Below are positions 1 through 64,000 of a DNA stretch of 64,000 nucleotides, piece after piece (position 1 is the stretch's first letter; each line of letters starts with the position of its first letter). Position numbers and translations under genes: made by a program. The stretch spans positions 1,054,001 to 1,118,000 of the forward strand of contig NZ_CP022161.1 of assembly GCF_002214185.1 (NCBI RefSeq), read 5' to 3'. Source of the DNA: Streptomyces capitiformicae. GTDB taxonomy: Bacteria > Actinomycetota > Actinomycetes > Streptomycetales > Streptomycetaceae. The notes below the pieces were generated by a model. The model saw only the letters and a list, made by a program, of their open reading frames with translations. It was not told where the DNA came from and searched no databases.

Positions 1-55
1 CGACTTCGGCGGCGGAGGCGACTTCGGGGGCGGCGGGGACTTCGGCGGCTTCTGA
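1..55 (+). CDS. C-terminal tail of a glycine-rich protein (partial)
   Basis: Only the last 17 codons and the TGA stop at 53-55 are in the window. They encode a low-complexity tail of Asp-Phe-Gly and Gly-Gly repeats ending in Phe. Tails of this kind close several actinobacterial membrane proteins (TPM/YgcG-like or DUF2207 types), but the domain lies upstream of the window, so no function is assigned. The repeated DFGGGG pattern and the stop codon support a real reading frame. Confidence 0.55.
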   Translation, partial: DFGGGGDFGGGGDFGGF

Positions 56-171
56 ATCCCGGACACGGGAATGGGATGACGGGCACGGGATGACGGGCAC
101 GGGCCCGGCGTGGGAGGCGCCGGGCCCGTGGACGTCGTACGAGGTGATGCCGGACCACGCCGGACCGCGTG

Positions 172-1050
<879 letters not shown>

Positions 1051-1178
1051 TCAATTTCTGTTGCGTGGATTATGTGAACCCTGTGAGTGGCGACACAAGG
1101 GGGCGGATTCAGCCATGCACCTTTGGCTTGAGTGCACGATTACGATCAGACCTCAGGGCTTCGGGGGCAGGGGATCTG

Positions 1179-1679
1179 ATGGGCGGCTTGGCAGGTCTGG
1201 GGCGTCGGGGCGCGCTGGCGCTGGGCGCGGCGACACTACTCGCGGCGTGTACGCCGACCACGAAAAGCACGGATGAGAACACAGTCCGTACGGATTCCGA
1301 ACCGCTGGAACGTCGCTTCACCGAGCTCGGCTCGCTCTCGGACGCTCATTGGCTCGGCTTCGCGCTGGGCGGCGATTCGAGGGTGTCCGCTCCGGGTCCC
1401 ACCGATGTTCGTGTGGTGGGCTTCGCCCGGCTGACGGCGGGTGGCGTCGCCGCCATCGTCGGGGGACGGCAGCGGGGTTTTCAGCGCGAGACGCCGAGCA
1501 AGCCACCGGAAACTCTCGCGCAGTTCACGCCCAAGAGCGCCAGGTGGGTCCGAAGCGAGTCCTTCGACCGTGAGGTGACGGGCGGGACGTATTCGGGCGC
1601 GTTCTATTTCGACCCGAGTGGGGACTGGGTCTACTTCGACACGATCAATCCCGAAGTCGTCTCCAGCTCCGGACCGTGA
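1179..1679 (+). CDS. Putative lipoprotein of unknown function
   Basis: A 166-residue protein starting at ATG 1179. Its N-terminus has two arginines, a hydrophobic stretch and the lipobox LLAAC with the lipidated Cys at residue 24, so it is predicted to be a membrane-anchored lipoprotein. The twin Arg followed by GALALG could also fit Tat export. The mature part is soluble, with no repeats, extra membrane segments or recognised domain. A GTG at 1065 in the same frame would put 38 extra residues ahead of the signal and is unlikely. It is read away from the trypsin gene, and about 220 bp lie between the two starts. No function is proposed. Confidence 0.7.
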   Translation: MGGLAGLGRRGALALGAATLLAACTPTTKSTDENTVRTDSEPLERRFTELGSLSDAHWLGFALGGDSRVSAPGPTDVRVVGFARLTAGGVAAIVGGRQRGFQRETPSKPPETLAQFTPKSARWVRSESFDREVTGGTYSGAFYFDPSGDWVYFDTINPEVVSSSGP

Positions 1680-1680
1680 T

Positions 1681-1827
1681 CGCGTCCTGGCTCGGCCCCG
1701 GACGGGACCTGGGAGTCGCGGATGTGAACGGCGGAGCCGAGGGGCGGCGACCTCGACGCAGTCGCCGCCTTGGCTGCCGCTGTAGCTGGACTTGAACCGC
1801 GCAAGGTCGGCCGAGCGATCGTGCCGC
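1681..1827 (-). pseudogene. Frameshifted DUF397 remnant
   Basis: On the minus strand one frame reads DLARFKSSYSGSQGGDCVEV (1810 down to about 1750), a near-perfect first half of DUF397, a 60-80 residue domain common in Streptomyces and usually paired with an XRE-type regulator. The expected second half, VHIRDSQVPSG, follows in another frame at about 1722-1690. The normal end of the domain is missing and the reading runs on into unrelated sequence. There is no start codon just upstream, because a stop precedes the domain in its frame, and no adjacent XRE gene. I read it as a decayed relic. Confidence 0.65.
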
Positions 1828-1959
1828 GTTCACCCACTGCTCGAGCGGCTCCGCCACACCGAGGCCCTGCTCGCTGAGCGAGGAGTCGACACCGTACGCG
1901 GCGAGTGGGTCGGGGAAAACCATGTTGGCCGATGCCGCATTCGTACGCACAATGGCCCG

Positions 1960-2835
1960 GTGCCTGAGATCACCGTCGAACTCGTACGCGCACTGATCGC
2001 CGACCAGTTCCCCGAGTGGGCAGACCTCCCGGTCGGACCCGTCGAGCGGCAGGGGTGGGACAACCGCACCTTCCGGCTCGGCGACGAGCTGACCGTTCGG
2101 CTGCCGAGCGCGGAGGGGTATGCGGCGGCCGTGGCGAAGGAGGACCGCTGTCTGCCCGGTCTGGCCGGGCATCTGTCGCTGCCGGTGCCGGAACCGGTCG
2201 CTGTCGGGCGGCCGGCGGCGGGCTATCCGTTCCCGTGGTCGGTGCGCAGGTGGCTTCAGGGGGAGACGGTCGAGGCCTCGGCCGACATCGATCGCGTCCG
2301 ACTCGCCCGCGATCTCGGCGACTTCCTGACCGAGCTGCGCCAGGCTCCCGTAGGGCGGGGCCCGGCCGCCGGGCTGCACTCGTACTACCGCGGCTGCCAC
2401 CCCAGCGTGTACGGCGACCAGGTCGAGGAGGCCCTGGAGAGGCTCGACGGTGTCGTCGACGCGGCCGCCTGCCGGGCCGTGTGGTCGGACGCGTTGACGT
2501 CGGCCTGGCCGTCGGCGCCGACCTGGTTCCACGGTGACGTCGCCGTCGGGAACCTGCTCGCCACCGACGGGGCACTCTCCGCCGTCATCGATTTCGGCAC
2601 GTGTGGCGTCGGCGACCCCGCCTGCGATCTCGTCATCGCCTGGAACTACTTCGCCGGCGAGGAGCGGAAGGTCTTCCGGGAGGCCGTCGGGCTGCCTGAC
2701 GACGCCTGGCGGCGAGGGCGCGGCTGGGCGATGTGGAAGGCGCTGATCTGCATGGCGGGGCTGGCCGCTCCGGATACGGAGGGCGTTCAGGCCCGCGTGC
2801 TGGTCCAGGTGCTGGAGGATCCGGTCGCCGTATAG
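1960..2835 (+). CDS. Aminoglycoside phosphotransferase (APH)-family kinase
   Basis: A protein-kinase-like phosphotransferase of about 291 residues. The catalytic loop TWFHGDVAVGNLL gives the HGD Asp and downstream Asn, and the metal-binding loop is VIDFGTCGVGDPACDL. The N-lobe includes LTVRLPS. Family members start near an ITVELVRALIADQFPEW-type helix, so I chose the GTG at 1960. The frame is open back to 1792, but that stretch overlaps the DUF397 relic and is not family-like. Homologues are often annotated as resistance enzymes, but nothing here shows the substrate, which may be a metabolite. The YdeI-like gene follows 38 bp later. Confidence 0.82.
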   Translation: MPEITVELVRALIADQFPEWADLPVGPVERQGWDNRTFRLGDELTVRLPSAEGYAAAVAKEDRCLPGLAGHLSLPVPEPVAVGRPAAGYPFPWSVRRWLQGETVEASADIDRVRLARDLGDFLTELRQAPVGRGPAAGLHSYYRGCHPSVYGDQVEEALERLDGVVDAAACRAVWSDALTSAWPSAPTWFHGDVAVGNLLATDGALSAVIDFGTCGVGDPACDLVIAWNYFAGEERKVFREAVGLPDDAWRRGRGWAMWKALICMAGLAAPDTEGVQARVLVQVLEDPVAV

Positions 2836-2873
2836 GACAGATGCTGGCCCATCTGCTACCTAATGTGACTTCC

Positions 2874-3488
2874 ATGGCCACTCCTGAAGCCGCCGATGTG
2901 CGAGCGTTCCCGGATGTCGACCACCTCGACACCTGGCTCACCGCCCACCCCGCCCCGCACCCCGGTCTGTGGGTGAAGGTCGCCAAGAAAGGGACCGGTA
3001 TCCCTTCCGTCAGCGCGGGTGACGTCAACGACGCCGCACTCTGCCACGGCTGGATCACCGGTCACCGGCGGCGGCTCGACGAGGCGTACTACCTGCAACG
3101 GATCACACCGCGCAGGCCGCGCAGCGACTGGTCGATGGTGAATGTGCGGAGGGTCGAGGAGCTCACCGCCGCCGGGCGGATGCGGCCCGGCGGGCTCGCG
3201 GAGGTGGACGCGGCCAAGGCGGACGGGCGGTGGGCGGCGGCGTACGAGTCGCAGAAAGAGGCCGGCGTGCCGGAGGATCTGGCGGCGGCCCTGGAACGCA
3301 GCCCCGCGGCCGCGCGGGAATTCCAGCGCCTCGGGAAGACGGACCGATATCTCGTCGTCCTCGGCCTGCTGAAGGCCCGCACAGCACGCACCCGCGTCGC
3401 CCGGCTTGAGAAAGCCGTGGCCAGGCTGGAAGCCGAGGGCCACCCGCGACAACCGATCGAGGTCAGCTCCCCGCCGAGTAACACCTGA
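2874..3488 (+). CDS. YdeI/OmpD-associated (OmdA) family protein
   Basis: A 204-residue soluble protein. The N-terminal half (about residues 1-110) has the YdeI pattern: a substrate-binding-like core with KVAKKGTGIPSV, a DALCHGWI-like segment and the ITPRRPRSDWSMVN motif. The C-terminal half (about 110-195) is helical and ends in an Arg/Lys-rich helix. Some family members affect bacteriocin or antimicrobial-peptide sensitivity, but the biochemical role is unknown. I chose the ATG at 2874 because MATPEA begins the family alignment. An in-frame ATG lies at 2841. The 3' end overlaps the convergent acetyltransferase gene by 26 bp. Confidence 0.8.
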   Translation: MATPEAADVRAFPDVDHLDTWLTAHPAPHPGLWVKVAKKGTGIPSVSAGDVNDAALCHGWITGHRRRLDEAYYLQRITPRRPRSDWSMVNVRRVEELTAAGRMRPGGLAEVDAAKADGRWAAAYESQKEAGVPEDLAAALERSPAAAREFQRLGKTDRYLVVLGLLKARTARTRVARLEKAVARLEAEGHPRQPIEVSSPPSNT

Positions 3489-3996
3489 TCGTCACCGGGC
3501 TCTGGTCCGCGCCCCACCGTTGCTCGACCGTGGCCAGCAACTCCCAGCCCAGCCGCTCGTACAGCGCGGCCGCGGCCGTGTCCGTCGCCACCACGTCGAG
3601 CACCGGGTGCAGACCCAGCCCCCGCGCTTCGGCCACCGCCCGGTCCATCAGCAGCGAGCCGATCCCGTGCCCCCGCGCCCACGGGGCGACGAACAGCCGG
3701 CTGACCACGGCGGTCGCCTCGACGGCCGTACCCGTACGCGCACTCCACAGCCCCGGCGCCGAGTCTCCCGCCTCGCTCGCGCACAGCCCGACATGGCCCG
3801 CGACCCGGCCGTCCGACTCCGCCACCCAGGCCGCCATGAGCGACGGCGGCGACAGCCAATCGCCGGGGGAGGGCGGCCAGTTCACCGGGTAGCCGTCGCG
3901 CTCGTGGACCTCGGCGAGCGCTCGGACGCACTCGTCGAGGTCACGATCACTTCGCTGCCGGACTCGAGCAGCGGGCTTCCCGTCACGCAGGATCAA
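3463..3996 (-). CDS. GNAT-family N-acetyltransferase
   Basis: Predicted acetyl-CoA-dependent N-acetyltransferase of about 177 residues. The GNAT fold shows in the VAGHVGL strand, the VSRLFVAPWARGHGIGSLLM segment with the acetyl-CoA-binding R/Q-x-x-G-x-G/A loop (ARGHGIG), and the C-terminal AAALYERLGWELL motif. I chose TTG 3996 because it overlaps the TGA of the upstream yceI-like gene, which suggests translational coupling, and because reading further upstream gives Gly/Arg-rich sequence unlike GNATs. The acceptor substrate cannot be told. The 3' end overlaps the YdeI-like gene on the other strand. Confidence 0.85.
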   Translation of the reverse strand: MILRDGKPAARVRQRSDRDLDECVRALAEVHERDGYPVNWPPSPGDWLSPPSLMAAWVAESDGRVAGHVGLCASEAGDSAPGLWSARTGTAVEATAVVSRLFVAPWARGHGIGSLLMDRAVAEARGLGLHPVLDVVATDTAAAALYERLGWELLATVEQRWGADQSPVTIRCYSAGS

Positions 3997-4550
3997 CCGG
4001 CGTCCCGGATCGCCGAGATGTCGAAGTTCAGCTTGATCTTGTCGGACACCAGCACCCCGCCCGTCTCCAGCGCCGCGTTCCACGTCAGACCCCACTCGGA
4101 GCGCAGGATCTCCGCCTTGCCCTCGAAACCCACGCGCTCGTTGCCGAAGGGGTCCTTGGCGGCGCCGTTGAACTCCAGGTCGATGGTGAGCGGCTTGGTG
4201 GTGCCGAGGATGGAGAGGTCGCCGGTGATGCGGTAGTCGTCGCCGCCCAGGGCCTCCGCCTTGGTCGAACGGAAGGTCATCATCGGGAACTCGTCGGTCT
4301 TGAAGAAGTCCGCGCTCTTCAGATGGCCGTCACGGTCGGCGTTGCCCGTGTCGATGCTGTCCATCTTGACGTCGATCGAGGCGGTGGACCGGGACGGGTC
4401 CGTGCCGTCGAGGTGCAGGCTGCCGGAGAAGTCGAGGAAGCCGCCCTTGACGTTGGTGACCATGGCGTGGCGGACCACGAAGCCGATGGTCGTGTGGGAC
4501 GCGTCGATCGTGTAGTCGCCGGTCAGCGCGGCCTGCTCGGGGGTGCCCAT
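3993..4550 (-). CDS. YceI-family lipid-binding protein
   Basis: A 185-residue YceI protein. The family forms a lipocalin-like barrel that binds polyisoprenoids or other lipids. Visible family features are the opening strand GDYTIDASHTTIGFVVRHAM, the DGHLKSADFF segment, and the end strands TGDLSILGTTKPLTIDLEF and WGLTWNAALETGGVLVSDKI. No signal peptide is present, so it is probably cytoplasmic, unlike many proteobacterial members. It is the first gene of a two-gene unit with the GNAT gene (TTGA overlap). Just upstream lie repeated GTTCAACGA-type sequences that may be operators. Confidence 0.93.
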   Translation of the reverse strand: MGTPEQAALTGDYTIDASHTTIGFVVRHAMVTNVKGGFLDFSGSLHLDGTDPSRSTASIDVKMDSIDTGNADRDGHLKSADFFKTDEFPMMTFRSTKAEALGGDDYRITGDLSILGTTKPLTIDLEFNGAAKDPFGNERVGFEGKAEILRSEWGLTWNAALETGGVLVSDKIKLNFDISAIRDAG

Positions 4551-4960
4551 GACGTGCTCCTTCGGTGAGGTGGTTCAACGACTGGTGAGGTGGTTCAACG
4601 ACGGCCCAGGTCGCGCCGCCGAAGTTCGTTCAATCTTCAACGAAGTGAACACGGCTCACCGTAGGTCTATTCCGTCCGAGTTTCAACCTTGTCGCTTCCG
4701 TGATCGCCGAGTCGCGCAATGTTGATCTTCAGGGTGTGTGGGTACGCCGTCGGGCCGTACCGATACCCTCCGCATGAGCGAACGCCGCGCACGGGCCGGG
4801 GCCGACCGGGATTGTGCGACCCCTACAAGCCCCATACCCCCTGAGCAGTCGGTTCGCCTGCATGGCGGGACGATTCTGTTCAGTGGTACCAGGAAAACAC
4901 CCCGGAGACTGTACGGAGTCGACGGACCGGTTTGCTCGCTCGGCTTCGTAAGGTCGCTAC
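4551..4960. promoter_or_regulatory. Divergent intergenic region between yceI-like gene and accB
   Basis: About 410 bp serve two divergent transcripts. On the yceI side, besides the tandem repeats, positions 4628-4650 form an imperfect dyad with outer half-sites GTTCA and TGAAC, a plausible operator for a MarR- or TetR-sized repressor. The accB side (4700-4960) has no convincing promoter hexamers. A 66-79 codon frame (4738 or 4774 to 4977) crosses the accB start but has no family resemblance and is not called. Confidence 0.4.
4564..4602. repeat. Two tandem 20-bp direct repeats upstream of the yceI-like gene
   Basis: GGTGAGGTGGTTCAACGAC occurs at 4564-4582 and again at 4584-4602, a perfect 19-bp match at a 20-bp period. 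It lies just upstream of the start codon at 4550. The core GTTCAACGA recurs in altered form at about 4628-4645. The copies could be operators or a small local duplication. Confidence 0.85.
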
Positions 4961-6544
4961 ATGACCGTTTTGGATGAGGCGCCGGGTGAGCCGACGGACG
5001 CGCGCGGGCGAGTGGCAGAACTGCACGAGATTCGTGCGCAGGCGATCGCCGGCCCCAGCGAGAAGGCGACCGAGGCGCAGCACGCCAAGGGCAAGCTGAC
5101 CTCCCGGGAGCGCATCGAGCTGCTGCTGGACCCGGGCTCCTTCAACGAGGTCGAGCAGCTGCGCCGGCACCGGGCCACCGGGTTCGGTCTGGAGGCCAAG
5201 AAGCCGTACACCGACGGTGTCGTCACCGGCTGGGGCACGGTGGAGGGCCGTACGGTCTTCGTCTACGCCCATGACTTCCGCATCTTCGGCGGCGCCCTCG
5301 GCGAGGCCCACGCCACGAAGATCCACAAGATCATGGACATGGCCATCGCGGCCGGGGCCCCGCTGGTGTCGCTCAACGACGGTGCGGGCGCCCGTATCCA
5401 GGAGGGCGTCTCGGCCCTCGCCGGCTACGGCGGCATCTTCCAGCGCAACACTCGGGCGTCCGGTGTCATCCCGCAGATCTCCGTGATGCTCGGCCCGTGC
5501 GCCGGCGGCGCGGCCTACAGCCCCGCCCTCACGGACTTCGTCTTCATGGTCCGCGAGACCTCGCAGATGTTCATCACCGGCCCGGACGTCGTCAAGGCGG
5601 TCACCGGTGAGGAGATCACCCAGAACGGCCTCGGCGGCGCCGATGTGCACGCCGAGACCAGCGGTGTGGCCCACTTCGCGTACGACGACGAGGAGACCTG
5701 CATCGCCGAGGTGCGCTACCTCCTGTCGATGCTCCCGCAGAACAACAGGGAGAACCCGCCGCGCGTGGAGGCCTCCGACGCGGTGGACCGCCGCAGCGAG
5801 GTCCTCCTGGACCTCGTCCCGGCGGACGGCAACCGGCCGTACGACATGGCCAAGGTCATCGAGGAGATCGTCGACGACGGCGACTACCTCGAGGTCCACG
5901 AGCGCTGGGCCCGCAACATCATCTGCGCCCTCGGCCGTCTCGACGGCCAGGTGGTCGGCATCGTCGCCAACCAGCCGCAGACGCTGGCCGGTGTCCTGGA
6001 CATCGAGGCCAGCGAAAAGGCCGCCCGCTTCGTGCAGATGTGCGACGCCTTCAACATCCCGATCGTCACTCTTCTGGACGTACCCGGCTTCCTCCCGGGC
6101 GTCGACCAGGAGCACGGTGGGATCATCCGCCACGGCGCGAAGCTGTTGTACGCCTACTGCAACGCGACCGTGCCCCGGATCTCCCTGATCCTGCGGAAGG
6201 CGTACGGAGGTGCTTACATCGTCATGGACAGCCAGTCGATCGGGGCGGACCTCACGTACGCGTGGCCGACCAACGAAATCGCCGTGATGGGCGCCGAGGG
6301 TGCCGCCAACGTCATCTTCCGACGGCAGATCGCCGACGCCGAGGATCCCGAGGCGATGCGGGTCCGGATGGTCAAGGAGTACAAGGCCGAGCTGATGCAC
6401 CCGTACTACGCGGCCGAACGCGGCCTCGTGGACGACGTGATCGATCCCGCGGACACCCGCGCGGTCCTCATCCGCTCCCTCGCGATGCTCCACACCAAGC
6501 ACGCCGACCTGCCCTCCCGCAAGCACGGCAACCCGCCCCAGTAA
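4961..6544 (+). CDS. accB: Acyl-CoA carboxylase carboxyltransferase (beta) subunit
   Basis: A 527-residue biotin-dependent carboxyltransferase. It moves the carboxyl group from biotin on the alpha subunit to acetyl- or propionyl-CoA, making malonyl- or methylmalonyl-CoA for fatty-acid and polyketide synthesis. Two crotonase-fold halves are visible. The N half (about 1-260) has YAHDFRIFGGALGEAH and the oxyanion loop MLGPCAGGAAYSPAL. The C half has LLDVPGFLPGVDQEHGGII and LILRKAYGGAYIVM. Length matches actinobacterial PccB/AccB. The small epsilon gene follows 57 bp downstream as in S. coelicolor accB-accE, whereas pccB lies elsewhere, so the accB name rests mainly on neighbourhood. The alpha subunit is not in the window. 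Confidence 0.93.
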   Translation: MTVLDEAPGEPTDARGRVAELHEIRAQAIAGPSEKATEAQHAKGKLTSRERIELLLDPGSFNEVEQLRRHRATGFGLEAKKPYTDGVVTGWGTVEGRTVFVYAHDFRIFGGALGEAHATKIHKIMDMAIAAGAPLVSLNDGAGARIQEGVSALAGYGGIFQRNTRASGVIPQISVMLGPCAGGAAYSPALTDFVFMVRETSQMFITGPDVVKAVTGEEITQNGLGGADVHAETSGVAHFAYDDEETCIAEVRYLLSMLPQNNRENPPRVEASDAVDRRSEVLLDLVPADGNRPYDMAKVIEEIVDDGDYLEVHERWARNIICALGRLDGQVVGIVANQPQTLAGVLDIEASEKAARFVQMCDAFNIPIVTLLDVPGFLPGVDQEHGGIIRHGAKLLYAYCNATVPRISLILRKAYGGAYIVMDSQSIGADLTYAWPTNEIAVMGAEGAANVIFRRQIADAEDPEAMRVRMVKEYKAELMHPYYAAERGLVDDVIDPADTRAVLIRSLAMLHTKHADLPSRKHGNPPQ

Positions 6545-6601
6545 CCCAGCGGATCCCTCTCGGTACCCCTGCGGAAACCTCGTCCCTGGAGACTGACACC
6601 C

Positions 6602-6796
6602 ATGAACCTGCCTGACATTCGCGTCGAGAAGGGCCACGCCGAGCCGGAGGAAGTGGCCGCGATCACCGCGCTGCTCCTCGCCCGCGCCGCCGCCCAGCCC
6701 TCCGAGACCACCCCGGCCCACCGAGGCCGCGCCCGCGCCGGCTGGCGCCGCCTGGAGCGTGAGCCGGGCTTCCGGGCACCCCACAGCTGGCGCTGA
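6602..6796 (+). CDS. accE: Acyl-CoA carboxylase epsilon subunit
   Basis: A 64-residue protein matching the actinobacterial acyl-CoA carboxylase epsilon family. The N-terminal IRVEKGHAEPEEVAAITALL helix binds the beta subunit, a short Ala/Arg linker follows, and the end is FRAPHSWR, the conserved C-terminal motif. Epsilon subunits stabilise the alpha-beta holoenzyme and raise its activity. It lies 57 bp after accB on the same strand and is followed directly by a strong terminator, closing the operon. Confidence 0.92.
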   Translation: MNLPDIRVEKGHAEPEEVAAITALLLARAAAQPSETTPAHRGRARAGWRRLEREPGFRAPHSWR

Positions 6797-6807
6797 GCCT
6801 TGTCTTG

Positions 6808-6840
6808 AAAGGGCCCCTTCCTGACGGGAAGGGGCCCTTT
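6808..6840 (+). terminator. Terminator after accBE
   Basis: A perfect 14-bp inverted repeat: AAAGGGGCC-type left arm at 6808-6821 and its complement at 6827-6840, with a five-base loop. It starts 12 bp after the accE stop. The A-run on the left and T-run on the right would make it work on either strand. Confidence 0.85.
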
Positions 6841-6937
6841 CGTATGTGTGTCGGCTGCGGGTGAGTGGGGGCTGGTCGCAACGACGAAGCACTCGTAGCC
6901 ACCAATGCGCCTCAGAAGAATGGTGTGTGGCAAAAAG

Positions 6938-6970
6938 AAGGGGCGCCCTCCAAGAAGAAGGGCGCCCCTT
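6938..6970 (-). terminator. Terminator after the cvn2 operon
   Basis: Inverted repeat AAGGGGCGCCC (6938-6948) and GGGCGCCCCTT (6960-6970) with an 11-base loop, lying just beyond the minus-strand cvnD stop at 6985. The A-run at 6932-6936 reads as a U-tract on the minus strand. Together with the accBE terminator it insulates two convergent operons. Confidence 0.8.
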
Positions 6971-6984
6971 ACTTGCTTACCTAC

Positions 6985-7566
6985 TCACCGAAGGCGGGCC
7001 ATCAGCGCATGCTCGACCAACGTGATCAGGGCCGACTTCGCGTCCGCCCGATGCCGCGCGTCCGTCGTGATGATCGGAGTGTCGGGCCCGATCTGGAGCG
7101 CTTCCCGGACTTCGTCCGGGTTGTACGGCTGCTGGCCGTCGAAGCCGTTCAACGCGATCACGAAGGGCAGGCCGCTGTTCTCGAAGTAGTCGACGGCCGG
7201 GAAGCAGTCCGCGAGCCGACGGGTGTCGACGAGGACGATCGCGCCGATGGCGCCGCGCACGAGGTCGTCCCACATGAACCAGAAGCGATCCTGACCGGGG
7301 GTGCCGAACAGGTACAGGATCAGGTCCTGGTCCAGGGTGATACGGCCGAAGTCCATGGCGACGGTCGTCGTCGTCTTGTCTCCGGTGTGGGTGAGGTCGT
7401 CGATGCCCGCCGACGCGGACGTCATGACGGCCTCGGTACGCAGCGGGTTGATCTCCGAGACGGCCCCGACGAACGTGGTCTTGCCCACGCCGAAGCCACC
7501 CGCCACCACGATCTTCGCTGAGGTGGTGGAGCGGGAAGGACCGCCGCTAGAGCTTGCGAAGTCCAC
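6985..7566 (-). CDS. cvnD2: Conservon small GTP-binding protein CvnD
   Basis: A 193-residue Ras-like GTPase, the fourth member of a conservon. G1/P-loop GGFGVGKTTFVG lies near residue 24, followed by switch I with conserved Thr. G3 is FGTPGQDRFWFMW, with Pro-Gly-Gln in place of the usual Ala-Gly. G4 is LNGFD in place of NKxD, as is typical of CvnD proteins. In S. coelicolor such proteins form membrane-linked complexes with CvnA, CvnB and CvnC that affect development and secondary metabolism. The GTG start overlaps the end of cvnC by 20 bp. The protein is almost identical to the CvnD at 12278-12853. Confidence 0.93.
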   Translation of the reverse strand: MDFASSSGGPSRSTTSAKIVVAGGFGVGKTTFVGAVSEINPLRTEAVMTSASAGIDDLTHTGDKTTTTVAMDFGRITLDQDLILYLFGTPGQDRFWFMWDDLVRGAIGAIVLVDTRRLADCFPAVDYFENSGLPFVIALNGFDGQQPYNPDEVREALQIGPDTPIITTDARHRADAKSALITLVEHALMARLR

Positions 7567-8116
7567 TGAGCACCCTTTCGAGCAGTGTCACGTCTGGCTG
7601 ACCGCCGGCGCTCTCGTCGCCGCCGGGCTGATGGATGGCGACCAGGCCCGCCTCCGCCAAGTCGGCGACGAGGATCCTGGCCACGCCGAGGGGGATGGTC
7701 AGGAGCGCCGAGATTTCGGCGACCGACTTGATCTCTCGGCAGAGGTTGCAGATCCGCTGATGCTCGGGCAACTGGCCCTGCATCTGGTGCGGCTGCGCGG
7801 TGGTGTGTACCAGCGCCTCGATGGCGAGCTGGTAGCGCGGCCTGGTGCGGCCGCCCGTCATGGCGTACGGGCGCACCAGGGGGTTGCTCGCCGCCCCGGC
7901 GGGCGACGGCTCGGGGGCGCGGCGCTGCGGCTGCACGGGCTGGATGCGCGGCGCCGGCGGTTGGTCGTACGGTGAAGGGCCGGGGCCCTGCGGTGCGTAC
8001 GGCTGCTGGCGGCTCGGTGCGGAGGGGAAGTTGTATCGGTTCTGGTCACCCTGGCCCGGCCCCTGGCCAGGGTAGGACCAGTTGCCCGACGATGAACCGC
8101 CTGGGGGTGTTGCCAC
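7547..8116 (-). CDS. cvnC2: Conservon DUF742 protein CvnC
   Basis: DUF742 protein, third gene of the conservon. The first 80 or so residues are a Gly/Pro/Gln/Tyr-rich disordered extension. The DUF742 winged-helix-like domain runs from VRPYAMTGGRTRPRYQLAIE to LERVLSGLRKL and includes EHQRICNLCREIKSVAEISALL. I chose GTG 8116 because a GGAGGAGAG Shine-Dalgarno sits just upstream; an ATG at 8149 would add 11 residues. Its paralogue at 12834-13232 lacks the long N-terminal extension. CvnC interacts with the other Cvn proteins. Translation is coupled to cvnD. Confidence 0.9.
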   Translation of the reverse strand: MATPPGGSSSGNWSYPGQGPGQGDQNRYNFPSAPSRQQPYAPQGPGPSPYDQPPAPRIQPVQPQRRAPEPSPAGAASNPLVRPYAMTGGRTRPRYQLAIEALVHTTAQPHQMQGQLPEHQRICNLCREIKSVAEISALLTIPLGVARILVADLAEAGLVAIHQPGGDESAGGQPDVTLLERVLSGLRKL

Positions 8117-8214
8117 GTTCTCTCCTCCTCCGACTGTGCTGGCATCCATGGCTCATTGGAAGCCGCGTCCCGAAACCTTACGGCCCCGGGACGCCAAAAC
8201 GCACCGTCTGTCTG

Positions 8215-8628
8215 TTAGTTGAGCAGGCTGCCCTGGAGCTCCGCACGCAGATCGGGCGTCAGGACGGTGCCGGCGCGGTCCACCAGAAGTGCCATCTCGT
8301 ACCCAATGAGACCGATGTCCGCCTCCGGGTGTGCGAGAACGGCGAGCGAGGAACCGTCGGAGATGGACATGATGAAGAGGAATCCCCGCTCCATCTCCAC
8401 AACCGTCTGATTGACGCTGCCACCCTCGAAAATTCGGGAGGCACCCGCGGTCAGAGAAGTAAGACCCGACGCTACGGCCGCCAGCTGGTCGGCGCGGTCG
8501 CGCGGGAACCCTTCGGACATCGCCAGAAGGAGTCCGTCGGCGGAGACCACCACCGTGTGCGACACCCCGGGGGTGTTGTCCACGAAATTGGTGATCAACC
8601 AGTTCAGGTTCTGTGCCGCCTGGCTCAT
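8215..8628 (-). CDS. cvnB2: Conservon roadblock/LC7 protein CvnB
   Basis: A 137-residue roadblock/LC7-domain protein. These dimeric modules act as partners and regulators of MglA/Ras-like GTPases, here presumably CvnD. The whole chain is the domain: FVDNTPGVSHTVVVSADGLL, DRADQLAAVASGLTSL, then SDGSSLAVLAHPEADIG. ATG 8628 (MSQAAQNLNWL) is favoured because the paralogous copy has the same opening; a GTG at 8637 is possible. It starts 10 bp after the cvnA stop, so it is cotranscribed. About 100 bp separate it from cvnC. Confidence 0.93.
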   Translation of the reverse strand: MSQAAQNLNWLITNFVDNTPGVSHTVVVSADGLLLAMSEGFPRDRADQLAAVASGLTSLTAGASRIFEGGSVNQTVVEMERGFLFIMSISDGSSLAVLAHPEADIGLIGYEMALLVDRAGTVLTPDLRAELQGSLLN

Positions 8629-8638
8629 CGGGCTCACA

Positions 8639-11600
8639 CTAACGCTCCTGGTTGTAGGTGCTGTCAGGACCGAAGCCCTGGCCGTTCGTTTCACTGCCTG
8701 CGTTGCGTCCCCGCTGGACCCCTCGGCGCAGGTTGCTCAGCCTGCCCCGGACGTCCTCGGGAGCGCGGGAGATCTGTGGACCTCCCTGCGGGGTCGTCTT
8801 CGCGGCGCCCTCGACCAGGTTGGCCTTGGGCACCCGCCGCGGCAGGCCGGAAGAGGTGACCCCGCCCGCCTTCGGCTTCTTGAGCTGGGAAGCCTGCTGC
8901 CAGCGCTCGTCGTTGGCCGAGCGCCAGTCGGTGCCCGTCTCCCCGGTCGCCGGCTGCTGGTCCTGGGCCACCTGCTGCCGTCCGTTCGCGGCGCCTGCGC
9001 TCGTGCCGCCCGCGCTCGCGGTGGATCCGCGGCGGGGCAGGCCGGCGTCGGTCATCGCGTGGCCGGCGGAGGGGGTGGATCCCGGACGGTCGAAGCCTAC
9101 GCGGTCCGGCTCCTTCACGTCAGCGGCCTGCGCAGATTCCGGTTCCGGAGCGTACTCGGAGCGGTAGGAGCTCTGGTAGTCCTGCTGCTGCGGCCAGTCG
9201 TCCTGATAGGACGGTTCTTCGAAGCCCGAGTACGTCTCCGGAGCGGTCGGCGCCTGCTCCTCCTGGAGGGACTCCGCATACGCGGGCTCGGGGTAACCGC
9301 CGGTAGCCCCGAAGCTGTCGTTCCCTCCCGGCAGTTGGACGTTGCCGTTCGGCGTGGCGCCGCCCTGGGGGAAGTACGTCTCGTCGTACGACGGCTGCTG
9401 CGGCTCCTCGTACGCCGTCTGCTGGTCGAACGACCGCTGCGGGTCCACGAAGGCCGTGGCACCGTTGTCGTAGGACGGCTCGGGTGCCTGGAAGTCGTCT
9501 CCGTAGCGCGGGGCCTCAGCCCCTGGGGGCAGCTGCGGGTTCTGGCCGTGCGCCTGGGCCTCCAGGGCCGCGCGGCGCTCCTCGCGTATCAGGGAGCGGC
9601 CCACGGGGTCCAGCTCGCGGATGTCGTCCGGGACCTCGTAACGACTGTCGTCGAAGCCGAGTTCGGCGGCGGTCCGCATGGGGGGTATGCCCTGCTGCTG
9701 GAAGGCGTGCTGCTGCTCGGGGATGATCTGCGAGACCGTGAACTGGTCGGCCTGCGGCTGCTGCTCGCCACCGCCACCGTGGGTGATGACGTCCGGGAGC
9801 ATGACCAGCGAGGTCGTACCGGCCTGCTCGCCCGAGGGGCGGAGCTGGACGCGGATGCCGTGTCGGTCGGACAGCCGGCCGACCACGAACAGACCCATGC
9901 GCTGCGAGATGGCGGCGTCCACGGTCGGCGGGTTGGCCAGCTTGTGGTTGATGTCCGCGAAGTCCTCGGCGGTGAGGCCGATGCCCTTGTCGTGGATCTC
10001 GATCATCACGCGGCCGTCGGGGAGACGGGTCGCGGTGACGCGGACCTTGGTCTGGGGGGAGGAGAACGTGGTTGCGTTCTCGAGGAGCTCGGCGAGCAGG
10101 TGCACGAGGTCGGTCACGGCGCGGCCGTGGATCTCGGCCTCCGGGACACCGGAGAGCTCGATGCGCTCGTACTGCTCCACCTCGGAGGAGGCGGCGCGCA
10201 GCACGTCGATCAGCGGGACCGGCTGGTCCCAGCGACGGCCGGGCTCCTCGCCCGCGAGGACCAGGAGGTTCTCGCCGTTGCGACGCATACGGGTCGCCAG
10301 GTGGTCCAGCTTGAAGAGGTTCTCCAGCTGGTCCGGGTCGGCCTCGTTGTTCTCCAGGTCGGTGATCAGGGTCAGCTGGCCCTCGATCAGCGACTGGTTG
10401 CGGCGCGAGAGGTTGGTGAAGATCGCGTTGATGTTGCCCCGCAGGAGGGCCTGTTCGGCGGCGAGCCGGACGGCCTCGCGGTGGACCTGGTCGAAGGCGC
10501 GGGCGACTTCGCCGATCTCATCCGTGGTGGTGATCGGGATGGGCGCGACCCGGGTGTCGACGCGACCGGGGTCGGTGCGCGAGAGCTGGTCGACCAGCAT
10601 CGGCAGGCGCTGCTCGGCGATACCGAAGGCGGCGTTGCGCAGCTGGCGCATCGAGCGGCTCATCTGGCGGGCCATGATCCCGGCGATGATGAACGCGGCG
10701 AGCAGGGCGACCACGACGATCGCGCCGTTGATGTAGGCGTCGCGCTGGGCGTCGGAGGCGATCTTGCCGGCCTCGTCCACTGCGCGGTTGATCAGTTCGG
10801 TCTCGACCTCGCTGTAGCCCTCGAACTTGAGGGTGGAGGCGGCCATCCAGGTGGCCGGGGTGACGCCGAGGGCCTTCAGCTCGTCGGGCGACTGCCCGCT
10901 GCCTATCGCCTCGATCATTTTCAGCATGGAGGAGGGCGGCGGGGTGAAGTTCTGCCCCTTGGCCTTGGCCGCGGCCGCGGCGTCGGCGACCTGCTTCTTC
11001 CCCTCCTCCTCCTTCTGCTCGAGGACCTGCTGGAGTCGGGCGGCGTCCGCCTCGGTACCACCGGAGACGTACTCCTGGATGGCGACGTTCTCGAGGTAGG
11101 CGTACGAGGTGAACGCGGTGACCTGGCGGCGGAAGGTCGCCTGGTCCTCGCTGGGGCGGATCAGCAGGTGCATGCCGATGGCGCGCTGGAGGGAGGCGGC
11201 GCCCTTGGCGAGGGCGATCGCGTAGACGGAGCGGCCGTAGGCGGTGACGTTGCCGGTGCCGAGGCCGAGCTCGTTGGAGAACTCCATCAGCAGGTGCTCG
11301 ACGGCGACGTAGCCCTCTTCGGTCTGTACGGGGTCGGCGGCGCGGGTGAACGCGGTCTGCCGGAGCTTGTCGAGCTGCGGCTCGGCCTCCTCGACCAGGC
11401 GGAGGCGGCGCTCCAGGCCCTGGCCGTCGGGCATCCCCACGACCTCGGTGTGGAAGGCGTCGGCCTTCTCGTCGGTGAAGGCGCGGGTGTCCTTGACGAT
11501 GTCGCTGTCCCGCTTGCCCTGGAGCAGCGGCTCGGCGGAGAGGTCACGCTCGTTGAGCAGCGCCTCGGCGTACACGGCCGCGGCGGCCACGATCTTGGCG

Positions 11601-11923
11601 ACCTTCTCCGCGTCCCGTGCTTCCTGCCAGGTGTCGATGGAACCCTTCACCTGGAAGCCGCCCATGACAAGGCCGACCAGCACGGGTATCAGCAGGATCG
11701 CGTTCAGACGGGTGGGCACCCGCCAGTTGCGGGGGGAGAGACGACTGCCGCTGGGAGCGGGAGCTGCCGTCGGCTCCGGTCCGGTCACTTGTGTGGGTGC
11801 CGCTCCGCGCGGCGGCGGGGTGAAGTTGCCCCGCGCCGACGACTCGGGACCTTTCTTGCTTCGCCTCACTCGACCAACAACCTCTCGGCGCCGGCACCTA
11901 CGTCGTGCCGCGGGTGACTCCAC
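8639..11923 (-). CDS. cvnA2: Conservon sensor-kinase-like protein CvnA
   Basis: Membrane sensor of about 1094 residues. Order: disordered N-terminus; TM1 near 73-91; an extracytoplasmic nitrate/nitrite-sensing-like helical region near 95-395; TM2 near 398-418; HAMP near 420-475; a helical DHp-like segment with LDHLATRMRRN (His541); and a GHKL ATPase domain near 600-710 with N-box ELLENA and G1 box DKGIGL. The tail after residue 715 is long, Gln/Tyr/Pro-rich and probably disordered, with a conserved end GRLSNLRRGVQRG. It heads the A-B-C-D operon. No response regulator is nearby; conservons are thought to signal through the GTPase instead. The start is uncertain: a GTG at 11869 (VRRSKKG) is a good alternative. 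Confidence 0.9.
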   Translation of the reverse strand: MESPAARRRCRRREVVGRVRRSKKGPESSARGNFTPPPRGAAPTQVTGPEPTAAPAPSGSRLSPRNWRVPTRLNAILLIPVLVGLVMGGFQVKGSIDTWQEARDAEKVAKIVAAAAVYAEALLNERDLSAEPLLQGKRDSDIVKDTRAFTDEKADAFHTEVVGMPDGQGLERRLRLVEEAEPQLDKLRQTAFTRAADPVQTEEGYVAVEHLLMEFSNELGLGTGNVTAYGRSVYAIALAKGAASLQRAIGMHLLIRPSEDQATFRRQVTAFTSYAYLENVAIQEYVSGGTEADAARLQQVLEQKEEEGKKQVADAAAAAKAKGQNFTPPPSSMLKMIEAIGSGQSPDELKALGVTPATWMAASTLKFEGYSEVETELINRAVDEAGKIASDAQRDAYINGAIVVVALLAAFIIAGIMARQMSRSMRQLRNAAFGIAEQRLPMLVDQLSRTDPGRVDTRVAPIPITTTDEIGEVARAFDQVHREAVRLAAEQALLRGNINAIFTNLSRRNQSLIEGQLTLITDLENNEADPDQLENLFKLDHLATRMRRNGENLLVLAGEEPGRRWDQPVPLIDVLRAASSEVEQYERIELSGVPEAEIHGRAVTDLVHLLAELLENATTFSSPQTKVRVTATRLPDGRVMIEIHDKGIGLTAEDFADINHKLANPPTVDAAISQRMGLFVVGRLSDRHGIRVQLRPSGEQAGTTSLVMLPDVITHGGGGEQQPQADQFTVSQIIPEQQHAFQQQGIPPMRTAAELGFDDSRYEVPDDIRELDPVGRSLIREERRAALEAQAHGQNPQLPPGAEAPRYGDDFQAPEPSYDNGATAFVDPQRSFDQQTAYEEPQQPSYDETYFPQGGATPNGNVQLPGGNDSFGATGGYPEPAYAESLQEEQAPTAPETYSGFEEPSYQDDWPQQQDYQSSYRSEYAPEPESAQAADVKEPDRVGFDRPGSTPSAGHAMTDAGLPRRGSTASAGGTSAGAANGRQQVAQDQQPATGETGTDWRSANDERWQQASQLKKPKAGGVTSSGLPRRVPKANLVEGAAKTTPQGGPQISRAPEDVRGRLSNLRRGVQRGRNAGSETNGQGFGPDSTYNQER

Positions 11924-12146
11924 GCCCTAGTACGTTTTTGACTAATGGGCAGTTCAGGCATTCCAGCACGTCACGCTGATGACTTCCAAACACTGGGAGG
12001 CAACGATTCCGCGTGATGTAAGTCCCAGATAAATCGGTCAAACAGAGCGAGCCCCGGCAAAAAGTGGGGTCCTTGTGAGCACAGAGGCACCGATCGACCG
12101 CGACGCGTGGTCGTACCACCCTATTTTTCTGTCGAAACGTTATGAA

Positions 12147-12188
12147 CACCGAGGCCGACCGTGTCAAAGGACACAGTCGGCTTCGGTG
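12147..12188 (-). terminator. Long hairpin beyond the cvn1 operon
   Basis: A 19-bp stem with one mismatch and one G-U pair: CACCGAGGCCGACCGTGTC at 12147-12165 pairs with 12170-12188 across an AAAG loop. It lies 90 bp beyond the cvnD stop at 12278. No clear U-tract follows, so it may be a rho-independent-like terminator or an mRNA 3'-end stabiliser. The remaining intergenic sequence (11924-12146 and 12189-12277) shows nothing else recognisable beyond the promoter area expected for the downstream cvnA. Confidence 0.55.
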
Positions 12189-12277
12189 TATCTACGACAA
12201 CTGCCGTATGGCGTTGTGGACTTGGGCCGTATTTCGGGCCCAAGCGGTCCAGGCGCGGCGTTTGAGTTCCTGCTTTC

Positions 12278-12853
12278 CTACCGCAGCCGCGCCATGAGCG
12301 CGTGCTCGACGAGGGTGATCAGGGCCGACTTGGCGTCCGCGCGATGGCGGGCGTCCGTCGTGATGATCGGGGTGTCGGGCCCGATCTGCAGGGCCTCGCG
12401 GACCTCGTCGGGCGAGTACGGCTGGTGCCCGTCGAAGCCGTTGAGGGCGATGACGAAGGGCAGGCCGCTGTTCTCGAAGTAGTCGACGGCCGGGAAGCAG
12501 TCGGCGAGCCGGCGGGTGTCCACCAGGACGACGGCTCCGATGGCGCCGCGCACGAGGTCGTCCCACATGAACCAGAAGCGGTCCTGACCGGGCGTACCGA
12601 AGAGGTACAGGATCAGGTCCTGGTCCAGGGTGATACGGCCGAAGTCCATGGCGACCGTCGTGGTCGTCTTGTCCCCGGTGTGCGTCAGGTCGTCGATGCC
12701 GGCCGAGGCGGAGGTCATCACGGCCTCGGTGCGCAGCGGGTTGATCTCCGAGACGGCGCCCACGAACGTGGTCTTGCCCACGCCGAAGCCACCCGCCACC
12801 ACGATCTTCGCCGAGGTGGTGGTCCGTCCCGATTCAGAGCTTGCGAAGTCCAC
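12278..12853 (-). CDS. cvnD1: Conservon small GTP-binding protein CvnD (second copy)
   Basis: A 191-residue Ras-like GTPase nearly identical to the CvnD at 6985-7566. Differences are confined mainly to the first dozen residues and a few conservative changes (IVLV/VVLV, QQPYN/HQPYS). P-loop GGFGVGKTTFVG, G3 FGTPGQDRFWFMW and LNGFD are the same. The GTG start overlaps cvnC by 20 bp, the same arrangement as in the other conservon. The near identity suggests recent conversion between copies or strong constraint, and raises the possibility that either GTPase can serve both CvnA sensors. Confidence 0.93.
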   Translation of the reverse strand: MDFASSESGRTTTSAKIVVAGGFGVGKTTFVGAVSEINPLRTEAVMTSASAGIDDLTHTGDKTTTTVAMDFGRITLDQDLILYLFGTPGQDRFWFMWDDLVRGAIGAVVLVDTRRLADCFPAVDYFENSGLPFVIALNGFDGHQPYSPDEVREALQIGPDTPIITTDARHRADAKSALITLVEHALMARLR

Positions 12854-13232
12854 TGAGCACCCTTTCCAGCAGAGTCACGTCCGGCGCGCCACCGGCGTTC
12901 TCGTCGCCACCGGGCTGGTGGATCGCGACGAGTCCGGCCTCGGCGAGGTCCGCGACAAGGATCCGGGCCACACCGAGCGGCATGGACAGCAGGGCCGATA
13001 CCTCGGCCACCGACTTCACCTCGTGGCACAGGTGGCAGATCCGCTGGTGCTCGGGAAGCAGTCCCATGAGGTGCGCGGGGTCTGCCGTCGTGCTGATCAG
13101 CGCCTCGAGGGCGAGCTGGTAACGCGGCCGCGTCCGGCCACCGGTCATGGCGTACGGCCGAACCAGCGGCTGGTCGCCCTCGTCTCCGTACGGCTCTGCG
13201 TACGGATCGTGAGGAGCGGTGGGCGGGGTCAT
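12834..13232 (-). CDS. cvnC1: Conservon DUF742 protein CvnC (second copy)
   Basis: A 132-residue DUF742 protein. After a short start (MTPPTAPHDPYAEPYGDEGD) the domain begins at VRPYAMTGGRTRPRYQLALE and ends LERVLSGLRKL. It lacks the Gly/Pro/Gln-rich extension of the neighbouring paralogue, so the two differ mainly at the N-terminus. The HLCHEVKSVAEVSALL segment is conserved. The start is ATG 13232 with GGAGG-like sequence upstream. The 113-bp gap to cvnB is unusually wide for a conservon and may hold an internal promoter or processing site. Confidence 0.92.
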   Translation of the reverse strand: MTPPTAPHDPYAEPYGDEGDQPLVRPYAMTGGRTRPRYQLALEALISTTADPAHLMGLLPEHQRICHLCHEVKSVAEVSALLSMPLGVARILVADLAEAGLVAIHQPGGDENAGGAPDVTLLERVLSGLRKL

Positions 13233-13345
13233 GGATCCTCCGAGCGGGACAGCAAGTCGGTGTCAGTCGAGCCGTCTGACGGGGGCCGGTGGGGGGACTG
13301 TGACGGCCGGACGGTGATTTGGTGAGGTCTGTGGATCCGCAGGCG

Positions 13346-13768
13346 TCAGTGGAGCAGACTGCCTTGAAGTTCGGCGCGCAGGTCGGGCGTGAGCACGGTG
13401 CCCGCGCGGTCGACGAGCAGCGCCATCTCGTAACCGACGAGGCCGATGTCGCACTCGGGGTGGGCGAGGACCGCCAGGGACGAACCGTCCGAGACGGACA
13501 TCAGGAAGAGGAACCCGCGTTCCATCTCCACCACCGTCTGGGCCACGTCCCCACCCTCGAAGATCCGGGACGCCCCGGCCGTGAGCGAGGTGAGCCCGGA
13601 GGCGACCGCGGCGAGCTGGTCGGCCCGGTCGCGCGGGAACCCTTCGGACATCGCCAGAAGGAGTCCGTCGGCGGACACGACGACGGTGTGGGACACCCCG
13701 GGGGTGTTGTCCACGAAGTTGGTGATCAACCAGTTGAGGTTCTGTGCCGCCTGGCTCATCTGGCTCAA
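13346..13768 (-). CDS. cvnB1: Conservon roadblock/LC7 protein CvnB (second copy)
   Basis: A 140-residue roadblock/LC7 protein, nearly identical over its length to the copy at 8215-8628. Changes are mainly GGDVAQTVVE/GGSVNQTVVE and ECDIGLVGYE/EADIGLIGYE. It opens MSQMSQAAQ. Its start abuts the cvnA stop at 13769, so translation is probably coupled. It is expected to bridge CvnA and the CvnD GTPase at the membrane. Confidence 0.93.
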   Translation of the reverse strand: MSQMSQAAQNLNWLITNFVDNTPGVSHTVVVSADGLLLAMSEGFPRDRADQLAAVASGLTSLTAGASRIFEGGDVAQTVVEMERGFLFLMSVSDGSSLAVLAHPECDIGLVGYEMALLVDRAGTVLTPDLRAELQGSLLH

Positions 13769-16700
13769 CTAACGCTCCTGCTGGTGAGTGGGGCTCGGGA
13801 AGCTGCCGGTCTGGCCGGTACCGGCCTGTCGACCCTGCGCGATGCCCCGACGGAGATTGGTCAGCCGGCCGCGAACGTCGTCAGGCGCACGCGAGACCTG
13901 CGGACCGGTTTGGTGCTGTTGCTGCTGAGCCGTCCCCGGCACGAGGTTCGCGCGCGGGACCCGGCGCGGCAGGCCGGAGGTGGTGACTCCGCCGGCCGAC
14001 GGCTGACGGACTCGTTCGGCCTGGCGGACCAGGTCGTCATTGGGTGTGCTGCGCCAGCTGGGCGACGCCGACGCGGCGGTTGCCGCCGGCCGCTGGGGCG
14101 CGACCGGAGCCTGGGGAGCCTGGGCGGGCCGCTGGGCCTGCTGGCCGCCGCCCTGGCCGTTCTGACCGCCCTGACCGTGGAACCAGTTGGTCTCCAGCGT
14201 GTCGTACAGCGGGGTACGGCCGTCGCCCGGACTCGCGGCCGGAGGCAGTGCCTCCGGCTCCTGCGGACGCGTGGCGGGGCGCTGCGGGGGCATCGGCGGA
14301 CGCTGCGGCGGCCTGGGCGCACCGAAGTTCTCACCGTTGACCTGCGGCCGCTCGAACTGACCGGTGTCCTGCGGGCTCTGCCGCCCGGGCAGGTTGAACT
14401 GCCCGGTGCTCTGGCCGTTCTGGCGGCCCGGCACGTTGAACTGCCCGGTGTCCTGCGGGTTCTGGCGGCCGGGAACCGGGAACTGCCCGGTGTCCTGCGG
14501 GTTCTGCCGACGCGGTGCCGGGAACTGTCCGGTGCCGGAGCCGTCGAAGCTCGCTGACGCGAACTGACCGGTCGACGAGGGGTCCTGCGAGGCGCCGCGG
14601 AACGGACCGGTGGGCGCCGGAGGGGCGCCGGCCCCGCCGTACACGTCGGAGCGGATGAACGATCCGGTGTCGTTCTGCCCGGCGTCCGCGCCGGGGCGCT
14701 GGGCGTCGAAGTCAGGACGTCCGGCAGGCGCGGAACGCGGGAAGTCGGTGCCGGAGCCCGGGCCCTGGCCGGGCTCGATCCGCGGCATCGGCGCGGTGAT
14801 GTCCGGCTGCTCGTCGTGGCCGCGTGGGGCGTCCAGCGAGGCGCGGGGCACCGGCGGCTGCGCGTTCTCGTCGCTCCAGCTCGGCGTGCGCGACGGGGAG
14901 TTGCCGCCGGGCAGCTCGGCCCGCGCACCACCGCGGCCGGGCAGCTGCGGACGACGCCTGCGGGAACGTTCCTTGCCCTGCTTGGGCGGTACGGCGCCGG
15001 GACCGCTGTCACCGGGGCCGCCCGGACGCTGACCCTGGCCGCCGTCGGCGAAGCCGCCCTGACGTCCGGAGTCGCTGAAGTTCTCGAAGGCCCCGGGGCC
15101 ACCGGTCCCGGCGGCCTGGAGGCCCTGCGGGGCACCCGGAGCCTGGCCGCCGCCGAACATGTCGACACCGGCACCGGCCGGAGCCGGCCGTCCACCCTGC
15201 GGCGGCGGACCGCCCTGCGGCCCACGCGGACCACCCGGGGCGCCGAAACCACCCGGACCACTGGAGTTGCCGGGCAGCGCGGCCCGCGGACCCTGTCCGG
15301 CACCCACCTGCCCGCGCTGCGGGACGGCACCGAGACGTCCGGGGCCACCGCCGAGCGGCGGGCCCGCCTGACCGCTGGTCTGGCGACGTGCGGCTGCGGC
15401 ACCGGCCGCGGCCTGCGCGGCGGCCGGACCACCGGTGGAGGGGCCCTGGCCGGGCTTGCCGGGGGTGGGCTTCTTGTTGCCCTGCGCGACATCGACGGGA
15501 AGCATGACGAGCGCGGTCGTACCGCCCGAGTCGGACGGACGCAGCTGGATCCGGATGCCGTGCCGCTGCGACAGACGACCGACCACGAACAGACCCATGC
15601 GCCGGGAGACCGACACGTCCACGGTGGGCGGCGCGGCGAGCCGCTCGTTGATCGCGGCGAGGTCCTCGGGGGAGAGACCGATACCGGTGTCGTGGATCTC
15701 GATCAGCACTCGGCCGTCGGGCAGCGCGTGACCGGTGACCTTGACCTTGGTCTGCGGCGAGGAGAAGGAGGTGGCGTTCTCCAGCAGCTCGGCGAGCAGG
15801 TGCACGAGGTCGTTGACGACCCGGCCGGCGACCTCGGTGGCGGGCACGGCCGCCAGCTCGATGCGCTCGTACTGCTCCACCTCGGACGCCGCGGCACGGA
15901 GCACGTCGACCAGCGGGACCGGACGGGTCCAGCGGCGGCCGGGCTCTTCACCGGCGAGAACGAGGAGGTTCTCACCGTTACGGCGCATGCGGGTGGCGAG
16001 GTGGTCGAGCTTGAACAGGGAGGACAGCTGGTCGGGGTCGGCCTCGCGGGACTCCAGTTCGGAGATGAGCGACAGCTGGCGCTGGATCAGACCCTGGGAG
16101 CGGCGCGAGAGGTTGGTGAACATCGCGTTGACGTTGCCCCGCAGCAGGGCCTGCTCGGCGGCGAGGCGGACCGCCTCGCGGTGCACGTCGTCGAAGGCCG
16201 CGGCCACCTGGCCGATCTCGTCCCGGGAGTGCACACCGACCGACTCGACGGAGGTGTCGACGTCCTGCGGGTCCGACTCCGAGAGCTGCTTGACCAGCTC
16301 GGGCAGCCGGTCCTGGGCGACCTTGGTCGCGGTGTCCTGCAGCCGCCGCAGCGAACGGATCATGGACCGGGCCACGACGAAGGCGCCGACCAGGGAGACA
16401 CCGAGGACGAGCAGGATCAGCGCACCGGAGATGATCGCTTCCTGCTCGGACTCGCTGCGGAGCTGACGAGCGGTCTGCTCCATCTCCTCCAGCAGAGAGT
16501 TCTCGATCTTCTTCATCTGCTCGATCTTGGAAGACGAGTCGTCGATCCAGTCCTTGTACGTGCGCCTGTCCTGGGAGGCCAGACCGCCGTTGCTGGCGAG
16601 CACCCGGTCCGCGTAGACGTCGGCGGCCTCGATGGTCGGGCTCGCGTCGTCGATCTGCTTGGTTACTTCCTCGGCACCGTCACCGTAGATGTCGGAGAAG

Positions 16701-17620
16701 GTGGTGCGGTCCGACTGCTCGTTCGCCAGTGCCGAGCTCGCGTACAGCCGGTCGTTCTCGGAGAGAGAGCCGGCCTTGTCGTCGGTCTCGGGCAGGGCGG
16801 CCGCGATGACCGCGCGCTGTACGGAGGCGTACTCCTTGGCGGAGGAGAAGGCCGCCAGGGCACGCGTGCGCGTGATCATGTCCGGGTTGCTGGTGGCCTC
16901 GGCCATGTCCGTGGACAGACCCAGCAGCTGGGTGATCAGACGGTGGTACGCCTCGACGGTCTGCGTGGAGTTCCTGGCGTCCTCGTAGGCGTTGCCGCGG
17001 ATGCCGTTGAGGTTGTTGAGCTCGCGCGCGACGCGGACGAGGCTGTCGCGGACACCGGGGAGCTTGTCCGTGGTGTTCGCGTTCTCGGCTTCCTGGGTCG
17101 CGTCGAGGAACTGGACCCGCTCCCGGTCCGTCGTCTCGCGGCTGCCCTTGACCGTGTAGTCGGTGGCGTTCAGGCCGTGCGCGAGGGGGCCGGCGGAGAG
17201 GTCGCGCTCCTTCTGGAGCGCGTCGGCCAGCTCGGTCGCCTGCTTGGTCATGTCGGTCAGCAGCCGCATGTTCTCGAGCTGCTGGATGTCGTCCACGTTG
17301 TCGCCGATGCGGAGCGCGCCGAGCGAGGTCGCCGCCACCACGGGGAGCGCGAGCAGCGAGACGAGACGGGTGGAAATGCGCCAGTTGCGCAGAGCTATTC
17401 GTGAACCCGTGCCACCGGAGCCGACCTTGTTGCCGCCCTTGGGCTTCCCGGGCGGCGGGGGAGGAGCAGACGCGCCGGGGCGCCCGGAGCGCTCACCGCC
17501 GTCGCCGATCTCCGCCGGACCCGGGTTCTGGGCGTGCTGGGGGGAGGAACCGTGACCGGCTCCGTTGTGTGGCTCCGGCTCCGCCGAAGCGCTGCCATCC
17601 CTCTTGAAACGTCCCTGCAC
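13769..17620 (-). CDS. cvnA1: Conservon sensor-kinase-like protein CvnA (second copy)
   Basis: Very large membrane sensor, about 1283 residues from GTG 17620 (VQGRFKRDGSASAEP). The frame is open to a GTG at 17818, but those 66 residues are Arg/Pro-rich and not family-like. Order: TM1 near 86-104; helical extracytoplasmic nitrate/nitrite-sensing-like region; TM2 near 395-416; HAMP; LDHLATRMRRN helix; GHKL ATPase near 600-708 with N-box ELLENA and DTGIGL; then a disordered tail of over 550 residues rich in Gly, Pro and Gln, with internal TGQF repeats, ending in a conserved GRLTNLRRGIAQG segment shared with the other CvnA. The ATPase domain matches the neighbouring CvnA well while the sensor regions differ, so the two probably read different signals. 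Confidence 0.9.
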   Translation of the reverse strand: MQGRFKRDGSASAEPEPHNGAGHGSSPQHAQNPGPAEIGDGGERSGRPGASAPPPPPGKPKGGNKVGSGGTGSRIALRNWRISTRLVSLLALPVVAATSLGALRIGDNVDDIQQLENMRLLTDMTKQATELADALQKERDLSAGPLAHGLNATDYTVKGSRETTDRERVQFLDATQEAENANTTDKLPGVRDSLVRVARELNNLNGIRGNAYEDARNSTQTVEAYHRLITQLLGLSTDMAEATSNPDMITRTRALAAFSSAKEYASVQRAVIAAALPETDDKAGSLSENDRLYASSALANEQSDRTTFSDIYGDGAEEVTKQIDDASPTIEAADVYADRVLASNGGLASQDRRTYKDWIDDSSSKIEQMKKIENSLLEEMEQTARQLRSESEQEAIISGALILLVLGVSLVGAFVVARSMIRSLRRLQDTATKVAQDRLPELVKQLSESDPQDVDTSVESVGVHSRDEIGQVAAAFDDVHREAVRLAAEQALLRGNVNAMFTNLSRRSQGLIQRQLSLISELESREADPDQLSSLFKLDHLATRMRRNGENLLVLAGEEPGRRWTRPVPLVDVLRAAASEVEQYERIELAAVPATEVAGRVVNDLVHLLAELLENATSFSSPQTKVKVTGHALPDGRVLIEIHDTGIGLSPEDLAAINERLAAPPTVDVSVSRRMGLFVVGRLSQRHGIRIQLRPSDSGGTTALVMLPVDVAQGNKKPTPGKPGQGPSTGGPAAAQAAAGAAAARRQTSGQAGPPLGGGPGRLGAVPQRGQVGAGQGPRAALPGNSSGPGGFGAPGGPRGPQGGPPPQGGRPAPAGAGVDMFGGGQAPGAPQGLQAAGTGGPGAFENFSDSGRQGGFADGGQGQRPGGPGDSGPGAVPPKQGKERSRRRRPQLPGRGGARAELPGGNSPSRTPSWSDENAQPPVPRASLDAPRGHDEQPDITAPMPRIEPGQGPGSGTDFPRSAPAGRPDFDAQRPGADAGQNDTGSFIRSDVYGGAGAPPAPTGPFRGASQDPSSTGQFASASFDGSGTGQFPAPRRQNPQDTGQFPVPGRQNPQDTGQFNVPGRQNGQSTGQFNLPGRQSPQDTGQFERPQVNGENFGAPRPPQRPPMPPQRPATRPQEPEALPPAASPGDGRTPLYDTLETNWFHGQGGQNGQGGGQQAQRPAQAPQAPVAPQRPAATAASASPSWRSTPNDDLVRQAERVRQPSAGGVTTSGLPRRVPRANLVPGTAQQQQHQTGPQVSRAPDDVRGRLTNLRRGIAQGRQAGTGQTGSFPSPTHQQER
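14350..14580 (-). repeat. Degenerate 42-bp tandem repeat in the cvnA1 tail
   Basis: The reading frame here repeats a unit of about 14 residues built on TGQF-x-x-PGRQNPQD, five to six times (variants PAPRRQNPQD, PVPGRQNPQD, NVPGRQNGQS, NLPGRQSPQD). It encodes part of the disordered cytoplasmic tail of CvnA1. The repeats are in frame, so copy number can change without breaking the gene. Confidence 0.85.
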
Positions 17621-17818
17621 TAGCGTCGCAACCTCTGGACCAGGCGCCCCTCCGCGTGAACGGCGGGGCGGTGTCGGCGTCTTGGGGGCGCCCTGAATAC
17701 GTCCCCTGTTGGTGGTCGTGAGTGACCGGCGCTGGCTCCCCCTTCCACCGCCGCCAGGCGCTGCTTTGCGCCTCTGCGCGCCGGCACGATCCTGCGGCGG
17801 TCCGTGGAATTCCAGCAC

Positions 17819-18221
17819 AGTGCCGGACCTCCAACAAGGCCAATGGATAACGGTCTGTTCACTGTGACAGAGTGTGAGGCGTGCGTTACTGGATGTGGAC
17901 AGGGTTCCCCGTCAAAACGGGCATAGTTCTGCGATTCACCGCCGCGAGCGGGGTGTCCCAGTCGCCATGATCAGGAGCGGAATGCGGGCTTCAGGTGACT
18001 AATGCCCGTTTTGCCACAGTGGGTTGAGGATCCGGATTGCCCGGTTTGCCCATGAGTGAGTGAGCAAACTCACACGCCGATCATGCCTTCTTCACGCCTT
18101 GACCCGGGAATCCGATGTTTAGCCTGACGCTTTACAGGGATGGCTAATCCGACAACCCGCGCTTGTGGGGCGACTCTTACGGTCGGCCCGGCGCCCGCAT
18201 ACGACGAGGTCCTGAACAACA
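17819..18221. other. Intergenic region upstream of cvnA1 with a long-range inverted repeat
   Basis: About 400 bp between divergent cvnA1 and the small gene at 18222. AAAACGGGCAT at 17914-17924 is matched by ATGCCCGTTTT at 18002-18012, a perfect 11-bp inverted pair 77 bp apart. A shorter dyad, GTGAG-CAAA-CTCAC, lies at about 18057-18070. These could be regulator sites for either gene. No convincing promoter hexamers were identified. Confidence 0.45.
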
Positions 18222-18401
18222 GTGAAGACGACGATGATGTTCCGCACGATAGCCAACCCCCGGCGCACCACGCTGGCCCACCTCGCCGACGCCGAGGAGC
18301 TGCGCACGCCGGAGCTGGAGCATTCTGTCGACCTCCCCTCCCAGACCGCCAACCCGCGCCGGACCGTCCTCATGAAGGTCCCGGTCCCGGCCGCGGAGTA
18401 G
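18222..18401 (+). CDS. Small conserved-looking protein, unknown function
   Basis: A 59-residue protein from GTG 18222 (VKTTMMFRTIANPRRTTLAH) with GAGG 13 bases upstream; ATG 18234 gives 55 residues. It contains two similar ANPRRT segments, near residues 10-15 and 43-48, bracketing an acidic middle, and ends KVPVPAAE. There is no membrane segment and no cysteines. It has normal high-GC coding bias, sits between cvnA1 and the FAH gene, and is followed by a strong terminator 87 bp downstream. I believe streptomycetes have a small gene at this place, but no function is known to me. Confidence 0.6.
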   Translation: MKTTMMFRTIANPRRTTLAHLADAEELRTPELEHSVDLPSQTANPRRTVLMKVPVPAAE

Positions 18402-18487
18402 TTGCACGGTCAAGTACGGGCAGGACTCGCCCGCTGCTCAAGGCGGATCCTGTGAATACGAGACGGTCCCTGTGAGAACACAGGGAA

Positions 18488-18520
18488 AAGGGCGCCCGGC
18501 CACACGACCAGGGCGCCCTT
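18488..18520 (+). terminator. Terminator after the small gene
   Basis: Inverted repeat AAGGGCGCCC (18488-18497) and GGGCGCCCTT (18511-18520) with a 13-base loop, preceded by an A-run and followed by CTTG. It separates the small gene from the FAH-gltX operon. Confidence 0.8.
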
Positions 18521-18643
18521 CTTGTGCACGCGCCGCCACGCAAGGCGTCTATTGCGCGAGGCAGGCACCCTGAGGGGCGCCCCTCCCGCGTTAGCCTGGA
18601 GCGTCAGACTCCAGCCAGCTCAGTTAAGGGGCGCAAGCATCCC

Positions 18644-19420
18644 GTGCGCATCGCCAGGTTCTCCATCGACGGGAACGTAGCCTTCGGCGCGGTCGAGGGC
18701 GACAAGCCGGACGAGCTCGTCCTCGACATCATCAAGGGCATTCCGTTCGCGGACTTCGAGCTCTCCGGTACGAAGGTCCCGGTCAGCAAGGTCAGGCTGC
18801 TGCCGCCGGTGCTCCCCAACAAGGTCGTCGCCTTCGGCCGCAACTACGCCGAACACGCCAAGGAACTGGGCAACGAGGTGCCCGACGCCCCGTTCGCCTT
18901 CTTCAAGCCGGCCACCTCGGTGATCGGCCCCGGCGACGAGATCCAGTACCCCTCCTTCTCGCAGGAACTGCACCACGAGGCCGAGCTGGCCGTGGTCATC
19001 GGCCGCATGTGCCGCGAGGTCCCGCGCGACCGCGTCAAGGACGTGATCTTCGGCTACACCTGTGCCAACGACGTCACCGCGCGCGACGTCCAACGTCGCG
19101 AGAAGCAGTGGGCCAGGGCCAAGGGCTTCGACACCTCCTGCCCGCTCGGCCCCTGGGTGGAGACCGACCTCGACCCGAGCGACCTCACCATCCAGCTCAC
19201 GGTCAACGGCGCACAACGCCAGCTCGGCCGTACGAGCGAGATGATCCACTCCATCGAGGATCTGATCGTCAACATCACCGAGGCCATGACGCTGCTCCCC
19301 GGCGACGTCATCCTCACGGGCACCCCGGCAGGCGTCGGGCCGCTCACCGTCGGCGACGAGGTCGCCGTCACCATCGAAGGCATCGGCACTCTCACCAACA
19401 AGGTGATCAAGCGTGGCTAA
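18644..19420 (+). CDS. Fumarylacetoacetate hydrolase (FAH) family protein
   Basis: A 258-residue FAH-superfamily enzyme. Metal-dependent members hydrolyse or decarboxylate beta-diketo acids in catabolism of aromatic compounds, or oxaloacetate. The core motif is present: [27 protein letters not shown], the metal-binding [12 protein letters not shown] (Glu residues), [11 protein letters not shown] and [11 protein letters not shown]. The start is GTG 18644 ([10 protein letters not shown]), the usual opening of this group, with AAGGGG upstream. It overlaps gltX by eight bases, so the two are translationally coupled. This linkage is common in actinobacteria. The real substrate is unknown. Confidence 0.9.
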
Positions 19421-20888
19421 CGGCTCCGTCCGCGTACGTTTCTGTCCGTCCCCGACCGGCAACCCCCATGTGGGCCTGGTCCGCACGGCCCTGTTCAACT
19501 GGGCGTTCGCCCGCCACACCGGCGGCACGTTCGTCTTCCGCATCGAGGACACCGACGCGGCCCGTGACTCCGAGGAGTCCTACGAGCAGCTCCTGGACTC
19601 CCTGCGCTGGCTGGGCTTCACCTGGGACGAGGGCCCCGAGATCGGCGGCCCGCACGCGCCGTACCGCCAGTCGCAGCGCATGGACACCTACAAGGAGATC
19701 GCCCAGAAGCTCCTGGAGGCCGGCCACGCGTACCACTGCTACTGCACCGCCTCGGAGCTGGAGGAGCGCCGCGACGCCGCTCGCGCGGCCGGCAGGCCCT
19801 CCGGCTACGACGGCAAGTGCCGCGAGGTCACGCCCGAGCAGAAGGAGCGGTACGAGGCAGAGGGCCGCGAGTCGATCGTCCGCTTCCGCATGCCCGACGA
19901 GACGATCACCTTCACGGACCTCGTCCGCGGCGAGCTCACCTTCACCCCGGAGAACGTGCCGGACTACGGCATCGTCCGCGCGAACGGCGCCCCGCTCTAC
20001 ACGCTGGTCAACCCGGTCGACGACGCCCTGATGGAGATCACCCACGTCCTGCGCGGCGAGGACCTCCTTTCTTCTACGCCCCGTCAGATCGCCCTGTACA
20101 AGGCGCTGATGGAGCTGGGCATCGCCAAGTCCGTGCCCCAGTTCGGCCACCTGCCGTACGTGATGGGCGAGGGCAACAAGAAGCTCTCCAAGCGCGACCC
20201 GCAGTCCTCGCTCAACCTCTACCGCGAGCGCGGCTTCCTCCCCGAGGGCCTGCTCAACTACCTGTCCCTCCTCGGCTGGTCGCTCTCGGCGGACAAGGAC
20301 ATCTTCACGATCGAGGAGATGGTCGCCGCCTTCGACATCGCCGACGTGAACCCCAACCCGGCCCGCTTCGACCTGAAGAAGTGCGAGGCGATCAACGCCG
20401 ACCACATCCGCATGCTGGGTGTGAAGGAGTTCACCGAGCGCTGCGCCCCCTGGCTGAAGGCCCCCTTCGCCCCCTGGGCCCCGGAGGACTTCGACGAGAC
20501 GAAGTGGCAGGCGATCGCCCCGCACGCGCAGACCCGTCTGAAGGTCCTCTCGGAGATCACCGACAACGTCGACTTCCTGTTCCTGCCGGAGCCGGTCGAG
20601 GACGAGGCGAGCTGGACGAAGGCGATGAAGGAGGGCAGCGACGCCCTGCTCCGCACGGCCCGCGAGAAGCTGGAGTCGGCCGACTGGACCTCGCCCGAGT
20701 CCCTCAAGGAGGCCGTCCTGGCCGCCGGCGAGGCCCACGGCCTCAAGCTCGGCAAGGCCCAGGCCCCCGTCCGTGTCGCCGTCACCGGCCGTACGGTCGG
20801 CCTGCCCCTCTTCGAGTCCCTGGAGATCCTCGGCAAGGAGAAGACGCTGGCCCGCATCGACGCGGCGCTGGCCAAGCTGGCGGCGTAA
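19413..20888 (+). CDS. gltX: Glutamyl-tRNA synthetase
   Basis: A 491-residue class I aminoacyl-tRNA synthetase that charges tRNA-Glu with glutamate. HIGH-type motif [10 protein letters not shown] lies at residues 12-21 and KMSKS-type motif KKLSKR at 256-261. The Rossmann catalytic domain is followed by the helical anticodon-binding domain. Actinobacteria generally lack GlnRS, so this enzyme is expected to be non-discriminating, also loading tRNA-Gln for later amidation by GatCAB. That fits the Gln/Glu tRNA cluster about 1.3 kb downstream. GTG start within the end of the FAH gene. Confidence 0.97.
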
Positions 20889-20950
20889 CTCCGGCGCATG
20901 TGTGAGGGGCGGCACCCGGCGATTCGGGTGTCGCCCCTCAAACGTTCCTC

Positions 20951-21235
20951 TCAGACGGTGTCGCTCTCGTCGATGAGGTACGCGAACTCGTCGAAGATTT
21001 CCAGTACGACGATGACCATGATGGCTCCCGCGACCATGTACTCCAGCATCACGCCGGGGGCCACGTACGCCTTCCGCAGGTGTTCGTCCGGGCCGAGCTG
21101 CGCGGTCGCGTTCTTGCGGAAGGGATCACGCGCCAGTATCCGCACAGCCCTGTCCAGGTGGGCTCGACGCTCGCCGGGCAGGCCGTCGTAGGCCGCGCGG
21201 GCCTCGACGGTGAACTGGACGCGGTACTCGGTCAT
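20951..21235 (-). CDS. RelE/ParE-like small protein (orphan toxin homologue)
   Basis: A 94-residue protein with a RelE/ParE-type layout: MTEYRVQFTVEARAAYDGLP, then a helix with ARRAHLDRAVRILARDPF-like character, then strands LRKAYVAPGVMLEYMV and IMVIVVLEIFDEF. The start is ATG 21235. RelE-fold proteins are mostly mRNA-interferase or gyrase-targeting toxins, but no antitoxin gene flanks it: downstream is gltX (convergent) and upstream is the divergent HAD gene. Key RelE catalytic residues cannot be checked by eye. It may be a domesticated or inactive member. Confidence 0.65.
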   Translation of the reverse strand: MTEYRVQFTVEARAAYDGLPGERRAHLDRAVRILARDPFRKNATAQLGPDEHLRKAYVAPGVMLEYMVAGAIMVIVVLEIFDEFAYLIDESDTV

Positions 21236-21323
21236 GGCTGTGACTCGGTCTTTCACTCGGCAGTCCCACCACGTTAAGGCATCCGCAGTACACGGAGCCC
21301 TGCTCACGGTTACGGTCGTTTCC

Positions 21324-22058
21324 ATGAACATCAAGGCCGTGGTCTGGGACATCGACGACACCCTCTTCGACTACACCACGGCCGACCGGACCGGGATGCG
21401 CGCCCACTTGGCCGTAGATGGGCTGCTCCACGGGTACGAGTCCGTCGAGCAGGCGCTGGCCCGCTGGAAGGAGCTCACCAGCCTGCACTGGCGGCGGTAC
21501 GCGGCGGGCGAGGGCGACTGGGAGGCCACGCGGCGCGACCGTGTACGGGACTTCCTCGGGGAGCCGCTGCTGACCGACGCGGAGGCGGACGACTGGTTCG
21601 AGCGCTACATCGCCCACTACGAGCGCGCCTGGGCCCTCTTCCCGGACGTCCTTCCTGTCCTGGACGCCCTCGCGGCCAGCCACCGGCACGCCGTCCTCTC
21701 CAACTCCAGCCTCCCCGTCCAGGAGCGCAAACTGCGCACCCTCGGCGTGTGGGACCGCTTCGAGACGGTGCTGTGCGCCGAACAGCTGGGCGTCCACAAA
21801 CCGGCCGCCGAGGCGTTCCACGCCGCCTGCGAGGCGCTGGAGCTGCCGCCGCACGAGGTGGCGTACGTCGGCGACCATCCGGAGATCGACGGGAGGGGTG
21901 CCGCCGACGCCGGTCTGCTGTCCGTCTGGATCGACCGCGGCGGCGCGTACGCGACCGTCGAACCGCCCGCCGGTCCGCACCGGATCGCCACCCTCGCCGA
22001 ACTGCCCGCGATCCTCGGCACGGATAGTCGTTTTGGAGCGCCGTCCACCTTCGGGTAA
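21324..22058 (+). CDS. HAD-superfamily hydrolase
   Basis: A 244-residue haloacid-dehalogenase-fold phosphatase. Motif I is DIDDTLFD near residues 9-16, with both Asp residues. Motif II is LSNSSLPVQ. The motif III lysine is in LGVHKPAAEAF. Motif IV is VGDHPEIDGRGAADAG, with a helical C1-type cap between motifs I and II. Cytosolic; substrate unknown, probably a small phosphometabolite or nucleotide. ATG 21324 is preferred, and the gene is transcribed away from the RelE-like gene. Confidence 0.92.
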   Translation: MNIKAVVWDIDDTLFDYTTADRTGMRAHLAVDGLLHGYESVEQALARWKELTSLHWRRYAAGEGDWEATRRDRVRDFLGEPLLTDAEADDWFERYIAHYERAWALFPDVLPVLDALAASHRHAVLSNSSLPVQERKLRTLGVWDRFETVLCAEQLGVHKPAAEAFHAACEALELPPHEVAYVGDHPEIDGRGAADAGLLSVWIDRGGAYATVEPPAGPHRIATLAELPAILGTDSRFGAPSTFG

Positions 22059-22148
22059 TGTTCTTCCTGCGCCGCCGGGGAGCGGGCCGAAAGGCCGGAA
22101 CTGACGGAGCAAGCTAGAACAAGATCCCTTCAGGGGCTTGCGTTCCAG

Positions 22149-22220
22149 TGGCCTATGGTGTAATTGGCAGCACGACTGATTCTGGTTCAGTTAGTCTTGG
22201 TTCGAGTCCAGGTAGGCCAG
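22149..22220 (+). tRNA. tRNA-Gln (CTG)
   Basis: 72-nt tRNA. Acceptor stem TGGCCTA/TAGGCCA with discriminator G; anticodon loop ATTCTGGTT with anticodon CTG; T-loop TTCGAGT. CCA is not encoded. First of five tRNAs in the cluster. Confidence 0.95.
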
Positions 22221-22262
22221 CTCGCAGAGCTTATCTGCATATGCGGAGATCAGATCCGCAAA

Positions 22263-22335
22263 GCCCCCGTTGTGTAGCGGCCTAGCACGCTGCCCTCTCA
22301 AGGCAGTAGCGCCGGTTCGAATCCGGTCGGGGGTA
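22263..22335 (+). tRNA. tRNA-Glu (CTC)
   Basis: 73-nt tRNA. Acceptor stem GCCCCCG/CGGGGGT with discriminator A; anticodon CTC in CCTCTCAAG; T-arm CCGGTTCGAATCCGG. Its anticodon stem reads CTGCC/GGCAG, unlike the next two copies (CCGCC/GGCGG). Confidence 0.95.
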
Positions 22336-22397
22336 CAGATCCTTCCCGCGAGGACGGCTCGGGTAGCTCCCACCGACCTCGACGCAGGATCGCTAGG

Positions 22398-22470
22398 GCC
22401 CCCGTTGTGTAGCGGCCTAGCACGCCGCCCTCTCAAGGCGGTAGCGCCGGTTCGAATCCGGTCGGGGGTA
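22398..22470 (+). tRNA. tRNA-Glu (CTC)
   Basis: 73-nt tRNA with anticodon CTC. It matches the first tRNA-Glu except for the anticodon-stem pair change (CCGCC/GGCGG). CCA is not encoded. Confidence 0.95.
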
Positions 22471-22490
22471 CTGTCTGGTCTAAACCACAT

Positions 22491-22562
22491 TGGTCTATGG
22501 TGTAATTGGCAGCACGACTGATTCTGGTTCAGTTAGTCTTGGTTCGAGTCCAGGTAGACCAG
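22491..22562 (+). tRNA. tRNA-Gln (CTG)
   Basis: 72-nt tRNA with anticodon CTG. It matches the first tRNA-Gln except for a compensatory pair in the acceptor stem (TGGTCTA/TAGACCA instead of TGGCCTA/TAGGCCA), so both fold equally well. Confidence 0.95.
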
Positions 22563-22590
22563 CTCGGACCTGCGGAAACGCAGGCTCCAT

Positions 22591-22663
22591 GCCCCCGTTG
22601 TGTAGCGGCCTAGCACGCCGCCCTCTCAAGGCGGTAGCGCCGGTTCGAATCCGGTCGGGGGTA
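22591..22663 (+). tRNA. tRNA-Glu (CTC)
   Basis: 73-nt tRNA with anticodon CTC, identical to the copy at 22398-22470. It is the last of the cluster, and a terminator follows eight bases later. Confidence 0.95.
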
Positions 22664-22671
22664 CGTCGACG

Positions 22672-22701
22672 AAAGGCCCCCCACCTCGGTGGGGGGCCTT
22701 T
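22672..22701 (+). terminator. Terminator of the tRNA cluster
   Basis: Perfect 13-bp stem: AAAGGCCCCCCAC (22672-22684) and GTGGGGGGCCTTT (22689-22701), with loop CTCG. It ends the Gln-Glu tRNA operon and, read on the minus strand, can also stop the convergent MerR-family gene. Confidence 0.9.
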
Positions 22702-22714
22702 CTCGTACCCAGGC

Positions 22715-23359
22715 CTACTCGATGCCGTACCGGCGCGCCGACTCCTCCTCCTGTGCCAACCGGTGCAACGCCCGCAACACCGGCTCGAAGAGCACCGCCG
22801 ACGACACCGCCACCTCGACCTTCTCCGTGTCGGACTCATAGGTCTCCATGTGATCCAGGTCCCGCCGGGCCGCCTCGTGCATCAACTCGGCGTAGGGCGC
22901 CATGGTTTCGGCGTCGCACGGATAACCGAGCCGCTTCAGTGCGGCTACCAGGGCCACCAGTGAACGGTGCACCGGAGACAGGCCGCCGATCTCCCTCGTG
23001 GACTCCCAGCCGAGGATCCCGAGAAGCCGGTCCACCTCTGCCTGCGCGGCGACCGTGATGGGGTCCTCGCCGTCCGGGTCGGGAGCCTGGGGCAACGCCC
23101 ACCGGGCCGCCCCCAGCCGGATCGTGCGGCCCAGGGAGTCGTCGTCCACATGCTTCAGGACCTCCTTGGCGTTCGCCACCGGCACCCGGCCCACCTGGAT
23201 CAACGCCCGCACCAGCCGCAGCCGGCGCAGATGCTCCTCGTCGTACTCGGCCGTCGTCGCGTTGATCTGACGGCCGGGCGCCAACAGCCCTTCGCGCAGG
23301 TAGTACTTGATCGTCGCGGTGGACACGCCGCTGCGTTCGCTCAACTCGGCCAGTCGCAC
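22715..23359 (-). CDS. MerR-family transcriptional regulator
   Basis: A 214-residue MerR-type regulator. The N-terminal winged helix (residues 1-70) reads RLAELSERSGVSTATIKYYL then an EEHLRRLRLVRALIQVGRVP wing and dimer helix. The rest is a helical effector domain with no metal-binding cysteines, so it is not a metal or redox sensor. GTG 23359 is preferred because GGAAGG lies nine bases upstream; an in-frame TTG at 23395 would add 12 residues. It is divergent from the DUF4188 gene, which may be its target. It ends close to the tRNA terminator. Confidence 0.9.
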   Translation of the reverse strand: MRLAELSERSGVSTATIKYYLREGLLAPGRQINATTAEYDEEHLRRLRLVRALIQVGRVPVANAKEVLKHVDDDSLGRTIRLGAARWALPQAPDPDGEDPITVAAQAEVDRLLGILGWESTREIGGLSPVHRSLVALVAALKRLGYPCDAETMAPYAELMHEAARRDLDHMETYESDTEKVEVAVSSAVLFEPVLRALHRLAQEEESARRYGIE

Positions 23360-23453
23360 TGTCTGCGCCCTTCCTTGGCTAGTGGAACTATCCAAGCATG
23401 GGTCCTCGGATAGTGCCGCTACCCAATAGGGTCACCGGTAGGGGGAGTCGGCC

Positions 23454-23915
23454 GTGCACCACTGGGGGCCGGTGTTCGCGGCGATGTCGCGGATGCAGCG
23501 GGAACTGCGGAAGGACCCGAGCCGGGGGCTGCTGAACGCGGTGCTGCTCACGGCCTCGCCGTGGACGTACTACGTCGTCCAGTACTGGGAGTCCAAGGAG
23601 AAGCTCTACGCGTACGCGCACACCCCCGACGCGTTCCATCGCGTGGCGTGGGCGGCGCTCAACCGCAAGGAGCGGAAGGGGAAGGGCCGGCGGCATGTCG
23701 GGCTCTGGCACGAGACGTACGTGGTGCCGGAGGGGGCGTACGAGTCGATCTACGCGGACATGCCGGCGTTCGGCCTCGCGGCGGCAACGGGGACGCTGCC
23801 GCTCGAGGGCAGGGGGAGGTCGGCGAAGGAGAGGTTCGCTCATCGGTCGGGGAAAGAGGTGAGTGCCTGGGCGCCGTGTGGGTGCCGGGCTCTGGTGGCT
23901 GCGGCTGCGGGTTGA
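23454..23915 (+). CDS. DUF4188-type protein, N-terminally short
   Basis: A 153-residue protein resembling DUF4188, a family distantly related to ferredoxin-like monooxygenases. Recognisable parts are WGPVFAAMSRMQRELRKDPS, the TYYVVQYWESKEKLYAYA motif, FHRVAWAALNRK and LWHETYVVPEGAYESIYADMP. Typical members begin about 25-30 residues earlier with a VVFLIGMRIN-like strand, but here a TAG in frame at 23439 blocks any extension. The gene is either truncated or starts late. The C-terminal 30 residues run into the flanking repeat and look non-family. Divergent from the MerR gene, which may control it. Confidence 0.65.
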   Translation: MHHWGPVFAAMSRMQRELRKDPSRGLLNAVLLTASPWTYYVVQYWESKEKLYAYAHTPDAFHRVAWAALNRKERKGKGRRHVGLWHETYVVPEGAYESIYADMPAFGLAAATGTLPLEGRGRSAKERFAHRSGKEVSAWAPCGCRALVAAAAG

Positions 23916-23919
23916 CTGT

Positions 23920-23964
23920 GGTTGCTCGCTCAGTTCCCCGCGCCCCTTCGGGGCGCGGCTGCAG
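23920..23964. repeat. Dispersed GC-rich repeat, family A
   Basis: Contains GTTGCTCGCTCAGTTCCCC followed by GCGCCCCTTCGGGGCGCGG, which forms a hairpin. The same core appears at 38845-38929 and inside smc near 57181-57223. It lies just after the DUF4188 stop, where it may act as a 3'-end element. Confidence 0.8.
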
Positions 23965-23977
23965 TTGATCTCATACA

Positions 23978-24009
23978 AAAAAGGCCTGCCGCGGCGTTGA
24001 GGCAGGCCT
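23978..24009 (-). terminator. Terminator of ndgR
   Basis: Stem AGGCCTGCC (23982-23990) and GGCAGGCCT (24001-24009), preceded on the plus strand by AAAAAA, which is a U-tract when read from ndgR. It lies 26 bp beyond the ndgR stop. Confidence 0.9.
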
Positions 24010-24034
24010 CTTTGTGAGCGTGTGGACTTCCTGG

Positions 24035-24751
24035 TCAGCCTGTGCGGCGCAAGGCCTCCGACAGGCGGGCCGCCGCGTCGATGACCGCCTGGGCGTGCAT
24101 GCGGCCCGGGTGGCGGGTGAGGCGTTCGATGGGGCCGGAGACCGAGACGGCGGCCACGACACGGTTGGAGGGGCCGCGTACGGGGGCGGAGACCGAGGCG
24201 ACGCCCGGCTCGCGCTCGCCGATCGACTGGGCCCAGCCCCGCCGGCGTACGCCGGAGAGGGCGGTCGCCGTGAAGCGGGCGCCCTGGAGGCCGCGGTGCA
24301 GGCGCTCGGGCTCCTCCCAGGCCATGAGGATCTGGGCCGAGGAACCTGCCTTCATCGTGAGCGTGGAACCGACCGGGACCGTGTCCCTGAGGCCCGAGAG
24401 CCGCTCGGCCGCGGCCACGCAGATCCGCATGTCGCCCTGGCGGCGGTAGAGCTGCGCGCTCTCGCCCGTGACGTCACGGAGGTGGGTGAGCACCGGGCCC
24501 GCCGTCGCGAGGAGGCGGTCCTCGCCGGCGGCCGCGGCCAGCTCGGCCAGCCGAGGGCCGAGGATGAAACGGCCCTGCATGTCGCGTGCCACCATGCGGT
24601 GGTGTTCCAGAGCCACGGCCAGGCGGTGGGCCGTGGGTCGTGCGAGTCCGGTGGCCCCGACCAGACCCGCGAGGGTGGCCGGACCGGACTCCAGAGCGCT
24701 CAGGACCAGGGCCGCCTTGTCCAGAACGCCGACGCCGCTACTGTTGTCCAT
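24035..24751 (-). CDS. ndgR: IclR-family regulator NdgR
   Basis: A 238-residue IclR-type regulator. The winged-helix DNA-binding domain (about 8-70) reads VLDKAALVLSALESGPATLAGLVGATGLARPTAHRLAVAL, followed by the GAF-like effector domain with LYRRQGDMRICVAA and the conserved C-terminal region. NdgR of Streptomyces binds the ndgR-leuC intergenic region and controls leucine and other amino-acid genes, with effects on antibiotic production. The divergent leuCD arrangement here is the classical one. The start is ATG 24751; the frame extends upstream but the extra residues are not family-like. Confidence 0.95.
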   Translation of the reverse strand: MDNSSGVGVLDKAALVLSALESGPATLAGLVGATGLARPTAHRLAVALEHHRMVARDMQGRFILGPRLAELAAAAGEDRLLATAGPVLTHLRDVTGESAQLYRRQGDMRICVAAAERLSGLRDTVPVGSTLTMKAGSSAQILMAWEEPERLHRGLQGARFTATALSGVRRRGWAQSIGEREPGVASVSAPVRGPSNRVVAAVSVSGPIERLTRHPGRMHAQAVIDAAARLSEALRRTG

Positions 24752-24956
24752 GCAACGATACTCGCGTCTCACTCTGTGAAACGCAAGTTCAATTTCGCGT
24801 GGACCTTGCCACTCTGGAAGGACGACAACGGCTCGTCGACCAGCGAGCCCGGCGGCCGGCGCGCGATACCGCGACATGACGGGGGTTCCGCGCGCTCGCC
24901 ACCTCCGAGATCTCTAGTTGGGCCGGCGCACGGACAAGCCGGCCGGAGGGAAAGCG
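24752..24956. promoter_or_regulatory. ndgR-leuC divergent control region
   Basis: 205 bp between divergent ndgR and leuC. Homology of the arrangement makes this the expected NdgR-binding region. The AT-richer stretch 24765-24800 (around CTCTGTGAAACGCAAGTTCA) is the likely promoter and operator core. GGAGGG at 24946-24951 is the leuC ribosome-binding site and fixes its ATG at 24957. Confidence 0.6.
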
Positions 24957-26387
24957 ATGGGTAGGACACTCGCGGAGAAGGTCTGGGACGACCACGTCGT
25001 CCGGCGCGCCGAGGGCGAGCCCGACCTCCTCTTCATCGATCTGCACCTGCTGCACGAGGTGACCAGCCCCCAGGCCTTCGACGGTCTTCGCAAGAGCGGG
25101 CGGAAGGTTCGCCGGCTCGACCTGACCATCGCCACCGAGGACCACAACACCCCCACCCTCGACATCGACAAGCCCATCGCCGACCCGGTCTCCCGGGTCC
25201 AGCTGGAGACGCTGCGCAAGAACGCCGCCGAGTTCGGGGTGCGGCTGCACCCGCTGGGCGACGTCGAGCAGGGTGTCGTGCATGTGGTGGGTCCGCAGCT
25301 CGGGCTGACCCAGCCGGGCATGACCGTCGTCTGCGGTGACTCCCACACCTCCACGCACGGCGCCTTCGGCGGCCTGGCGTTCGGTATCGGCACCTCCCAG
25401 GTGGAGCATGTGCTGGCCACCCAGACGCTGCCGCTGGTCCGCCCGAAGACCATGGCCATCACGGTCGACGGCGAACTGCCCGAGGGCGTCACCGCCAAGG
25501 ACCTGATCCTGGCGATCATCGCCAAGATCGGTACGGGCGGCGGCCAGGGCTATGTCCTGGAGTACCGCGGCTCCGCCATCGAGAAGCTCTCGATGGAGGC
25601 CCGCATGACCATCTGCAACATGTCGATCGAGGCCGGCGCCCGCGCGGGCATGATCGCCCCCGACGAGACCACCTTCGAGTACCTCAAGGGCCGCCCGCAC
25701 GCCCCCGAGGGCGAGGACTGGGACGCGGCCGTCGCGTACTGGAAGACGCTGAAGACGGACGAGGACGCCGAGTTCGACGCCGAGGTCGTCATCGACGCCG
25801 CCTCGCTGTCACCGTTCGTCACCTGGGGCACCAACCCCGGCCAGGGCGCGCCGCTTTCGGCGTCCGTCCCCGACCCCGCTTCGTACGAAGACGCTTCGGA
25901 GCGCCTCGCCGCCGAAAAGGCCCTGGAATACATGGGGTTGGAGGCCGGGCAGCCGCTGCGCTCCATCAAGGTGGACACCGTCTTCGTAGGCTCTTGCACC
26001 AACGGCCGCATCGAGGACCTGCGCGCCGCCGCCGAGCTCGTCAAGGGCCGCAAAGTCGCCGACGGCGTACGGATGCTGGTCGTCCCCGGCTCCGCGCGGG
26101 TCGGTCTGCAGGCCGTCTCCGAGGGCCTGGACGTCGTCTTCAAGGAGGCCGGCGCCGAATGGCGGCACGCGGGCTGTTCCATGTGCCTGGGCATGAACCC
26201 GGACCAGCTCGCCCCGGGTGAGCGCTCCGCGTCCACCTCCAACCGCAACTTCGAGGGCAGGCAGGGCAAGGGCGGCCGTACGCACCTGGTCTCGCCGCAG
26301 GTCGCCGCCGCGACGGCCGTCCTGGGCCACCTGGCGTCCCCCGCCGACCTGACCGACGCCGACACCCGTACGCCCGCTGGAGTCTGA
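24957..26387 (+). CDS. leuC: 3-isopropylmalate dehydratase large subunit
   Basis: A 476-residue aconitase-family subunit that with LeuD isomerises 2- to 3-isopropylmalate in leucine biosynthesis. The [4Fe-4S] ligands are Cys347 (GSCTNGR), Cys407 and Cys410 ([11 protein letters not shown]). The [20 protein letters not shown] segment contributes the active site. ATG 24957 has GGAGGG at ideal distance. It lies six bases before leuD, forming an operon divergent from ndgR. Confidence 0.98.
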
Positions 26388-26392
26388 GAGTC

Positions 26393-26986
26393 ATGGAAGC
26401 ATTCACCACGCACACCGGCCGGGCAGTCCCGCTGCGCCGCAGCAACGTCGACACCGACCAGATCATCCCCGCCCACTGGCTCAAGAAGGTGACCAGGGAC
26501 GGCTTCGAGGACGGGCTGTTCGAGGCCTGGCGCAAGGACGAGACGTTCATCCTCAACCAACCCGAGCGCAAGGGCGCCACCGTCCTGGTCGCCGGCCCCG
26601 ACTTCGGCACCGGCTCCTCCCGTGAGCACGCCGTGTGGGCGCTGCAGAACTACGGCTTCAAGGCCGTCATCTCCTCCCGCTTCGCCGACATCTTCCGCGG
26701 CAACTCCCTCAAGAACGGCCTGCTCACAGTCGTTCTGGAGCAGAAGACCGTGGACGCGCTGTGGGAGCTCACGGAGAAGGATGCGACTGCTGAGGTCACT
26801 GTGGACCTTGAGGCGCGTGAGGTGCGCGCCGAGGGGATCACCGCCGCCTTCGAACTGGACGAGAACTCCCGCTGGCGGCTGCTGAACGGGCTGGACGACA
26901 TCTCCATCACCCTCCAGAACGAGGCGGACATCGCCGCGTACGAGGCCAAGCGGCCGTCGTACAAGCCGAGGACGTTGAAGGTCTGA
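26393..26986 (+). CDS. leuD: 3-isopropylmalate dehydratase small subunit
   Basis: A 197-residue swivel-domain partner of LeuC. Typical features are [20 protein letters not shown] near the N-terminus, the substrate-binding loop [20 protein letters not shown], and [17 protein letters not shown]. Normal length for the family. It is the last gene of leuCD; a palindrome 76 bp beyond the stop is the likely terminator. Confidence 0.98.
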
Positions 26987-27061
26987 CCTCGTCGGCGGCC
27001 ATCCCCTCCGACCGGTCCGGGTGGTCCGCGCAAGGCGGATTCCAGCCACCGTGACACCCCC

Positions 27062-27095
27062 CTGTACCCCCAATCGAGCACGGTTGGGGGTACAG
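27062..27095 (+). terminator. Terminator after leuCD
   Basis: Perfect 12-bp inverted repeat CTGTACCCCCAA (27062-27073) and TTGGGGGTACAG (27084-27095) with a 10-base loop. No T-run follows. The remaining sequence to 27282 shows nothing recognisable apart from the presumed promoter of the next gene. Confidence 0.65.
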
Positions 27096-27282
27096 CCATG
27101 TCTGGGGTGACGCGCCTTCGAAGTGGTGTGCAGAAAGGTTTCAACTCCCCTAGTTACAAAGGCGATTGCCGGGGTACGCGCACCATGGTGCGGCATCGGA
27201 AGGGGGTGCCCGGCATGCCTCCGGGAGACGGTAGTTGCCCCCTGCGCAGGCGACAACTCGCCCCAGATGGCACAATCTGTGC

Positions 27283-27513
27283 ATGGAACACGACGGCCAA
27301 CTCGAGCTCTATGCGGCGGTCGCGAGCCAACTCAAGGAAGCGCACGCAAGGGTGCGCGCACTGCAAGTCCCGGAGGGCGTACGGATGGCGCTGACCCGGA
27401 AGCTGCTGGTCGTTACGGCGGTGGCCAAGCACGATCTCGCCGACGCGGCAAGGCGTCTGGAGGGCTTCATGACGGACCTCGACGAGGGGCGAATGCCCGC
27501 GGAGGAACGCTGA
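27283..27513 (+). CDS. Small conserved helical protein, unknown function
   Basis: A 76-residue, highly helical, charged protein: HDGQLELYAAVASQLKEAHA, then LTRKLLVVTAVAKHDLADAARRLEGFM and an acidic end. No cysteines, membrane segment or known motif. I chose ATG 27283; 16 more codons are open upstream but no ribosome-binding site is clear. A gene of this type lies between leuD and hupS in other streptomycetes as far as I recall. The C-terminal EER is followed 137 bp later by hupS. Confidence 0.7.
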   Translation: MEHDGQLELYAAVASQLKEAHARVRALQVPEGVRMALTRKLLVVTAVAKHDLADAARRLEGFMTDLDEGRMPAEER

Positions 27514-27570
27514 AGGGCTCCATGACCGCCGAGTTCGTTGCGGCACAAGGGTGATAAGCCCGTTTCGTGT

Positions 27571-27599
27571 TTGATTTGCGGTATATATCTGCCTAACGT
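27571..27599 (+). promoter_or_regulatory. Probable housekeeping promoter of hupS
   Basis: TTGATT (27571-27576) and TAACGT (27594-27599) separated by 17 bp, in the only AT-rich stretch of the region. They sit 51 bp before the hupS start. This fits an HrdB-type promoter, inferred by hexamer match only. Confidence 0.5.
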
Positions 27600-27649
27600 G
27601 CGAAAAAGCTTGAACAGTTTCGTTCTGGCGAATCTCCGAAGGGGAAGAC

Positions 27650-28285
27650 GTGAACAAGGCGCAGCTCGTAGAAGCGATTGCGGACAAGCTCGGAGGCCGT
27701 CAGCAGGCCGCCGACGCTGTCGACGCCGTCCTGGACGCGATCGTCCGGGCGACGGTCGCGGGTGAACGGGTGTCGGTCACCGGTTTCGGTTCGTTCGAGA
27801 AGGTCGACCGGCCGGCCCGCTACGCCCGCAACCCGCAGACGGGTGAGCGGGTTCGGGTCAAGAAGACCTCTGTGCCCCGTTTCCGTGCGGGCCAGGGGTT
27901 CAAGGACCTGGTGAGCGGTTCGAAGAAGCTCCCCCGGGGTGGCGAAGTCGCGGTCAAGAAGGCGCCCAAGGGCAGCCTGACCGGTGGGGCCGCGGCGACG
28001 GTCAAGAAGGCGGCGGCGAAGAAGACGACCGCGAAGAAGGCCGCGGTGAAGAAGACCACGGCTCGCAAGACGACCACGGCGGCCAAGAAGACGACGGCGG
28101 CGAAGAAGACCACCGCGAAGAAGGCCACCACCAAGACGGCTGCGGCCAAGAAGACCACGGGGGCGGCGGCCGCGAAGAAGACCACGGCCAAGAAGGCGCC
28201 GGCGAAGAAGGTCACCGCCAAGAAGGCGCCGGCCAAGAAGTCGACGGCTCGCAAGACGACCGCGAAGAAGACCGCCGCCCGTTGA
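27650..28285 (+). CDS. hupS: HU-family nucleoid protein with histone-H1-like tail
   Basis: A 211-residue DNA-binding protein. Residues 1-93 form a complete HU domain: [20 protein letters not shown], then [20 protein letters not shown] with the beta-arm, then [11 protein letters not shown]. From about 100 to the end is a tail of [15 protein letters not shown] repeats, almost only Lys, Ala and Thr, like histone H1. HupS acts in nucleoid compaction of spores in Streptomyces. GTG 27650 is preceded by GAAGGGGAAG. A terminator follows 31 bp after the stop. Confidence 0.97.
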
Positions 28286-28316
28286 TCGGGAGGCGCTGGT
28301 TACTCTCACACGCGCC

Positions 28317-28346
28317 GGGCCGGGCTCCTTGATCGGAGCCCGGCCC
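28317..28346 (+). terminator. Terminator of hupS
   Basis: Perfect 12-bp stem GGGCCGGGCTCC (28317-28328) and GGAGCCCGGCCC (28335-28346), with loop TTGATC. It lies 31 bp after the hupS stop. Confidence 0.85.
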
Positions 28347-28401
28347 GCGGTGTTTTGGGGTGTGGTCGCCTGTTCGCCGTGGGGGGCTTTGCTTTGTGGC
28401 G

Positions 28402-28487
28402 GGTGCGGGCTGTGTCCGGTTGCTCGCACCACGCGGCGGAGCAGCAGATCGATACGGCCCCGCGCCCCTGAAGGGGGCGCTGCAGAT
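28402..28487. repeat. Dispersed GC-rich repeat, family A'
   Basis: Contains GTTGCTCGCACCACGCGGCG, then ATCGATACGGCCCCGCGCCCC. The same order (GCTCGC, GGCGGAG, ATCGA-AC-GCCCCGCGCCCCTGA) recurs at 51429-51512 and, reversed, in parts of 32566-32680 and 47190-47275. It fills the space between hupS and the convergent 67-codon gene. Confidence 0.7.
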
Positions 28488-28498
28488 GTCCTCTTGTC

Positions 28499-28702
28499 TC
28501 AGAGGGTCTGCAGGGTGATCAAGGTGATGCGGAGGGAGGTGCCCTCGCCCTCCGTCTCGATACGGACCCGTTGGCCGGGGCGGAGCAGGCGCAGGTGGCC
28601 CGCGTCGAAGGCCCGGGTGTCGAAGGGGACGGGGGTGCCGTCGTCGAGGAGGACCTGGCCGGAGCGGGTCTCGGGGTCGTAGGTGTACGCGGTCGCCTGC
28701 AT
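28499..28702 (-). CDS. Small cold-shock-like/beta-rich protein
   Basis: A 67-residue protein: MQATAYTYDPETRSGQVLLD, then DDGTPVPFDTRAFDAG, LLRPGQRVRIETEGEG and LRITLITLQTL. The pattern of short strands, with a loop like those in cold-shock and OB-fold proteins and the RPGQRV strand, resembles the cold-shock-like small proteins annotated at this place in actinobacteria. It lacks the RNP1/RNP2 aromatic motifs of true Csp. It lies nine bases downstream of the cofC-like gene and is probably cotranscribed. Confidence 0.75.
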   Translation of the reverse strand: MQATAYTYDPETRSGQVLLDDGTPVPFDTRAFDAGHLRLLRPGQRVRIETEGEGTSLRITLITLQTL

Positions 28703-28711
28703 GGGCGCAGC

Positions 28712-29362
28712 CTACTGGCCGGGTATGAGCAGGCGCGCGGCCGCGGCGGCCGTACGGGGGCCGACGCCCAGGGCGAGGGCTGCGCGGAGGTCGTCGCCGG
28801 TGTCCACGTCCTGGCGTACGGAGTCGGCCTCGTCCACGGTCAGTTCCGTCGCGCCCGAGCGGCGGTGGCGCAGCCGGGAGTCGGGGCCGAAGGCGGGGCG
28901 CAGGGCGCGGCCGGGGGTCGCGGCGAGCAGGGTGGTGCCGGTACCGGCGGCGTCCGGGAGGAAGGCGCGGGGGAATGCGGCGGCGGCTTCCAGGACTCGG
29001 GTCAGTTCCGTGGGGCGCAGAGCCGGTAGGTCGGCGTTCAGGGCCGCCAGAGGGCTTCGCGGGCGCACAGTGCGCAGGAGGGCCTCCGCGTGCCGCAGAG
29101 CGGCGTTCAGGCCGTCCGCCGGGTCGGCCTGCGGGTCGTCCGGGACGATACGGGCGCCGAGGGCGGCGAGCTCGCGGCCTGCCAGGTGATCGTCCGTGAC
29201 GACCACCACACCGTGGACCGCCGTGGAGGCCAGGGCCGCCGCCACCGTGTCCTGGGCGAAGGCGAGGGCCAGGCCGGGGCGCACCCCGCCGGCGGCGGTG
29301 TCCGCGAGTCTGCTCTTGGCCCGGGCCAGGGGCTTCACGGGTACGACCAGGGTCCACTGCAC
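28712..29362 (-). CDS. fbiD: 2-phospho-L-lactate (or PEP) guanylyltransferase
   Basis: A 216-residue CofC/FbiD-type nucleotidyltransferase of coenzyme F420 biosynthesis. It activates phosphoenolpyruvate (actinobacterial FbiD) or phospholactate (archaeal CofC) with GTP. Signs are the opening VVPVKPLARAKSRLA, with the conserved PVKxxxxAKSRL nucleotide-binding motif, then VVVVTDD, LNADLPAL and a DVDTGDDL motif near the end. Length is typical. Other F420 genes (fbiA, fbiB, fbiC) are not in the window. The actual substrate is assigned from family knowledge, not from sequence. Confidence 0.9.
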   Translation of the reverse strand: MQWTLVVPVKPLARAKSRLADTAAGGVRPGLALAFAQDTVAAALASTAVHGVVVVTDDHLAGRELAALGARIVPDDPQADPADGLNAALRHAEALLRTVRPRSPLAALNADLPALRPTELTRVLEAAAAFPRAFLPDAAGTGTTLLAATPGRALRPAFGPDSRLRHRRSGATELTVDEADSVRQDVDTGDDLRAALALGVGPRTAAAAARLLIPGQ

Positions 29363-29526
29363 GAGCGTTCCGTCCTTCTCTTGTCGCGGTCATTGTCGCC
29401 TGGCCACACGGGAGGCCCGCAGGGCGGGGCGTACGGTGTTCTCGACATACCGGCGGCTCGGGGCGACACTTGTGCGGCTCCGCCCCCCGGAGCAGGCCCT
29501 GGGAAGTCCTAGAGGAAGGTGTCCGC

Positions 29527-30339
29527 GTGCCCCGCCGCAGAATCGGCTTCTGGTACCGCCTCGCCGCGGTGATCGCCAAACCGCCACTGGTGGTGCTGAT
29601 CAAGCGGGACTGGCGTGGAATGGAGAACATTCCGGCTGAGGGTGGATTTATCACCGCGGTGAACCACAATTCGCATGCCGATCCCTTTGCGTACGCCCAC
29701 TATCAGTACAACAGTGGCCGCGTTCCGCGATTTCTCGCGAAGAGCGGCCTCTTCGGGAAAGGATTCATCGGCGCCGTCATGCGCGGCACCGGACAGATCC
29801 CCGTCTACCGCGAGACCACGGACGCGCTGAGCGCTTTCCGGGCCGCGATCGACGCCGTGGAGCGCGGTGAATGCGTCGCGTTCTACCCGGAGGGCACCAT
29901 CACCCGGGACCCCGACCAGTGGCCCATGACCGGCAAGACCGGGGCCGCGCGGGTCGCGCTGCAGACCAGGTGCCCGGTGATCCCCGTCGCCCAGTGGGGC
30001 GCCAACGAGCTGCTGCCGCCGTACGCCAAGAAGCTCAACGTCCTTCCGCGCAAGACCCACCACGTGCTCGCCGGTCCGCCCGTCGACCTCTCCCGCTTCT
30101 ACGGCAAGGAGATGACCCCCGACCTGCTGAAGGACGCGACGGAGGTCATCATGGCCGCCATCACCCGGCAGCTGGAGGACATCCGCGGCGAGAAGGCACC
30201 GAAGACGCCGTACGACCCGAAGCACGAACGCATCGAGCAGCGGCGCCGGACGGCCGCGGCGGTCGAGCACCGGCGGCCCGACCAGCACAATGGAGCCCTG
30301 CGGGAAGAGGAACGTCAGGAAGAGGGGCAGGGCAAGTGA
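29527..30339 (+). CDS. plsC: 1-acyl-sn-glycerol-3-phosphate acyltransferase
   Basis: A 270-residue PlsC-type acyltransferase of phospholipid synthesis at the inner membrane face. The catalytic HX4D is NHNSHAD (His47, Asp52). The glycerol-phosphate-binding motif is FYPEGTITR near 119-127, and VPVAQWGANELLP-like sequence follows. A hydrophobic stretch near residues 10-25 can anchor it. The C-terminal 40 residues are charged and disordered. GTG 29527 has GGAAGG upstream. It overlaps gpsA by four bases (GTGA), linking glycerol-3-phosphate supply and acylation. Confidence 0.93.
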   Translation: MPRRRIGFWYRLAAVIAKPPLVVLIKRDWRGMENIPAEGGFITAVNHNSHADPFAYAHYQYNSGRVPRFLAKSGLFGKGFIGAVMRGTGQIPVYRETTDALSAFRAAIDAVERGECVAFYPEGTITRDPDQWPMTGKTGAARVALQTRCPVIPVAQWGANELLPPYAKKLNVLPRKTHHVLAGPPVDLSRFYGKEMTPDLLKDATEVIMAAITRQLEDIRGEKAPKTPYDPKHERIEQRRRTAAAVEHRRPDQHNGALREEERQEEGQGK

Positions 30340-31346
30340 GCAAGCCGGTCAAGGCGGCCGTGTTCAGCGCCGGTTCGTGGGGCACGGCCTTCGGCATGGT
30401 GCTCGCCGACGCGGGGTGCGAGGTCACACTCTGGGCGCGCCGTCCGGAGGTCGCGGACGCGATCAACTCCACCCGGACCAACACCGACTACCTGCCGGGC
30501 CTCGAGCTCCCGCAGAACGTGCGGGCCACCACCGACCCGGCCGAGGCCGCCGCCGACGCCGACTTCACGGTCCTCTCCGTGCCGTCCCAGACCCTGCGCG
30601 CCAACCTCGCCGAATGGGTTCCCCTGCTGGCCCCCGACACCCTCCTCGTCTCGCTGATGAAAGGCGTCGAACTCGGTTCCGCCATGCGGATGAGCGAGGT
30701 CATCGAGGATGTCGCGAAGGTCGGCCAGGACCGTATCGCCGTCGTCACCGGGCCCAACCTGGCCCGCGAGATCGCCTCCCGCATGCCGGCCGCCTCCGTG
30801 GTTGCCTGTACCGACGAGGCGGTCGCCCAGCGGCTCCAGGCCGCCTGCCACACGCCGTACTTCCGCCCGTACACCAACACGGACGTGGTGGGCTGCGAAC
30901 TGGGCGGCGCCGTCAAGAACGTCATCGGTCTCGCCGTCGGAATCGCGGACGGCATGGGATTGGGCGACAACGCCAAGGGGTCCTTGATCACCCGCGGCCT
31001 CGCCGAGACGACCCGCCTCGGCCTCGCGATGGGCGCCGACCCGCTCACCTTCTCCGGACTCGCGGGCCTCGGCGACCTGGTGGCGACCTGCTCCTCGCCG
31101 CTCTCCCGCAACCACACCTTCGGCACCAACCTCGGCAAGGGCATGACCCTGCAAGAGACCATCGCGGTCACCAAGCAGACCGCCGAGGGCGTCAAGTCCT
31201 GTGAGTCGGTACTCGACTTGGGGCGTAGGCACGGCGTCGACATGCCCATCACGGAGACGGTCGTCGACATCGTCCACGACGGCAAGCCGCCGGTCGTCGC
31301 CCTCAAGGAGATGATGTCGCGCTCCGCCAAGCCGGAGCGACGCTGA
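30336..31346 (+). CDS. gpsA: NAD(P)H-dependent glycerol-3-phosphate dehydrogenase
   Basis: A 336-residue GpsA that reduces dihydroxyacetone phosphate to sn-glycerol-3-phosphate for phospholipids. The N-terminal Rossmann motif reads VFSAGSWGTAFG, with Ser where most GpsA have Gly (GAGSWGT). The catalytic Lys region is GGAVKNVIGLAVGIADG, and the substrate loop TFSGLAGLGDLVATCSS is intact. It starts at GTG 30336, overlapping the plsC stop, and is followed 59 bp later by ddlA. All three genes serve the cell envelope. Confidence 0.97.
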   Translation: MSKPVKAAVFSAGSWGTAFGMVLADAGCEVTLWARRPEVADAINSTRTNTDYLPGLELPQNVRATTDPAEAAADADFTVLSVPSQTLRANLAEWVPLLAPDTLLVSLMKGVELGSAMRMSEVIEDVAKVGQDRIAVVTGPNLAREIASRMPAASVVACTDEAVAQRLQAACHTPYFRPYTNTDVVGCELGGAVKNVIGLAVGIADGMGLGDNAKGSLITRGLAETTRLGLAMGADPLTFSGLAGLGDLVATCSSPLSRNHTFGTNLGKGMTLQETIAVTKQTAEGVKSCESVLDLGRRHGVDMPITETVVDIVHDGKPPVVALKEMMSRSAKPERR

Positions 31347-31405
31347 TCGAAACCGGCCGTGCGGGCGCTGACTGCCGCCCTACCAACGGGTACTCTCAAC
31401 GCGAT

Positions 31406-32563
31406 ATGAGCACCGAGAACCTCCCCCAGAGCCCTGAGCAGCCGTCCCGCAAGCCGCGCGTGGCCGTCGTCTTCGGCGGCCGCAGCTCGGAACACGGGAT
31501 CTCCGTCGTCACGGCCGGCGCCGTCCTGCGGGCCATCGACCGGACGAAGTACGACGTCCTGCCGATCGGTATCACCCGGGACGGCCGTTGGGCGCTCACC
31601 GCCGACGAACCGGAGCGCATGGCGATCACCGACCGCCGTACGCCGGAGGTCGAGGAACTCGCGGAGTCGAGGGACGGCGGCGTGGTGCTTCCCATCGACC
31701 CGGCCAACCGCGAAGTCGTCTACAGCGAGCCCGGTTCGGTGCCCAAGGCGATCGGCGAGGTCGACGTCGTCTTCCCCGTCCTGCACGGCCCGTACGGCGA
31801 GGACGGCACCCTCCAGGGCATGCTGGAGCTCTCCGGCGTCCCGTACGTCGGCTCGGGCGTCCTCGCCTCGGCCGTCGGCCAGGACAAGGAGTACATGAAG
31901 CGGGTGTTCACCTCCTTCGGGCTCAAGGTCGGCCCGTACGTGGTGATCCGGCCCCGCGAGTGGCAGCTCGACGAGTCCGCCGCCCGCAAGAAGATCATCG
32001 ACTTCGCCGGCGAGCACGGCTGGCCCCTCTTCGTGAAGCCGGCCCGCGCGGGCTCCTCCATCGGCATCACCAAGGTCGACGACCTGTCGGGGCTGGACGA
32101 GGCGATCGCGGAGGCCCAGAGCCACGACCCGAAGATCCTCGTCGAGGCGGCGCTGCGCGGCCGTGAGATCGAGTGCGGGGTGCTGGAGTTCGAGGACGGC
32201 CCTCGCGCTTCGGTTCCGGCGGAGATCCCGCCGCCGGACGCCCACGCCTACTACGACTTCGAGGCCAAGTACATCGACTCGACCCCGGGCATCGTGCCGG
32301 CACCGCTGACGCCGGAGGAGACCGCGGAGGTCCAGCGCCTGGCGGTGGACGCCTTCGAGGCGGCGTCGTGTGAGGGTTTGGTGCGTGCCGACTTCTTCCT
32401 CACGGAGGACGGGGAGTTTGTGATCAACGAGATCAACACGCTGCCCGGTTTCACGCCGATCTCGATGTATCCGGCGATGTGGAAGGCGACGGGAATCGAG
32501 TACCCGGAGTTGGTGGACCGCCTGATCCAGGCGGCGCTGAGCAGGTCGACGGGGCTGCGCTGA
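31406..32563 (+). CDS. ddlA: D-alanine--D-alanine ligase
   Basis: A 385-residue ATP-grasp ligase making the D-Ala-D-Ala dipeptide of peptidoglycan. N-terminal VAVVFGGRSSEHGISVVTAG, the LHGPYGEDGTLQGMLEL motif, KEYMKRVF, the ATP-grasp KPARAGSSIGITKV, and the end FVINEINTLPGFTPISMYP are all present. The conserved Tyr of DdlA-type enzymes is in AHAYYDFEAKYID, which suggests a D-Ala-D-Ala rather than D-Ala-D-Lac product. Same strand as gpsA; the operon ends in a repeat-rich spacer. Confidence 0.97.
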   Translation: MSTENLPQSPEQPSRKPRVAVVFGGRSSEHGISVVTAGAVLRAIDRTKYDVLPIGITRDGRWALTADEPERMAITDRRTPEVEELAESRDGGVVLPIDPANREVVYSEPGSVPKAIGEVDVVFPVLHGPYGEDGTLQGMLELSGVPYVGSGVLASAVGQDKEYMKRVFTSFGLKVGPYVVIRPREWQLDESAARKKIIDFAGEHGWPLFVKPARAGSSIGITKVDDLSGLDEAIAEAQSHDPKILVEAALRGREIECGVLEFEDGPRASVPAEIPPPDAHAYYDFEAKYIDSTPGIVPAPLTPEETAEVQRLAVDAFEAASCEGLVRADFFLTEDGEFVINEINTLPGFTPISMYPAMWKATGIEYPELVDRLIQAALSRSTGLR

Positions 32564-32565
32564 GG

Positions 32566-32680
32566 AAAGGGGCTGCGCCCCTTCACGAGCGCGGGGCTGT
32601 GTCGATTGCGGCTCCGCCGCGATGGGGGTCCCCCCGGTCGAGCGAAGCCGAGACTGGGGGAGCGACCAGCCACGACGGAC
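32566..32680. repeat. Composite of dispersed repeats A' and B
   Basis: Right after the ddlA stop comes a small hairpin (AAAGGGGCTGCGCCCCTT), then GCGGGGCTGTGTCGAT and GCGGCTCCGCCGCG (family A'), then GGGGGTCCCCCCGGTCGAGC and GAAGCCGAGACTGGGGGA (family B, also seen reversed at 52948-53030). The stretch separates convergent ddlA and the DUF3515 gene and may help terminate both. Confidence 0.7.
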
Positions 32681-32713
32681 TCGCAGCCTCCCGACGGCCT
32701 TCCGAGGCACCCC

Positions 32714-33235
32714 TCAGGAGGCAATCCCCTCAGGGATCGTCTTCTTGATCGCCGGTGCAAGCCCCACAAGGATCGGCGAGGTGTCCTCCCCGGCCCTCTC
32801 AGCCGACACCGTCACCTCGACATACGCGGAGCGATTCGCCGTGGTGAAGCGATACGACCCGTCGTCCCGCTTCTCCATCAGCCAGTCGACCCCGTCCACC
32901 GCCCCCGCCACCGCATCGGCGTCGCGCCCCTCGGCCACCCTGGGGTCGACCATCTTCGGCGGCTGGGGCACACCACAGCGCAGTATGATCACCGCGTCGC
33001 CCCAGCGTGCCGTCAGCTCGGAGGCCGGCTGAGGATCCCGGCGGCTGAGACCGTCCACTTCTCGCGGCAGGGCCCCGTCCAGCTTCTGGCACAGTTTCGT
33101 GGCGGCAGCCCCAGCGCTGGGAACCGCCGCTGATCCGCCGTCGTCTGCTGAGGAGCAGCCCGAGACGGCGATCAACGACACGGCCAGGACGGGCAGCCCG
33201 AAGCGAGCGGGGTGCCGGTGACGCAAGGAGTTCAC
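32714..33235 (-). CDS. DUF3515 lipoprotein
   Basis: A 173-residue DUF3515 protein. Signal LPVLAVSLIAVSGC gives lipidated Cys27; a Ser/Gly/Ala linker follows. The domain has two cysteines (KLCQKLDGALP and AVIILRCGVP) that may form a disulfide, and the VDWLMEKRDDGSYRFTTANR motif. Function of the family is unknown; this location near ddlA, rpmB and thiL is conserved in actinobacteria. It lies downstream of the RAM-domain gene on the same strand with a 21-bp gap, suggesting an operon. Confidence 0.9.
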   Translation of the reverse strand: MNSLRHRHPARFGLPVLAVSLIAVSGCSSADDGGSAAVPSAGAAATKLCQKLDGALPREVDGLSRRDPQPASELTARWGDAVIILRCGVPQPPKMVDPRVAEGRDADAVAGAVDGVDWLMEKRDDGSYRFTTANRSAYVEVTVSAERAGEDTSPILVGLAPAIKKTIPEGIAS

Positions 33236-33256
33236 CGGCCAAAGGGTAGACGGGGG

Positions 33257-33490
33257 CTACAGGTGTACGACCGGGCAGGTCAGGGTGCGGGTGATGCCGT
33301 CCACTTGCTGGACCTTTGCGACCACGAGTCGGCCGAGGTCGTCGACGGTGTCGGCCTGGGCGCGCACGATGACGTCGTACGGACCCGTCACGTCCTCGGC
33401 CTGGATGACCCCAGGGATCTTGCTGATCGTGTCGGCGACGGTCGACGCTTTGCCGACCTCCGTCTGGATCAGGATGTACGCCTGTACCAC
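33257..33490 (-). CDS. Stand-alone Lrp/AsnC effector (RAM) domain protein
   Basis: A 77-residue protein consisting only of the AsnC ligand-binding (RAM) fold: VQAYILIQTEVGKASTVADT, IPGVIQAEDVTGPYDVIVRA, then VVAKVQQVDGITRTLTCPVV. There is no helix-turn-helix and so no DNA binding of its own. Such proteins bind amino acids and may modulate full Lrp regulators. GTG 33490 is preceded by a perfect GGAGG four bases away, which rules out the longer open frame upstream. First of a pair with the DUF3515 gene; divergent from thiL. Confidence 0.93.
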   Translation of the reverse strand: MVQAYILIQTEVGKASTVADTISKIPGVIQAEDVTGPYDVIVRAQADTVDDLGRLVVAKVQQVDGITRTLTCPVVHL

Positions 33491-33708
33491 GGAACCTCCA
33501 GGGCGGCCACGAGGATCATGTGGGGAAAAGGAACGCCACGGTATCGCGTCGTCACGCGCCACGGGGAGACCTGTGGAGGCCGCGCCGCGCACACCGGGGC
33601 GCGGGGGCGACGGAAGGTGACGGTCGGCGCGATCGTACCGAGGACGAGAACCGCTCGCGACCGGGCGCGGGCGACACTGGAAGCGGCACAAGAAGGGGCG
33701 ATACGACG

Positions 33709-34674
33709 ATGAAGGGCACCGTGGGAGAGCTGGGGGAGTTCGGGCTCATCAGGGAGCTCACCTCCCGGCTCACCACCACCCCCGCGGTCCGGGTCGGCCC
33801 CGGCGACGACGCCGCCGTGGTGGCCGCGCCGGACCGCAGGGTCGTGGCGAGCACCGACCTGCTCCTGGAGGGACGGCATTTCCGCCGGGACTGGTCCACG
33901 GCGTACGACGTCGGGCGCAAGGCGGCCGCGCAGAACCTCGCGGACATTGCCGCCATGGGCGCCGTACCCACCGCGCTGCTCCTCGGCCTGGTCGCGCCCG
34001 TCGAACTCCCGGTGACCTGGGCGACCGAGCTGATGGACGGCCTGCGTGACGAGTGCCAGGTCGCGGGGGCGGCCGTGGTCGGCGGTGACGTCGTGCGCGG
34101 TGACACCATCATGATCTCCATCACCGCGCTCGGTGATCTGCGCAACCACGAGCCCGTGACCAGGGCGGGCGCCCAGCCCGGGGACGTCGTGGCCGTCACC
34201 GGCTGGCTCGGCTGGTCCGCCGCCGGGCACGCGGTGCTCTCGCGTGGCTTCCGCTCGCCGCGCGCCTTCGTGGAGGCCCACCGGCGCCCGGAGCCGCCGT
34301 ACCACGCGGGGCCCGCGGCCGCCGAACTCGGCGCGACCGCGATGTGCGACGTGAGCGACGGGCTGATCGCCGACCTGGGGCACATCGCGGAGGCGAGCAA
34401 GTGCCGGATCGACATCCGCTCCGGCGCGATCGACATCCCCTCCCAGATGAACGACATCGGGCAGGCCGTCGGTGTCGACCCGATCCAGTGGGTGCTCACC
34501 GGGGGCGAGGACCACGCGATCGTGGCGACCTTCCCGCCGGATGTGAAGCTGCCCGCCCGCTGGAAGGTGATCGGCGAGGTCCTCAACCCCTCGGCGCTGC
34601 CCCAGGTGACCGTGGACGGGGCGCCCTGGACGAACAAGGGCGGCTGGGACCACTTCGGGGACATCGAGTCATGA
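33709..34674 (+). CDS. thiL: Thiamine-monophosphate kinase
   Basis: A 321-residue ThiL, phosphorylating thiamine monophosphate to the active diphosphate. Hallmarks are [12 protein letters not shown] at the start, [28 protein letters not shown], the [14 protein letters not shown] motif, VGGDVVRGD and [23 protein letters not shown] [10 protein letters not shown] binds ATP/Mg. ATG 33709 is spaced from AGAAGGGG upstream. Its stop overlaps the thiD start (ATGA), so they form a coupled pair. Confidence 0.97.
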
Positions 34675-35474
34675 CCCCGCCCAGGGTTCTGACGGTGGCG
34701 GGTTCCGACTCCGGCGGCGGGGCCGGGATCCAGGCCGACCTGAAGACGATGCTCGCGCTCGGCGTGCACGGGATGAGCGTGATCACTGCCGTCACCGCGC
34801 AGAACTCCCTTGGTGTGCAGGGTGCTTGGGAGCTGCCGGTGGAGGCGGTCCGCGCCCAGTACCGCAGTGTCGTCGACGACATCGGCGTACAGGCCGTGAA
34901 GACCGGCATGCTGGCCTCGGCCGAACTGGTCGAAACGGTGGCCGAGTTGATCGGCGGCACGGATGCCCCGGCGGTCGTCGACCCGGTGGGGGTGTCCAAG
35001 CACGGGGACTCCCTGCTGGCTGCGTCCGCGCTGGACTCCGTACGGACGAAGCTGCTGCCCGTCGCCACCGTCGCCACGCCCAACCTGGACGAGGTGGCCC
35101 AACTCACCGGCGTACGTGTCCAGTCGGAGGACGATCTGAGGCGAGCCGCGGCGGCCGTGCTCGCGTACGGGCCCCGATGGGCGCTGATCAAGGGCGGCCA
35201 TCTGCCGGGAGAAGCCGTCGATCTGCTGACCGACGGCTCGGAGGAGCACTGGCTGCGGGCCCCGAGGTATGACAACCGGCACACCCATGGCACGGGCTGC
35301 ACTCTCGCCTCCGCGATCGCGTCGCAGCTCGCGAAGGGCCAGTCCGTGCCGGAGGCCGTGGCGGCAGCCAAGGAGTACGTCACCGGGGCGATCGCCGCCG
35401 GGTTCGCACTTGGCGGGGGGATCGGCCCCGTGGCTCACGGGTGGGCATTCACCGGGGGTACGCCGGGAGCTTGA
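34671..35474 (+). CDS. thiD: Hydroxymethylpyrimidine/phosphomethylpyrimidine kinase
   Basis: A 267-residue ribokinase-fold enzyme phosphorylating HMP and HMP-P for thiamine synthesis. [20 protein letters not shown] is the signature start. [19 protein letters not shown], the KTGML motif and the C-terminal anion hole [15 protein letters not shown] complete the family pattern. ATGA overlap with thiL. The last 26 bp overlap the end of the convergent regulator pseudogene. Confidence 0.97.
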
Positions 35475-36539
35475 TGTTCGTCGCCGACTTCTCGGTGAGC
35501 CGCTTGAAGAAGGCCGCCAGCGGGCGGGAGGCGAGCAGGCGGTACATCCGGTCCCGGCTGCGGATCCGCCGCTCGGTGGGCGGCGCGAAGAACGGGCCCG
35601 CGTTGCCCGAGGTCTTCTGGCAGCCCTTGGCGAAGTCCCGGATCCGCGACTCGTACGCGGCGAACGCCGTACGGTGATCTCCGCCCGCCAGGGCGGTGAG
35701 GAGCGCCGCGATGCGTGCGAGCTCGGTGTCCCGGCCGATGAAACGGGTGAGTTGGACCGGTACGCGGTGTCGGAGTGGGGCCGGGCCGTCGCCGCGCAGC
35801 AGTTCGAGGTGGAGCGCGGAGAGTTCGAGCGACGGGTCGTGCCCAGCTCGTCCGCGAGGGTGTGCCTGGCCTGCTCGTAGGCCTTGAGCGCCTCCGCGGG
35901 CCGCCCACGCGCGTACAGGGCCCGCATCAGCTGCCCGTACAGCCGCTCGCTCAGCGGATGCGCGGCGAGCAGCGAGCGCAGTTCGGGGACGAGTTCGGGG
36001 CCGCCGCCGAGCGCGAGGTCCGCCTCGATCCGGTCCTGTACGGTGGCCAGCCGCAGTTCGTCGAGCCGCGCCACCTCGGCATGCGCGTCCGGGAGGTCGG
36101 GCAGCGCGGGTCCGCGCCACAGGGCGAGTGCCTCGCGCAGCCGCGCCGCCGCCTGCGGATGGTCCCCGGCCGCGAGCGCGGTACGCCCTTCGCCGCACAG
36201 CCACTCGAAGAGGTGGGCGTCGACGGCGTCGGGCGGGGTGGTGATGCGGTAGCCGACGGGCGTGGCCTCGATCGCCGTGTGCGCCGTGTGCGCCGTGTGC
36301 GCCGTGTGTGGCCCCAGGCGCCTGCGCAGGCCGGAGATCTGGGACTGGAGTGCGCCCGCGGCTCCGGCGGGTGGCTCGGTGCCGTACAGGCCGCCGCCGG
36401 TCAGGCGCTCGGTGGAGACCGAACGGCCCGCGTCGAGGAGCAGCAGCGTCAGCAGGGCGCGGGGGCGGAGGCCACCGGGGTCCACCGAAGTGCCGTCGTC
36501 GGCGCGTATGTCGAGGGGACCGAGGATGCCGAACCGCAT
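35449..36539 (-). pseudogene. SARP/AfsR-type regulator, frameshifted and fused to a flavin-monooxygenase tail
   Basis: From ATG 36539 one frame encodes a SARP-like regulator: winged helix (LLTLLLLDAGRSVSTERLTG, LQSQISGLRRRLGP) and a bacterial transcriptional activation domain up to ARHTLADELG. Near 35838 one base is missing (ACGACCC where ACGGACCC is expected); the sequence resumes in another frame as DPSLELSALHLELLRGD and the start of the AfsR ATPase region, FIGRDTELARIAALL. Near 35695 this stops and reads GGDHRTAFAAYESRIRDFAK through to [16 protein letters not shown], the C-terminus of an FAD-dependent monooxygenase. So a deletion joined two neighbouring genes. Four 9-bp repeats at 36273-36308 encode His-Thr-Ala triplets. 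Confidence 0.8.
36273..36308. repeat. Four tandem 9-bp repeats (CGCCGTGTG)
   Basis: Four perfect copies of CGCCGTGTG inside the regulator pseudogene. On the minus strand they encode repeated His-Thr-Ala. A simple slippage repeat. Confidence 0.95.
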
Positions 36540-36651
36540 TCACTGGATTGTGCCAGTACAGGAAGGGTGCAGGCACGGCAAAAAGCCGGCCCACTGTTCG
36601 GTGGACCGGCTCTGTGCAGCGAACCAGCAGTGGCCGCGCGCTAGCTGAGCG

Positions 36652-36837
36652 TCAGCGCGAGACCTTGCCGGCCTTGATGCACGAGGTGCAAGCGTTCACG
36701 CGCTTCGGCGTCCCGCCGACCACGGTACGCACACGCTGGATGTTCGGGTTCCAGCGGCGGGACGTACGGCGGTGCGAGTGCGAGATGTTGTTGCCGAAGC
36801 CCGGCCCCTTGCCGCAGACGTCGCAGTTGGCAGCCAC
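36652..36837 (-). CDS. rpmB: 50S ribosomal protein L28 (zinc-binding form)
   Basis: A 61-residue L28: [37 protein letters not shown] and the end [15 protein letters not shown]. Two CxxC pairs (Cys5/Cys8 and Cys50/Cys53) make this the C+ zinc-ribbon version. Streptomyces has two rpmB copies, one without cysteines that is Zur-controlled; this is the zinc-containing housekeeping type. It is divergent from the DAK2 gene and probably monocistronic. Confidence 0.97.
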
Positions 36838-37095
36838 GGGTCACTCCAAAGACTTCAGATGCACTTACGGTTGATCCCGGCAGGCCGGGATCGAGATCGC
36901 AGGATCAGAGATCTGAGTGGCGTTGCCAGGGGAATGGCCCGATCTGGATCGGGCAACTGGAGCAGCATACAACGGCTGCGCCAGTAGAACGAAACTACCA
37001 TGGCTGCTCAGGCCCCTGTTCCCGGCCCTCTTCCGGTGGACACCCACGCTGGGTCTACGCTGCGTCCCACGTCCGGGCCGTTCAAGGAGGCGTAG

Positions 37096-38775
37096 GTGGC
37101 GCAGGTGCCGCAGACATTCTTCGATGCTCTCGCGGTGCGCACCTGGTGCGGTCTCGCGCTGGCGGCGCTCGGGCGGGCGCGCGAGGAGATCGACGCGATC
37201 AACGTCTACCCCGTCGCGGACGGGGACACCGGCACGAACCTCTACCTGACCATGGAGTCGGCCGTCACGGCGGTCGAGGCCGTCTTCGCGGGCCACGAGG
37301 CCGGCCCCGGGGCCACCGGGAAGCCCACCCTGGCCGACGCCGCGCGCGCGATGGCGCACGGCGCTCTGATCGGCGCCCGGGGTAATTCCGGGACGATCCT
37401 CGCCCAGCTGCTCCGGGGCATGGCCAAGGTACTCGCCGACGACGGAGAGGCGGCCCACACCGACGGCCAAGGTCTCCGGCTCGCCCTGCGCCACGCCGCC
37501 GACTCCGCCCGCGACGCCGTCGCCCATCCCGTCGAGGGGACCGTCCTCACGGTCGCCTCCGCCGCGGCCGCCGCGGTCACCGGAGCCGAGGGCGACTGCG
37601 GCGCGGTCGCCCGGGCCGCCTACGAGGGCGCGGGCGAGGCCCTCGCGGCCACCACCGGGCAACTGGCCGTCCTGGCCCGCGCGGGCGTCGTGGACGCGGG
37701 CGGACGGGGCCTGCTGGCCGTACTGGCGGCGCTGGTGGAGACGTTCACGGGGGAGGCGCCGAGGGCGGTGGCGGGTGCGGGTGCTGGTGTGAGTGTGGGT
37801 GTCGACGCCGCGACGGACGTGTGTACGGACGACCGGCCCGAGCCCGGCGGCCCCGCTTTCGAGGTGATCTACCTCCTGGAGGCGGACGACGCGGCCGTGG
37901 CCCGGCTGCGCACGCGGCTCGACGCGCTGGGCGACTCGCTCGTGGTGGTCGGCGGGGACGGCCTGTGGAACGTCCATGTGCACGTCGACGACGCCGGGGC
38001 CGCCGTGGAGGCCGGGGTCGAGGCCGGGCGGCCGTACCGGATCCGGATCACGCACTTCGGGGCCGAGGACGCGCACATGGCCGGTGCGGCCGGGCGACCG
38101 CCACGGGAGCGGGCCCAGCGCGCCGTCGTGGCCGTCGTACCGGGGGAGGGGCTGGCCGGGCTGTACACCGAGGCCGGCGCGACCACGGTGCTGGCCCGCC
38201 CCGGGGAGCCCCCCGCCAGCGGGGAACTCGTGGAGGCCGTACGGCGTGCCCACGCGCGCGAGGTGGTGCTGCTGCCCAACGACGCGGACCTTCGCCACAC
38301 GGCGGCCGCCGCGGCCGAACAGGCCCGTGCCGAGGGCGTACGCGTCGCCCTCATCCCCACCCGTTCGGCGGTCCAGGGCATCGCCGCCCTCGCCGTCCAC
38401 GAGCCCGACCGCCGCTTCGACGAGGACGTCGTCTCCATGACCTCCGCGGCCGGCGCCACCCGCTACGGCGAGGTCGTCATCGCCGAACGCCAGTCCTGGA
38501 CCATGGCCGGCATCTGCCAGGCCGGCGACGTCCTCGGCCTCATCGACGGCGACGTGGCCGTCATCGGCGCCGACATCACCACCACCGCCGCGACGGTCGT
38601 CGACCGCATGCTCGCCGCAGGCGGCGAGATGGTCACCCTGGTCCTGGGCGACGAGGCCCCCACCGACATCGCGGCCCACGTGGAGACCCGGGTACGGGAG
38701 TCCTACCTGGCGGTGGACACGGTGGTGTACAGGGGTGGGCGGCAGGGGGCGTTGCTGTTGATCGGGGTGGAGTAG
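37096..38775 (+). CDS. DAK2/FakA-like domain protein
   Basis: A 559-residue protein. The N-terminal DhaL/DAK2 domain (about 10-205) has INVYPVADGDTGTNLYLTM, which holds the Mg-ATP-binding Asp residues, and HGALIGARGNSGTILAQLLRG. The C-terminal half (about 255-559) resembles the FakA C-terminal region, with SGELVEAVRRAHAREVVLLP, NDADLRHTAA and GEVVIAERQSWTMAGIC. FakA phosphorylates fatty acids bound to FakB (DegV) proteins; no fakB is nearby. GTG 37096 follows AAGGAGG. In actinobacteria this gene commonly lies just upstream of recG; here two minus-strand genes separate them. Confidence 0.88.
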   Translation: MAQVPQTFFDALAVRTWCGLALAALGRAREEIDAINVYPVADGDTGTNLYLTMESAVTAVEAVFAGHEAGPGATGKPTLADAARAMAHGALIGARGNSGTILAQLLRGMAKVLADDGEAAHTDGQGLRLALRHAADSARDAVAHPVEGTVLTVASAAAAAVTGAEGDCGAVARAAYEGAGEALAATTGQLAVLARAGVVDAGGRGLLAVLAALVETFTGEAPRAVAGAGAGVSVGVDAATDVCTDDRPEPGGPAFEVIYLLEADDAAVARLRTRLDALGDSLVVVGGDGLWNVHVHVDDAGAAVEAGVEAGRPYRIRITHFGAEDAHMAGAAGRPPRERAQRAVVAVVPGEGLAGLYTEAGATTVLARPGEPPASGELVEAVRRAHAREVVLLPNDADLRHTAAAAAEQARAEGVRVALIPTRSAVQGIAALAVHEPDRRFDEDVVSMTSAAGATRYGEVVIAERQSWTMAGICQAGDVLGLIDGDVAVIGADITTTAATVVDRMLAAGGEMVTLVLGDEAPTDIAAHVETRVRESYLAVDTVVYRGGRQGALLLIGVE

Positions 38776-38829
38776 CTACGAGGGTGCGCCGGGGCGCCTG
38801 AGAGCTCGGGGGACGGGGTGCGTGGGCGA

Positions 38830-38937
38830 GTGCGGGTTGTCGTTGGTTGCTCGCGCAGTTCCCCGCGCCCCCTGAAAACCAGGGTGCACCCCGTGCTTTT
38901 GAGGAGCGCGGGGAACTGCGCGAGCAACCCCCGCACA
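38830..38937. repeat. Large palindrome built from repeat family A
   Basis: A perfect 24-bp inverted repeat: 38845-38868 contains GCTCGCGCAGTTCCCCGCG and 38906-38929 is its exact complement, with a 37-base spacer. Outer GTGCGGG (38830-38836) and CCCGCAC (38930-38936) pair as well. It sits between convergent genes (DAK2 and the TPR-like gene) and can fold into a long cruciform or bidirectional hairpin. Confidence 0.92.
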
Positions 38938-38939
38938 GC

Positions 38940-41912
38940 TCAGCTCTCCCCCCGCCCCTCCACCACCTCGAGCATCCTCGATGCCTCCGCCCGCCGAGCC
39001 ACCGCCACCTCGTCGTCCCGCCCGGCAACCGCGGACAACACCCCACGCGCGCGTGCCCCCGCCGCATCGCCCAGCCCCAGATCCGCCTCCAACCATCCCG
39101 CCGCGAGCTCAGCCCCACCACGGGCATCGACAAAGTCCGCCCCGAGCGAGCCGTACACCGACACCGCCCGCCCGACGAACTCCAGCGCCTCCTCGAACAC
39201 CGGCCGGAACTCGGAGAGCTCCGCGTCCTCGGCCACCGACCGCGCGAGCAGATCCCCGAACTGCCGATACGTCTCACCGAGTTCGGCGACGATCCGCCGC
39301 CGGTTCTCCTCACCGGCCACGTCCGACAGGGCCGCCTCGCACCCCAGCACCGCGTCACCCATCAACTCCCGGGACGCGTCCAGCCCGGCCCCCTCCTGCG
39401 CCGCGTACCACGCCCGCGCGCGCAACGCCCGGACGTATCCGTGGACGTTGCCGAGCTCTCCCCAGAGGTCGCCCGCGCGCTCGTAGGCCCGGTCGGCGTC
39501 GGCGGGCAGCCCCGCGCGGGCGAGTGCCTCGGCGGCGAGATGGGCGAACATGGCGTGGTCGCGCTGCTCCGGCCAGTGCCGGGTGATGTCGGCGGCCCGC
39601 AGCCACCGCTCGGCGGCCTCCCGGTGCTCACCGAGCTCGGTGTGGCAGTCGCCGAGCCACCACAGGGTCTGCGCGACCGCCCCGTCGCCGTGCGTCTCGG
39701 CGGTGAGATCCGGCAGTGCCGACTCCAGTACCTCCGCGGCCTCCGCCCACCGCTCCTGCCGCAGCAGGAACCCGCCGAGCAGATGCCGGGCCCAGGAACC
39801 GAGCGTCCGGCTCTCACCAGCCTCGTCGGCCCAGTGCGCCGCCTCCAGGGCGTGCTCCGCGGCCGTCTCGACGCGGTCCCCGGCGCCGAGGACTTCGGCC
39901 AGTTGGGCGTTCAGCTGGGCGCGGCCCACCGGGTCCAGCTCCGCGCCGCCGTGCTCCAGCGCCGCGCGGGCCGCCCGCTCGGCCGTCTCCAGGTCCCCGA
40001 CCTGCTGCGCGACGCCGGCCAGCCGCGCCTCGTACTGCACCGCGAACCAGGGCAGCCCGGCCGTCACATACCGCTCCGCGGCCTCCACGAACAGCTCGGC
40101 GGCCGCCTGGGCGTCCTCGCGGCGCGCGGCCAGCTCCCCGAGCAGCGCCCGCGCCTCCGCCGCCCGCGAGGCCAGCCGTACGTCGTCCGCGCGGTGCGGC
40201 TCGACGAACTCCGCCAGCTCCCGCACGGCCGCCTCGGCGGCGGCCACCGCGGCCGCGTCCGCCGTATCACCGGTGTCCTCCGTCTCGTGCATCCGCTGCA
40301 CGAGGATGCGCGCCCGCCCGACCAGCACGGACGCTGTCTGCCGTACGCCGGTGCCGTCGGCCTCGTGGAGGGCGAGGACCTTCTCGTACGGCTCGGAGAT
40401 CAGCTCCAGGGCCGTCTCGACGCGGCCGTTCAGGGCGTGGACCGTGGCTCCACGCGCGCGTGCCGCCAGTGCCTCGCCCGGGTCGCCGGCCTCCTCGTAC
40501 AGCTCGGCCGCCTGTTCGAAGAGGGGGGCGCCCTCGGGGCCGAGGCCGATCGCCCGGTGATCGACGAGCTCCGCTTGGTCGTAGGCGGTCAGCTCGGCAC
40601 CCCGGCCCCCGGCCTCCACGGCACGGGCCACGGCGGCCCATGCCGCGACGGAGTCGGGGTGCAGGGACTCGGCGAGCCGCCGCGCCTCGGCGAGCAGCCC
40701 GGCCAGGTCGCCGGGGCCCGGCGCGCTCCCCGCAGCCTCCGTCCGCTCGGCCGCGGCGGGCTGCCGGGGCGCCGGAACCGGTGCCGTACGCGTCGCACGC
40801 ACCCCCAGCGGCAGCCGGTCCAGCAGCGGCTGCTGGTCCATGCGCTCCCGGGCGCCCGTACTGACGTACGCCGTGCCGTTGCGCTCGTCGAACAGCGCGG
40901 CCAGGGAAAGGGCCTCCTCGCGCGCGTGGGAGGCCAGTTCGCGGGCGGTCCAGGTACGGCCGGCCGGGCCCGGGACCGTTTGATCGCCGAACCCACGGGC
41001 GACCAGGCGGTCCATGAGCAGGGCCACCGCACTCATGAAGTCCAGCTTGCTGCGCGGGTCCCCGGAGTCCGTGAAGTACGCCGGACGCTCGGCCAGCAGC
41101 TCCAGGCCGCGTGCCTCGTTGCCGGACAGGGCGCAGAACTCCACATGGTCCGCGTACGCGCCCCGCATGCTCTCCATGGCCCGCACGAGCCGGAAGCCGC
41201 GCAGATGGTGGGCGCGGGCCTCGTCCACGCGGCCCAGGCGCAGCAGCGGCACCAGGGACGACGCCAGGACGGTGTGCGGCTCGTGGGCACACGCGTACCG
41301 GCCCTCCAGGACCGGCGCCCAAAGCTCCAGGGCCTCGGCGTCCTGGCGCAGCCGCGCCCGCCACCAGCCCTGGCCGTGCAGCTCGCACGCGTGGCAGTCG
41401 GCCATGCTGTCCCGGTCGGCGGCGAGCCACGCCTCGTACGCCCGCTCGGCCCGCGCCAGATCCCCGATGTGCGCCGCCACGCTGAACTCGGCGCCGCGCA
41501 CCGCCCGTTCGGAGTGCCCGGCGAGCCGGTAGCGGTGCTCCATCTCGCCCAGCCACTTCTCGATCGCGGCGAGCGGGATGTGCGGCTGGTTGAGCATGCC
41601 GGCCGACATCCACTTGAAGACCCAGTGCAGGGAGTGGATCTCGTACTCGTCGAAGTCCTCGGGGCGCTCGTCCCACATGCGCAGCAGACGCGCGAAGGGG
41701 ACGAACATCTTGTCCTTCTCGGAGCTGTAGTTGTAGACCTTCAGCTGGTGCCCGAGTGCCTCGATCACGGCGAGCGGGATGTTCAGCTTCTCCGCCTCCG
41801 CGAGCAACTGTTCCGCGCGTGCGTTACGGGCGGGTCCTTCCGGCTGCTCGTAGTTCTCCGCCATGGCCCGGCGCAGCTCGTCGAAGGCCGTGTCCTCGAT
41901 GAACTCACTCAC
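38940..41912 (-). CDS. Large TPR-like helical-repeat protein, partner of an HSP90-like gene
   Basis: A 990-residue soluble protein of helical repeats. The C-terminal half (about 480-980) has clear TPR-like units (GDPGEALAARARGATVHALN, GDLETAERAARAALEHG, GEHREAAERWLRAADITRHW). The N-terminal 330 residues are a different helical domain with Trp-rich FDEYEIHSLHWVFKWMSAG and a Cys/His cluster DCHACELHGQGWW. There is no catalytic motif or membrane segment. GTG 41912 overlaps the stop of the HSP90-like gene (GTGA), so the two proteins are made together. TPR domains are classic HSP90 partners, so a chaperone/co-chaperone unit is likely but is inference. Confidence 0.82.
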   Translation of the reverse strand: MSEFIEDTAFDELRRAMAENYEQPEGPARNARAEQLLAEAEKLNIPLAVIEALGHQLKVYNYSSEKDKMFVPFARLLRMWDERPEDFDEYEIHSLHWVFKWMSAGMLNQPHIPLAAIEKWLGEMEHRYRLAGHSERAVRGAEFSVAAHIGDLARAERAYEAWLAADRDSMADCHACELHGQGWWRARLRQDAEALELWAPVLEGRYACAHEPHTVLASSLVPLLRLGRVDEARAHHLRGFRLVRAMESMRGAYADHVEFCALSGNEARGLELLAERPAYFTDSGDPRSKLDFMSAVALLMDRLVARGFGDQTVPGPAGRTWTARELASHAREEALSLAALFDERNGTAYVSTGARERMDQQPLLDRLPLGVRATRTAPVPAPRQPAAAERTEAAGSAPGPGDLAGLLAEARRLAESLHPDSVAAWAAVARAVEAGGRGAELTAYDQAELVDHRAIGLGPEGAPLFEQAAELYEEAGDPGEALAARARGATVHALNGRVETALELISEPYEKVLALHEADGTGVRQTASVLVGRARILVQRMHETEDTGDTADAAAVAAAEAAVRELAEFVEPHRADDVRLASRAAEARALLGELAARREDAQAAAELFVEAAERYVTAGLPWFAVQYEARLAGVAQQVGDLETAERAARAALEHGGAELDPVGRAQLNAQLAEVLGAGDRVETAAEHALEAAHWADEAGESRTLGSWARHLLGGFLLRQERWAEAAEVLESALPDLTAETHGDGAVAQTLWWLGDCHTELGEHREAAERWLRAADITRHWPEQRDHAMFAHLAAEALARAGLPADADRAYERAGDLWGELGNVHGYVRALRARAWYAAQEGAGLDASRELMGDAVLGCEAALSDVAGEENRRRIVAELGETYRQFGDLLARSVAEDAELSEFRPVFEEALEFVGRAVSVYGSLGADFVDARGGAELAAGWLEADLGLGDAAGARARGVLSAVAGRDDEVAVARRAEASRMLEVVEGRGES

Positions 41913-43777
41913 TTGCGGCCGTCCTCCCCGGTCTCGCTGTGCGTGGCCCACTCCAGCAGGCCGATGAACGCCCGGTTCAGCAGCGCCGAATCGGCGGGCC
42001 TGAGTGGGCGTTGCGCCATCAGCAGGGCCTGCCCGTAGAGGGACTCGGTGGCGGTGCCGATCAGTTCCGGGTCGTTCAGGGAGCTGATCCGCCGGATCAA
42101 CGGGTTGAGATGGTTGAGCACCAACCGCGCGCGGGGGGCACTGCCCCGCAGGGAGCCGAGGATGCCCGCCCACAGGTCGTCGGCCTGCTCCTCCGCCTCC
42201 GCGCGCGCCTGCTCGTGCCGGGAGGACCGGTCGTCCAGGTGCAGCGCGGGCACGGACAGTGGGTGGAAGGCCCGCAGCACGACATCGCACCCCAGGGGGT
42301 CGAGTTTGGCCCGCGCGGCCGACAGGAAGCCCGTCAGCGCCAGCTCCTCGTCCGCGTCCAGCGTGTCCAGATGCGCGGTCACCGTGTCGGCGTCCAGCTC
42401 GGCGACCACCGTCCCCGGCCGCACCGACGGCAGCGCTTCGACCAACTCGCTGTCGTACGTGTAGCCGCCGTTGACGACCCCGACGCCCTGCGCGGAGGCG
42501 ATCGGCGCGACCTGGCGGTACTCCTCGACCGTCCGCGTGAAGTGCACCACCGGGTGCCGCTGCGCGAACTCCTCCAGGGACAGCCGCCCGTCGGTCGTCT
42601 CGAAGGGCAGCCACGGCAGCATCGTGCGCAGCATCTCCTTGTCGTGCCGCGCCAGGGACTTGACCCCCAGGTAGTGCACCGACAGGAAGGCCGCCAGCCG
42701 CTCCGGATCACCGGCGGCGAGCCCGGTCAGCCAGCCGCGAATCCTGTCGCCCAGCGCCTCCCGTACGGCCGCCAGGGTCTCGTCCTCGTACAGCGACTCC
42801 CGCGACGCCGTGGGCCGCAGGCTGTCCGTGTCGAGGACGCAGCGCACGAAGAACGCCCAGTCCGGCAGCAGCTGTTCGGCCCGCTCGGTGAGCAGCATGC
42901 CCTTCAGATGCACCCGATGGCTCGCCCGCTGAGCCGGGCTGACGGCCGACGGCAGGACGTACGCCACACCCCGGATCCCGGCCAGCGGCACGTCCAGCTC
43001 GATCGCGTCCAGCGGAGTGAACCCGAACAGGTCGTGACAGTGCCGCGCGAGGGCCACCCTGCGGGTGGCGGGGGAGGGGTACGCACGGTCCCAGGGCGCG
43101 GGCAGATCGGTGACCGCCTCGTCGCCCACCCGGACGTCGTACGGCAGCAGCGACCCGAAGTCCCGGGCCAGCGACAGCACGCGCGCGTGGGAGAGCCATT
43201 CGGCGGCGCCGGGCCGCGCGATCAGGTGCACCGTCGTACCGGGCTCGGGGTGCGCCTCGTCGGGCAGCGTCCGCACGGTGTACGACCCGTCGTCGGTCGC
43301 CGTCCACTCCACGGGCGGCGCCCCGGGCGTACGGGCGCTGCGGCTGACCACCCGGATGCGTTCGGCGACCACGAAGCACGCCAGCAGCCCGATGCCGAAC
43401 TGCCCCAGGAAGTCCGAGCGGACCTCCCGGAGCCCGTCGGCGATCCCGTCGGCCCGCTTGGAACTGCGGCCGATCGTGGCCAGCAGATCGTGCACATCGG
43501 ACTCGGTGAGCCCCACGCCGGAGTCCTCCACCCGCAGCGCGCCGCCCTCGGCGAACAGCCGCACCCGGGCGGGCGCGTCGGGCTGCTCGGCACGCCGCGC
43601 GGTGATCGCGTCCACGGCGTTCTGCAGCAACTCCCGCAGGTAGACCTTCGGACTGGAATAGAGGTGGTGCGAGAGGAGATCCACCAGGCCACGCAGATCG
43701 ACCTGGAACGTATGAGGCGAGTGGGATGAGTGAGGTGTCCGGGGTGCCTGGGATGACTGTGAGGTCATTGAATCCAT
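41909..43777 (-). CDS. HSP90-family (HtpG-like) ATPase
   Basis: A divergent HSP90 of about 622 residues. The GHKL ATP-binding domain (about 20-190) has VYLRELLQNAVDAITARR with the Glu/Asn N-box, DSGVGLTESDVHDLLATIG, and the lid GQFGIGLLACFVVAE. Middle-domain features are LDVPLAGIRGVAYVLPS, MLLTERAEQLLPDWAFFVRC and TASRESLYEDE. The C-terminal part is shorter than in E. coli HtpG and has no MEEVD. The start is uncertain: ATG 43777 or ATG 43768, with a Ser/His/Pro-rich leader before TFQVDLRGLVDLL. It is translationally coupled to the TPR-like gene and divergent from recG. Probably accessory, since streptomycetes also carry a canonical htpG. Confidence 0.88.
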   Translation of the reverse strand: MDSMTSQSSQAPRTPHSSHSPHTFQVDLRGLVDLLSHHLYSSPKVYLRELLQNAVDAITARRAEQPDAPARVRLFAEGGALRVEDSGVGLTESDVHDLLATIGRSSKRADGIADGLREVRSDFLGQFGIGLLACFVVAERIRVVSRSARTPGAPPVEWTATDDGSYTVRTLPDEAHPEPGTTVHLIARPGAAEWLSHARVLSLARDFGSLLPYDVRVGDEAVTDLPAPWDRAYPSPATRRVALARHCHDLFGFTPLDAIELDVPLAGIRGVAYVLPSAVSPAQRASHRVHLKGMLLTERAEQLLPDWAFFVRCVLDTDSLRPTASRESLYEDETLAAVREALGDRIRGWLTGLAAGDPERLAAFLSVHYLGVKSLARHDKEMLRTMLPWLPFETTDGRLSLEEFAQRHPVVHFTRTVEEYRQVAPIASAQGVGVVNGGYTYDSELVEALPSVRPGTVVAELDADTVTAHLDTLDADEELALTGFLSAARAKLDPLGCDVVLRAFHPLSVPALHLDDRSSRHEQARAEAEEQADDLWAGILGSLRGSAPRARLVLNHLNPLIRRISSLNDPELIGTATESLYGQALLMAQRPLRPADSALLNRAFIGLLEWATHSETGEDGRK

Positions 43778-43972
43778 CGTCGCAGCGCCGGTGGGTGGGA
43801 TTCTGGCGACGGCGGCGGGGTCGGGCGGTCCCGCGAGACGGTGACCGCGGACGGGAGGCGGTACGGACCCTGCCACTGCTGGGCCCGGGAGTGCGCCATC
43901 CTAGGCCCGAACGACCCGTCTGACCAGCAGATTTCAAGGACGTATACGGGATTGTCAGTGGGTTGGTGTGCA

Positions 43973-46900
43973 ATGGATCCCGTGCCCGCGCTCGAAGAAC
44001 TGCTCAAGAACACGCTCGGCGCCGCCACCGCGAAGGTGATGGCCGAGCACCTCGGCCTGCACACCGTCGGCGACCTGCTCCACCACTACCCGCGCAGATA
44101 CGAGGAGCGCGGCCAGCTCACCCACCTCGCCGACCTGCCCATGGACGAGCACGTCACCGTGGTCGCCCAGGTCGCCGACGCCCGACTGCACACCTTCGCC
44201 TCCGCCAAGGCGCCCCGCGGCAAGGGCCAGCGCCTCGAAGTGACCATCACCGACGGCAGCGGCCGCCTCCAGCTCGTCTTCTTCGGCAACGGCGTGCACA
44301 AACCCCACAAGGAGCTCCTCCCCGGCACCCGCGCCCTGTTCGCCGGCAAGGTCTCCGTCTTCAACCGCCGCCTCCAACTGGCGCACCCGGCCTACGAACT
44401 CCTGCGCGGCGACGACGTCTCCGAGACCGTCGACACCTGGGCCGGCGCCCTCATCCCGATCTACCCGGCCACCGCCAAGCTGGAGTCCTGGAAGATCGCC
44501 AAGGCGGTCCAGACAGTGCTCCCGAGCGCCCAGGAAGCCGTGGACCCCCTGCCCGACTCGCTCCGCGCGGGCCGCGGCCTGGTCCCCCTCCCCGAAGCCC
44601 TCCTGAAGATCCACCGTCCCCACACCAAGGCGGACATCGACTCCGCCCGCGACCGCCTCAAGTGGGACGAGGCCTTCGTCCTCCAGGTGGCCCTCGCCCG
44701 CCGCCGCCACGCCGACGCCCAACTCCCCGCCGCGGTTCGCAAACCCACCCCCGACGGCCTCCTCACCGCCTTCGACGCCCGCCTCCCCTTCACCCTCACC
44801 GAGGGCCAGCGCAAGGTCTCCAAGGAGATCTTCGACGACCTGGCCACCGAGCATCCGATGCACCGCCTGCTTCAGGGAGAGGTCGGCTCGGGCAAGGCCC
44901 AGCCTCTCGACTCGCTGGTGCTCACTCCCGCCGGTTTCCGCCGGATGGGGGACTTGAGCGTGGGGGACGAGGTTGTCGTGCCCGACGGGGAGATCGCGCT
45001 GATCGACGGCGTCTTCCCACAAGGAGAGCGCGATGTCTGGCGGCTGGTGCTGTCCGACGGCAGCTCTGTCGAGTGCGACGACGAGCATCTCTGGATCGTC
45101 GGTACGGGCTGCGGGGGGCACCGAGGGCAGGAACCCAAGGTCATGACCGCTCGGGAGATCCGTCTCGACACCTTCAAGGCAAACGGATCCTCGAAGTGGT
45201 ACATCCCGGCCGCAACCCCCGTCGACCTCGGAGACGATTCAGGACTGCCGTTGGATCCCTACCTGTTCGGCCTCCTCCTGGGGGACGGCTCGTTCCGCCA
45301 CAACCTGCGCTTCTCCACGATCGACGAGGAGATTCGAGATGCCGTGGCAGCCGCGGTCGCGCCGGAATGCCGACTGGTGCCGGTAAAGGGCTCCGGCTGC
45401 GACTACACGATCCAGCTGACGGAACGTGCCGGCGGCGTCCGCAATCCCGTGATCCAGACGCTGCGCGACCTGAACCTGTGGGGTCTCACGTCACCTGGGA
45501 AGTTCGTGCCGGACGACTTCAAGAACACGTCGGTCAAGAACCGTCTGGCCCTGCTGCAAGGCCTTCTGGACACGGATGGCACCGTCCAGGCGGACGGTCT
45601 GAACATCTCGCTCTGTTCGGTCTCGCGCAGGCTGGCGGACGACGTCGCCTGGCTCGTGCGATCGCTGGGTGGCCGTGCACGGGTTCTGCCGAAGCGCGCC
45701 GCATTCAATGTCTCGGTCGCCCTGCCCGAGGAACACGCGCCGTTCCGGCTGACCCGCAAGGCCGACCGCGTACGGGCTCGGCCGAACACGTTTCGACGTG
45801 GAATCCGGGCCGTCGAGCATGTGGGCCGCAAGCCGGTCCAGTGCATCAGCGTCGCCCACCCGAGCCATGCCTACGTCACCGACAACTTCACGGTCACCCA
45901 CAACACCATGGTGGCCCTCCGAGCCATGCTCGCCGTCGTCGACGCGGGCGGGCAGGCCGCGATGCTCGCGCCCACCGAGGTGCTCGCCCAGCAGCACCAC
46001 CGGTCGGTCACCGAGATGATGGGCGAGCTGGCCGAGGGGGGGATGCTGGGCGGGGCCGAGCACGCCACCAAGGTGGTGCTGCTCACCGGTTCGATGGGCG
46101 CCGCGGCCCGCAGGCAGGCCCTGCTGGACCTGGTCACCGGCGAGGCGGGCATCGTCATCGGCACCCACGCGCTGATCGAGGACAAGGTGCAGTTCCACGA
46201 CCTGGGCCTGGTCGTCGTGGACGAACAGCACCGCTTCGGCGTGGAACAGCGCGACGCGCTGCGCGGCAAGGGCAAGCAGCCGCCCCACCTCCTCGTCATG
46301 ACGGCCACCCCCATTCCGCGCACGGTCGCCATGACCGTCTTCGGCGACCTGGAGACCTCGGTCCTCGACCAACTCCCCGCCGGCCGCTCACCCATCGCCA
46401 GCCATGTCGTACCGGCCGCCGACAAACCCCACTTCCTCGCCCGCGCCTGGGAGCGGATCCGCGAGGAGGTCGAGAACGGCCACCAGGCGTACGTGGTCTG
46501 CCCCCGCATCGGCGATGAGGAGGACGACCCGAAGAAGGCCAAGAAGTCCCCCGAGGACGAGGCCGAGAAGCGCCCACCCCTCGCGGTCCTCGATGTCGCC
46601 GACCACCTTGCCAAGGGCCCGCTCAACGGCATCGAGGTCGAGGTCCTGCACGGCCGTATGCACCCCGACGACAAGGACGCCGTGATGCGCCGCTTCGCCG
46701 CCGGCGAGACGCACGTCCTGGTCGCCACCACGGTCATCGAGGTCGGCGTCAACGTTCCGAACGCCACGGCGATGGTCATCATGGACGCCGACCGCTTCGG
46801 CGTCTCCCAGCTCCACCAGCTCCGCGGCCGGGTGGGCCGAGGCTCGGCAGCGGGCCTGTGTCTCCTGGTTACCGAGATGGCCGAGGCCAGCGCGGCCCGC

Positions 46901-47185
46901 CAACGCCTCAACGCCGTCGCAGCCACCCTCGACGGCTTCGAACTCTCCCGCATCGACCTGGAACAACGCCGAGAAGGCGACGTACTCGGCCAGGCCCAGT
47001 CCGGCGCCCGCACCAGCCTCCGGATGCTGGCCGTCATCGAGGACGAGGAGATCATCGCGGAGGCGAGGGAGGAGGCGGCGGCGGTAGTGGCCGAAGACCC
47101 GGACCTACAGCACCTCCCCGGCCTGCGCACGGCCCTGGACGCCCTGTTGGACGAGGAGAGGGAACAGTACTTGGACAAGGGTTGA
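43973..47185 (+). CDS. recG: ATP-dependent DNA helicase RecG, interrupted by an intein
   Basis: RecG regresses stalled forks and processes Holliday junctions. The precursor is 1070 residues; removing the intein (residues 309-644) leaves 734, normal for actinobacterial RecG. The N-terminal wedge/OB domain spans about 1-200. Helicase motif I is LQGEVGSGK (extein residues 300-308) joined, after splicing, to TMVALRAM. Motif Ia is LAPTEVLAQQH, motif II VVVDEQHRFG, motif III MTATPIPRT; the second RecA domain has VLHGRMHPDDKDAVM, ATTVIEVGVNVPNATAMVI and the QLRGRVGRG motif. ATG 43973 is preferred over longer open frame. Divergent from the HSP90 gene. Confidence 0.97.
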   Translation: MDPVPALEELLKNTLGAATAKVMAEHLGLHTVGDLLHHYPRRYEERGQLTHLADLPMDEHVTVVAQVADARLHTFASAKAPRGKGQRLEVTITDGSGRLQLVFFGNGVHKPHKELLPGTRALFAGKVSVFNRRLQLAHPAYELLRGDDVSETVDTWAGALIPIYPATAKLESWKIAKAVQTVLPSAQEAVDPLPDSLRAGRGLVPLPEALLKIHRPHTKADIDSARDRLKWDEAFVLQVALARRRHADAQLPAAVRKPTPDGLLTAFDARLPFTLTEGQRKVSKEIFDDLATEHPMHRLLQGEVGSGKAQPLDSLVLTPAGFRRMGDLSVGDEVVVPDGEIALIDGVFPQGERDVWRLVLSDGSSVECDDEHLWIVGTGCGGHRGQEPKVMTAREIRLDTFKANGSSKWYIPAATPVDLGDDSGLPLDPYLFGLLLGDGSFRHNLRFSTIDEEIRDAVAAAVAPECRLVPVKGSGCDYTIQLTERAGGVRNPVIQTLRDLNLWGLTSPGKFVPDDFKNTSVKNRLALLQGLLDTDGTVQADGLNISLCSVSRRLADDVAWLVRSLGGRARVLPKRAAFNVSVALPEEHAPFRLTRKADRVRARPNTFRRGIRAVEHVGRKPVQCISVAHPSHAYVTDNFTVTHNTMVALRAMLAVVDAGGQAAMLAPTEVLAQQHHRSVTEMMGELAEGGMLGGAEHATKVVLLTGSMGAAARRQALLDLVTGEAGIVIGTHALIEDKVQFHDLGLVVVDEQHRFGVEQRDALRGKGKQPPHLLVMTATPIPRTVAMTVFGDLETSVLDQLPAGRSPIASHVVPAADKPHFLARAWERIREEVENGHQAYVVCPRIGDEEDDPKKAKKSPEDEAEKRPPLAVLDVADHLAKGPLNGIEVEVLHGRMHPDDKDAVMRRFAAGETHVLVATTVIEVGVNVPNATAMVIMDADRFGVSQLHQLRGRVGRGSAAGLCLLVTEMAEASAARQRLNAVAATLDGFELSRIDLEQRREGDVLGQAQSGARTSLRMLAVIEDEEIIAEAREEAAAVVAEDPDLQHLPGLRTALDALLDEEREQYLDKG
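44897..45904 (+). mobile_element. Class 3-type intein with LAGLIDADG endonuclease in RecG
   Basis: An in-frame 336-residue insertion between Lys and Thr of the RecG Walker A motif (VGSGK/T). It begins AQPLDSLVL, so residue 1 is Ala, and ends FTVTHN followed by +1 Thr. Block B reads GSSVECDDEHLW: His64 and Trp66 (B:12). Block F reads PVQCISV: Cys316 (F:4). Block G has Thr334 (G:5), His335 and Asn336. Trp-Cys-Thr at these positions is the signature of class 3 inteins, which use the block F Cys in place of an N-terminal nucleophile. The centre is a homing endonuclease with two LAGLIDADG motifs, LFGLLLGDG (catalytic Asp130) and LQGLLDTDG (Asp227). All splicing and cutting residues look intact. 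Confidence 0.95.
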
Positions 47186-47189
47186 GGAC

Positions 47190-47275
47190 CAGCGCGCCCC
47201 AGGAGGTGCGGGGCTGTGTCGACATGCGGCTTCGCCAGGTGGGCGCGACAAGCCACGATGGACCCGAAGTGGCCG
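47190..47275. repeat. Dispersed GC-rich repeat, family A' (degraded)
   Basis: After the recG stop: GTGCGGGGCTGTGTCGACAT, then GCGGCTTCGCC and GGGCGCGACAAGCCACGATG. This is a diverged reverse copy of the A' element seen near hupS and mutM. It fills the 165-bp gap before rsmD. Confidence 0.6.
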
Positions 47276-47350
47276 ACGGCGACCAGGCACCCACCTCCTC
47301 CCGCCTGCCAAACTGAACCGTAAAGCCGCCCACGAAGAAGGACTCCCCCA

Positions 47351-47935
47351 ATGACCCGCGTGATCGCCGGCGCCGCCGGCGGACGGCGCCTCTCCGTGCC
47401 GCCCGGCACCGGAACCCGGCCCACCTCCGACCGCGCACGCGAGGGCCTCTTCTCCACCTGGGAATCCCTCCTCGGCGGCCCCCTGGACGGCGAACGGGTC
47501 CTCGACCTCTACGCCGGCTCCGGCGCCGTAGGCCTGGAGGCCCTCTCCCGAGGCGCCGCCCACGCCCTCCTCGTCGAGGCCGACGCGAGAGCGGCCCGCA
47601 CGGTCCGCGACAACGTCAGATCGCTCGGCCTTCCCGGAGCCGAGGTCAGGTCGGGCAAAGCGGAGCAGATCGTTCATGGCCCGGCCCCGGAGACGCCGTA
47701 CGACCTCGTCTTCCTGGACCCCCCGTACGCCGTCTCGGATGACGATCTTCTAGAGATTCTCCTCACACTCCGTACGGGGGGCTGGCTCGGCGAGGAAGCC
47801 CTCGTCACCGTGGAGCGCAGCACCAGAGGCGGCGAATTCCGCTGGCCGACCGGTTTCGAAGCGATCAGGTCCCGTCGCTACGGCGAGGGAACGTTTTGGT
47901 ACGGTCGCGCCGCCTCCACGTGCGAAGACGCATGA
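47351..47935 (+). CDS. rsmD: 16S rRNA (guanine(966)-N2)-methyltransferase
   Basis: A 194-residue SAM-dependent methyltransferase acting on G966 of 16S rRNA. Opening [19 protein letters not shown], the SAM-binding [18 protein letters not shown], and the catalytic NPPY-type motif [10 protein letters not shown] are present. GAAGGA precedes ATG 47351. It lies just upstream of coaD, the common bacterial pairing. Confidence 0.96.
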
Positions 47936-47964
47936 TGACCGGACCGAAGAGCGAGGGATCCCAA

Positions 47965-48444
47965 GTGCGCCGAGCCGTCTGTCCGGGGTCGTTCGACCCC
48001 ATCACCAACGGACACCTCGACATCATTGGCCGCGCCTCCAAGCTGTACGACGAGGTCTACGTCGCCGTGATGATCAACAAGTCCAAGAAGGGCCTGTTCG
48101 AGGTCGAGGAGCGGATCGAGCTGATCCGCGAGGTCACCGCCGACTACGAGAACGTACGGGTCGAGGCCTTCCACGGCCTCCTCGTCGACTTCTGCAAGCA
48201 GCGCGACATCCCGGCCATCGTCAAGGGCCTGCGCGCGGTCAGCGACTTCGACTACGAGCTGCAGATGGCCCAGATGAACAACGGCCTCTCCGGCGTGGAG
48301 ACCCTCTTCGTCCCCACCAACCCCACCTACAGCTTCCTGTCCTCCTCCCTGGTCAAGGAGGTCGCGACCTGGGGCGGCGACGTCTCCCACCTGGTGCCCC
48401 CGCTGGTCCTCCAGGCGCTGAACGAGCGTCTGAAGCAGGACTGA
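47965..48444 (+). CDS. coaD: Phosphopantetheine adenylyltransferase
   Basis: A 159-residue PPAT, the penultimate step of coenzyme A synthesis. It has the nucleotidyltransferase motif [16 protein letters not shown] (T/HxGH), the substrate loops [13 protein letters not shown] and [18 protein letters not shown], and the ISSS-like [15 protein letters not shown] motif. GTG 47965, with GAGGGA upstream, gives the standard length; ATG codons near 47932 overlapping the rsmD stop are possible. Confidence 0.97.
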
Positions 48445-48521
48445 GGGGACGGCGGTCGTCCACTGGCCGTACAGTCGACCCGACCGTCTCCAACACAGCT
48501 GTAGAGAGTGGCGAGCACACG

Positions 48522-49592
48522 GTGGACCACACGGTGGACGTGCAGAAGAAGCTCGACGAGATCGTCTCGGTCGTCTCCGGCGCCCGGGCCATGCCCATGT
48601 CGGCCTCGTGCGTGGTCAACCGCGCCCAACTGCTCTCGCTGCTCGAAGAGGTGCGCGCGGCGCTGCCCGACTCCCTCGCCCAGGCGCAGGAGCTGATCGG
48701 CGACCGCGAGCACATGGTGGAGCGGGCCCGGATGGAGGCCGAGCGGATCATCGAGACCGCGCACGCCGAGCGCGGCTCCCTGATCTCCGACACCGAGGTC
48801 GCCCGCCGCTCCCAGAACGAGGCCGACCGCATCCTCGCCGAGGCCCGCCAGGAAGCCGAAGAGGTCCGCGCCGAGGCCGACGACTACGTCGACTCCAAGC
48901 TCGCCAACTTCGAGGTCGTCCTCACCAAGACCCTCGGCTCCGTCGGCCGCGGCCGCGAGAAGCTCCTCGGCACCGGCCCCGGCGTCGACGAACAGGGCTA
49001 CGAGGACGAGGACGCTCCGGAGCGCAGCCACGACCCCGAGACCCTGCGCCGCGACGCGGACGCGTACGTGGACGCCAAGCTCGGTGCCTTCGAGGCCGTC
49101 CTCGCCAAGACTTTGGAGGCCGTCGGCCGCGGCCGGCAGAAGCTCCACGGCCGGATCGCCACCGACGACCTCGGCGCCCTCGCCCTGAACGACGACGGCA
49201 CCTCCCCCCGGCCCACCAGCGACGCCGACTACCTGGCCGAGCTCGCCGCGCTCACCGACACCCCCGCCCAGCAGCCCTCCGCGGTGCCGGGGCAGTCGTC
49301 GTACGGTCAGCAGCAGGACGCGTACCGGGCGACGGCGTACCAGCAGGATCCGTACGGCGGCTACCAGCAGCAGTACGCCCAGCCCCAGCAGGCGGCCGAC
49401 CCCTACGGCTACCAGCAGGCCGACCCGTACGCGGCCGGCTACCCGCAGCAGCCGTCGTACGACCCGAACCAGGAACAGCAGGGGCATCAGGGGTACGCAC
49501 AGCCCCCGGCCAATGCCCTCGACGAGACCAGCCTCTTCGACACCACCATGATCACCGCGGAGCAGCTGCGCCGCTACGAGCAGGGCCGCTGA
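48522..49592 (+). CDS. Coiled-coil, DivIVA/AtpF-like protein with Gln/Tyr-rich tail
   Basis: A 356-residue cytoplasmic protein. Residues about 30-125 form a long coiled coil (LLSLLEEVRAALPDSLAQAQ, MVERARMEAERIIETAHAE). A pair of similar segments, DDYVDSKLANFEVVLTKTL and DAYVDAKLGAFEAVLAKTL, mark an internal duplication near 120-140 and 180-200. The tail from about 245 is a Gln/Tyr/Pro-rich disordered region with YQQ and DPYG repeats. Proteins of this kind in actinobacteria are annotated as cell-division initiation or DivIVA-like; direct function is unknown. GTG 48522 lies 77 bp after coaD. Confidence 0.82.
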   Translation: MDHTVDVQKKLDEIVSVVSGARAMPMSASCVVNRAQLLSLLEEVRAALPDSLAQAQELIGDREHMVERARMEAERIIETAHAERGSLISDTEVARRSQNEADRILAEARQEAEEVRAEADDYVDSKLANFEVVLTKTLGSVGRGREKLLGTGPGVDEQGYEDEDAPERSHDPETLRRDADAYVDAKLGAFEAVLAKTLEAVGRGRQKLHGRIATDDLGALALNDDGTSPRPTSDADYLAELAALTDTPAQQPSAVPGQSSYGQQQDAYRATAYQQDPYGGYQQQYAQPQQAADPYGYQQADPYAAGYPQQPSYDPNQEQQGHQGYAQPPANALDETSLFDTTMITAEQLRRYEQGR

Positions 49593-49718
49593 CAGCGGAT
49601 TGGGCCGAGAGCGAAAGGTCCAGTATCCTGGCTCTTCGGTCGCGCGTACGTCCGCGATCAACGCTGCCCGGGAAGCATCGAAGGGCGGCATCCCAGAGCT
49701 TCAAGATCGAAAGCAGGA

Positions 49719-50363
49719 ATGGCCCTGAACGCCCGCCTCGACCACCGCAACCCTCTCGTGTTCGACACACACGAGCTGGGGCGGCGTCCTGGCGCGCTGC
49801 AGCGCCTGACCCGTGAGATCGACGCTCCCAAGGACCTCGGGATCCAGGGAGTGATCGGAGTGCCGGAAGGCGCGCCGGTGGGGCTCGAACTCCGCCTGGA
49901 GTCGGTCATGGAAGGTGTGCTCGTCACTGGCACCGCCCGTGCCAAGGCCGAGGGGGAGTGCGTAAGGTGTCTGGAGCCGCTTGAGCTGGAGCTCGACGCG
50001 GACTACCAGGAGATGTTCTCGTACCCTGACGCCGACGACCGGGGCCGCCCCAAGGCGGAGCCGGCCGACGACGCCGAGGAAGACGAGGACAGGCTCTTCA
50101 TCGAGGACGGCCTGTTCGACCTCGAACCCGTGCTGCGTGACGCGGTGGTGCTCGCACTGCCGATGCAGCCGGTGTGCCAGGACGACTGCCCCGGCCTGTG
50201 CTCCCAGTGCGGAGCCCGGCTCGCGGACGACCCGGACCACCACCACGACGCCGTCGACATCCGTTGGGCGGCACTGCAGGGACTCGCCGGTTCACTCGAA
50301 GATGGCGAGAAGGACGAGATGAGCGGCGCCGAAGCTGGCGTCGACGAGAAGCAGGAGAAGTAG
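49719..50363 (+). CDS. DUF177 (YceD) family protein
   Basis: A 214-residue YceD/DUF177 protein, almost always encoded next to rpmF. The core has [40 protein letters not shown] with a CxxC, a Glu/Asp-rich loop, and a second cluster [13 protein letters not shown]. The four or more cysteines may bind zinc. YceD has been linked to 23S rRNA and ribosome assembly in bacteria and plants. It ends two bases before the rpmF start, so expression is coupled. Confidence 0.94.
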
Positions 50364-50365
50364 CC

Positions 50366-50539
50366 GTGGCTGTTCCGAAGCGGAAGATGTCGCGCAGCAA
50401 CACGCGCCACCGCCGGTCGCAGTGGAAGGCTGCGGTCCCCACCCTGGTTGCGTGCGAGCGCTGCCACGAGCCCAAGCAGCAGCACATCGCGTGCCCGTCT
50501 TGCGGCACCTACAACAAGCGCCAGGTCCTCGAGGTCTGA
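50366..50539 (+). CDS. rpmF: 50S ribosomal protein L32 (zinc form)
   Basis: A 57-residue L32: [20 protein letters not shown] at the start, then Cys30/Cys33 (CERC) and Cys43/Cys46 (CPSC) forming the zinc ribbon. GTG 50366 lies immediately after the DUF177 stop. It continues into rnc 19 bp later, giving the classical yceD-rpmF-rnc order. Confidence 0.97.
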
Positions 50540-50558
50540 GCGGCTGGTGAGAGGCTTT

Positions 50559-51383
50559 ATGTCTGACGCCAAGGCGGAAATCAGCGCCAAGAAAAAGGCG
50601 GACAACACGGCCTCGTCCCACACGCTTCTGGAAGGGCGGCTCGGCTACCAGCTCGAGTCCGCCCTTCTGGTGCGCGCGCTGACCCACCGTTCCTACGCGT
50701 ACGAGAACGGCGGCCTGCCCACCAACGAGCGCCTGGAGTTCCTCGGTGACTCCGTACTCGGCCTCGTGGTCACGGACACGCTGTACCGCACCCACCCCGA
50801 CCTGCCCGAAGGCCAGCTGGCCAAGCTGCGGGCCGCGGTGGTCAACTCTCGTGCGCTGGCGGAGGTGGGCCGTGGGCTCGACCTGGGCTCCTTCATCCGG
50901 CTCGGCCGCGGTGAAGAGGGCACAGGCGGCCGGGACAAGGCGTCCATCCTCGCCGACACCCTCGAAGCGGTGATCGGTGCGGTCTATCTCGACCAGGGCC
51001 TGGACTCGGCGGCGGAGCTGGTGCACCGCCTGTTCGACCCGCTGATCGAGAAGTCCTCGAACCTCGGAGCCGGCCTGGACTGGAAGACCAGCCTCCAGGA
51101 GCTCACCGCGACCGAGGGGCTCGGCGTGCCCGAGTACCTGGTCACGGAGACCGGCCCCGACCACGAGAAGACCTTCACCGCTGCCGCCCGCGTCGGAGGC
51201 GTCTCGTACGGCACCGGCACGGGCCGCAGCAAGAAGGAAGCGGAGCAGCAGGCGGCCGAGTCCGCCTGGCGCGCGATCCGCTCCGCGGCGGACGAGCGTG
51301 CGAAGGCGGCGGCTGCGGCCGCCGCGGCCGCCGCCGAGGCCGAGTCCACCGCCGACGCGCCTTCGGACACCGCGTCGGCCTGA
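50559..51383 (+). CDS. rnc: Ribonuclease III
   Basis: A 274-residue dsRNA endonuclease (AbsB in S. coelicolor, where it globally affects antibiotic production). The RNase III signature [13 protein letters not shown] has catalytic Glu60 and Asp64; the second acidic cluster is [13 protein letters not shown]. The dsRNA-binding domain spans about 180-250 with the [16 protein letters not shown] helix. An Ala/Glu-rich tail of about 20 residues follows. ATG 50559 is chosen; a GTG at 50547 is possible. Confidence 0.97.
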
Positions 51384-51428
51384 CCCCGAACGGGACCCCC
51401 TGAGCGCCTCCAGCTCGGGGGGTCGGGG

Positions 51429-51512
51429 TTGTTGGGTGGGTGCGGGTTGTGTGTTGTCGCTCGCGCCCGCGCGGCGGAGCCGCACATCGACACAGCCCCG
51501 CGCCCCTGAAGA
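51429..51512. repeat. Dispersed GC-rich repeat, family A'
   Basis: Contains GTGTTGTCGCTCGCGCCCGC, GCGGCGGAGCCGC (hairpin) and ATCGACACAGCCCCGCGCCC. It occupies the gap between rnc and mutM and ends just nine bases before the mutM start, so its 3' flank (TGAAGAGGAG) doubles as the mutM ribosome-binding site. Confidence 0.75.
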
Positions 51513-51520
51513 GGAGCCCC

Positions 51521-52381
51521 ATGCCTGAGCTTCCCGAGGTCGAAGTCGTACGGCGAGGGCTGGAGCGGTGGGTGGCCCGCCGGACGGTCGCCGATGTGGA
51601 GGTCCTGCACCCAAGGGCGATCAGGCGGCATCTCGCCGGGCCGGACGACTTCGCGCACCGGCTCAAGGGGTACCGGATCGGTGAGCCGAGTCGGCGTGGG
51701 AAGTATCTGTGGCTGCCCGTCGAGGACACCGGAATCGCGGTTCTCGCCCATCTCGGGATGAGCGGCCAGCTGCTCGTGCAGCCGCACGACGCGGTCGACG
51801 AGAAGCACCTCAGGATCCGCGTACGGTTCGCGGACGCCCTCGGTACCGAACTCCGCTTCGTCGACCAACGCACCTTCGGGGGACTGTCGTTGCACGACAC
51901 GATCCCCGACGGCCTGCCGGACGTCATCGGCCACATCGCCCGAGACCCCCTCGACCCGCTGTTCGACGCCGAGGCCTTCCATCAGTCGCTGCGGCGCAAG
52001 CGTACGACCATCAAACGGGCCCTGCTCGACCAGTCGCTGATCAGCGGCGTCGGCAACATCTACGCGGACGAGGCGCTTTGGCGCGCACGAGTCCACTACG
52101 AGCGCCCGACCGCCGGTTTCACGCGCCCCCGCACCACCGAACTCCTGGGGCACATACGGGATGTGATGAACGCGGCCCTGGAGGTCGGCGGCACGAGCTT
52201 CGACAGCCTGTACGTCAACGTCAACGGCGAGTCGGGGTACTTCGACCGCTCACTCGACGCGTACGGGCGGGAGGGGCTGCCCTGCCGACGCTGTGCCACG
52301 CCGATGCGGCGGCGCCCCTGGATGAACCGGTCCAGCTATTACTGCCCGACGTGTCAGCGGGCGCCGCGCGTCTCGTCGTAG
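51521..52381 (+). CDS. mutM: Formamidopyrimidine-DNA glycosylase
   Basis: A 286-residue base-excision repair enzyme removing 8-oxoguanine and FaPy. The N-terminal PELPE places the catalytic Pro and Glu after Met removal. The lesion-reading [19 protein letters not shown] helix-two-turn-helix and the C-terminal zinc finger (CRRCATPM...YYCPTC) are intact. ATG 51521 must be the start, since Pro2 is catalytic. The last 28 bp overlap the convergent HxlR gene. Confidence 0.97.
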
Positions 52382-52794
52382 CGCTCGCGTGCCCGGAGCA
52401 CATCCTCCATGCGGTCCTCCACACAGTGGATGAGGGACAGCAGGCGCTCGGCGACCTCGCGGCCGAGCGGGGTGAGCGTGTAGTCGACGCGGGGCGGGTT
52501 CGTGGGCTGGGCCTCGCGGTGGACCAGACCGTCGCGCTCCAGGGCGTGGAGGGTCTGGGAGAGCATCTTCTCGCTGACGCCGTCGACCCGTCGGCGCAGC
52601 TCGTTGAAGCGGAGCGTGCCCTCGTGCAGCGCGCAGAGCGTGAGACCGCCCCAGCGGCCGGTGACGTGCTCCAGGGTGCCTCGGGACGGGCAGTTCCTGG
52701 CGAACACGTCGAAGGGCAGGTCGTCGAGGTTCGCACCATCCGCGCACGCGGCGGCCTGCGCGGGCGTCACGGCGGTCTGCGCGGCTGATTCCAT
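52354..52794 (-). CDS. HxlR-family transcriptional regulator
   Basis: A 146-residue winged-helix regulator. The HxlR core reads [68 protein letters not shown]. Three cysteines are present, including one in the NCPSRG position where some HxlR members (HypR, YodB) sense thiol stress. An inverted repeat just upstream of its start is a likely autoregulatory site. Its former target gene may have been lost, since a MITE-like element now lies upstream. Confidence 0.92.
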
Positions 52795-52816
52795 ACGTCG
52801 AGGATACTCCGGCGCA

Positions 52817-52854
52817 GCGCTAACCAGAAGGTTGCACTAACTCGCGGTTAGCGC
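52817..52854. promoter_or_regulatory. Inverted repeat, probable HxlR operator
   Basis: GCGCTAACC (52817-52825) and GGTTAGCGC (52846-52854) form a perfect 9-bp inverted pair. A nested dyad CTAAC-TCGCG-GTTAG lies at 52837-52851. It sits 23 bp upstream of the HxlR start and resembles the dyad operators of this family. Confidence 0.6.
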
Positions 52855-52900
52855 GCCGGGGTGTGCGCGCCTCGGCGGACGCGCCCCGCGGTACGCCCCT

Positions 52901-53165
52901 CTAGTGCCCCGACAGGCAACGTTCGCCCCGTCGCGACGCCCGGCACGCTCCCCCACTCTCGGCTTCTCCTTCACTCTCGGCTTCTCCCCCACTCTCGGCT
53001 TCGCTCGAGCGGGAGGGGCCCCCATGAGCGGGAGGGGCCCCACCGCCGCACCGGCCGAAAGCCCAAGTACATCCAGTCCGTCTACGGGGCCTTCCGGCCG
53101 GTACACCGAGAGCACGCACCGGACGCCGCTCCTTGACGGGCAAACGTTGCCTGCCAGGGCACTAG
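52901..53165. mobile_element. MITE-like element with 24-bp terminal inverted repeats and CTAG duplication
   Basis: TGCCCCGACAGGCAACGTT starts at 52905; its complement with three mismatches over 24 bp (TGCCCTGGCAGGCAACGTT read from the other strand) ends at 53161. CTAG flanks both ends (52901-52904 and 53162-53165), consistent with a 4-bp target duplication of the YTAR type used by IS5-like elements. The interior (about 257 bp) has no open transposase frame. It holds a family B repeat and three 18-bp tandem repeats. The right CTAG provides the stop codon of the neighbouring CAP-protein gene. Confidence 0.7.
52954..53007. repeat. Three tandem 18-bp repeats inside the MITE-like element
   Basis: CACTCTCGGCTTCTCCTT (52954-52971) and two near copies (52972-52989, 52990-53007), the last ending TTCGCTCG. 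The unit derives from the family B repeat (CTCGGCTTCGCTCGAG) also present, reversed, near 32640. Confidence 0.9.
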
Positions 53166-54115
53166 TAACCGAAGTCCTGCGTCCACCACGGCCCCCCGTC
53201 GGCCATGTGCACACCGACGCCGAGGGTCTTGAAGTCGCAGTTCAGGATGTTCGCACGGTGGCCGGGGCTGTTCATCCAGGCCTCCATGACCGCCTCGGCG
53301 GTGGCCTGGCCGCGGGCTATGTTCTCGCCGCCGAGGCCGGTGATCCCGAGGGCGGCCGCGCGGTCCCACGGGTCCAGGCCGTCGGGGTTCGTGTGGTCGA
53401 AGAAGGCCCGCAGGGCCATGTCCTCGCTGAACAGCTGAGCCAGCTTCGCCAGCGTGCTGTTCGCCGCGACCGGGTCGCAGCCCGCCTTGGCCCGCTCCTC
53501 GTTGACCAGCTGGAGGACCGCCGCCTCGGCCTGGGTCTCCGAGGAGATCTCCGCCGGGGAAGTCTTCTCCTTCTCCTTGGTGGGCTCGGGCTTCGGCTTC
53601 TGGGTCTTCTTCGAGCCGGAGCCCTTGTCTGCTTCTTCGGAGGGCGTCTTGGGCGGCGTGGGCGTCTTGGTGGACGGGCCGGCCGAAGGTGAGGCCTCGC
53701 GCTGGGAGTCGCGGCTGGTGGACTCGTCCTCGCGCTGCTCGGCGGCGCCGTCCGTGCCGCCCTGCTGGGCCGCCGCGCCCGTCGGCGAGCCGGCCGGAAC
53801 CACCGTCTCGGGACTGGCGCCACCGCTGACCGTGTACTTGTCGCCGCCCGGCAGCACACCGGTCGCGACCGCGACGGTGCCGAGGGCCACGGCGGCGGAC
53901 ACACCGAGCAGGCCGGACTTCACGGGCGTGACGGCCTTCTTCTTACGGCGGCGTGAACCACCGGAACGCGACGCCGCCTGGGCGTCGGCCTCCAAGAACG
54001 CGGCGAACCCGTACAGGTTCTCCGGGCCGTAGTGCGGCTCCGGGCCCGTATCGGTGACTCCGGTGGCGCGGCCCGTGGCGGCGCGGCCGGCGGCGGAGCG
54101 TCGGTGGCGTCCCAT
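53162..54115 (-). CDS. CAP/SCP-domain protein with membrane anchor
   Basis: A 317-residue protein. The N-terminal 60 residues are cytoplasmic and basic (SRRRKKKAVTPVK), a single transmembrane helix spans about 67-89, a Ser/Thr/Pro/Lys-rich linker runs to about 190, and a CAP (cysteine-rich secretory/PR-1-like) domain fills the rest: VLQLVNEERAKAGCDPV, LAKLAQLFSEDMALRAFFDH, GGENIARGQATAEAVMEAWM, SPGHRANILNCDFKTLGVGV. Bacterial CAP proteins (YkwD type) are extracellular and of unclear role. ATG 54115 has GAGGAAGG upstream. The stop TAG lies in the CTAG border of the MITE-like element. Confidence 0.92.
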   Translation of the reverse strand: MGRHRRSAAGRAATGRATGVTDTGPEPHYGPENLYGFAAFLEADAQAASRSGGSRRRKKKAVTPVKSGLLGVSAAVALGTVAVATGVLPGGDKYTVSGGASPETVVPAGSPTGAAAQQGGTDGAAEQREDESTSRDSQREASPSAGPSTKTPTPPKTPSEEADKGSGSKKTQKPKPEPTKEKEKTSPAEISSETQAEAAVLQLVNEERAKAGCDPVAANSTLAKLAQLFSEDMALRAFFDHTNPDGLDPWDRAAALGITGLGGENIARGQATAEAVMEAWMNSPGHRANILNCDFKTLGVGVHMADGGPWWTQDFGY

Positions 54116-54305
54116 TGTCTGGCCTTCCTCGTCCTTGCGCTGTCCTGCGGTCAACGTTGGGGGTGTTGTCAACGTTGTGATCGTCGCCTTCACGAACCTC
54201 ACACGAACGAGTGAGTTTCATATGAGATTCATTGGATCGGGACGGTACAGCATGGCGCCGGGGGAGGGAGGGGCCTGGGAGACATTGGCCCGTTAGCGTG
54301 CAGGC

Positions 54306-54587
54306 ATGAGCGAGGATGTGCGGCTGGTCGCCTGGGTGCGTGGACGGGTGCAAGGTGTGGGTTTCCGCTGGTTCACGCGGGCCAGGGCGCTGGAGATCGG
54401 CGGGCTGAGTGGTTTTGCTCTCAATTTGGCCGACGGACGCGTACAGGTGGTCGCCGAGGGTACTCGCGAGGCCTGTCAAGGGCTGCTGGAGTGGCTCCAG
54501 GGCGACGACACGCCCGGGCGCGTGGACGGGGTCACCGAGATCTGGGACACACCCCGAGGGGGCTACGACGGCTTCGCCATCCGCTGA
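54306..54587 (+). CDS. acyP: Acylphosphatase
   Basis: A 93-residue acylphosphatase hydrolysing carboxyl-phosphate bonds. [20 protein letters not shown] contains the phosphate loop and catalytic Arg; the catalytic Asn is in [17 protein letters not shown]. The C-terminal strand is GYDGFAIR. Normal length. It is encoded upstream of smc in many actinobacteria, here with one small gene between. Confidence 0.96.
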
Positions 54588-54987
54588 CCGGGCTCAGTGA
54601 AGCGAGGCGGGTACGGCGGAAGTGCATGCCGCTGGCATATGTCAGTGGCATGCACAAACCAGAAATGTGCAGGTGGTTGCCAAGAGCGCACTGTCCATGG
54701 CAAGCTCCGCGCCGAGGATGATCCCCTCGCTCCGTCGGCCAGGAGAGGTCCCGGAAGTGCCGCCGCGCCGCCCATCGAGGGCCGCGCGCCACCGGGTCGT
54801 CCGCCAATGCGGGGCGTGATCGTGTTGACCGTCAAACTTTTTGGTGAGACGCTGAAAGCCCCGCGCACCTTAGCTGTTTGGCATGGATGAACGGCAGCAA
54901 AACTCAATAGTGCCAAGCACCGCGGGTGCGATTCCCTCACGACCCACACCGCTTCGGTCGGTCACTCAGTGTGGAGGACCATCCATC
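54588..54987. other. Intergenic region between acyP and the small coiled-coil gene
   Basis: About 400 bp without a credible gene. A strong palindrome lies at 54622-54655 (separate entry). TTGACC at 54826-54831 within the AT-richest part is a possible -35 for the downstream gene, but no good -10 is seen. GGAGG at 54973-54977 is the ribosome-binding site of the gene at 54988. Confidence 0.4.
54622..54655. promoter_or_regulatory. 34-bp palindrome (possible operator)
   Basis: GTGCATGCCGCTG (54622-54634) and CAGTGGCATGCAC (54643-54655) pair with one mismatch around an 8-base centre GCATATGT. It is 31 bp past the acyP stop and over 300 bp before the next gene. It could be an operator or a weak terminator. 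Confidence 0.6.
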
Positions 54988-55188
54988 ATGGCAAAGGCGC
55001 TTCTCGGTTACGTCGGCGGCTCCGACCCGCGACTCCTCGCCGAGATGCGACGGCTCCAGCAGCGCGTCCAGGACCTGGAATCCGAGCTCGTACGGATCCA
55101 GGCGGAGAACGACGCGTTGACGGCTGCCGCTTCTCACGACTCGCTCATGGAGCTCGACGCACACCAGGCGGAGCCTGCGCTCACCTGA
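54988..55188 (+). CDS. Small coiled-coil protein, unknown function
   Basis: A 66-residue acidic protein starting MAKALLGYVGGSDPRLLAEM, then a heptad-patterned coiled coil RRLQQRVQDLESELVRIQAE, and a Ser/His-rich end. The GGSDPRLLAEMRRLQQRV opening is one I recall as widely conserved in streptomycetes, but no function is known to me. ATG 54988 has GGAGG upstream. It is monocistronic: a strong terminator follows and the next gene is smc. Confidence 0.8.
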   Translation: MAKALLGYVGGSDPRLLAEMRRLQQRVQDLESELVRIQAENDALTAAASHDSLMELDAHQAEPALT

Positions 55189-55260
55189 TCACTGCAACGC
55201 ATGGCACCACGACAGCAGTGGTTGGGCTGCCCGTATCAACCGCTAAGTTGTCAGATCTGC

Positions 55261-55297
55261 AAGGGACGCCTTCCTGAGGCGTCCCTTCTTTCTTTCC
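55261..55297 (+). terminator. Rho-independent terminator before smc
   Basis: Perfect 11-bp stem AAGGGACGCCT (55261-55271) and AGGCGTCCCTT (55277-55287), loop TCCTG, followed by CTTTCTTTCC. It is the clearest classical terminator in the window and closes the small coiled-coil transcript. Confidence 0.93.
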
Positions 55298-55424
55298 CCC
55301 GTGCGTCCCCACACTCGTGAACGGTGCTTCTCACGCTCTTTAACGTGTGGTGTGCCCTGCGCGTTCATGGGTGAAACCGCGCGTTCATGGAGTGAGACAA
55401 AGCCGGGAGGTAGAGTCCAGCGGC

Positions 55425-58400
55425 GTGCACCTCAAGGCCCTGACCCTCCGCGGGTTCAAATCGTTCGCCTCGGCGACCACACTCCGGTTCGAGCCGGGTA
55501 TCACGTGTGTCGTCGGACCGAACGGCTCGGGCAAGTCCAATGTCGTGGACGCGCTCAGTTGGGTCATGGGCGAGCAGGGCGCGAAGTCGCTGCGCGGCGG
55601 CAAGATGGAGGACGTCATCTTCGCCGGCACCACCGGGCGCCCCCCGCTCGGCCGCGCCGAGGTGTCCCTGACCATCGACAACTCCGACGGGGCCCTTCCC
55701 ATCGAGTACACCGAGGTCACGATCACGCGGATCATGTTCCGCAACGGCGGCAGCGAGTACCAGATCAACGGCGACACCTGCCGTCTCCTCGACATCCAGG
55801 AACTCCTCTCCGACTCCGGCATCGGCCGCGAGATGCACGTCATCGTCGGCCAGGGCCAGCTCGACTCCGTCCTGCACGCCGACCCCATGGGCCGCCGCGC
55901 CTTCATCGAGGAGGCCGCCGGCGTCCTCAAGCACCGCAAGCGCAAAGAGAAGGCGCTCAGGAAACTGGACGCCATGCAGGCCAACCTGGCCCGCGTCCAG
56001 GACCTCACCGACGAACTCCGCCGCCAGCTCAAGCCCCTCGGCCGCCAGGCCGCCGTCGCCCGCCGGGCCGCCGTCATCCAGGCGGACCTGCGGGACGCGC
56101 GCCTCAGGCTGCTGGCCGACGATCTCGTACGACTCCGGGGGGCGCTGCAGAACGAGATCGCCGACGAGGCGGCGCTGAAGCAGCGCAAGGAGGCCGCCGA
56201 GGTCGAGCTCAAGAAGGCCCTCCAGCGTGAGGCGCTCCTGGAGGACGAGGTACGGCGGCTCACCCCGCGTCTGCAACGGGCCCAGGAGACCTGGTACGAG
56301 CTGTCACAGCTCGCCGAGCGGGTGCGCGGCACGATCTCCCTGGCTGACGCCCGGGTGAAGAGCGCCACCTCGGCCCCGCCCGAGGAGCGGCGCGGACGCG
56401 ACCCCGAGGACATGGAGCGCGAGGCCGCCCGCATCCGTGAACAGGAGGCCGAGCTCGAAGCGGCCCTCGAAGCCGCCGAGCGCGCCTTGGAGGACACGGT
56501 TGACCACCGGGCCGAACTGGAGCGTGAGCTGGCCGTCGAGGAGCGTCGCCTGAAGGACGTCGCGCGCTCCATCGCCGACCGCCGCGAGAGCCTCGCCCGA
56601 CTGGGCGGCCAGGTCAACGCCGCCCGCTCCCGCGCGGCCTCCGCCCAGGCCGAGATCGACCGCCTCGCCGCCGCCCGCGACGAGGCGCGGGAACGTGCCG
56701 CCGCCGCCCAGGAGGAGTACGAGGCGCTGAAGGCCGAGGTCGACGGCCTCGACGCCGACGACACCGAACTCGCCGAACAGCACGACGCCGCCAAGCGAGC
56801 CCTGGCCGAGGCCGAGTCCGCCCTCACCGCCGCCCGCGAGGCCACCACCACCGCCGAACGCCGCCGCGCCGCCACCCAGGCCCGCCACGAGGCCCTGGCC
56901 ATGGGCCTGCGCCGCAAGGACGGATCGGGCGCGCTGCTCAACGCGAAGGATCGGCTCGGAGGATTGCTGGGTCCGGCCGCCGAACTGCTGACGGTGTCCC
57001 CGGGCCACGAGGTCGCCCTGGCGGCAGCCTTCGGCGCGGCGGCCGACGCGATCGCGGTGACAACCCCGGCATCGGCCGCCGAGGCGATCCGACTGCTGCG
57101 CAAGCAGGACGCGGGCCGGGCAGCGCTGCTGCTGGCGGGCGCACCGGAGGACTTGACACCGCCCCCAGGGACAGCGCCGCCCCAAAGGGGCGCGGGGAAC
57201 TGCGCGACCGGCCACGACGCACCCGCGGACGAACGACGGCCTCTCCCGGCACCCCCCGCCGGGCGCACCGCACCCCCTATCGGGCACTTCGCCACCGATC
57301 TCGTCCGCGGCCCGGCCGACCTCATGCCCGCCGTGCACCGCCTACTCCACCGCATCGTCGTGGTCGGCACCCTCGAAGACGCCGAAGACCTCGTTCAAAC
57401 ACGCCCTGACCTCACCGCGGTCACCGCCGAAGGCGACCTGCTCGGGGCGCACTTCGCACACGGCGGCTCCGCGGGCGCGCCGAGTCTGCTGGAGGTGCAG
57501 GCGTCCGTCGACGAGGCGGCGGCCGAGCTGGAGGAACTGGCCGTACGGTGCGAGGAGTTGGCCGAGGCCCAGGAGAGCGCGGTCGAGCTGCGCCGGGAAC
57601 GGGCCGGGCTCGTGGAGGAGCTGGGGGAGCGGCGCCGGGCGGCCGAGCGGGAGAAGTCCGCGGTCGCCCAGCAGCTCGGGCGGCTCGCCGGGCAGGCGAG
57701 GGGTGCCGCCGGGGAGGCCGAGCGGTCCACCGCCGCGGCCGCGCGGGCCCAGGAGGCGCTCGACAAGGCCGTACAGGAAGCCGAGGAGCTGGCCGAGCGG
57801 CTTGCTGTGGCCGAGGAGATGCCCGTCGAGGAGGAGCCCGACACGTCCGTACGGGATCGGCTGGCGGCGGACGGGGCCAACGCGCGGCAGACCGAGATGG
57901 AGGCCCGGCTCCAGGTGCGTACGCACGAGGAGCGGGTCAAAGGGCTGGCCGGGCGCGCCGACTCGCTCGACCGGGCCGCGCGCGCCGAGCGCGAGGCGCG
58001 GGCCAGGGCCGAGCAGCGCCGGGCGCGGCTGCGGCACGAGGCGGCCGTGGCGGAGGCCGTCGCGTCCGGCACCCGGCAGCTGCTGGCCCACGTCGAGGTC
58101 TCCCTCGCCCGCGCGGAGGCGGAGCGCACCGCGGCCGACGCCGCCAAGGCGCGTCGGGAGCAGGAGCTGGCGCAGGCGCGGAACGAGGGGCGTGATCTCA
58201 AGGCCGAGCTGGACAAGCTGACCGACTCCGTGCACCGGGGAGAGGTGCTCGGCGCCGAGAAGCGGATGCGGATAGAGCAACTGGAGACGAAGGCGCTGGA
58301 GGAGCTGGGCGTCGAACCGGAGGGTCTGGTCGCCGAGTACGGGCCCGATCAGCTCGTACCGCCGTCACCGCCCGCTGAGGGCGAGGAGCTGCCGGAGGAC

Positions 58401-59081
58401 CCGGAGCATCCCCGTAACCGGCCCAAGCCGTTCCACCGTGCCGAGCAGGAGAAGCGGCTCAAGGCTGCCGAGCGGGCGTACCAGCAGCTCGGCAAGGTCA
58501 ATCCGCTGGCGCTGGAGGAGTTCGCGGCGCTGGAGGAGCGGCACAAGTTCCTCAGCGAGCAGCTGGAGGACCTGAAGAAGACCCGCGCCGATCTGCTTCA
58601 GGTGGTGAAGGAGGTCGACGAGCGCGTCGAACAGGTCTTCACCGAGGCGTACCGGGACACCGCCCGTGAGTTCGAGGGCGTCTTCAGTCGGCTCTTCCCG
58701 GGGGGTGAGGGGCGGTTGATCCTCACCGACCCCGACAACATGCTCACCACGGGCGTGGACGTGGAGGCCCGGCCTCCCGGCAAGAAGGTCAAGCGGCTGT
58801 CGCTGCTCTCCGGTGGCGAGCGGTCGCTGACCGCCGTCGCGATGCTCGTGTCGATCTTCAAGGCGCGGCCCAGCCCGTTCTATGTCATGGACGAGGTCGA
58901 GGCGGCCCTGGACGACACCAACCTGCAGCGGCTGATCCGCATCATGCAGGAGCTGCAGGAGGCGTCGCAGCTGATCGTGATCACCCACCAGAAGCGGACC
59001 ATGGAGGTCGCCGACGCGCTCTACGGCGTGTCCATGCAGGGCGACGGGGTGTCGAAAGTGATCAGTCAGCGGCTCCGGTAG
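55425..59081 (+). CDS. smc: Chromosome segregation ATPase SMC
   Basis: A 1218-residue SMC that, with ScpAB, organises and segregates chromosomes. N-terminal ATPase: Walker A GPNGSGKS at 31-38 and the Q-loop region MGEQGAKSLRGGKMEDVIFAG. Two long coiled coils flank a hinge around 505-690. The C-terminal lobe has the ABC signature LLSGGERSL near 1127 and Walker B FYVMDEVEAALD near 1152. The hinge contains about 40 unusual residues (near 583-622) encoded by a dispersed repeat. GTG 55425 is the family start (HLKALTLRGFKSFA). Confidence 0.97.
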   Translation: MHLKALTLRGFKSFASATTLRFEPGITCVVGPNGSGKSNVVDALSWVMGEQGAKSLRGGKMEDVIFAGTTGRPPLGRAEVSLTIDNSDGALPIEYTEVTITRIMFRNGGSEYQINGDTCRLLDIQELLSDSGIGREMHVIVGQGQLDSVLHADPMGRRAFIEEAAGVLKHRKRKEKALRKLDAMQANLARVQDLTDELRRQLKPLGRQAAVARRAAVIQADLRDARLRLLADDLVRLRGALQNEIADEAALKQRKEAAEVELKKALQREALLEDEVRRLTPRLQRAQETWYELSQLAERVRGTISLADARVKSATSAPPEERRGRDPEDMEREAARIREQEAELEAALEAAERALEDTVDHRAELERELAVEERRLKDVARSIADRRESLARLGGQVNAARSRAASAQAEIDRLAAARDEARERAAAAQEEYEALKAEVDGLDADDTELAEQHDAAKRALAEAESALTAAREATTTAERRRAATQARHEALAMGLRRKDGSGALLNAKDRLGGLLGPAAELLTVSPGHEVALAAAFGAAADAIAVTTPASAAEAIRLLRKQDAGRAALLLAGAPEDLTPPPGTAPPQRGAGNCATGHDAPADERRPLPAPPAGRTAPPIGHFATDLVRGPADLMPAVHRLLHRIVVVGTLEDAEDLVQTRPDLTAVTAEGDLLGAHFAHGGSAGAPSLLEVQASVDEAAAELEELAVRCEELAEAQESAVELRRERAGLVEELGERRRAAEREKSAVAQQLGRLAGQARGAAGEAERSTAAAARAQEALDKAVQEAEELAERLAVAEEMPVEEEPDTSVRDRLAADGANARQTEMEARLQVRTHEERVKGLAGRADSLDRAARAEREARARAEQRRARLRHEAAVAEAVASGTRQLLAHVEVSLARAEAERTAADAAKARREQELAQARNEGRDLKAELDKLTDSVHRGEVLGAEKRMRIEQLETKALEELGVEPEGLVAEYGPDQLVPPSPPAEGEELPEDPEHPRNRPKPFHRAEQEKRLKAAERAYQQLGKVNPLALEEFAALEERHKFLSEQLEDLKKTRADLLQVVKEVDERVEQVFTEAYRDTAREFEGVFSRLFPGGEGRLILTDPDNMLTTGVDVEARPPGKKVKRLSLLSGGERSLTAVAMLVSIFKARPSPFYVMDEVEAALDDTNLQRLIRIMQELQEASQLIVITHQKRTMEVADALYGVSMQGDGVSKVISQRLR
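57174..57290. repeat. Dispersed repeat A inserted in the smc hinge
   Basis: Positions 57181-57223 read CCCCAAAGGGGCGCGGGG then AACTGCGCGACCGGCCACGA, the reverse of the intergenic family A element (GCTCGCGCAGTTCCCCGCG). It is translated in frame as a Pro/Gly/Ala/Arg-rich loop (TAPPQRGAGNCATGHDAPAD and on to about residue 622) between the hinge strand AALLLAGAP and the ATDLVRGPADLMPAV segment. It carries the only cysteine of the hinge. Confidence 0.8.
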
Positions 59082-59092
59082 TTCCGGCCGAG

Positions 59093-60064
59093 TCAGCCGT
59101 TCAGCCGGGGCAGTACCTGCTCGGCGAAGAGCCGAAGCCCTCGCCATCCCTCCTCCACCGGCATTCCGCCCGCCAGCGGATGCAGTACGTAGGTGTCGAG
59201 GCCCAGCGCCACGCACTCGTCCGGCGTGACGATCCTGTACACACCCTCGGCGCGCAACTCGTCCACTGTCGTCGCCGCCGACCGCACGGCCGACCGGATA
59301 CCGGCCGACTGCCAGGACGCGTACGTCCGCGCCTCGTGCAGGAAATGCCCGCCGTACTCGGCCCAGCCCCGGTCCGGATCCTCGGCGACGTGCAGCAACG
59401 GCGTCTCGGCGGCGGGCATCATCGTCCACCCCTCGGTGCCGTACTCCACGAGCCGCTCCTTGTAGTACGCCTCCAGCTCCGGCAGATGCGCGCTCGGGAA
59501 GAACGGCAGCCCGAGACGTGCCGCCCGCCGTGCCGCCGCCTTCGACGAGCCGCCGACCAGCAGCAGGGGATGCGGCTGGGTGCCAGGGCGCGGGGTGACC
59601 CGGACCGTACGACCCCGGTAGGTGAAGGGCTCACCGGTCCACGCCCGGAGCAGGGTCTCCAGCAGCTCGTCCTGGAGTCGCCCCCGCCCCTTCCAGTCCA
59701 CGTCGAACTGGGCGTACTCCTGCGGCCGGTACCCGATCCCGGCGACGGTCACCAGCCGACCGCCGCTCACCAGGTCCAGTACGGCGATGTCCTCGGCCAG
59801 CCGCAACGGGTCGTGCAGCGGACCGATCATCGCGGACACGGTCACCGCGATCCGGCGGGTCGCTCCGAACACGGCCCCCGCGAAGACGAACGGCGACGGC
59901 AGCCAGTTGTTGGGGACCCCGTGGTGTTCCTCCGTCTGCACCGTGCTGATGCCCTGTTCATCGGCGTACGCGGCCATCTCGACGGCGGCCCGGTAACGGG
60001 CGCCGAGCGAGGCGGGCGTCGCCCCGGGCTCGACCAGATTGAAACGGACGACCGTGACGGGCAT
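59093..60064 (-). CDS. LLM-class flavin-dependent oxidoreductase
   Basis: A 323-residue luciferase-like monooxygenase family protein. TIM-barrel segments include TVVRFNLVEPGATPASLGAR, STVQTEEHHGVPNNWLPSP, MIGPLHDPLRLAEDIAVLDL, GGRLVTVAGIGYRPQEY and LLLVGGSSKAAARRAARLG. It would use FMN or F420; the cofactor cannot be decided by eye, although a fbiD-type gene at 28.7 kb shows F420 is likely present. Convergent with smc (11 bp apart). Confidence 0.92.
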   Translation of the reverse strand: MPVTVVRFNLVEPGATPASLGARYRAAVEMAAYADEQGISTVQTEEHHGVPNNWLPSPFVFAGAVFGATRRIAVTVSAMIGPLHDPLRLAEDIAVLDLVSGGRLVTVAGIGYRPQEYAQFDVDWKGRGRLQDELLETLLRAWTGEPFTYRGRTVRVTPRPGTQPHPLLLVGGSSKAAARRAARLGLPFFPSAHLPELEAYYKERLVEYGTEGWTMMPAAETPLLHVAEDPDRGWAEYGGHFLHEARTYASWQSAGIRSAVRSAATTVDELRAEGVYRIVTPDECVALGLDTYVLHPLAGGMPVEEGWRGLRLFAEQVLPRLNG

Positions 60065-60217
60065 GACAGGTCCCCTTCGGAGGGTGTGGAGGGGGACGTT
60101 AGCTGATTAAGCGTCAGGTTTCTATGGGAGGGTGTGTGACGACCCACTGCATGGGCCGTCACACACCCTGGGGACGCGTCTCCGCGTACCCGAGACGGGA
60201 CTCGCATACTGGACCCG

Positions 60218-60330
60218 TTTTGAACCCTCCCCGTCGTAAGCGGGGATTCCTGGCTCACGCCGCTTGATCGCCCAGCGAGCGGTCGAGTCTTACGCGATCG
60301 GCACCAGCCGGGTTGGAACCAGCCCGGTGG
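60218..60330 (-). mobile_element. Relic right end of an IS200/IS605-type element with omegaRNA-like 3' end
   Basis: On the minus strand, from about 60330 to 60218, the sequence shows a CCGGG hairpin, then GCGGCGTGAGCCAGGAATCC, then a hairpin CCCCG-CTTACGA-CGGGG and the end GAGGGTTCAAA. TnpB-carrying IS605 elements of Streptomyces and Deinococcus end in just this way: a terminal hairpin and a GAGGTTCAA-like boundary, which is also the 3' end of the omegaRNA guiding TnpB. There is no tnpB frame next to it, so this is a solitary end or remnant. Confidence 0.55.
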
Positions 60331-60394
60331 GGTCCGTAGCCCCGACGTGCCTGACGATCCGATGGGTGGCAGGTCACGCCATACTGGCTCTGTT

Positions 60395-61597
60395 ATGGAA
60401 ATTCTCATCCTTGCCCTAGTCATCGCCGTGGTCGTGCTCGGCGTGCTGGGCGGGCTCGTCGTAGGCAGCCGCAGGAAGAAGCCGCTGCCCCCGGCACCCC
60501 CCACCACCCCGGACATCACCGCGCCCCCGGCCGAGCCGCACGTCGGCGACGAGGCCGAGACGCCGCGCGAAGAACCGCGCAGAACGATCGAGGAGGTGGA
60601 CCTCCCGGACGCCACGGCGACGGCACCCGTCGCCGTCGAGGAGCCCCCGGCCGCCCCCGCGATCGAGATCCCCGAACCGACCGCCGGCCGTCTCGTACGG
60701 CTGCGCGCCCGGCTCTCCCGCTCGCAGAACGCGCTCGGCAAGGGGCTGCTCACGCTCCTCGCGCGCGAGCACCTCGACGACGACACCTGGGAGGAGATCG
60801 AGGACACCCTCCTCACCGCCGACGTCGGCGTCCAGCCCACCCAGGAGCTGGTCGAACAGCTGCGCGCGCGGGTGAAGGTGCTCGGCACCCGTACCCCGGC
60901 GGAGCTGCGCGGGCTGCTGCGCGAGGAGCTGCTCAAGATCCTCGTCCCCGAGTTCGACCGCGCGGTCAAGACCGACTCGCCGCTCGACACCCCGGGCATC
61001 GTGATGGTCGTCGGCGTCAACGGCACCGGCAAGACCACCACCACCGGCAAGCTCGCCCGTGTCCTCGTCGCCGACGGCAAGAACGTCGTGCTCGGAGCCG
61101 CCGACACCTTCCGGGCCGCCGCCGCCGACCAGCTGCAGACCTGGGGCGAGCGGGTCGGCGCCCGTACGGTGCGCGGTCCCGAGGGCGGCGACCCGGCGTC
61201 CATCGCCTTCGACGCGGTCAAGGAGGGCATCGAGGAGGGCGCCGACGTCGTCCTCATCGACACCGCCGGCCGGCTGCACACCAAGACCGGCCTCATGGAC
61301 GAGCTCGGCAAGGTCAAGCGTGTGGTGGAGAAGCATGCGCCGCTGGACGAGATCCTGCTCGTCCTCGACGCCACCACCGGTCAGAACGGGCTCGTGCAGG
61401 CCCGCGTCTTCGCCGAGGTCGTGGACATCACCGGCATCGTGCTGACCAAGCTGGACGGCACCGCCAAGGGTGGCATCGTCATCGCCGTACAGCGTGAGCT
61501 GGGCGTGCCCGTCAAGCTCGTCGGCCTCGGAGAGGGCGCCGACGACCTGGCACCGTTCGAGCCGGAGGCGTTCGTTGACGCCCTTATCGGAGAGTAG
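60395..61597 (+). CDS. ftsY: Signal recognition particle receptor FtsY
   Basis: A 400-residue SRP-receptor GTPase that docks ribosome-nascent chains to SecYEG. Residues 2-25 form a transmembrane helix (EILILALVIAVVVLGVLGG), followed by an acidic/Pro-rich linker to about 95. The N domain holds GKGLLTLLAREHLDDD. The G domain has G1 VGVNGTGKTTTTGKLA near 206-221, DTFRAAAADQLQ, DTAGRLHTKTGL and TKLDGTAKGG. ATG 60395 is the only sensible start. A strong hairpin follows the stop. Confidence 0.97.
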   Translation: MEILILALVIAVVVLGVLGGLVVGSRRKKPLPPAPPTTPDITAPPAEPHVGDEAETPREEPRRTIEEVDLPDATATAPVAVEEPPAAPAIEIPEPTAGRLVRLRARLSRSQNALGKGLLTLLAREHLDDDTWEEIEDTLLTADVGVQPTQELVEQLRARVKVLGTRTPAELRGLLREELLKILVPEFDRAVKTDSPLDTPGIVMVVGVNGTGKTTTTGKLARVLVADGKNVVLGAADTFRAAAADQLQTWGERVGARTVRGPEGGDPASIAFDAVKEGIEEGADVVLIDTAGRLHTKTGLMDELGKVKRVVEKHAPLDEILLVLDATTGQNGLVQARVFAEVVDITGIVLTKLDGTAKGGIVIAVQRELGVPVKLVGLGEGADDLAPFEPEAFVDALIGE

Positions 61598-61627
61598 TCA
61601 CCTCCGAAATTTCGGCGGTGACCAAAG

Positions 61628-61663
61628 AAGCGCCCGCCCCCAACGTGTGGGGGACGGGCGCTT
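61628..61663 (+). terminator. Terminator after ftsY
   Basis: AAGCGCCCG-CCCCCA (61628-61642) pairs with TGGGGG-A-CGGGCGCTT (61648-61663), with a single bulged A. It lies 31 bp after the ftsY stop and 38 bp before the end of the convergent prim-pol gene, so it may serve both strands. Confidence 0.85.
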
Positions 61664-61701
61664 CGCTGTGTCCGTACGTGTGCGGGGCTTTCAGACACCG
61701 C

Positions 61702-62373
61702 CTAAGCACGCGACCGGTGCGCCACGTACGCCAGCGTTCCGAGCAGTAGCCGCGGGGCCGGCGGCTTCGTCGCCGAGTCGAGGGCCGGGGAGCGGAGCCA
61801 GCGGGCCGGGCCGAGGCCGGCGCGGTCGGAGGGCGGGGCGGTGACGTGGGTGCCGGGGCCGAGGCCCCGCAGGTCCAGGGCGGAGGGGTCGTCCCAGCCC
61901 ATGCGGTAGAGCAGCTCGGGCAGCTCGGCCGCCGCGCCCGGGGCGACGAGGAAGTGCGCGCGACCCTCGGGGGCGGCGATCACCGGGCCGAGCGGGAGGC
62001 CCATGCGCTCCAGCCGGACCAGGGCGTGCCGCCCGGCGGGCTCGGCAACCTCGATCACGTCGAAGGAACGGCCGACCGGCAGCATGATCGAGGCGCCGGG
62101 GAACTGGGCCCAGGCCTCGCTCACCTCGTCGAGCGTGGCCCCGGCGCGGACCGGGGGAGCGAAGTCGAGGGGATGTGCGCCAGGCGCGGCGCAGTGCGCC
62201 TTGCCGCATGAGCACGCGCCCGAAGCCGTCCGTGCGCCGGGGACGACGTCCCATCCCCAGAGGCCGGTGAACTCGGCCACGGCCGTGCACTCCGAGGTAC
62301 GGCCACGCCGCCGCGTACCCGAACGCATCTCCCGGATACGCATCTCCCGAATACCGCCGATCGTGAAGCCCAT
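61702..62373 (-). CDS. Bifunctional DNA primase/polymerase N-terminal-domain protein
   Basis: A 223-residue protein with the prim-pol (AEP) N-terminal domain found in actinobacterial proteins: LWGWDVVPGARTASGACSCG with the CxCG...C pattern (CSCGKAHCAAPGAHPLDF), GASIMLPVGRSFDVIEVAE, and a C-terminal GLGPGTHVTAPPSDRAGLGP region. The catalytic Asp pair of active prim-pols is not obvious beyond FDVIEV, so activity is uncertain. ATG 62373 has GGAGGGGG upstream. A small repeat encodes IREMRIREM near the start. Confidence 0.82.
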   Translation of the reverse strand: MGFTIGGIREMRIREMRSGTRRRGRTSECTAVAEFTGLWGWDVVPGARTASGACSCGKAHCAAPGAHPLDFAPPVRAGATLDEVSEAWAQFPGASIMLPVGRSFDVIEVAEPAGRHALVRLERMGLPLGPVIAAPEGRAHFLVAPGAAAELPELLYRMGWDDPSALDLRGLGPGTHVTAPPSDRAGLGPARWLRSPALDSATKPPAPRLLLGTLAYVAHRSRA

Positions 62374-62808
62374 GCCCCCTCCAACGGGTCCAGCGCGCCG
62401 GTGGTTACGCGACGGAGGCGGAATGTGACGCTGTGTTGCCACCCGAATGGCGCAGCGCAGCACACCCGGTGGTGCGGTCCGTGACGCGCGCCCCTGAGTG
62501 CGTCACTCCGCCCACTCCCGGCCGTCATGTGTCAAGTGAATCGCGTACTGACGTCCGTGAGTTCATCCGAAGGGGTGGCGAAAGGTGGCGTTTATGGAAC
62601 CGTCGTGGCTGTTCGGGTGATCGTGGGATTACTTTGAGTGCACGGGATCTGGGGACGTTCGCGCTCGTGGGTATGCCGGAGGCAAGTCGTCTTTCCGTTC
62701 GAAGGGTGGGAGCCATCGGACGTACGGCGTGGTAACCGGCATTCTGGTAGGGCTTTGCGCACACAGCGTGTAAGCGCACAGGTGGGTTTCAGGGATGGGG
62801 GCGTTCCA
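62374..62808. promoter_or_regulatory. Divergent region upstream of nsdA
   Basis: 435 bp between the prim-pol gene and nsdA. The stretch 62580-62780 is noticeably less GC-rich and probably holds the nsdA promoter(s), but no confident hexamer pair was found. GGATGGGGG at 62793-62801 precedes the GTG at 62809 at good ribosome-binding distance. No gene-like frame is present. Confidence 0.4.
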
Positions 62809-64000
62809 GTGGGCGGCAACGGCGGAAGCGGCACGAACGCTGAGAAGCGCCCGAACGAACTGTTGGGCTCGTGGTTCGTCCGCAGCGGCTGGTCCAAGGG
62901 CGAGCTCGCCCGGCAGGTGAACCGCCGGGCCCGCCAGCTCGGGGCCAACCACATCTCCACCGACACCTCCCGTGTGCGCCGCTGGCTCGACGGGGAGAAC
63001 CCACGCGAGCCGATCCCCCGGATCCTGTCCGAGTTGTTCTCCGAGCGGTTCGGTTGTGTGGTCGCCGTGGAGGACCTGGGGCTGCGCGCCGCTCACCAGT
63101 CACCGTCGGTGTCCGGCGTCGACCTGCCCTGGACGGGCCCGCAGACCGTGGCGCTGATCAGCGAGTTCTCGCGCAGCGACCTGATGCTGGCGCGGCGCGG
63201 CTTCCTCGGGAGCTCGCTGGCCCTGTCCGCGGGCCCGGCCCTCATCGAGCCGATGCAGCGCTGGCTCGTCCCCTCGCCCCTCGTCCCGCGTGCGGAACCG
63301 GAGCCGCCCGCCGCCGTCCGCCGTGGCGGACGCCTCTCCCAGCCGGAGCTGGAGCTCCTGGAGTCCACCACGGCGATGTTCCGGCAGTGGGACGCCCAGT
63401 GCGGCGGCGGTCTGCGCCGCAAGGCGGTCGTCGGCCAGCTGCACGAGGTGACCGACCTCCTCCAGGAACCCCAGCCCGAGGCCACCACCAGGCGCCTGTT
63501 CAAGGTCGCGGCGGAACTCGCCGAGCTGGCCGGCTGGATGTCGTACGACATCGGCCTCCAGCCCACCGCCCAGAAATACTTCGTCCTCGCCCTGCACGCC
63601 GCCAAGGAGGCGGGCGACAAGCCTCTCGGCTCGTACGTCCTCTCCAGCATGAGCCGGCAGATGATCCACCTCGGCCGGCCCGACGACGCGCTCGAACTGA
63701 TCCACCTCGCCCAGTACGGCAGCCGCGACTGCGCGAGCCCGCGCACCCAGTCGATGCTGTATGCGATGGAGGCCCGCGCCTACGCGAACATGGGCCAGCC
63801 CGGAAAGTGCAAACGGGCGGTCCGGATGGCCGAGGACACCTTCACCGACGCCGAGGAATGGGACGACCCGGATCCCGACTGGATCCGATTCTTCAACGAG
63901 GCCGAACTGCACGGCGAGAACTCCCACTCCTACCGCGATCTCGCCTATGTCGCCGGCCGCAGCCCCACCTACGCCTCCCTGGCCGAGCCTGTGATGCGCC
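62809..64000 (+). CDS. nsdA: Regulator NsdA, 3' end outside the window
   Basis: The first 397 residues of a larger protein. It opens with GTG 62809 (GGNGGSGTNAEKRPNELLGS), then a helical region WSKGELARQVNRRARQLGAN and SRVRRWLDGENPREPIPRIL, resembling a divergent helix-turn-helix module, followed by TPR-like helical repeats (LFKVAAELAELAGWMSYDIG, AQKYFVLALHAAKEAGDKPL, SMLYAMEARAYANMG). In S. coelicolor NsdA represses sporulation and antibiotic production; the gene's position after ftsY also matches. The frame runs off the end of the window. The ATG at 62795 is in another frame and is not the start. Confidence 0.92.
   Translation, partial: MGGNGGSGTNAEKRPNELLGSWFVRSGWSKGELARQVNRRARQLGANHISTDTSRVRRWLDGENPREPIPRILSELFSERFGCVVAVEDLGLRAAHQSPSVSGVDLPWTGPQTVALISEFSRSDLMLARRGFLGSSLALSAGPALIEPMQRWLVPSPLVPRAEPEPPAAVRRGGRLSQPELELLESTTAMFRQWDAQCGGGLRRKAVVGQLHEVTDLLQEPQPEATTRRLFKVAAELAELAGWMSYDIGLQPTAQKYFVLALHAAKEAGDKPLGSYVLSSMSRQMIHLGRPDDALELIHLAQYGSRDCASPRTQSMLYAMEARAYANMGQPGKCKRAVRMAEDTFTDAEEWDDPDPDWIRFFNEAELHGENSHSYRDLAYVAGRSPTYASLAEPVMR

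Follow-up and report, generated by a model that had tools for sequence, protein, structure and literature searches.

A putative class 3 intein with a LAGLIDADG homing endonuclease in the Walker A motif of Streptomyces RecG

The window analyzed here, a 64,000-nucleotide stretch of the Streptomyces capitiformicae contig NZ_CP022161.1, harbors an open frame of 1114 aa (43841-47185) that scores 1127 bits against the NCBIfam RecG profile NF008167 (cut-off 995), which identifies the host protein as RecG by profile score. Counted from the ATG at 43973, the inferred start, the unspliced product is 1070 aa long, the length of the S. canus RecG record P0002, and the spliced product is predicted to be 734 aa. 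The Walker A motif GEVGSGK/T is split in-frame between Lys and Thr by 336 residues, after which TMVAL resumes; the earlier note on this DNA had placed the insert between these two residues, and its position is exact (Table 1). The available text of one report describes insertion at the Lys/Thr junction of Walker A as a classic P-loop intein site (PMC5050341). Chance is not an issue since residues 1-336 share 67-91% identity with 43 other full-length Streptomyces copies. An assembly artefact or a misannotated frame was ruled out by the RecG profile score, by the genome being a single contig of 10.99 Mb, and by many relatives: the best 80 of 141 loci in the named scan, 79 from Streptomyces and one from Actinacidiphila oryziradicis (L259, same insertion site), each encode a relative of 68-96% identity. 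The assembly check that the earlier note had called for thus leaves the insert in recG. Elsewhere in the same genome, no second copy is found at E ≤ 10 except for a weak partial match (E 0.15), and the surroundings of the insert hold no sigma-70-like promoter and one terminator, compared with 0.2 and 1.3 in shuffled sequences.

Table 1. Features of the recG locus, in coordinates of the window
Feature	Position	Strand	Basis or remark
recG coding sequence with intein	43973-47185	+	NCBIfam RecG, 1127 bits; ATG at 43973, 1070 aa; start inferred
N-extein, 308 aa, C-terminus ...QGEVGSGK (first part of Walker A)	43973-44896	+	Lys codon ends at 44896
Putative class 3 intein, 336 aa	44897-45904	+	Alignment, residues, fold; Ala1 starts at 44897, Asn336 ends at 45904
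Block B region, residues 54-68, with Asp61, His64 (45086-45088), and Trp66 (45092-45094)	45056-45100	+	6bs8 alignment
LAGLIDADG homing endonuclease domain, residues ~111-269	45227-45703	+	Limits inferred
LAGLIDADG motif 1, LFGLLLGDG, with Asp130 (45284-45286)	45263-45289	+	
LAGLIDADG motif 2, LQGLLDTDG, with Asp227 (45575-45577)	45554-45580	+	
Block F region with Cys316 (45842-45844), predicted initiating nucleophile	45833-45880	+	Alignment with 6bs8 Cys118
Block G, Thr334-His335-Asn336	45896-45904	+	THN in 70/70 recG copies
C-extein, 426 aa, begins with +1 Thr (45905-45907), the Walker A Thr	45905-47185	+	

The residues of the insert point to a class 3 intein. Its N-terminal residue is Ala1, invariant in 70/70 recG copies, and its C-terminus is Thr-His-Asn; position 1 harbors none of Ser, Thr, and Cys, as class 3 requires. 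Trp66 occupies block B position 12, Cys316 block F position 4, and Thr334 block G position 5, and these align with Trp67, Cys118, and Thr137, respectively, of the class 3 DnaB intein from Mycobacterium smegmatis (6bs8); Trp at block B position 12 belongs to the class 3 definition in the available part of PMC3196547. The numbering of Ala1, His64, Trp66, Cys316, Thr334, His335, and Asn336 in the earlier note is correct throughout, and the assignment that it based on the Trp-Cys-Thr (WCT) triplet holds, with the triplet complete. We aligned 43 picked inteins, all of the WCT type (that of the window, 25 others from recG, eight from PhoH, and nine from elsewhere), and His64, Trp66, Cys316, Thr334, His335, and Asn336 are kept in 43/43; among the 70 recG inteins, Ala1, Asp61, His64, Trp66, Cys316, and THN are invariant and Cys60 is found in 68. 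This copy is 336 aa long and the other 43 full-length recG copies 338 to 339 aa, its two-residue gap falling ahead of block F (45770-45790 of the window).

A predicted model of the intein (pLDDT 93.8) shows a Hint fold plus a LAGLIDADG domain fold. The model matches PI-SceI, the yeast VMA intein, over its full length, with splicing and endonuclease domains alike, although PI-SceI sits in another host and shares 18% identity; PI-SceI follows class 1 chemistry. Class 3 DnaB splicing domains match at 1.5-2.0 Å. Mycobacterial class 3 DnaB inteins (MsmDnaBi1, 6bs8; MchDnaB1, 6rix) share with the RecG intein the WCT triplet, DxxH in block B, a THN end, P-loop insertion, and the Hint fold, whereas MsmDnaBi1 is an endonuclease-free mini-intein in DnaB with a +1 Ser in place of the LAGLIDADG domain and +1 Thr seen here. 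By fold (Z), class 3 6bs8 scores 20.3, 6rix 19.7, two gp41-1 forms 19.0 and 18.8, and the class 3 AceL NrdHF intein 16.3. That a class 1 intein has lost its Cys1 and merely looks like class 3 is scarcely credible: gp41-1 forms (the engineered WCT form 6riz and the class 1 form 6qaz) rank with the best PDB matches by sequence and differ in fold score from 6rix and 6riy, both class 3 DnaB inteins, by no more than about 1 Z unit, for which reason the fold cannot separate the classes, and Ala1 in every recG copy together with the complete triplet speaks against such an origin. The class 1 assignment was set aside on the residues alone.

We therefore read 44897-45904, on its letters, as a class 3 intein with a LAGLIDADG homing endonuclease at the RecG Walker A Lys/Thr bond, predicted both to splice and to home, with a probability of about 0.9. 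In the proposed mechanism, Cys316 would attack the Lys-Ala1 bond and hold the N-extein as a thioester, assisted by His64, Trp66, and Thr334; the N-extein chain would then be transferred to the +1 Thr, Asn336 would cyclize with the help of His335, and an acyl shift would rejoin GSGK-T and restore an ATP-binding RecG. The endonuclease half would cut empty recG alleles at the site, and repair would copy the intein in. Sequence, alignments, trees, and the model show what the insert is, where it lies, its residues and predicted fold, the empty alleles, the patchy presence, the conflict between some intein and extein groupings, and the erosion of the endonuclease; splicing by this copy and continued cleavage by its endonuclease, we infer.

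The insert matches Pfam LAGLIDADG_3 (E = 8.6e-9), and, as the earlier note had read them, both motifs retain their Asp; Asp130 and Asp227 are what we take to be the catalytic pair, by analogy to the LAGLIDADG family. Across the 70 recG inteins, 44 are full length (336-339 aa), seven are 300 to 327 aa, and 19 are 247 to 295 aa, such that 26 are shortened, chiefly in the endonuclease, down to a minimum of 247 residues. Both Asp are found together in 42/70 copies and in 37/44 of full length, the Asp130 position being substituted in the other seven. Median pN/pS values, which are relative only because of extreme codon use and partial saturation at synonymous sites, are 0.16 and 0.08 for the splicing halves, 0.25 for the endonuclease, and 0.16 for the extein in full-length copies, and 0.37, 0.37, 0.63, and 0.26, respectively, in copies shorter than 300 aa. 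For the eroded copy L075 (251 aa), the best model has a pLDDT of 91.1 and the remaining four 79 to 82; at both ends, its secondary-structure elements appear similar to their counterparts in the modeled intein of the window, and the endonuclease is predicted to persist as a helix-strand remnant. By sequence, the Streptomyces RecG inteins range from mobile-looking to worn-down with the splicing residues unchanged.

The substituted and shortened copies favor another reading, in which splicing continues but homing has ceased in this copy, which is inherited with recG and carries an endonuclease intact by letters only. We doubt this reading but take it seriously: mean silent divergence (pS) over 2415 pairs is 0.543 for inteins and 0.358 for exteins, and with the intein on average more diverged than the extein, most pairs would be without recent transfer. 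Against it stand the two Asp retained here, the endonuclease pN/pS in full-length copies, and the observation that this copy is nearer L003 and L007 in its intein than in its extein, opposite to the general trend (L001 versus L003 and L007: intein, 0.143 and 0.150; extein, 0.245 and 0.205). Codon usage also bears on this point. The earlier note had judged by eye that the insert uses more A/T-ending codons than the exteins, and GC3 is indeed 0.827 in the insert and 0.943 and 0.928 in the flanks (0.847, 0.932, and 0.952, respectively, across the 70 copies). This low value is compatible with recent arrival, though it is not proof. In the splicing part, GC3 is 0.823 in the 44 full-length copies versus 0.923 in the 19 copies shorter than 300 aa; this rise with erosion (raw Spearman 0.64) is not significant over the four independent pairs on supported branches.

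The intein is widespread in the genus. Of 392 Streptomyces genomes, 120 match it at E ≤ 1e-5, at least 70 harbor it at this site in recG, as identified among the matches listed, and 204 have an intact empty site (pattern GEVG(S/T-like)GKT(M/V)VA), with 118 in neither the intein nor the intact-empty group. A comparison of the tables by eye found the intact empty-site pattern in none of the 70 genomes with the recG intein. A class-wide scan of 394 genomes, Streptomyces included, gave 95 matches at E ≤ 1e-10; a motif script run on 25 new loci typed 15 of these, three as recG, all Streptomyces already counted, 11 as PhoH, and one as another helicase.

Presence of the intein is clustered yet patchy. 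On a FastTree extein tree of 138 sequences (70 intein-bearing, plus 68 sampled from the 204 with an empty site), presence and absence require 26 changes, 19 of them forced by starred branches, versus 46 in shuffles; such counts do not distinguish gain from loss. The AU test was applied to eight groups, all chosen after the trees had been seen, and rejected four (inteins of L013 + L015, exteins of L015 + L042, exteins of L010 + L013, and inteins of L001 + L003 + L007 + L031) and not the other four (exteins of L004 + L006, p 0.15; inteins of L011 + L056, p 0.18; inteins of L018 + L030, p 0.55; exteins of L025 + L031, p 0.60). The 26 changes and some conflicts between intein and extein groupings indicate that the intein moves; ordinary recombination of recG could produce some of these conflicts without homing. 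Beside the insertion site, no co-conversion tract stands out clearly (0.24 in 22 transfer-like pairs versus 0.36 in control pairs), and we set such a tract aside as proof of homing, this comparison being weak and confounded by overall divergence. Both the intein and the extein tree recover a clade of 12 species with eroded inteins, which fits descent without homing, although L071 is placed differently within it.

The same clade bears on an unlikely reading, namely that the intein now serves RecG as a switch responding to redox state or stress and is kept for its own sake in endonuclease-free lineages. Its eroded inteins retain all catalytic residues, with no empty allele inside the clade among the 68 sampled, and Cys60 lies close to the active site. 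Furthermore, oxidation inhibits the class 3 DnaB intein of M. smegmatis, according to the available text of PMC6195587. The splicing halves of eroded copies have a higher pN/pS than those of full-length copies, which argues against a switch, as does a Cys at the Cys60 column in 33/43 WCT inteins of several hosts, which makes this residue not specific to RecG. Inteins are generally regarded as seldom lost precisely, and their persistence therefore does not require a benefit. That these lineages keep the intein specifically for conditional splicing, for example under redox control via Cys316 and Cys60, is quite unlikely; if true, a mobile parasite would have turned into a regulator of fork repair.

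RecG is non-essential in many bacteria, and a dead insert might be tolerated for that reason. We regard this as very improbable: the frames continue through the insert, the exteins are still constrained, and the known Arthrobacter class 3 pseudo-intein, as described in the available part of PMC3196547, has no Cys at F:4, while all 70 copies here retain the catalytic residues. One site in a culturable genus brings together empty, full-length, Asp-changed, and eroded alleles, a natural decay series that is unusually complete. This series makes the homing-cycle model and the persistence of endonuclease-free inteins testable by experiment, and supplies numerous class 3 splicing domains usable for chemistry and engineering.

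The earlier note knew of no well-described class 3 intein in RecG, and we found no description of one among the paper listings and passages covered; RecG does, however, already appear among intein hosts in a table of a 2018 review, in a passage that gives no class, species, or site (PMC5874633). Public RecG records also carry this insert, as judged for 119 of the 120 listed by name and length, both of which fit. This is a known class in an already listed host, and the value lies in the natural series rather than in the single copy. The description of class 3 as a small group did not hold up for this genus, since WCT inteins are also found in PhoH-, DnaB-, UvrD-, Clp-, and VirD4/TraG-like proteins of Streptomyces. 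Of 20 non-recG Streptomyces loci fetched, 15 are PhoH-like (recognized by their common MRGR/TLN flanks, with a Pfam PhoH check on L080), two VirD4/TraG-like, and one each UvrD-like, DnaB, and Clp-like. Actinobacterial class 3 PhoH inteins, already published according to the available text of PMC6195587, have the same endonuclease-bearing architecture at 38-41% identity in the same genus but differ in host, site (MRGR/TLN), and clade.

In the tree of 43 WCT inteins, the recG copies form one clade with a Rhodococcus plasmid intein as sister (100/99), although several deeper joins are flagged as long-branched; this tree fits homing within recG together with a mobile plasmid carrier. The sister intein (L162, 45.5% identity) occupies the same site, GDVGSGK/T, in a RecG-like protein (648 bits to NF008168, below its cut-off of 718), and differs in being plasmid-borne and from another genus. 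Its host protein of 1225 aa is encoded at L162:1603-5280 of the Rhodococcus rhodochrous plasmid NZ_CP120357, which is typed as mobilizable. The earlier note mentioned a proposed phage origin of class 3; for this intein, a phage source is neither shown nor excluded by a best-ranked phage match of 39% identity and a sister in a plasmid RecG-like protein. In the tree, that phage match is placed next to the PhoH inteins, by a join that carries a long-branch flag. A direct phage donor was rejected, as none of the 661 matching phage records reaches 60% identity, the 39% match being the best-ranked among the 60 of 661 listed. Viral contigs hold two matching loci at 34-35% identity. Mycobacteriophage TerL1-a inteins also interrupt a Walker A Lys/Thr pair, there in a phage terminase, according to the available text of PMC5050341.

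The phage matches H1/H2, H11/H12, and H20/H21 are named "DarB-like antirestriction" in RefSeq and terminase, gyrase A, or helicase in GenBank, and the RefSeq label is probably caused by the intein. In the plasmid matches H65-H69, an enterobacterial TraD region encodes a 38% relative across the whole intein, and four of the five plasmids list no gene there. Outside Streptomyces, the other helicase from the class-wide scan (L164; G658:C20, 15739-16812) harbors a 47% relative in the Walker A motif HPVGAGK/T, with the same N-terminus, AQPMDSL, in a different host. Finally, L095 and L096 (G128:C2:10105070-10110140) are WCT inteins that share one VirD4/TraG-like site, one starting with Ala1 and the other with Cys1, an odd combination of the class 3 triplet with Cys1.
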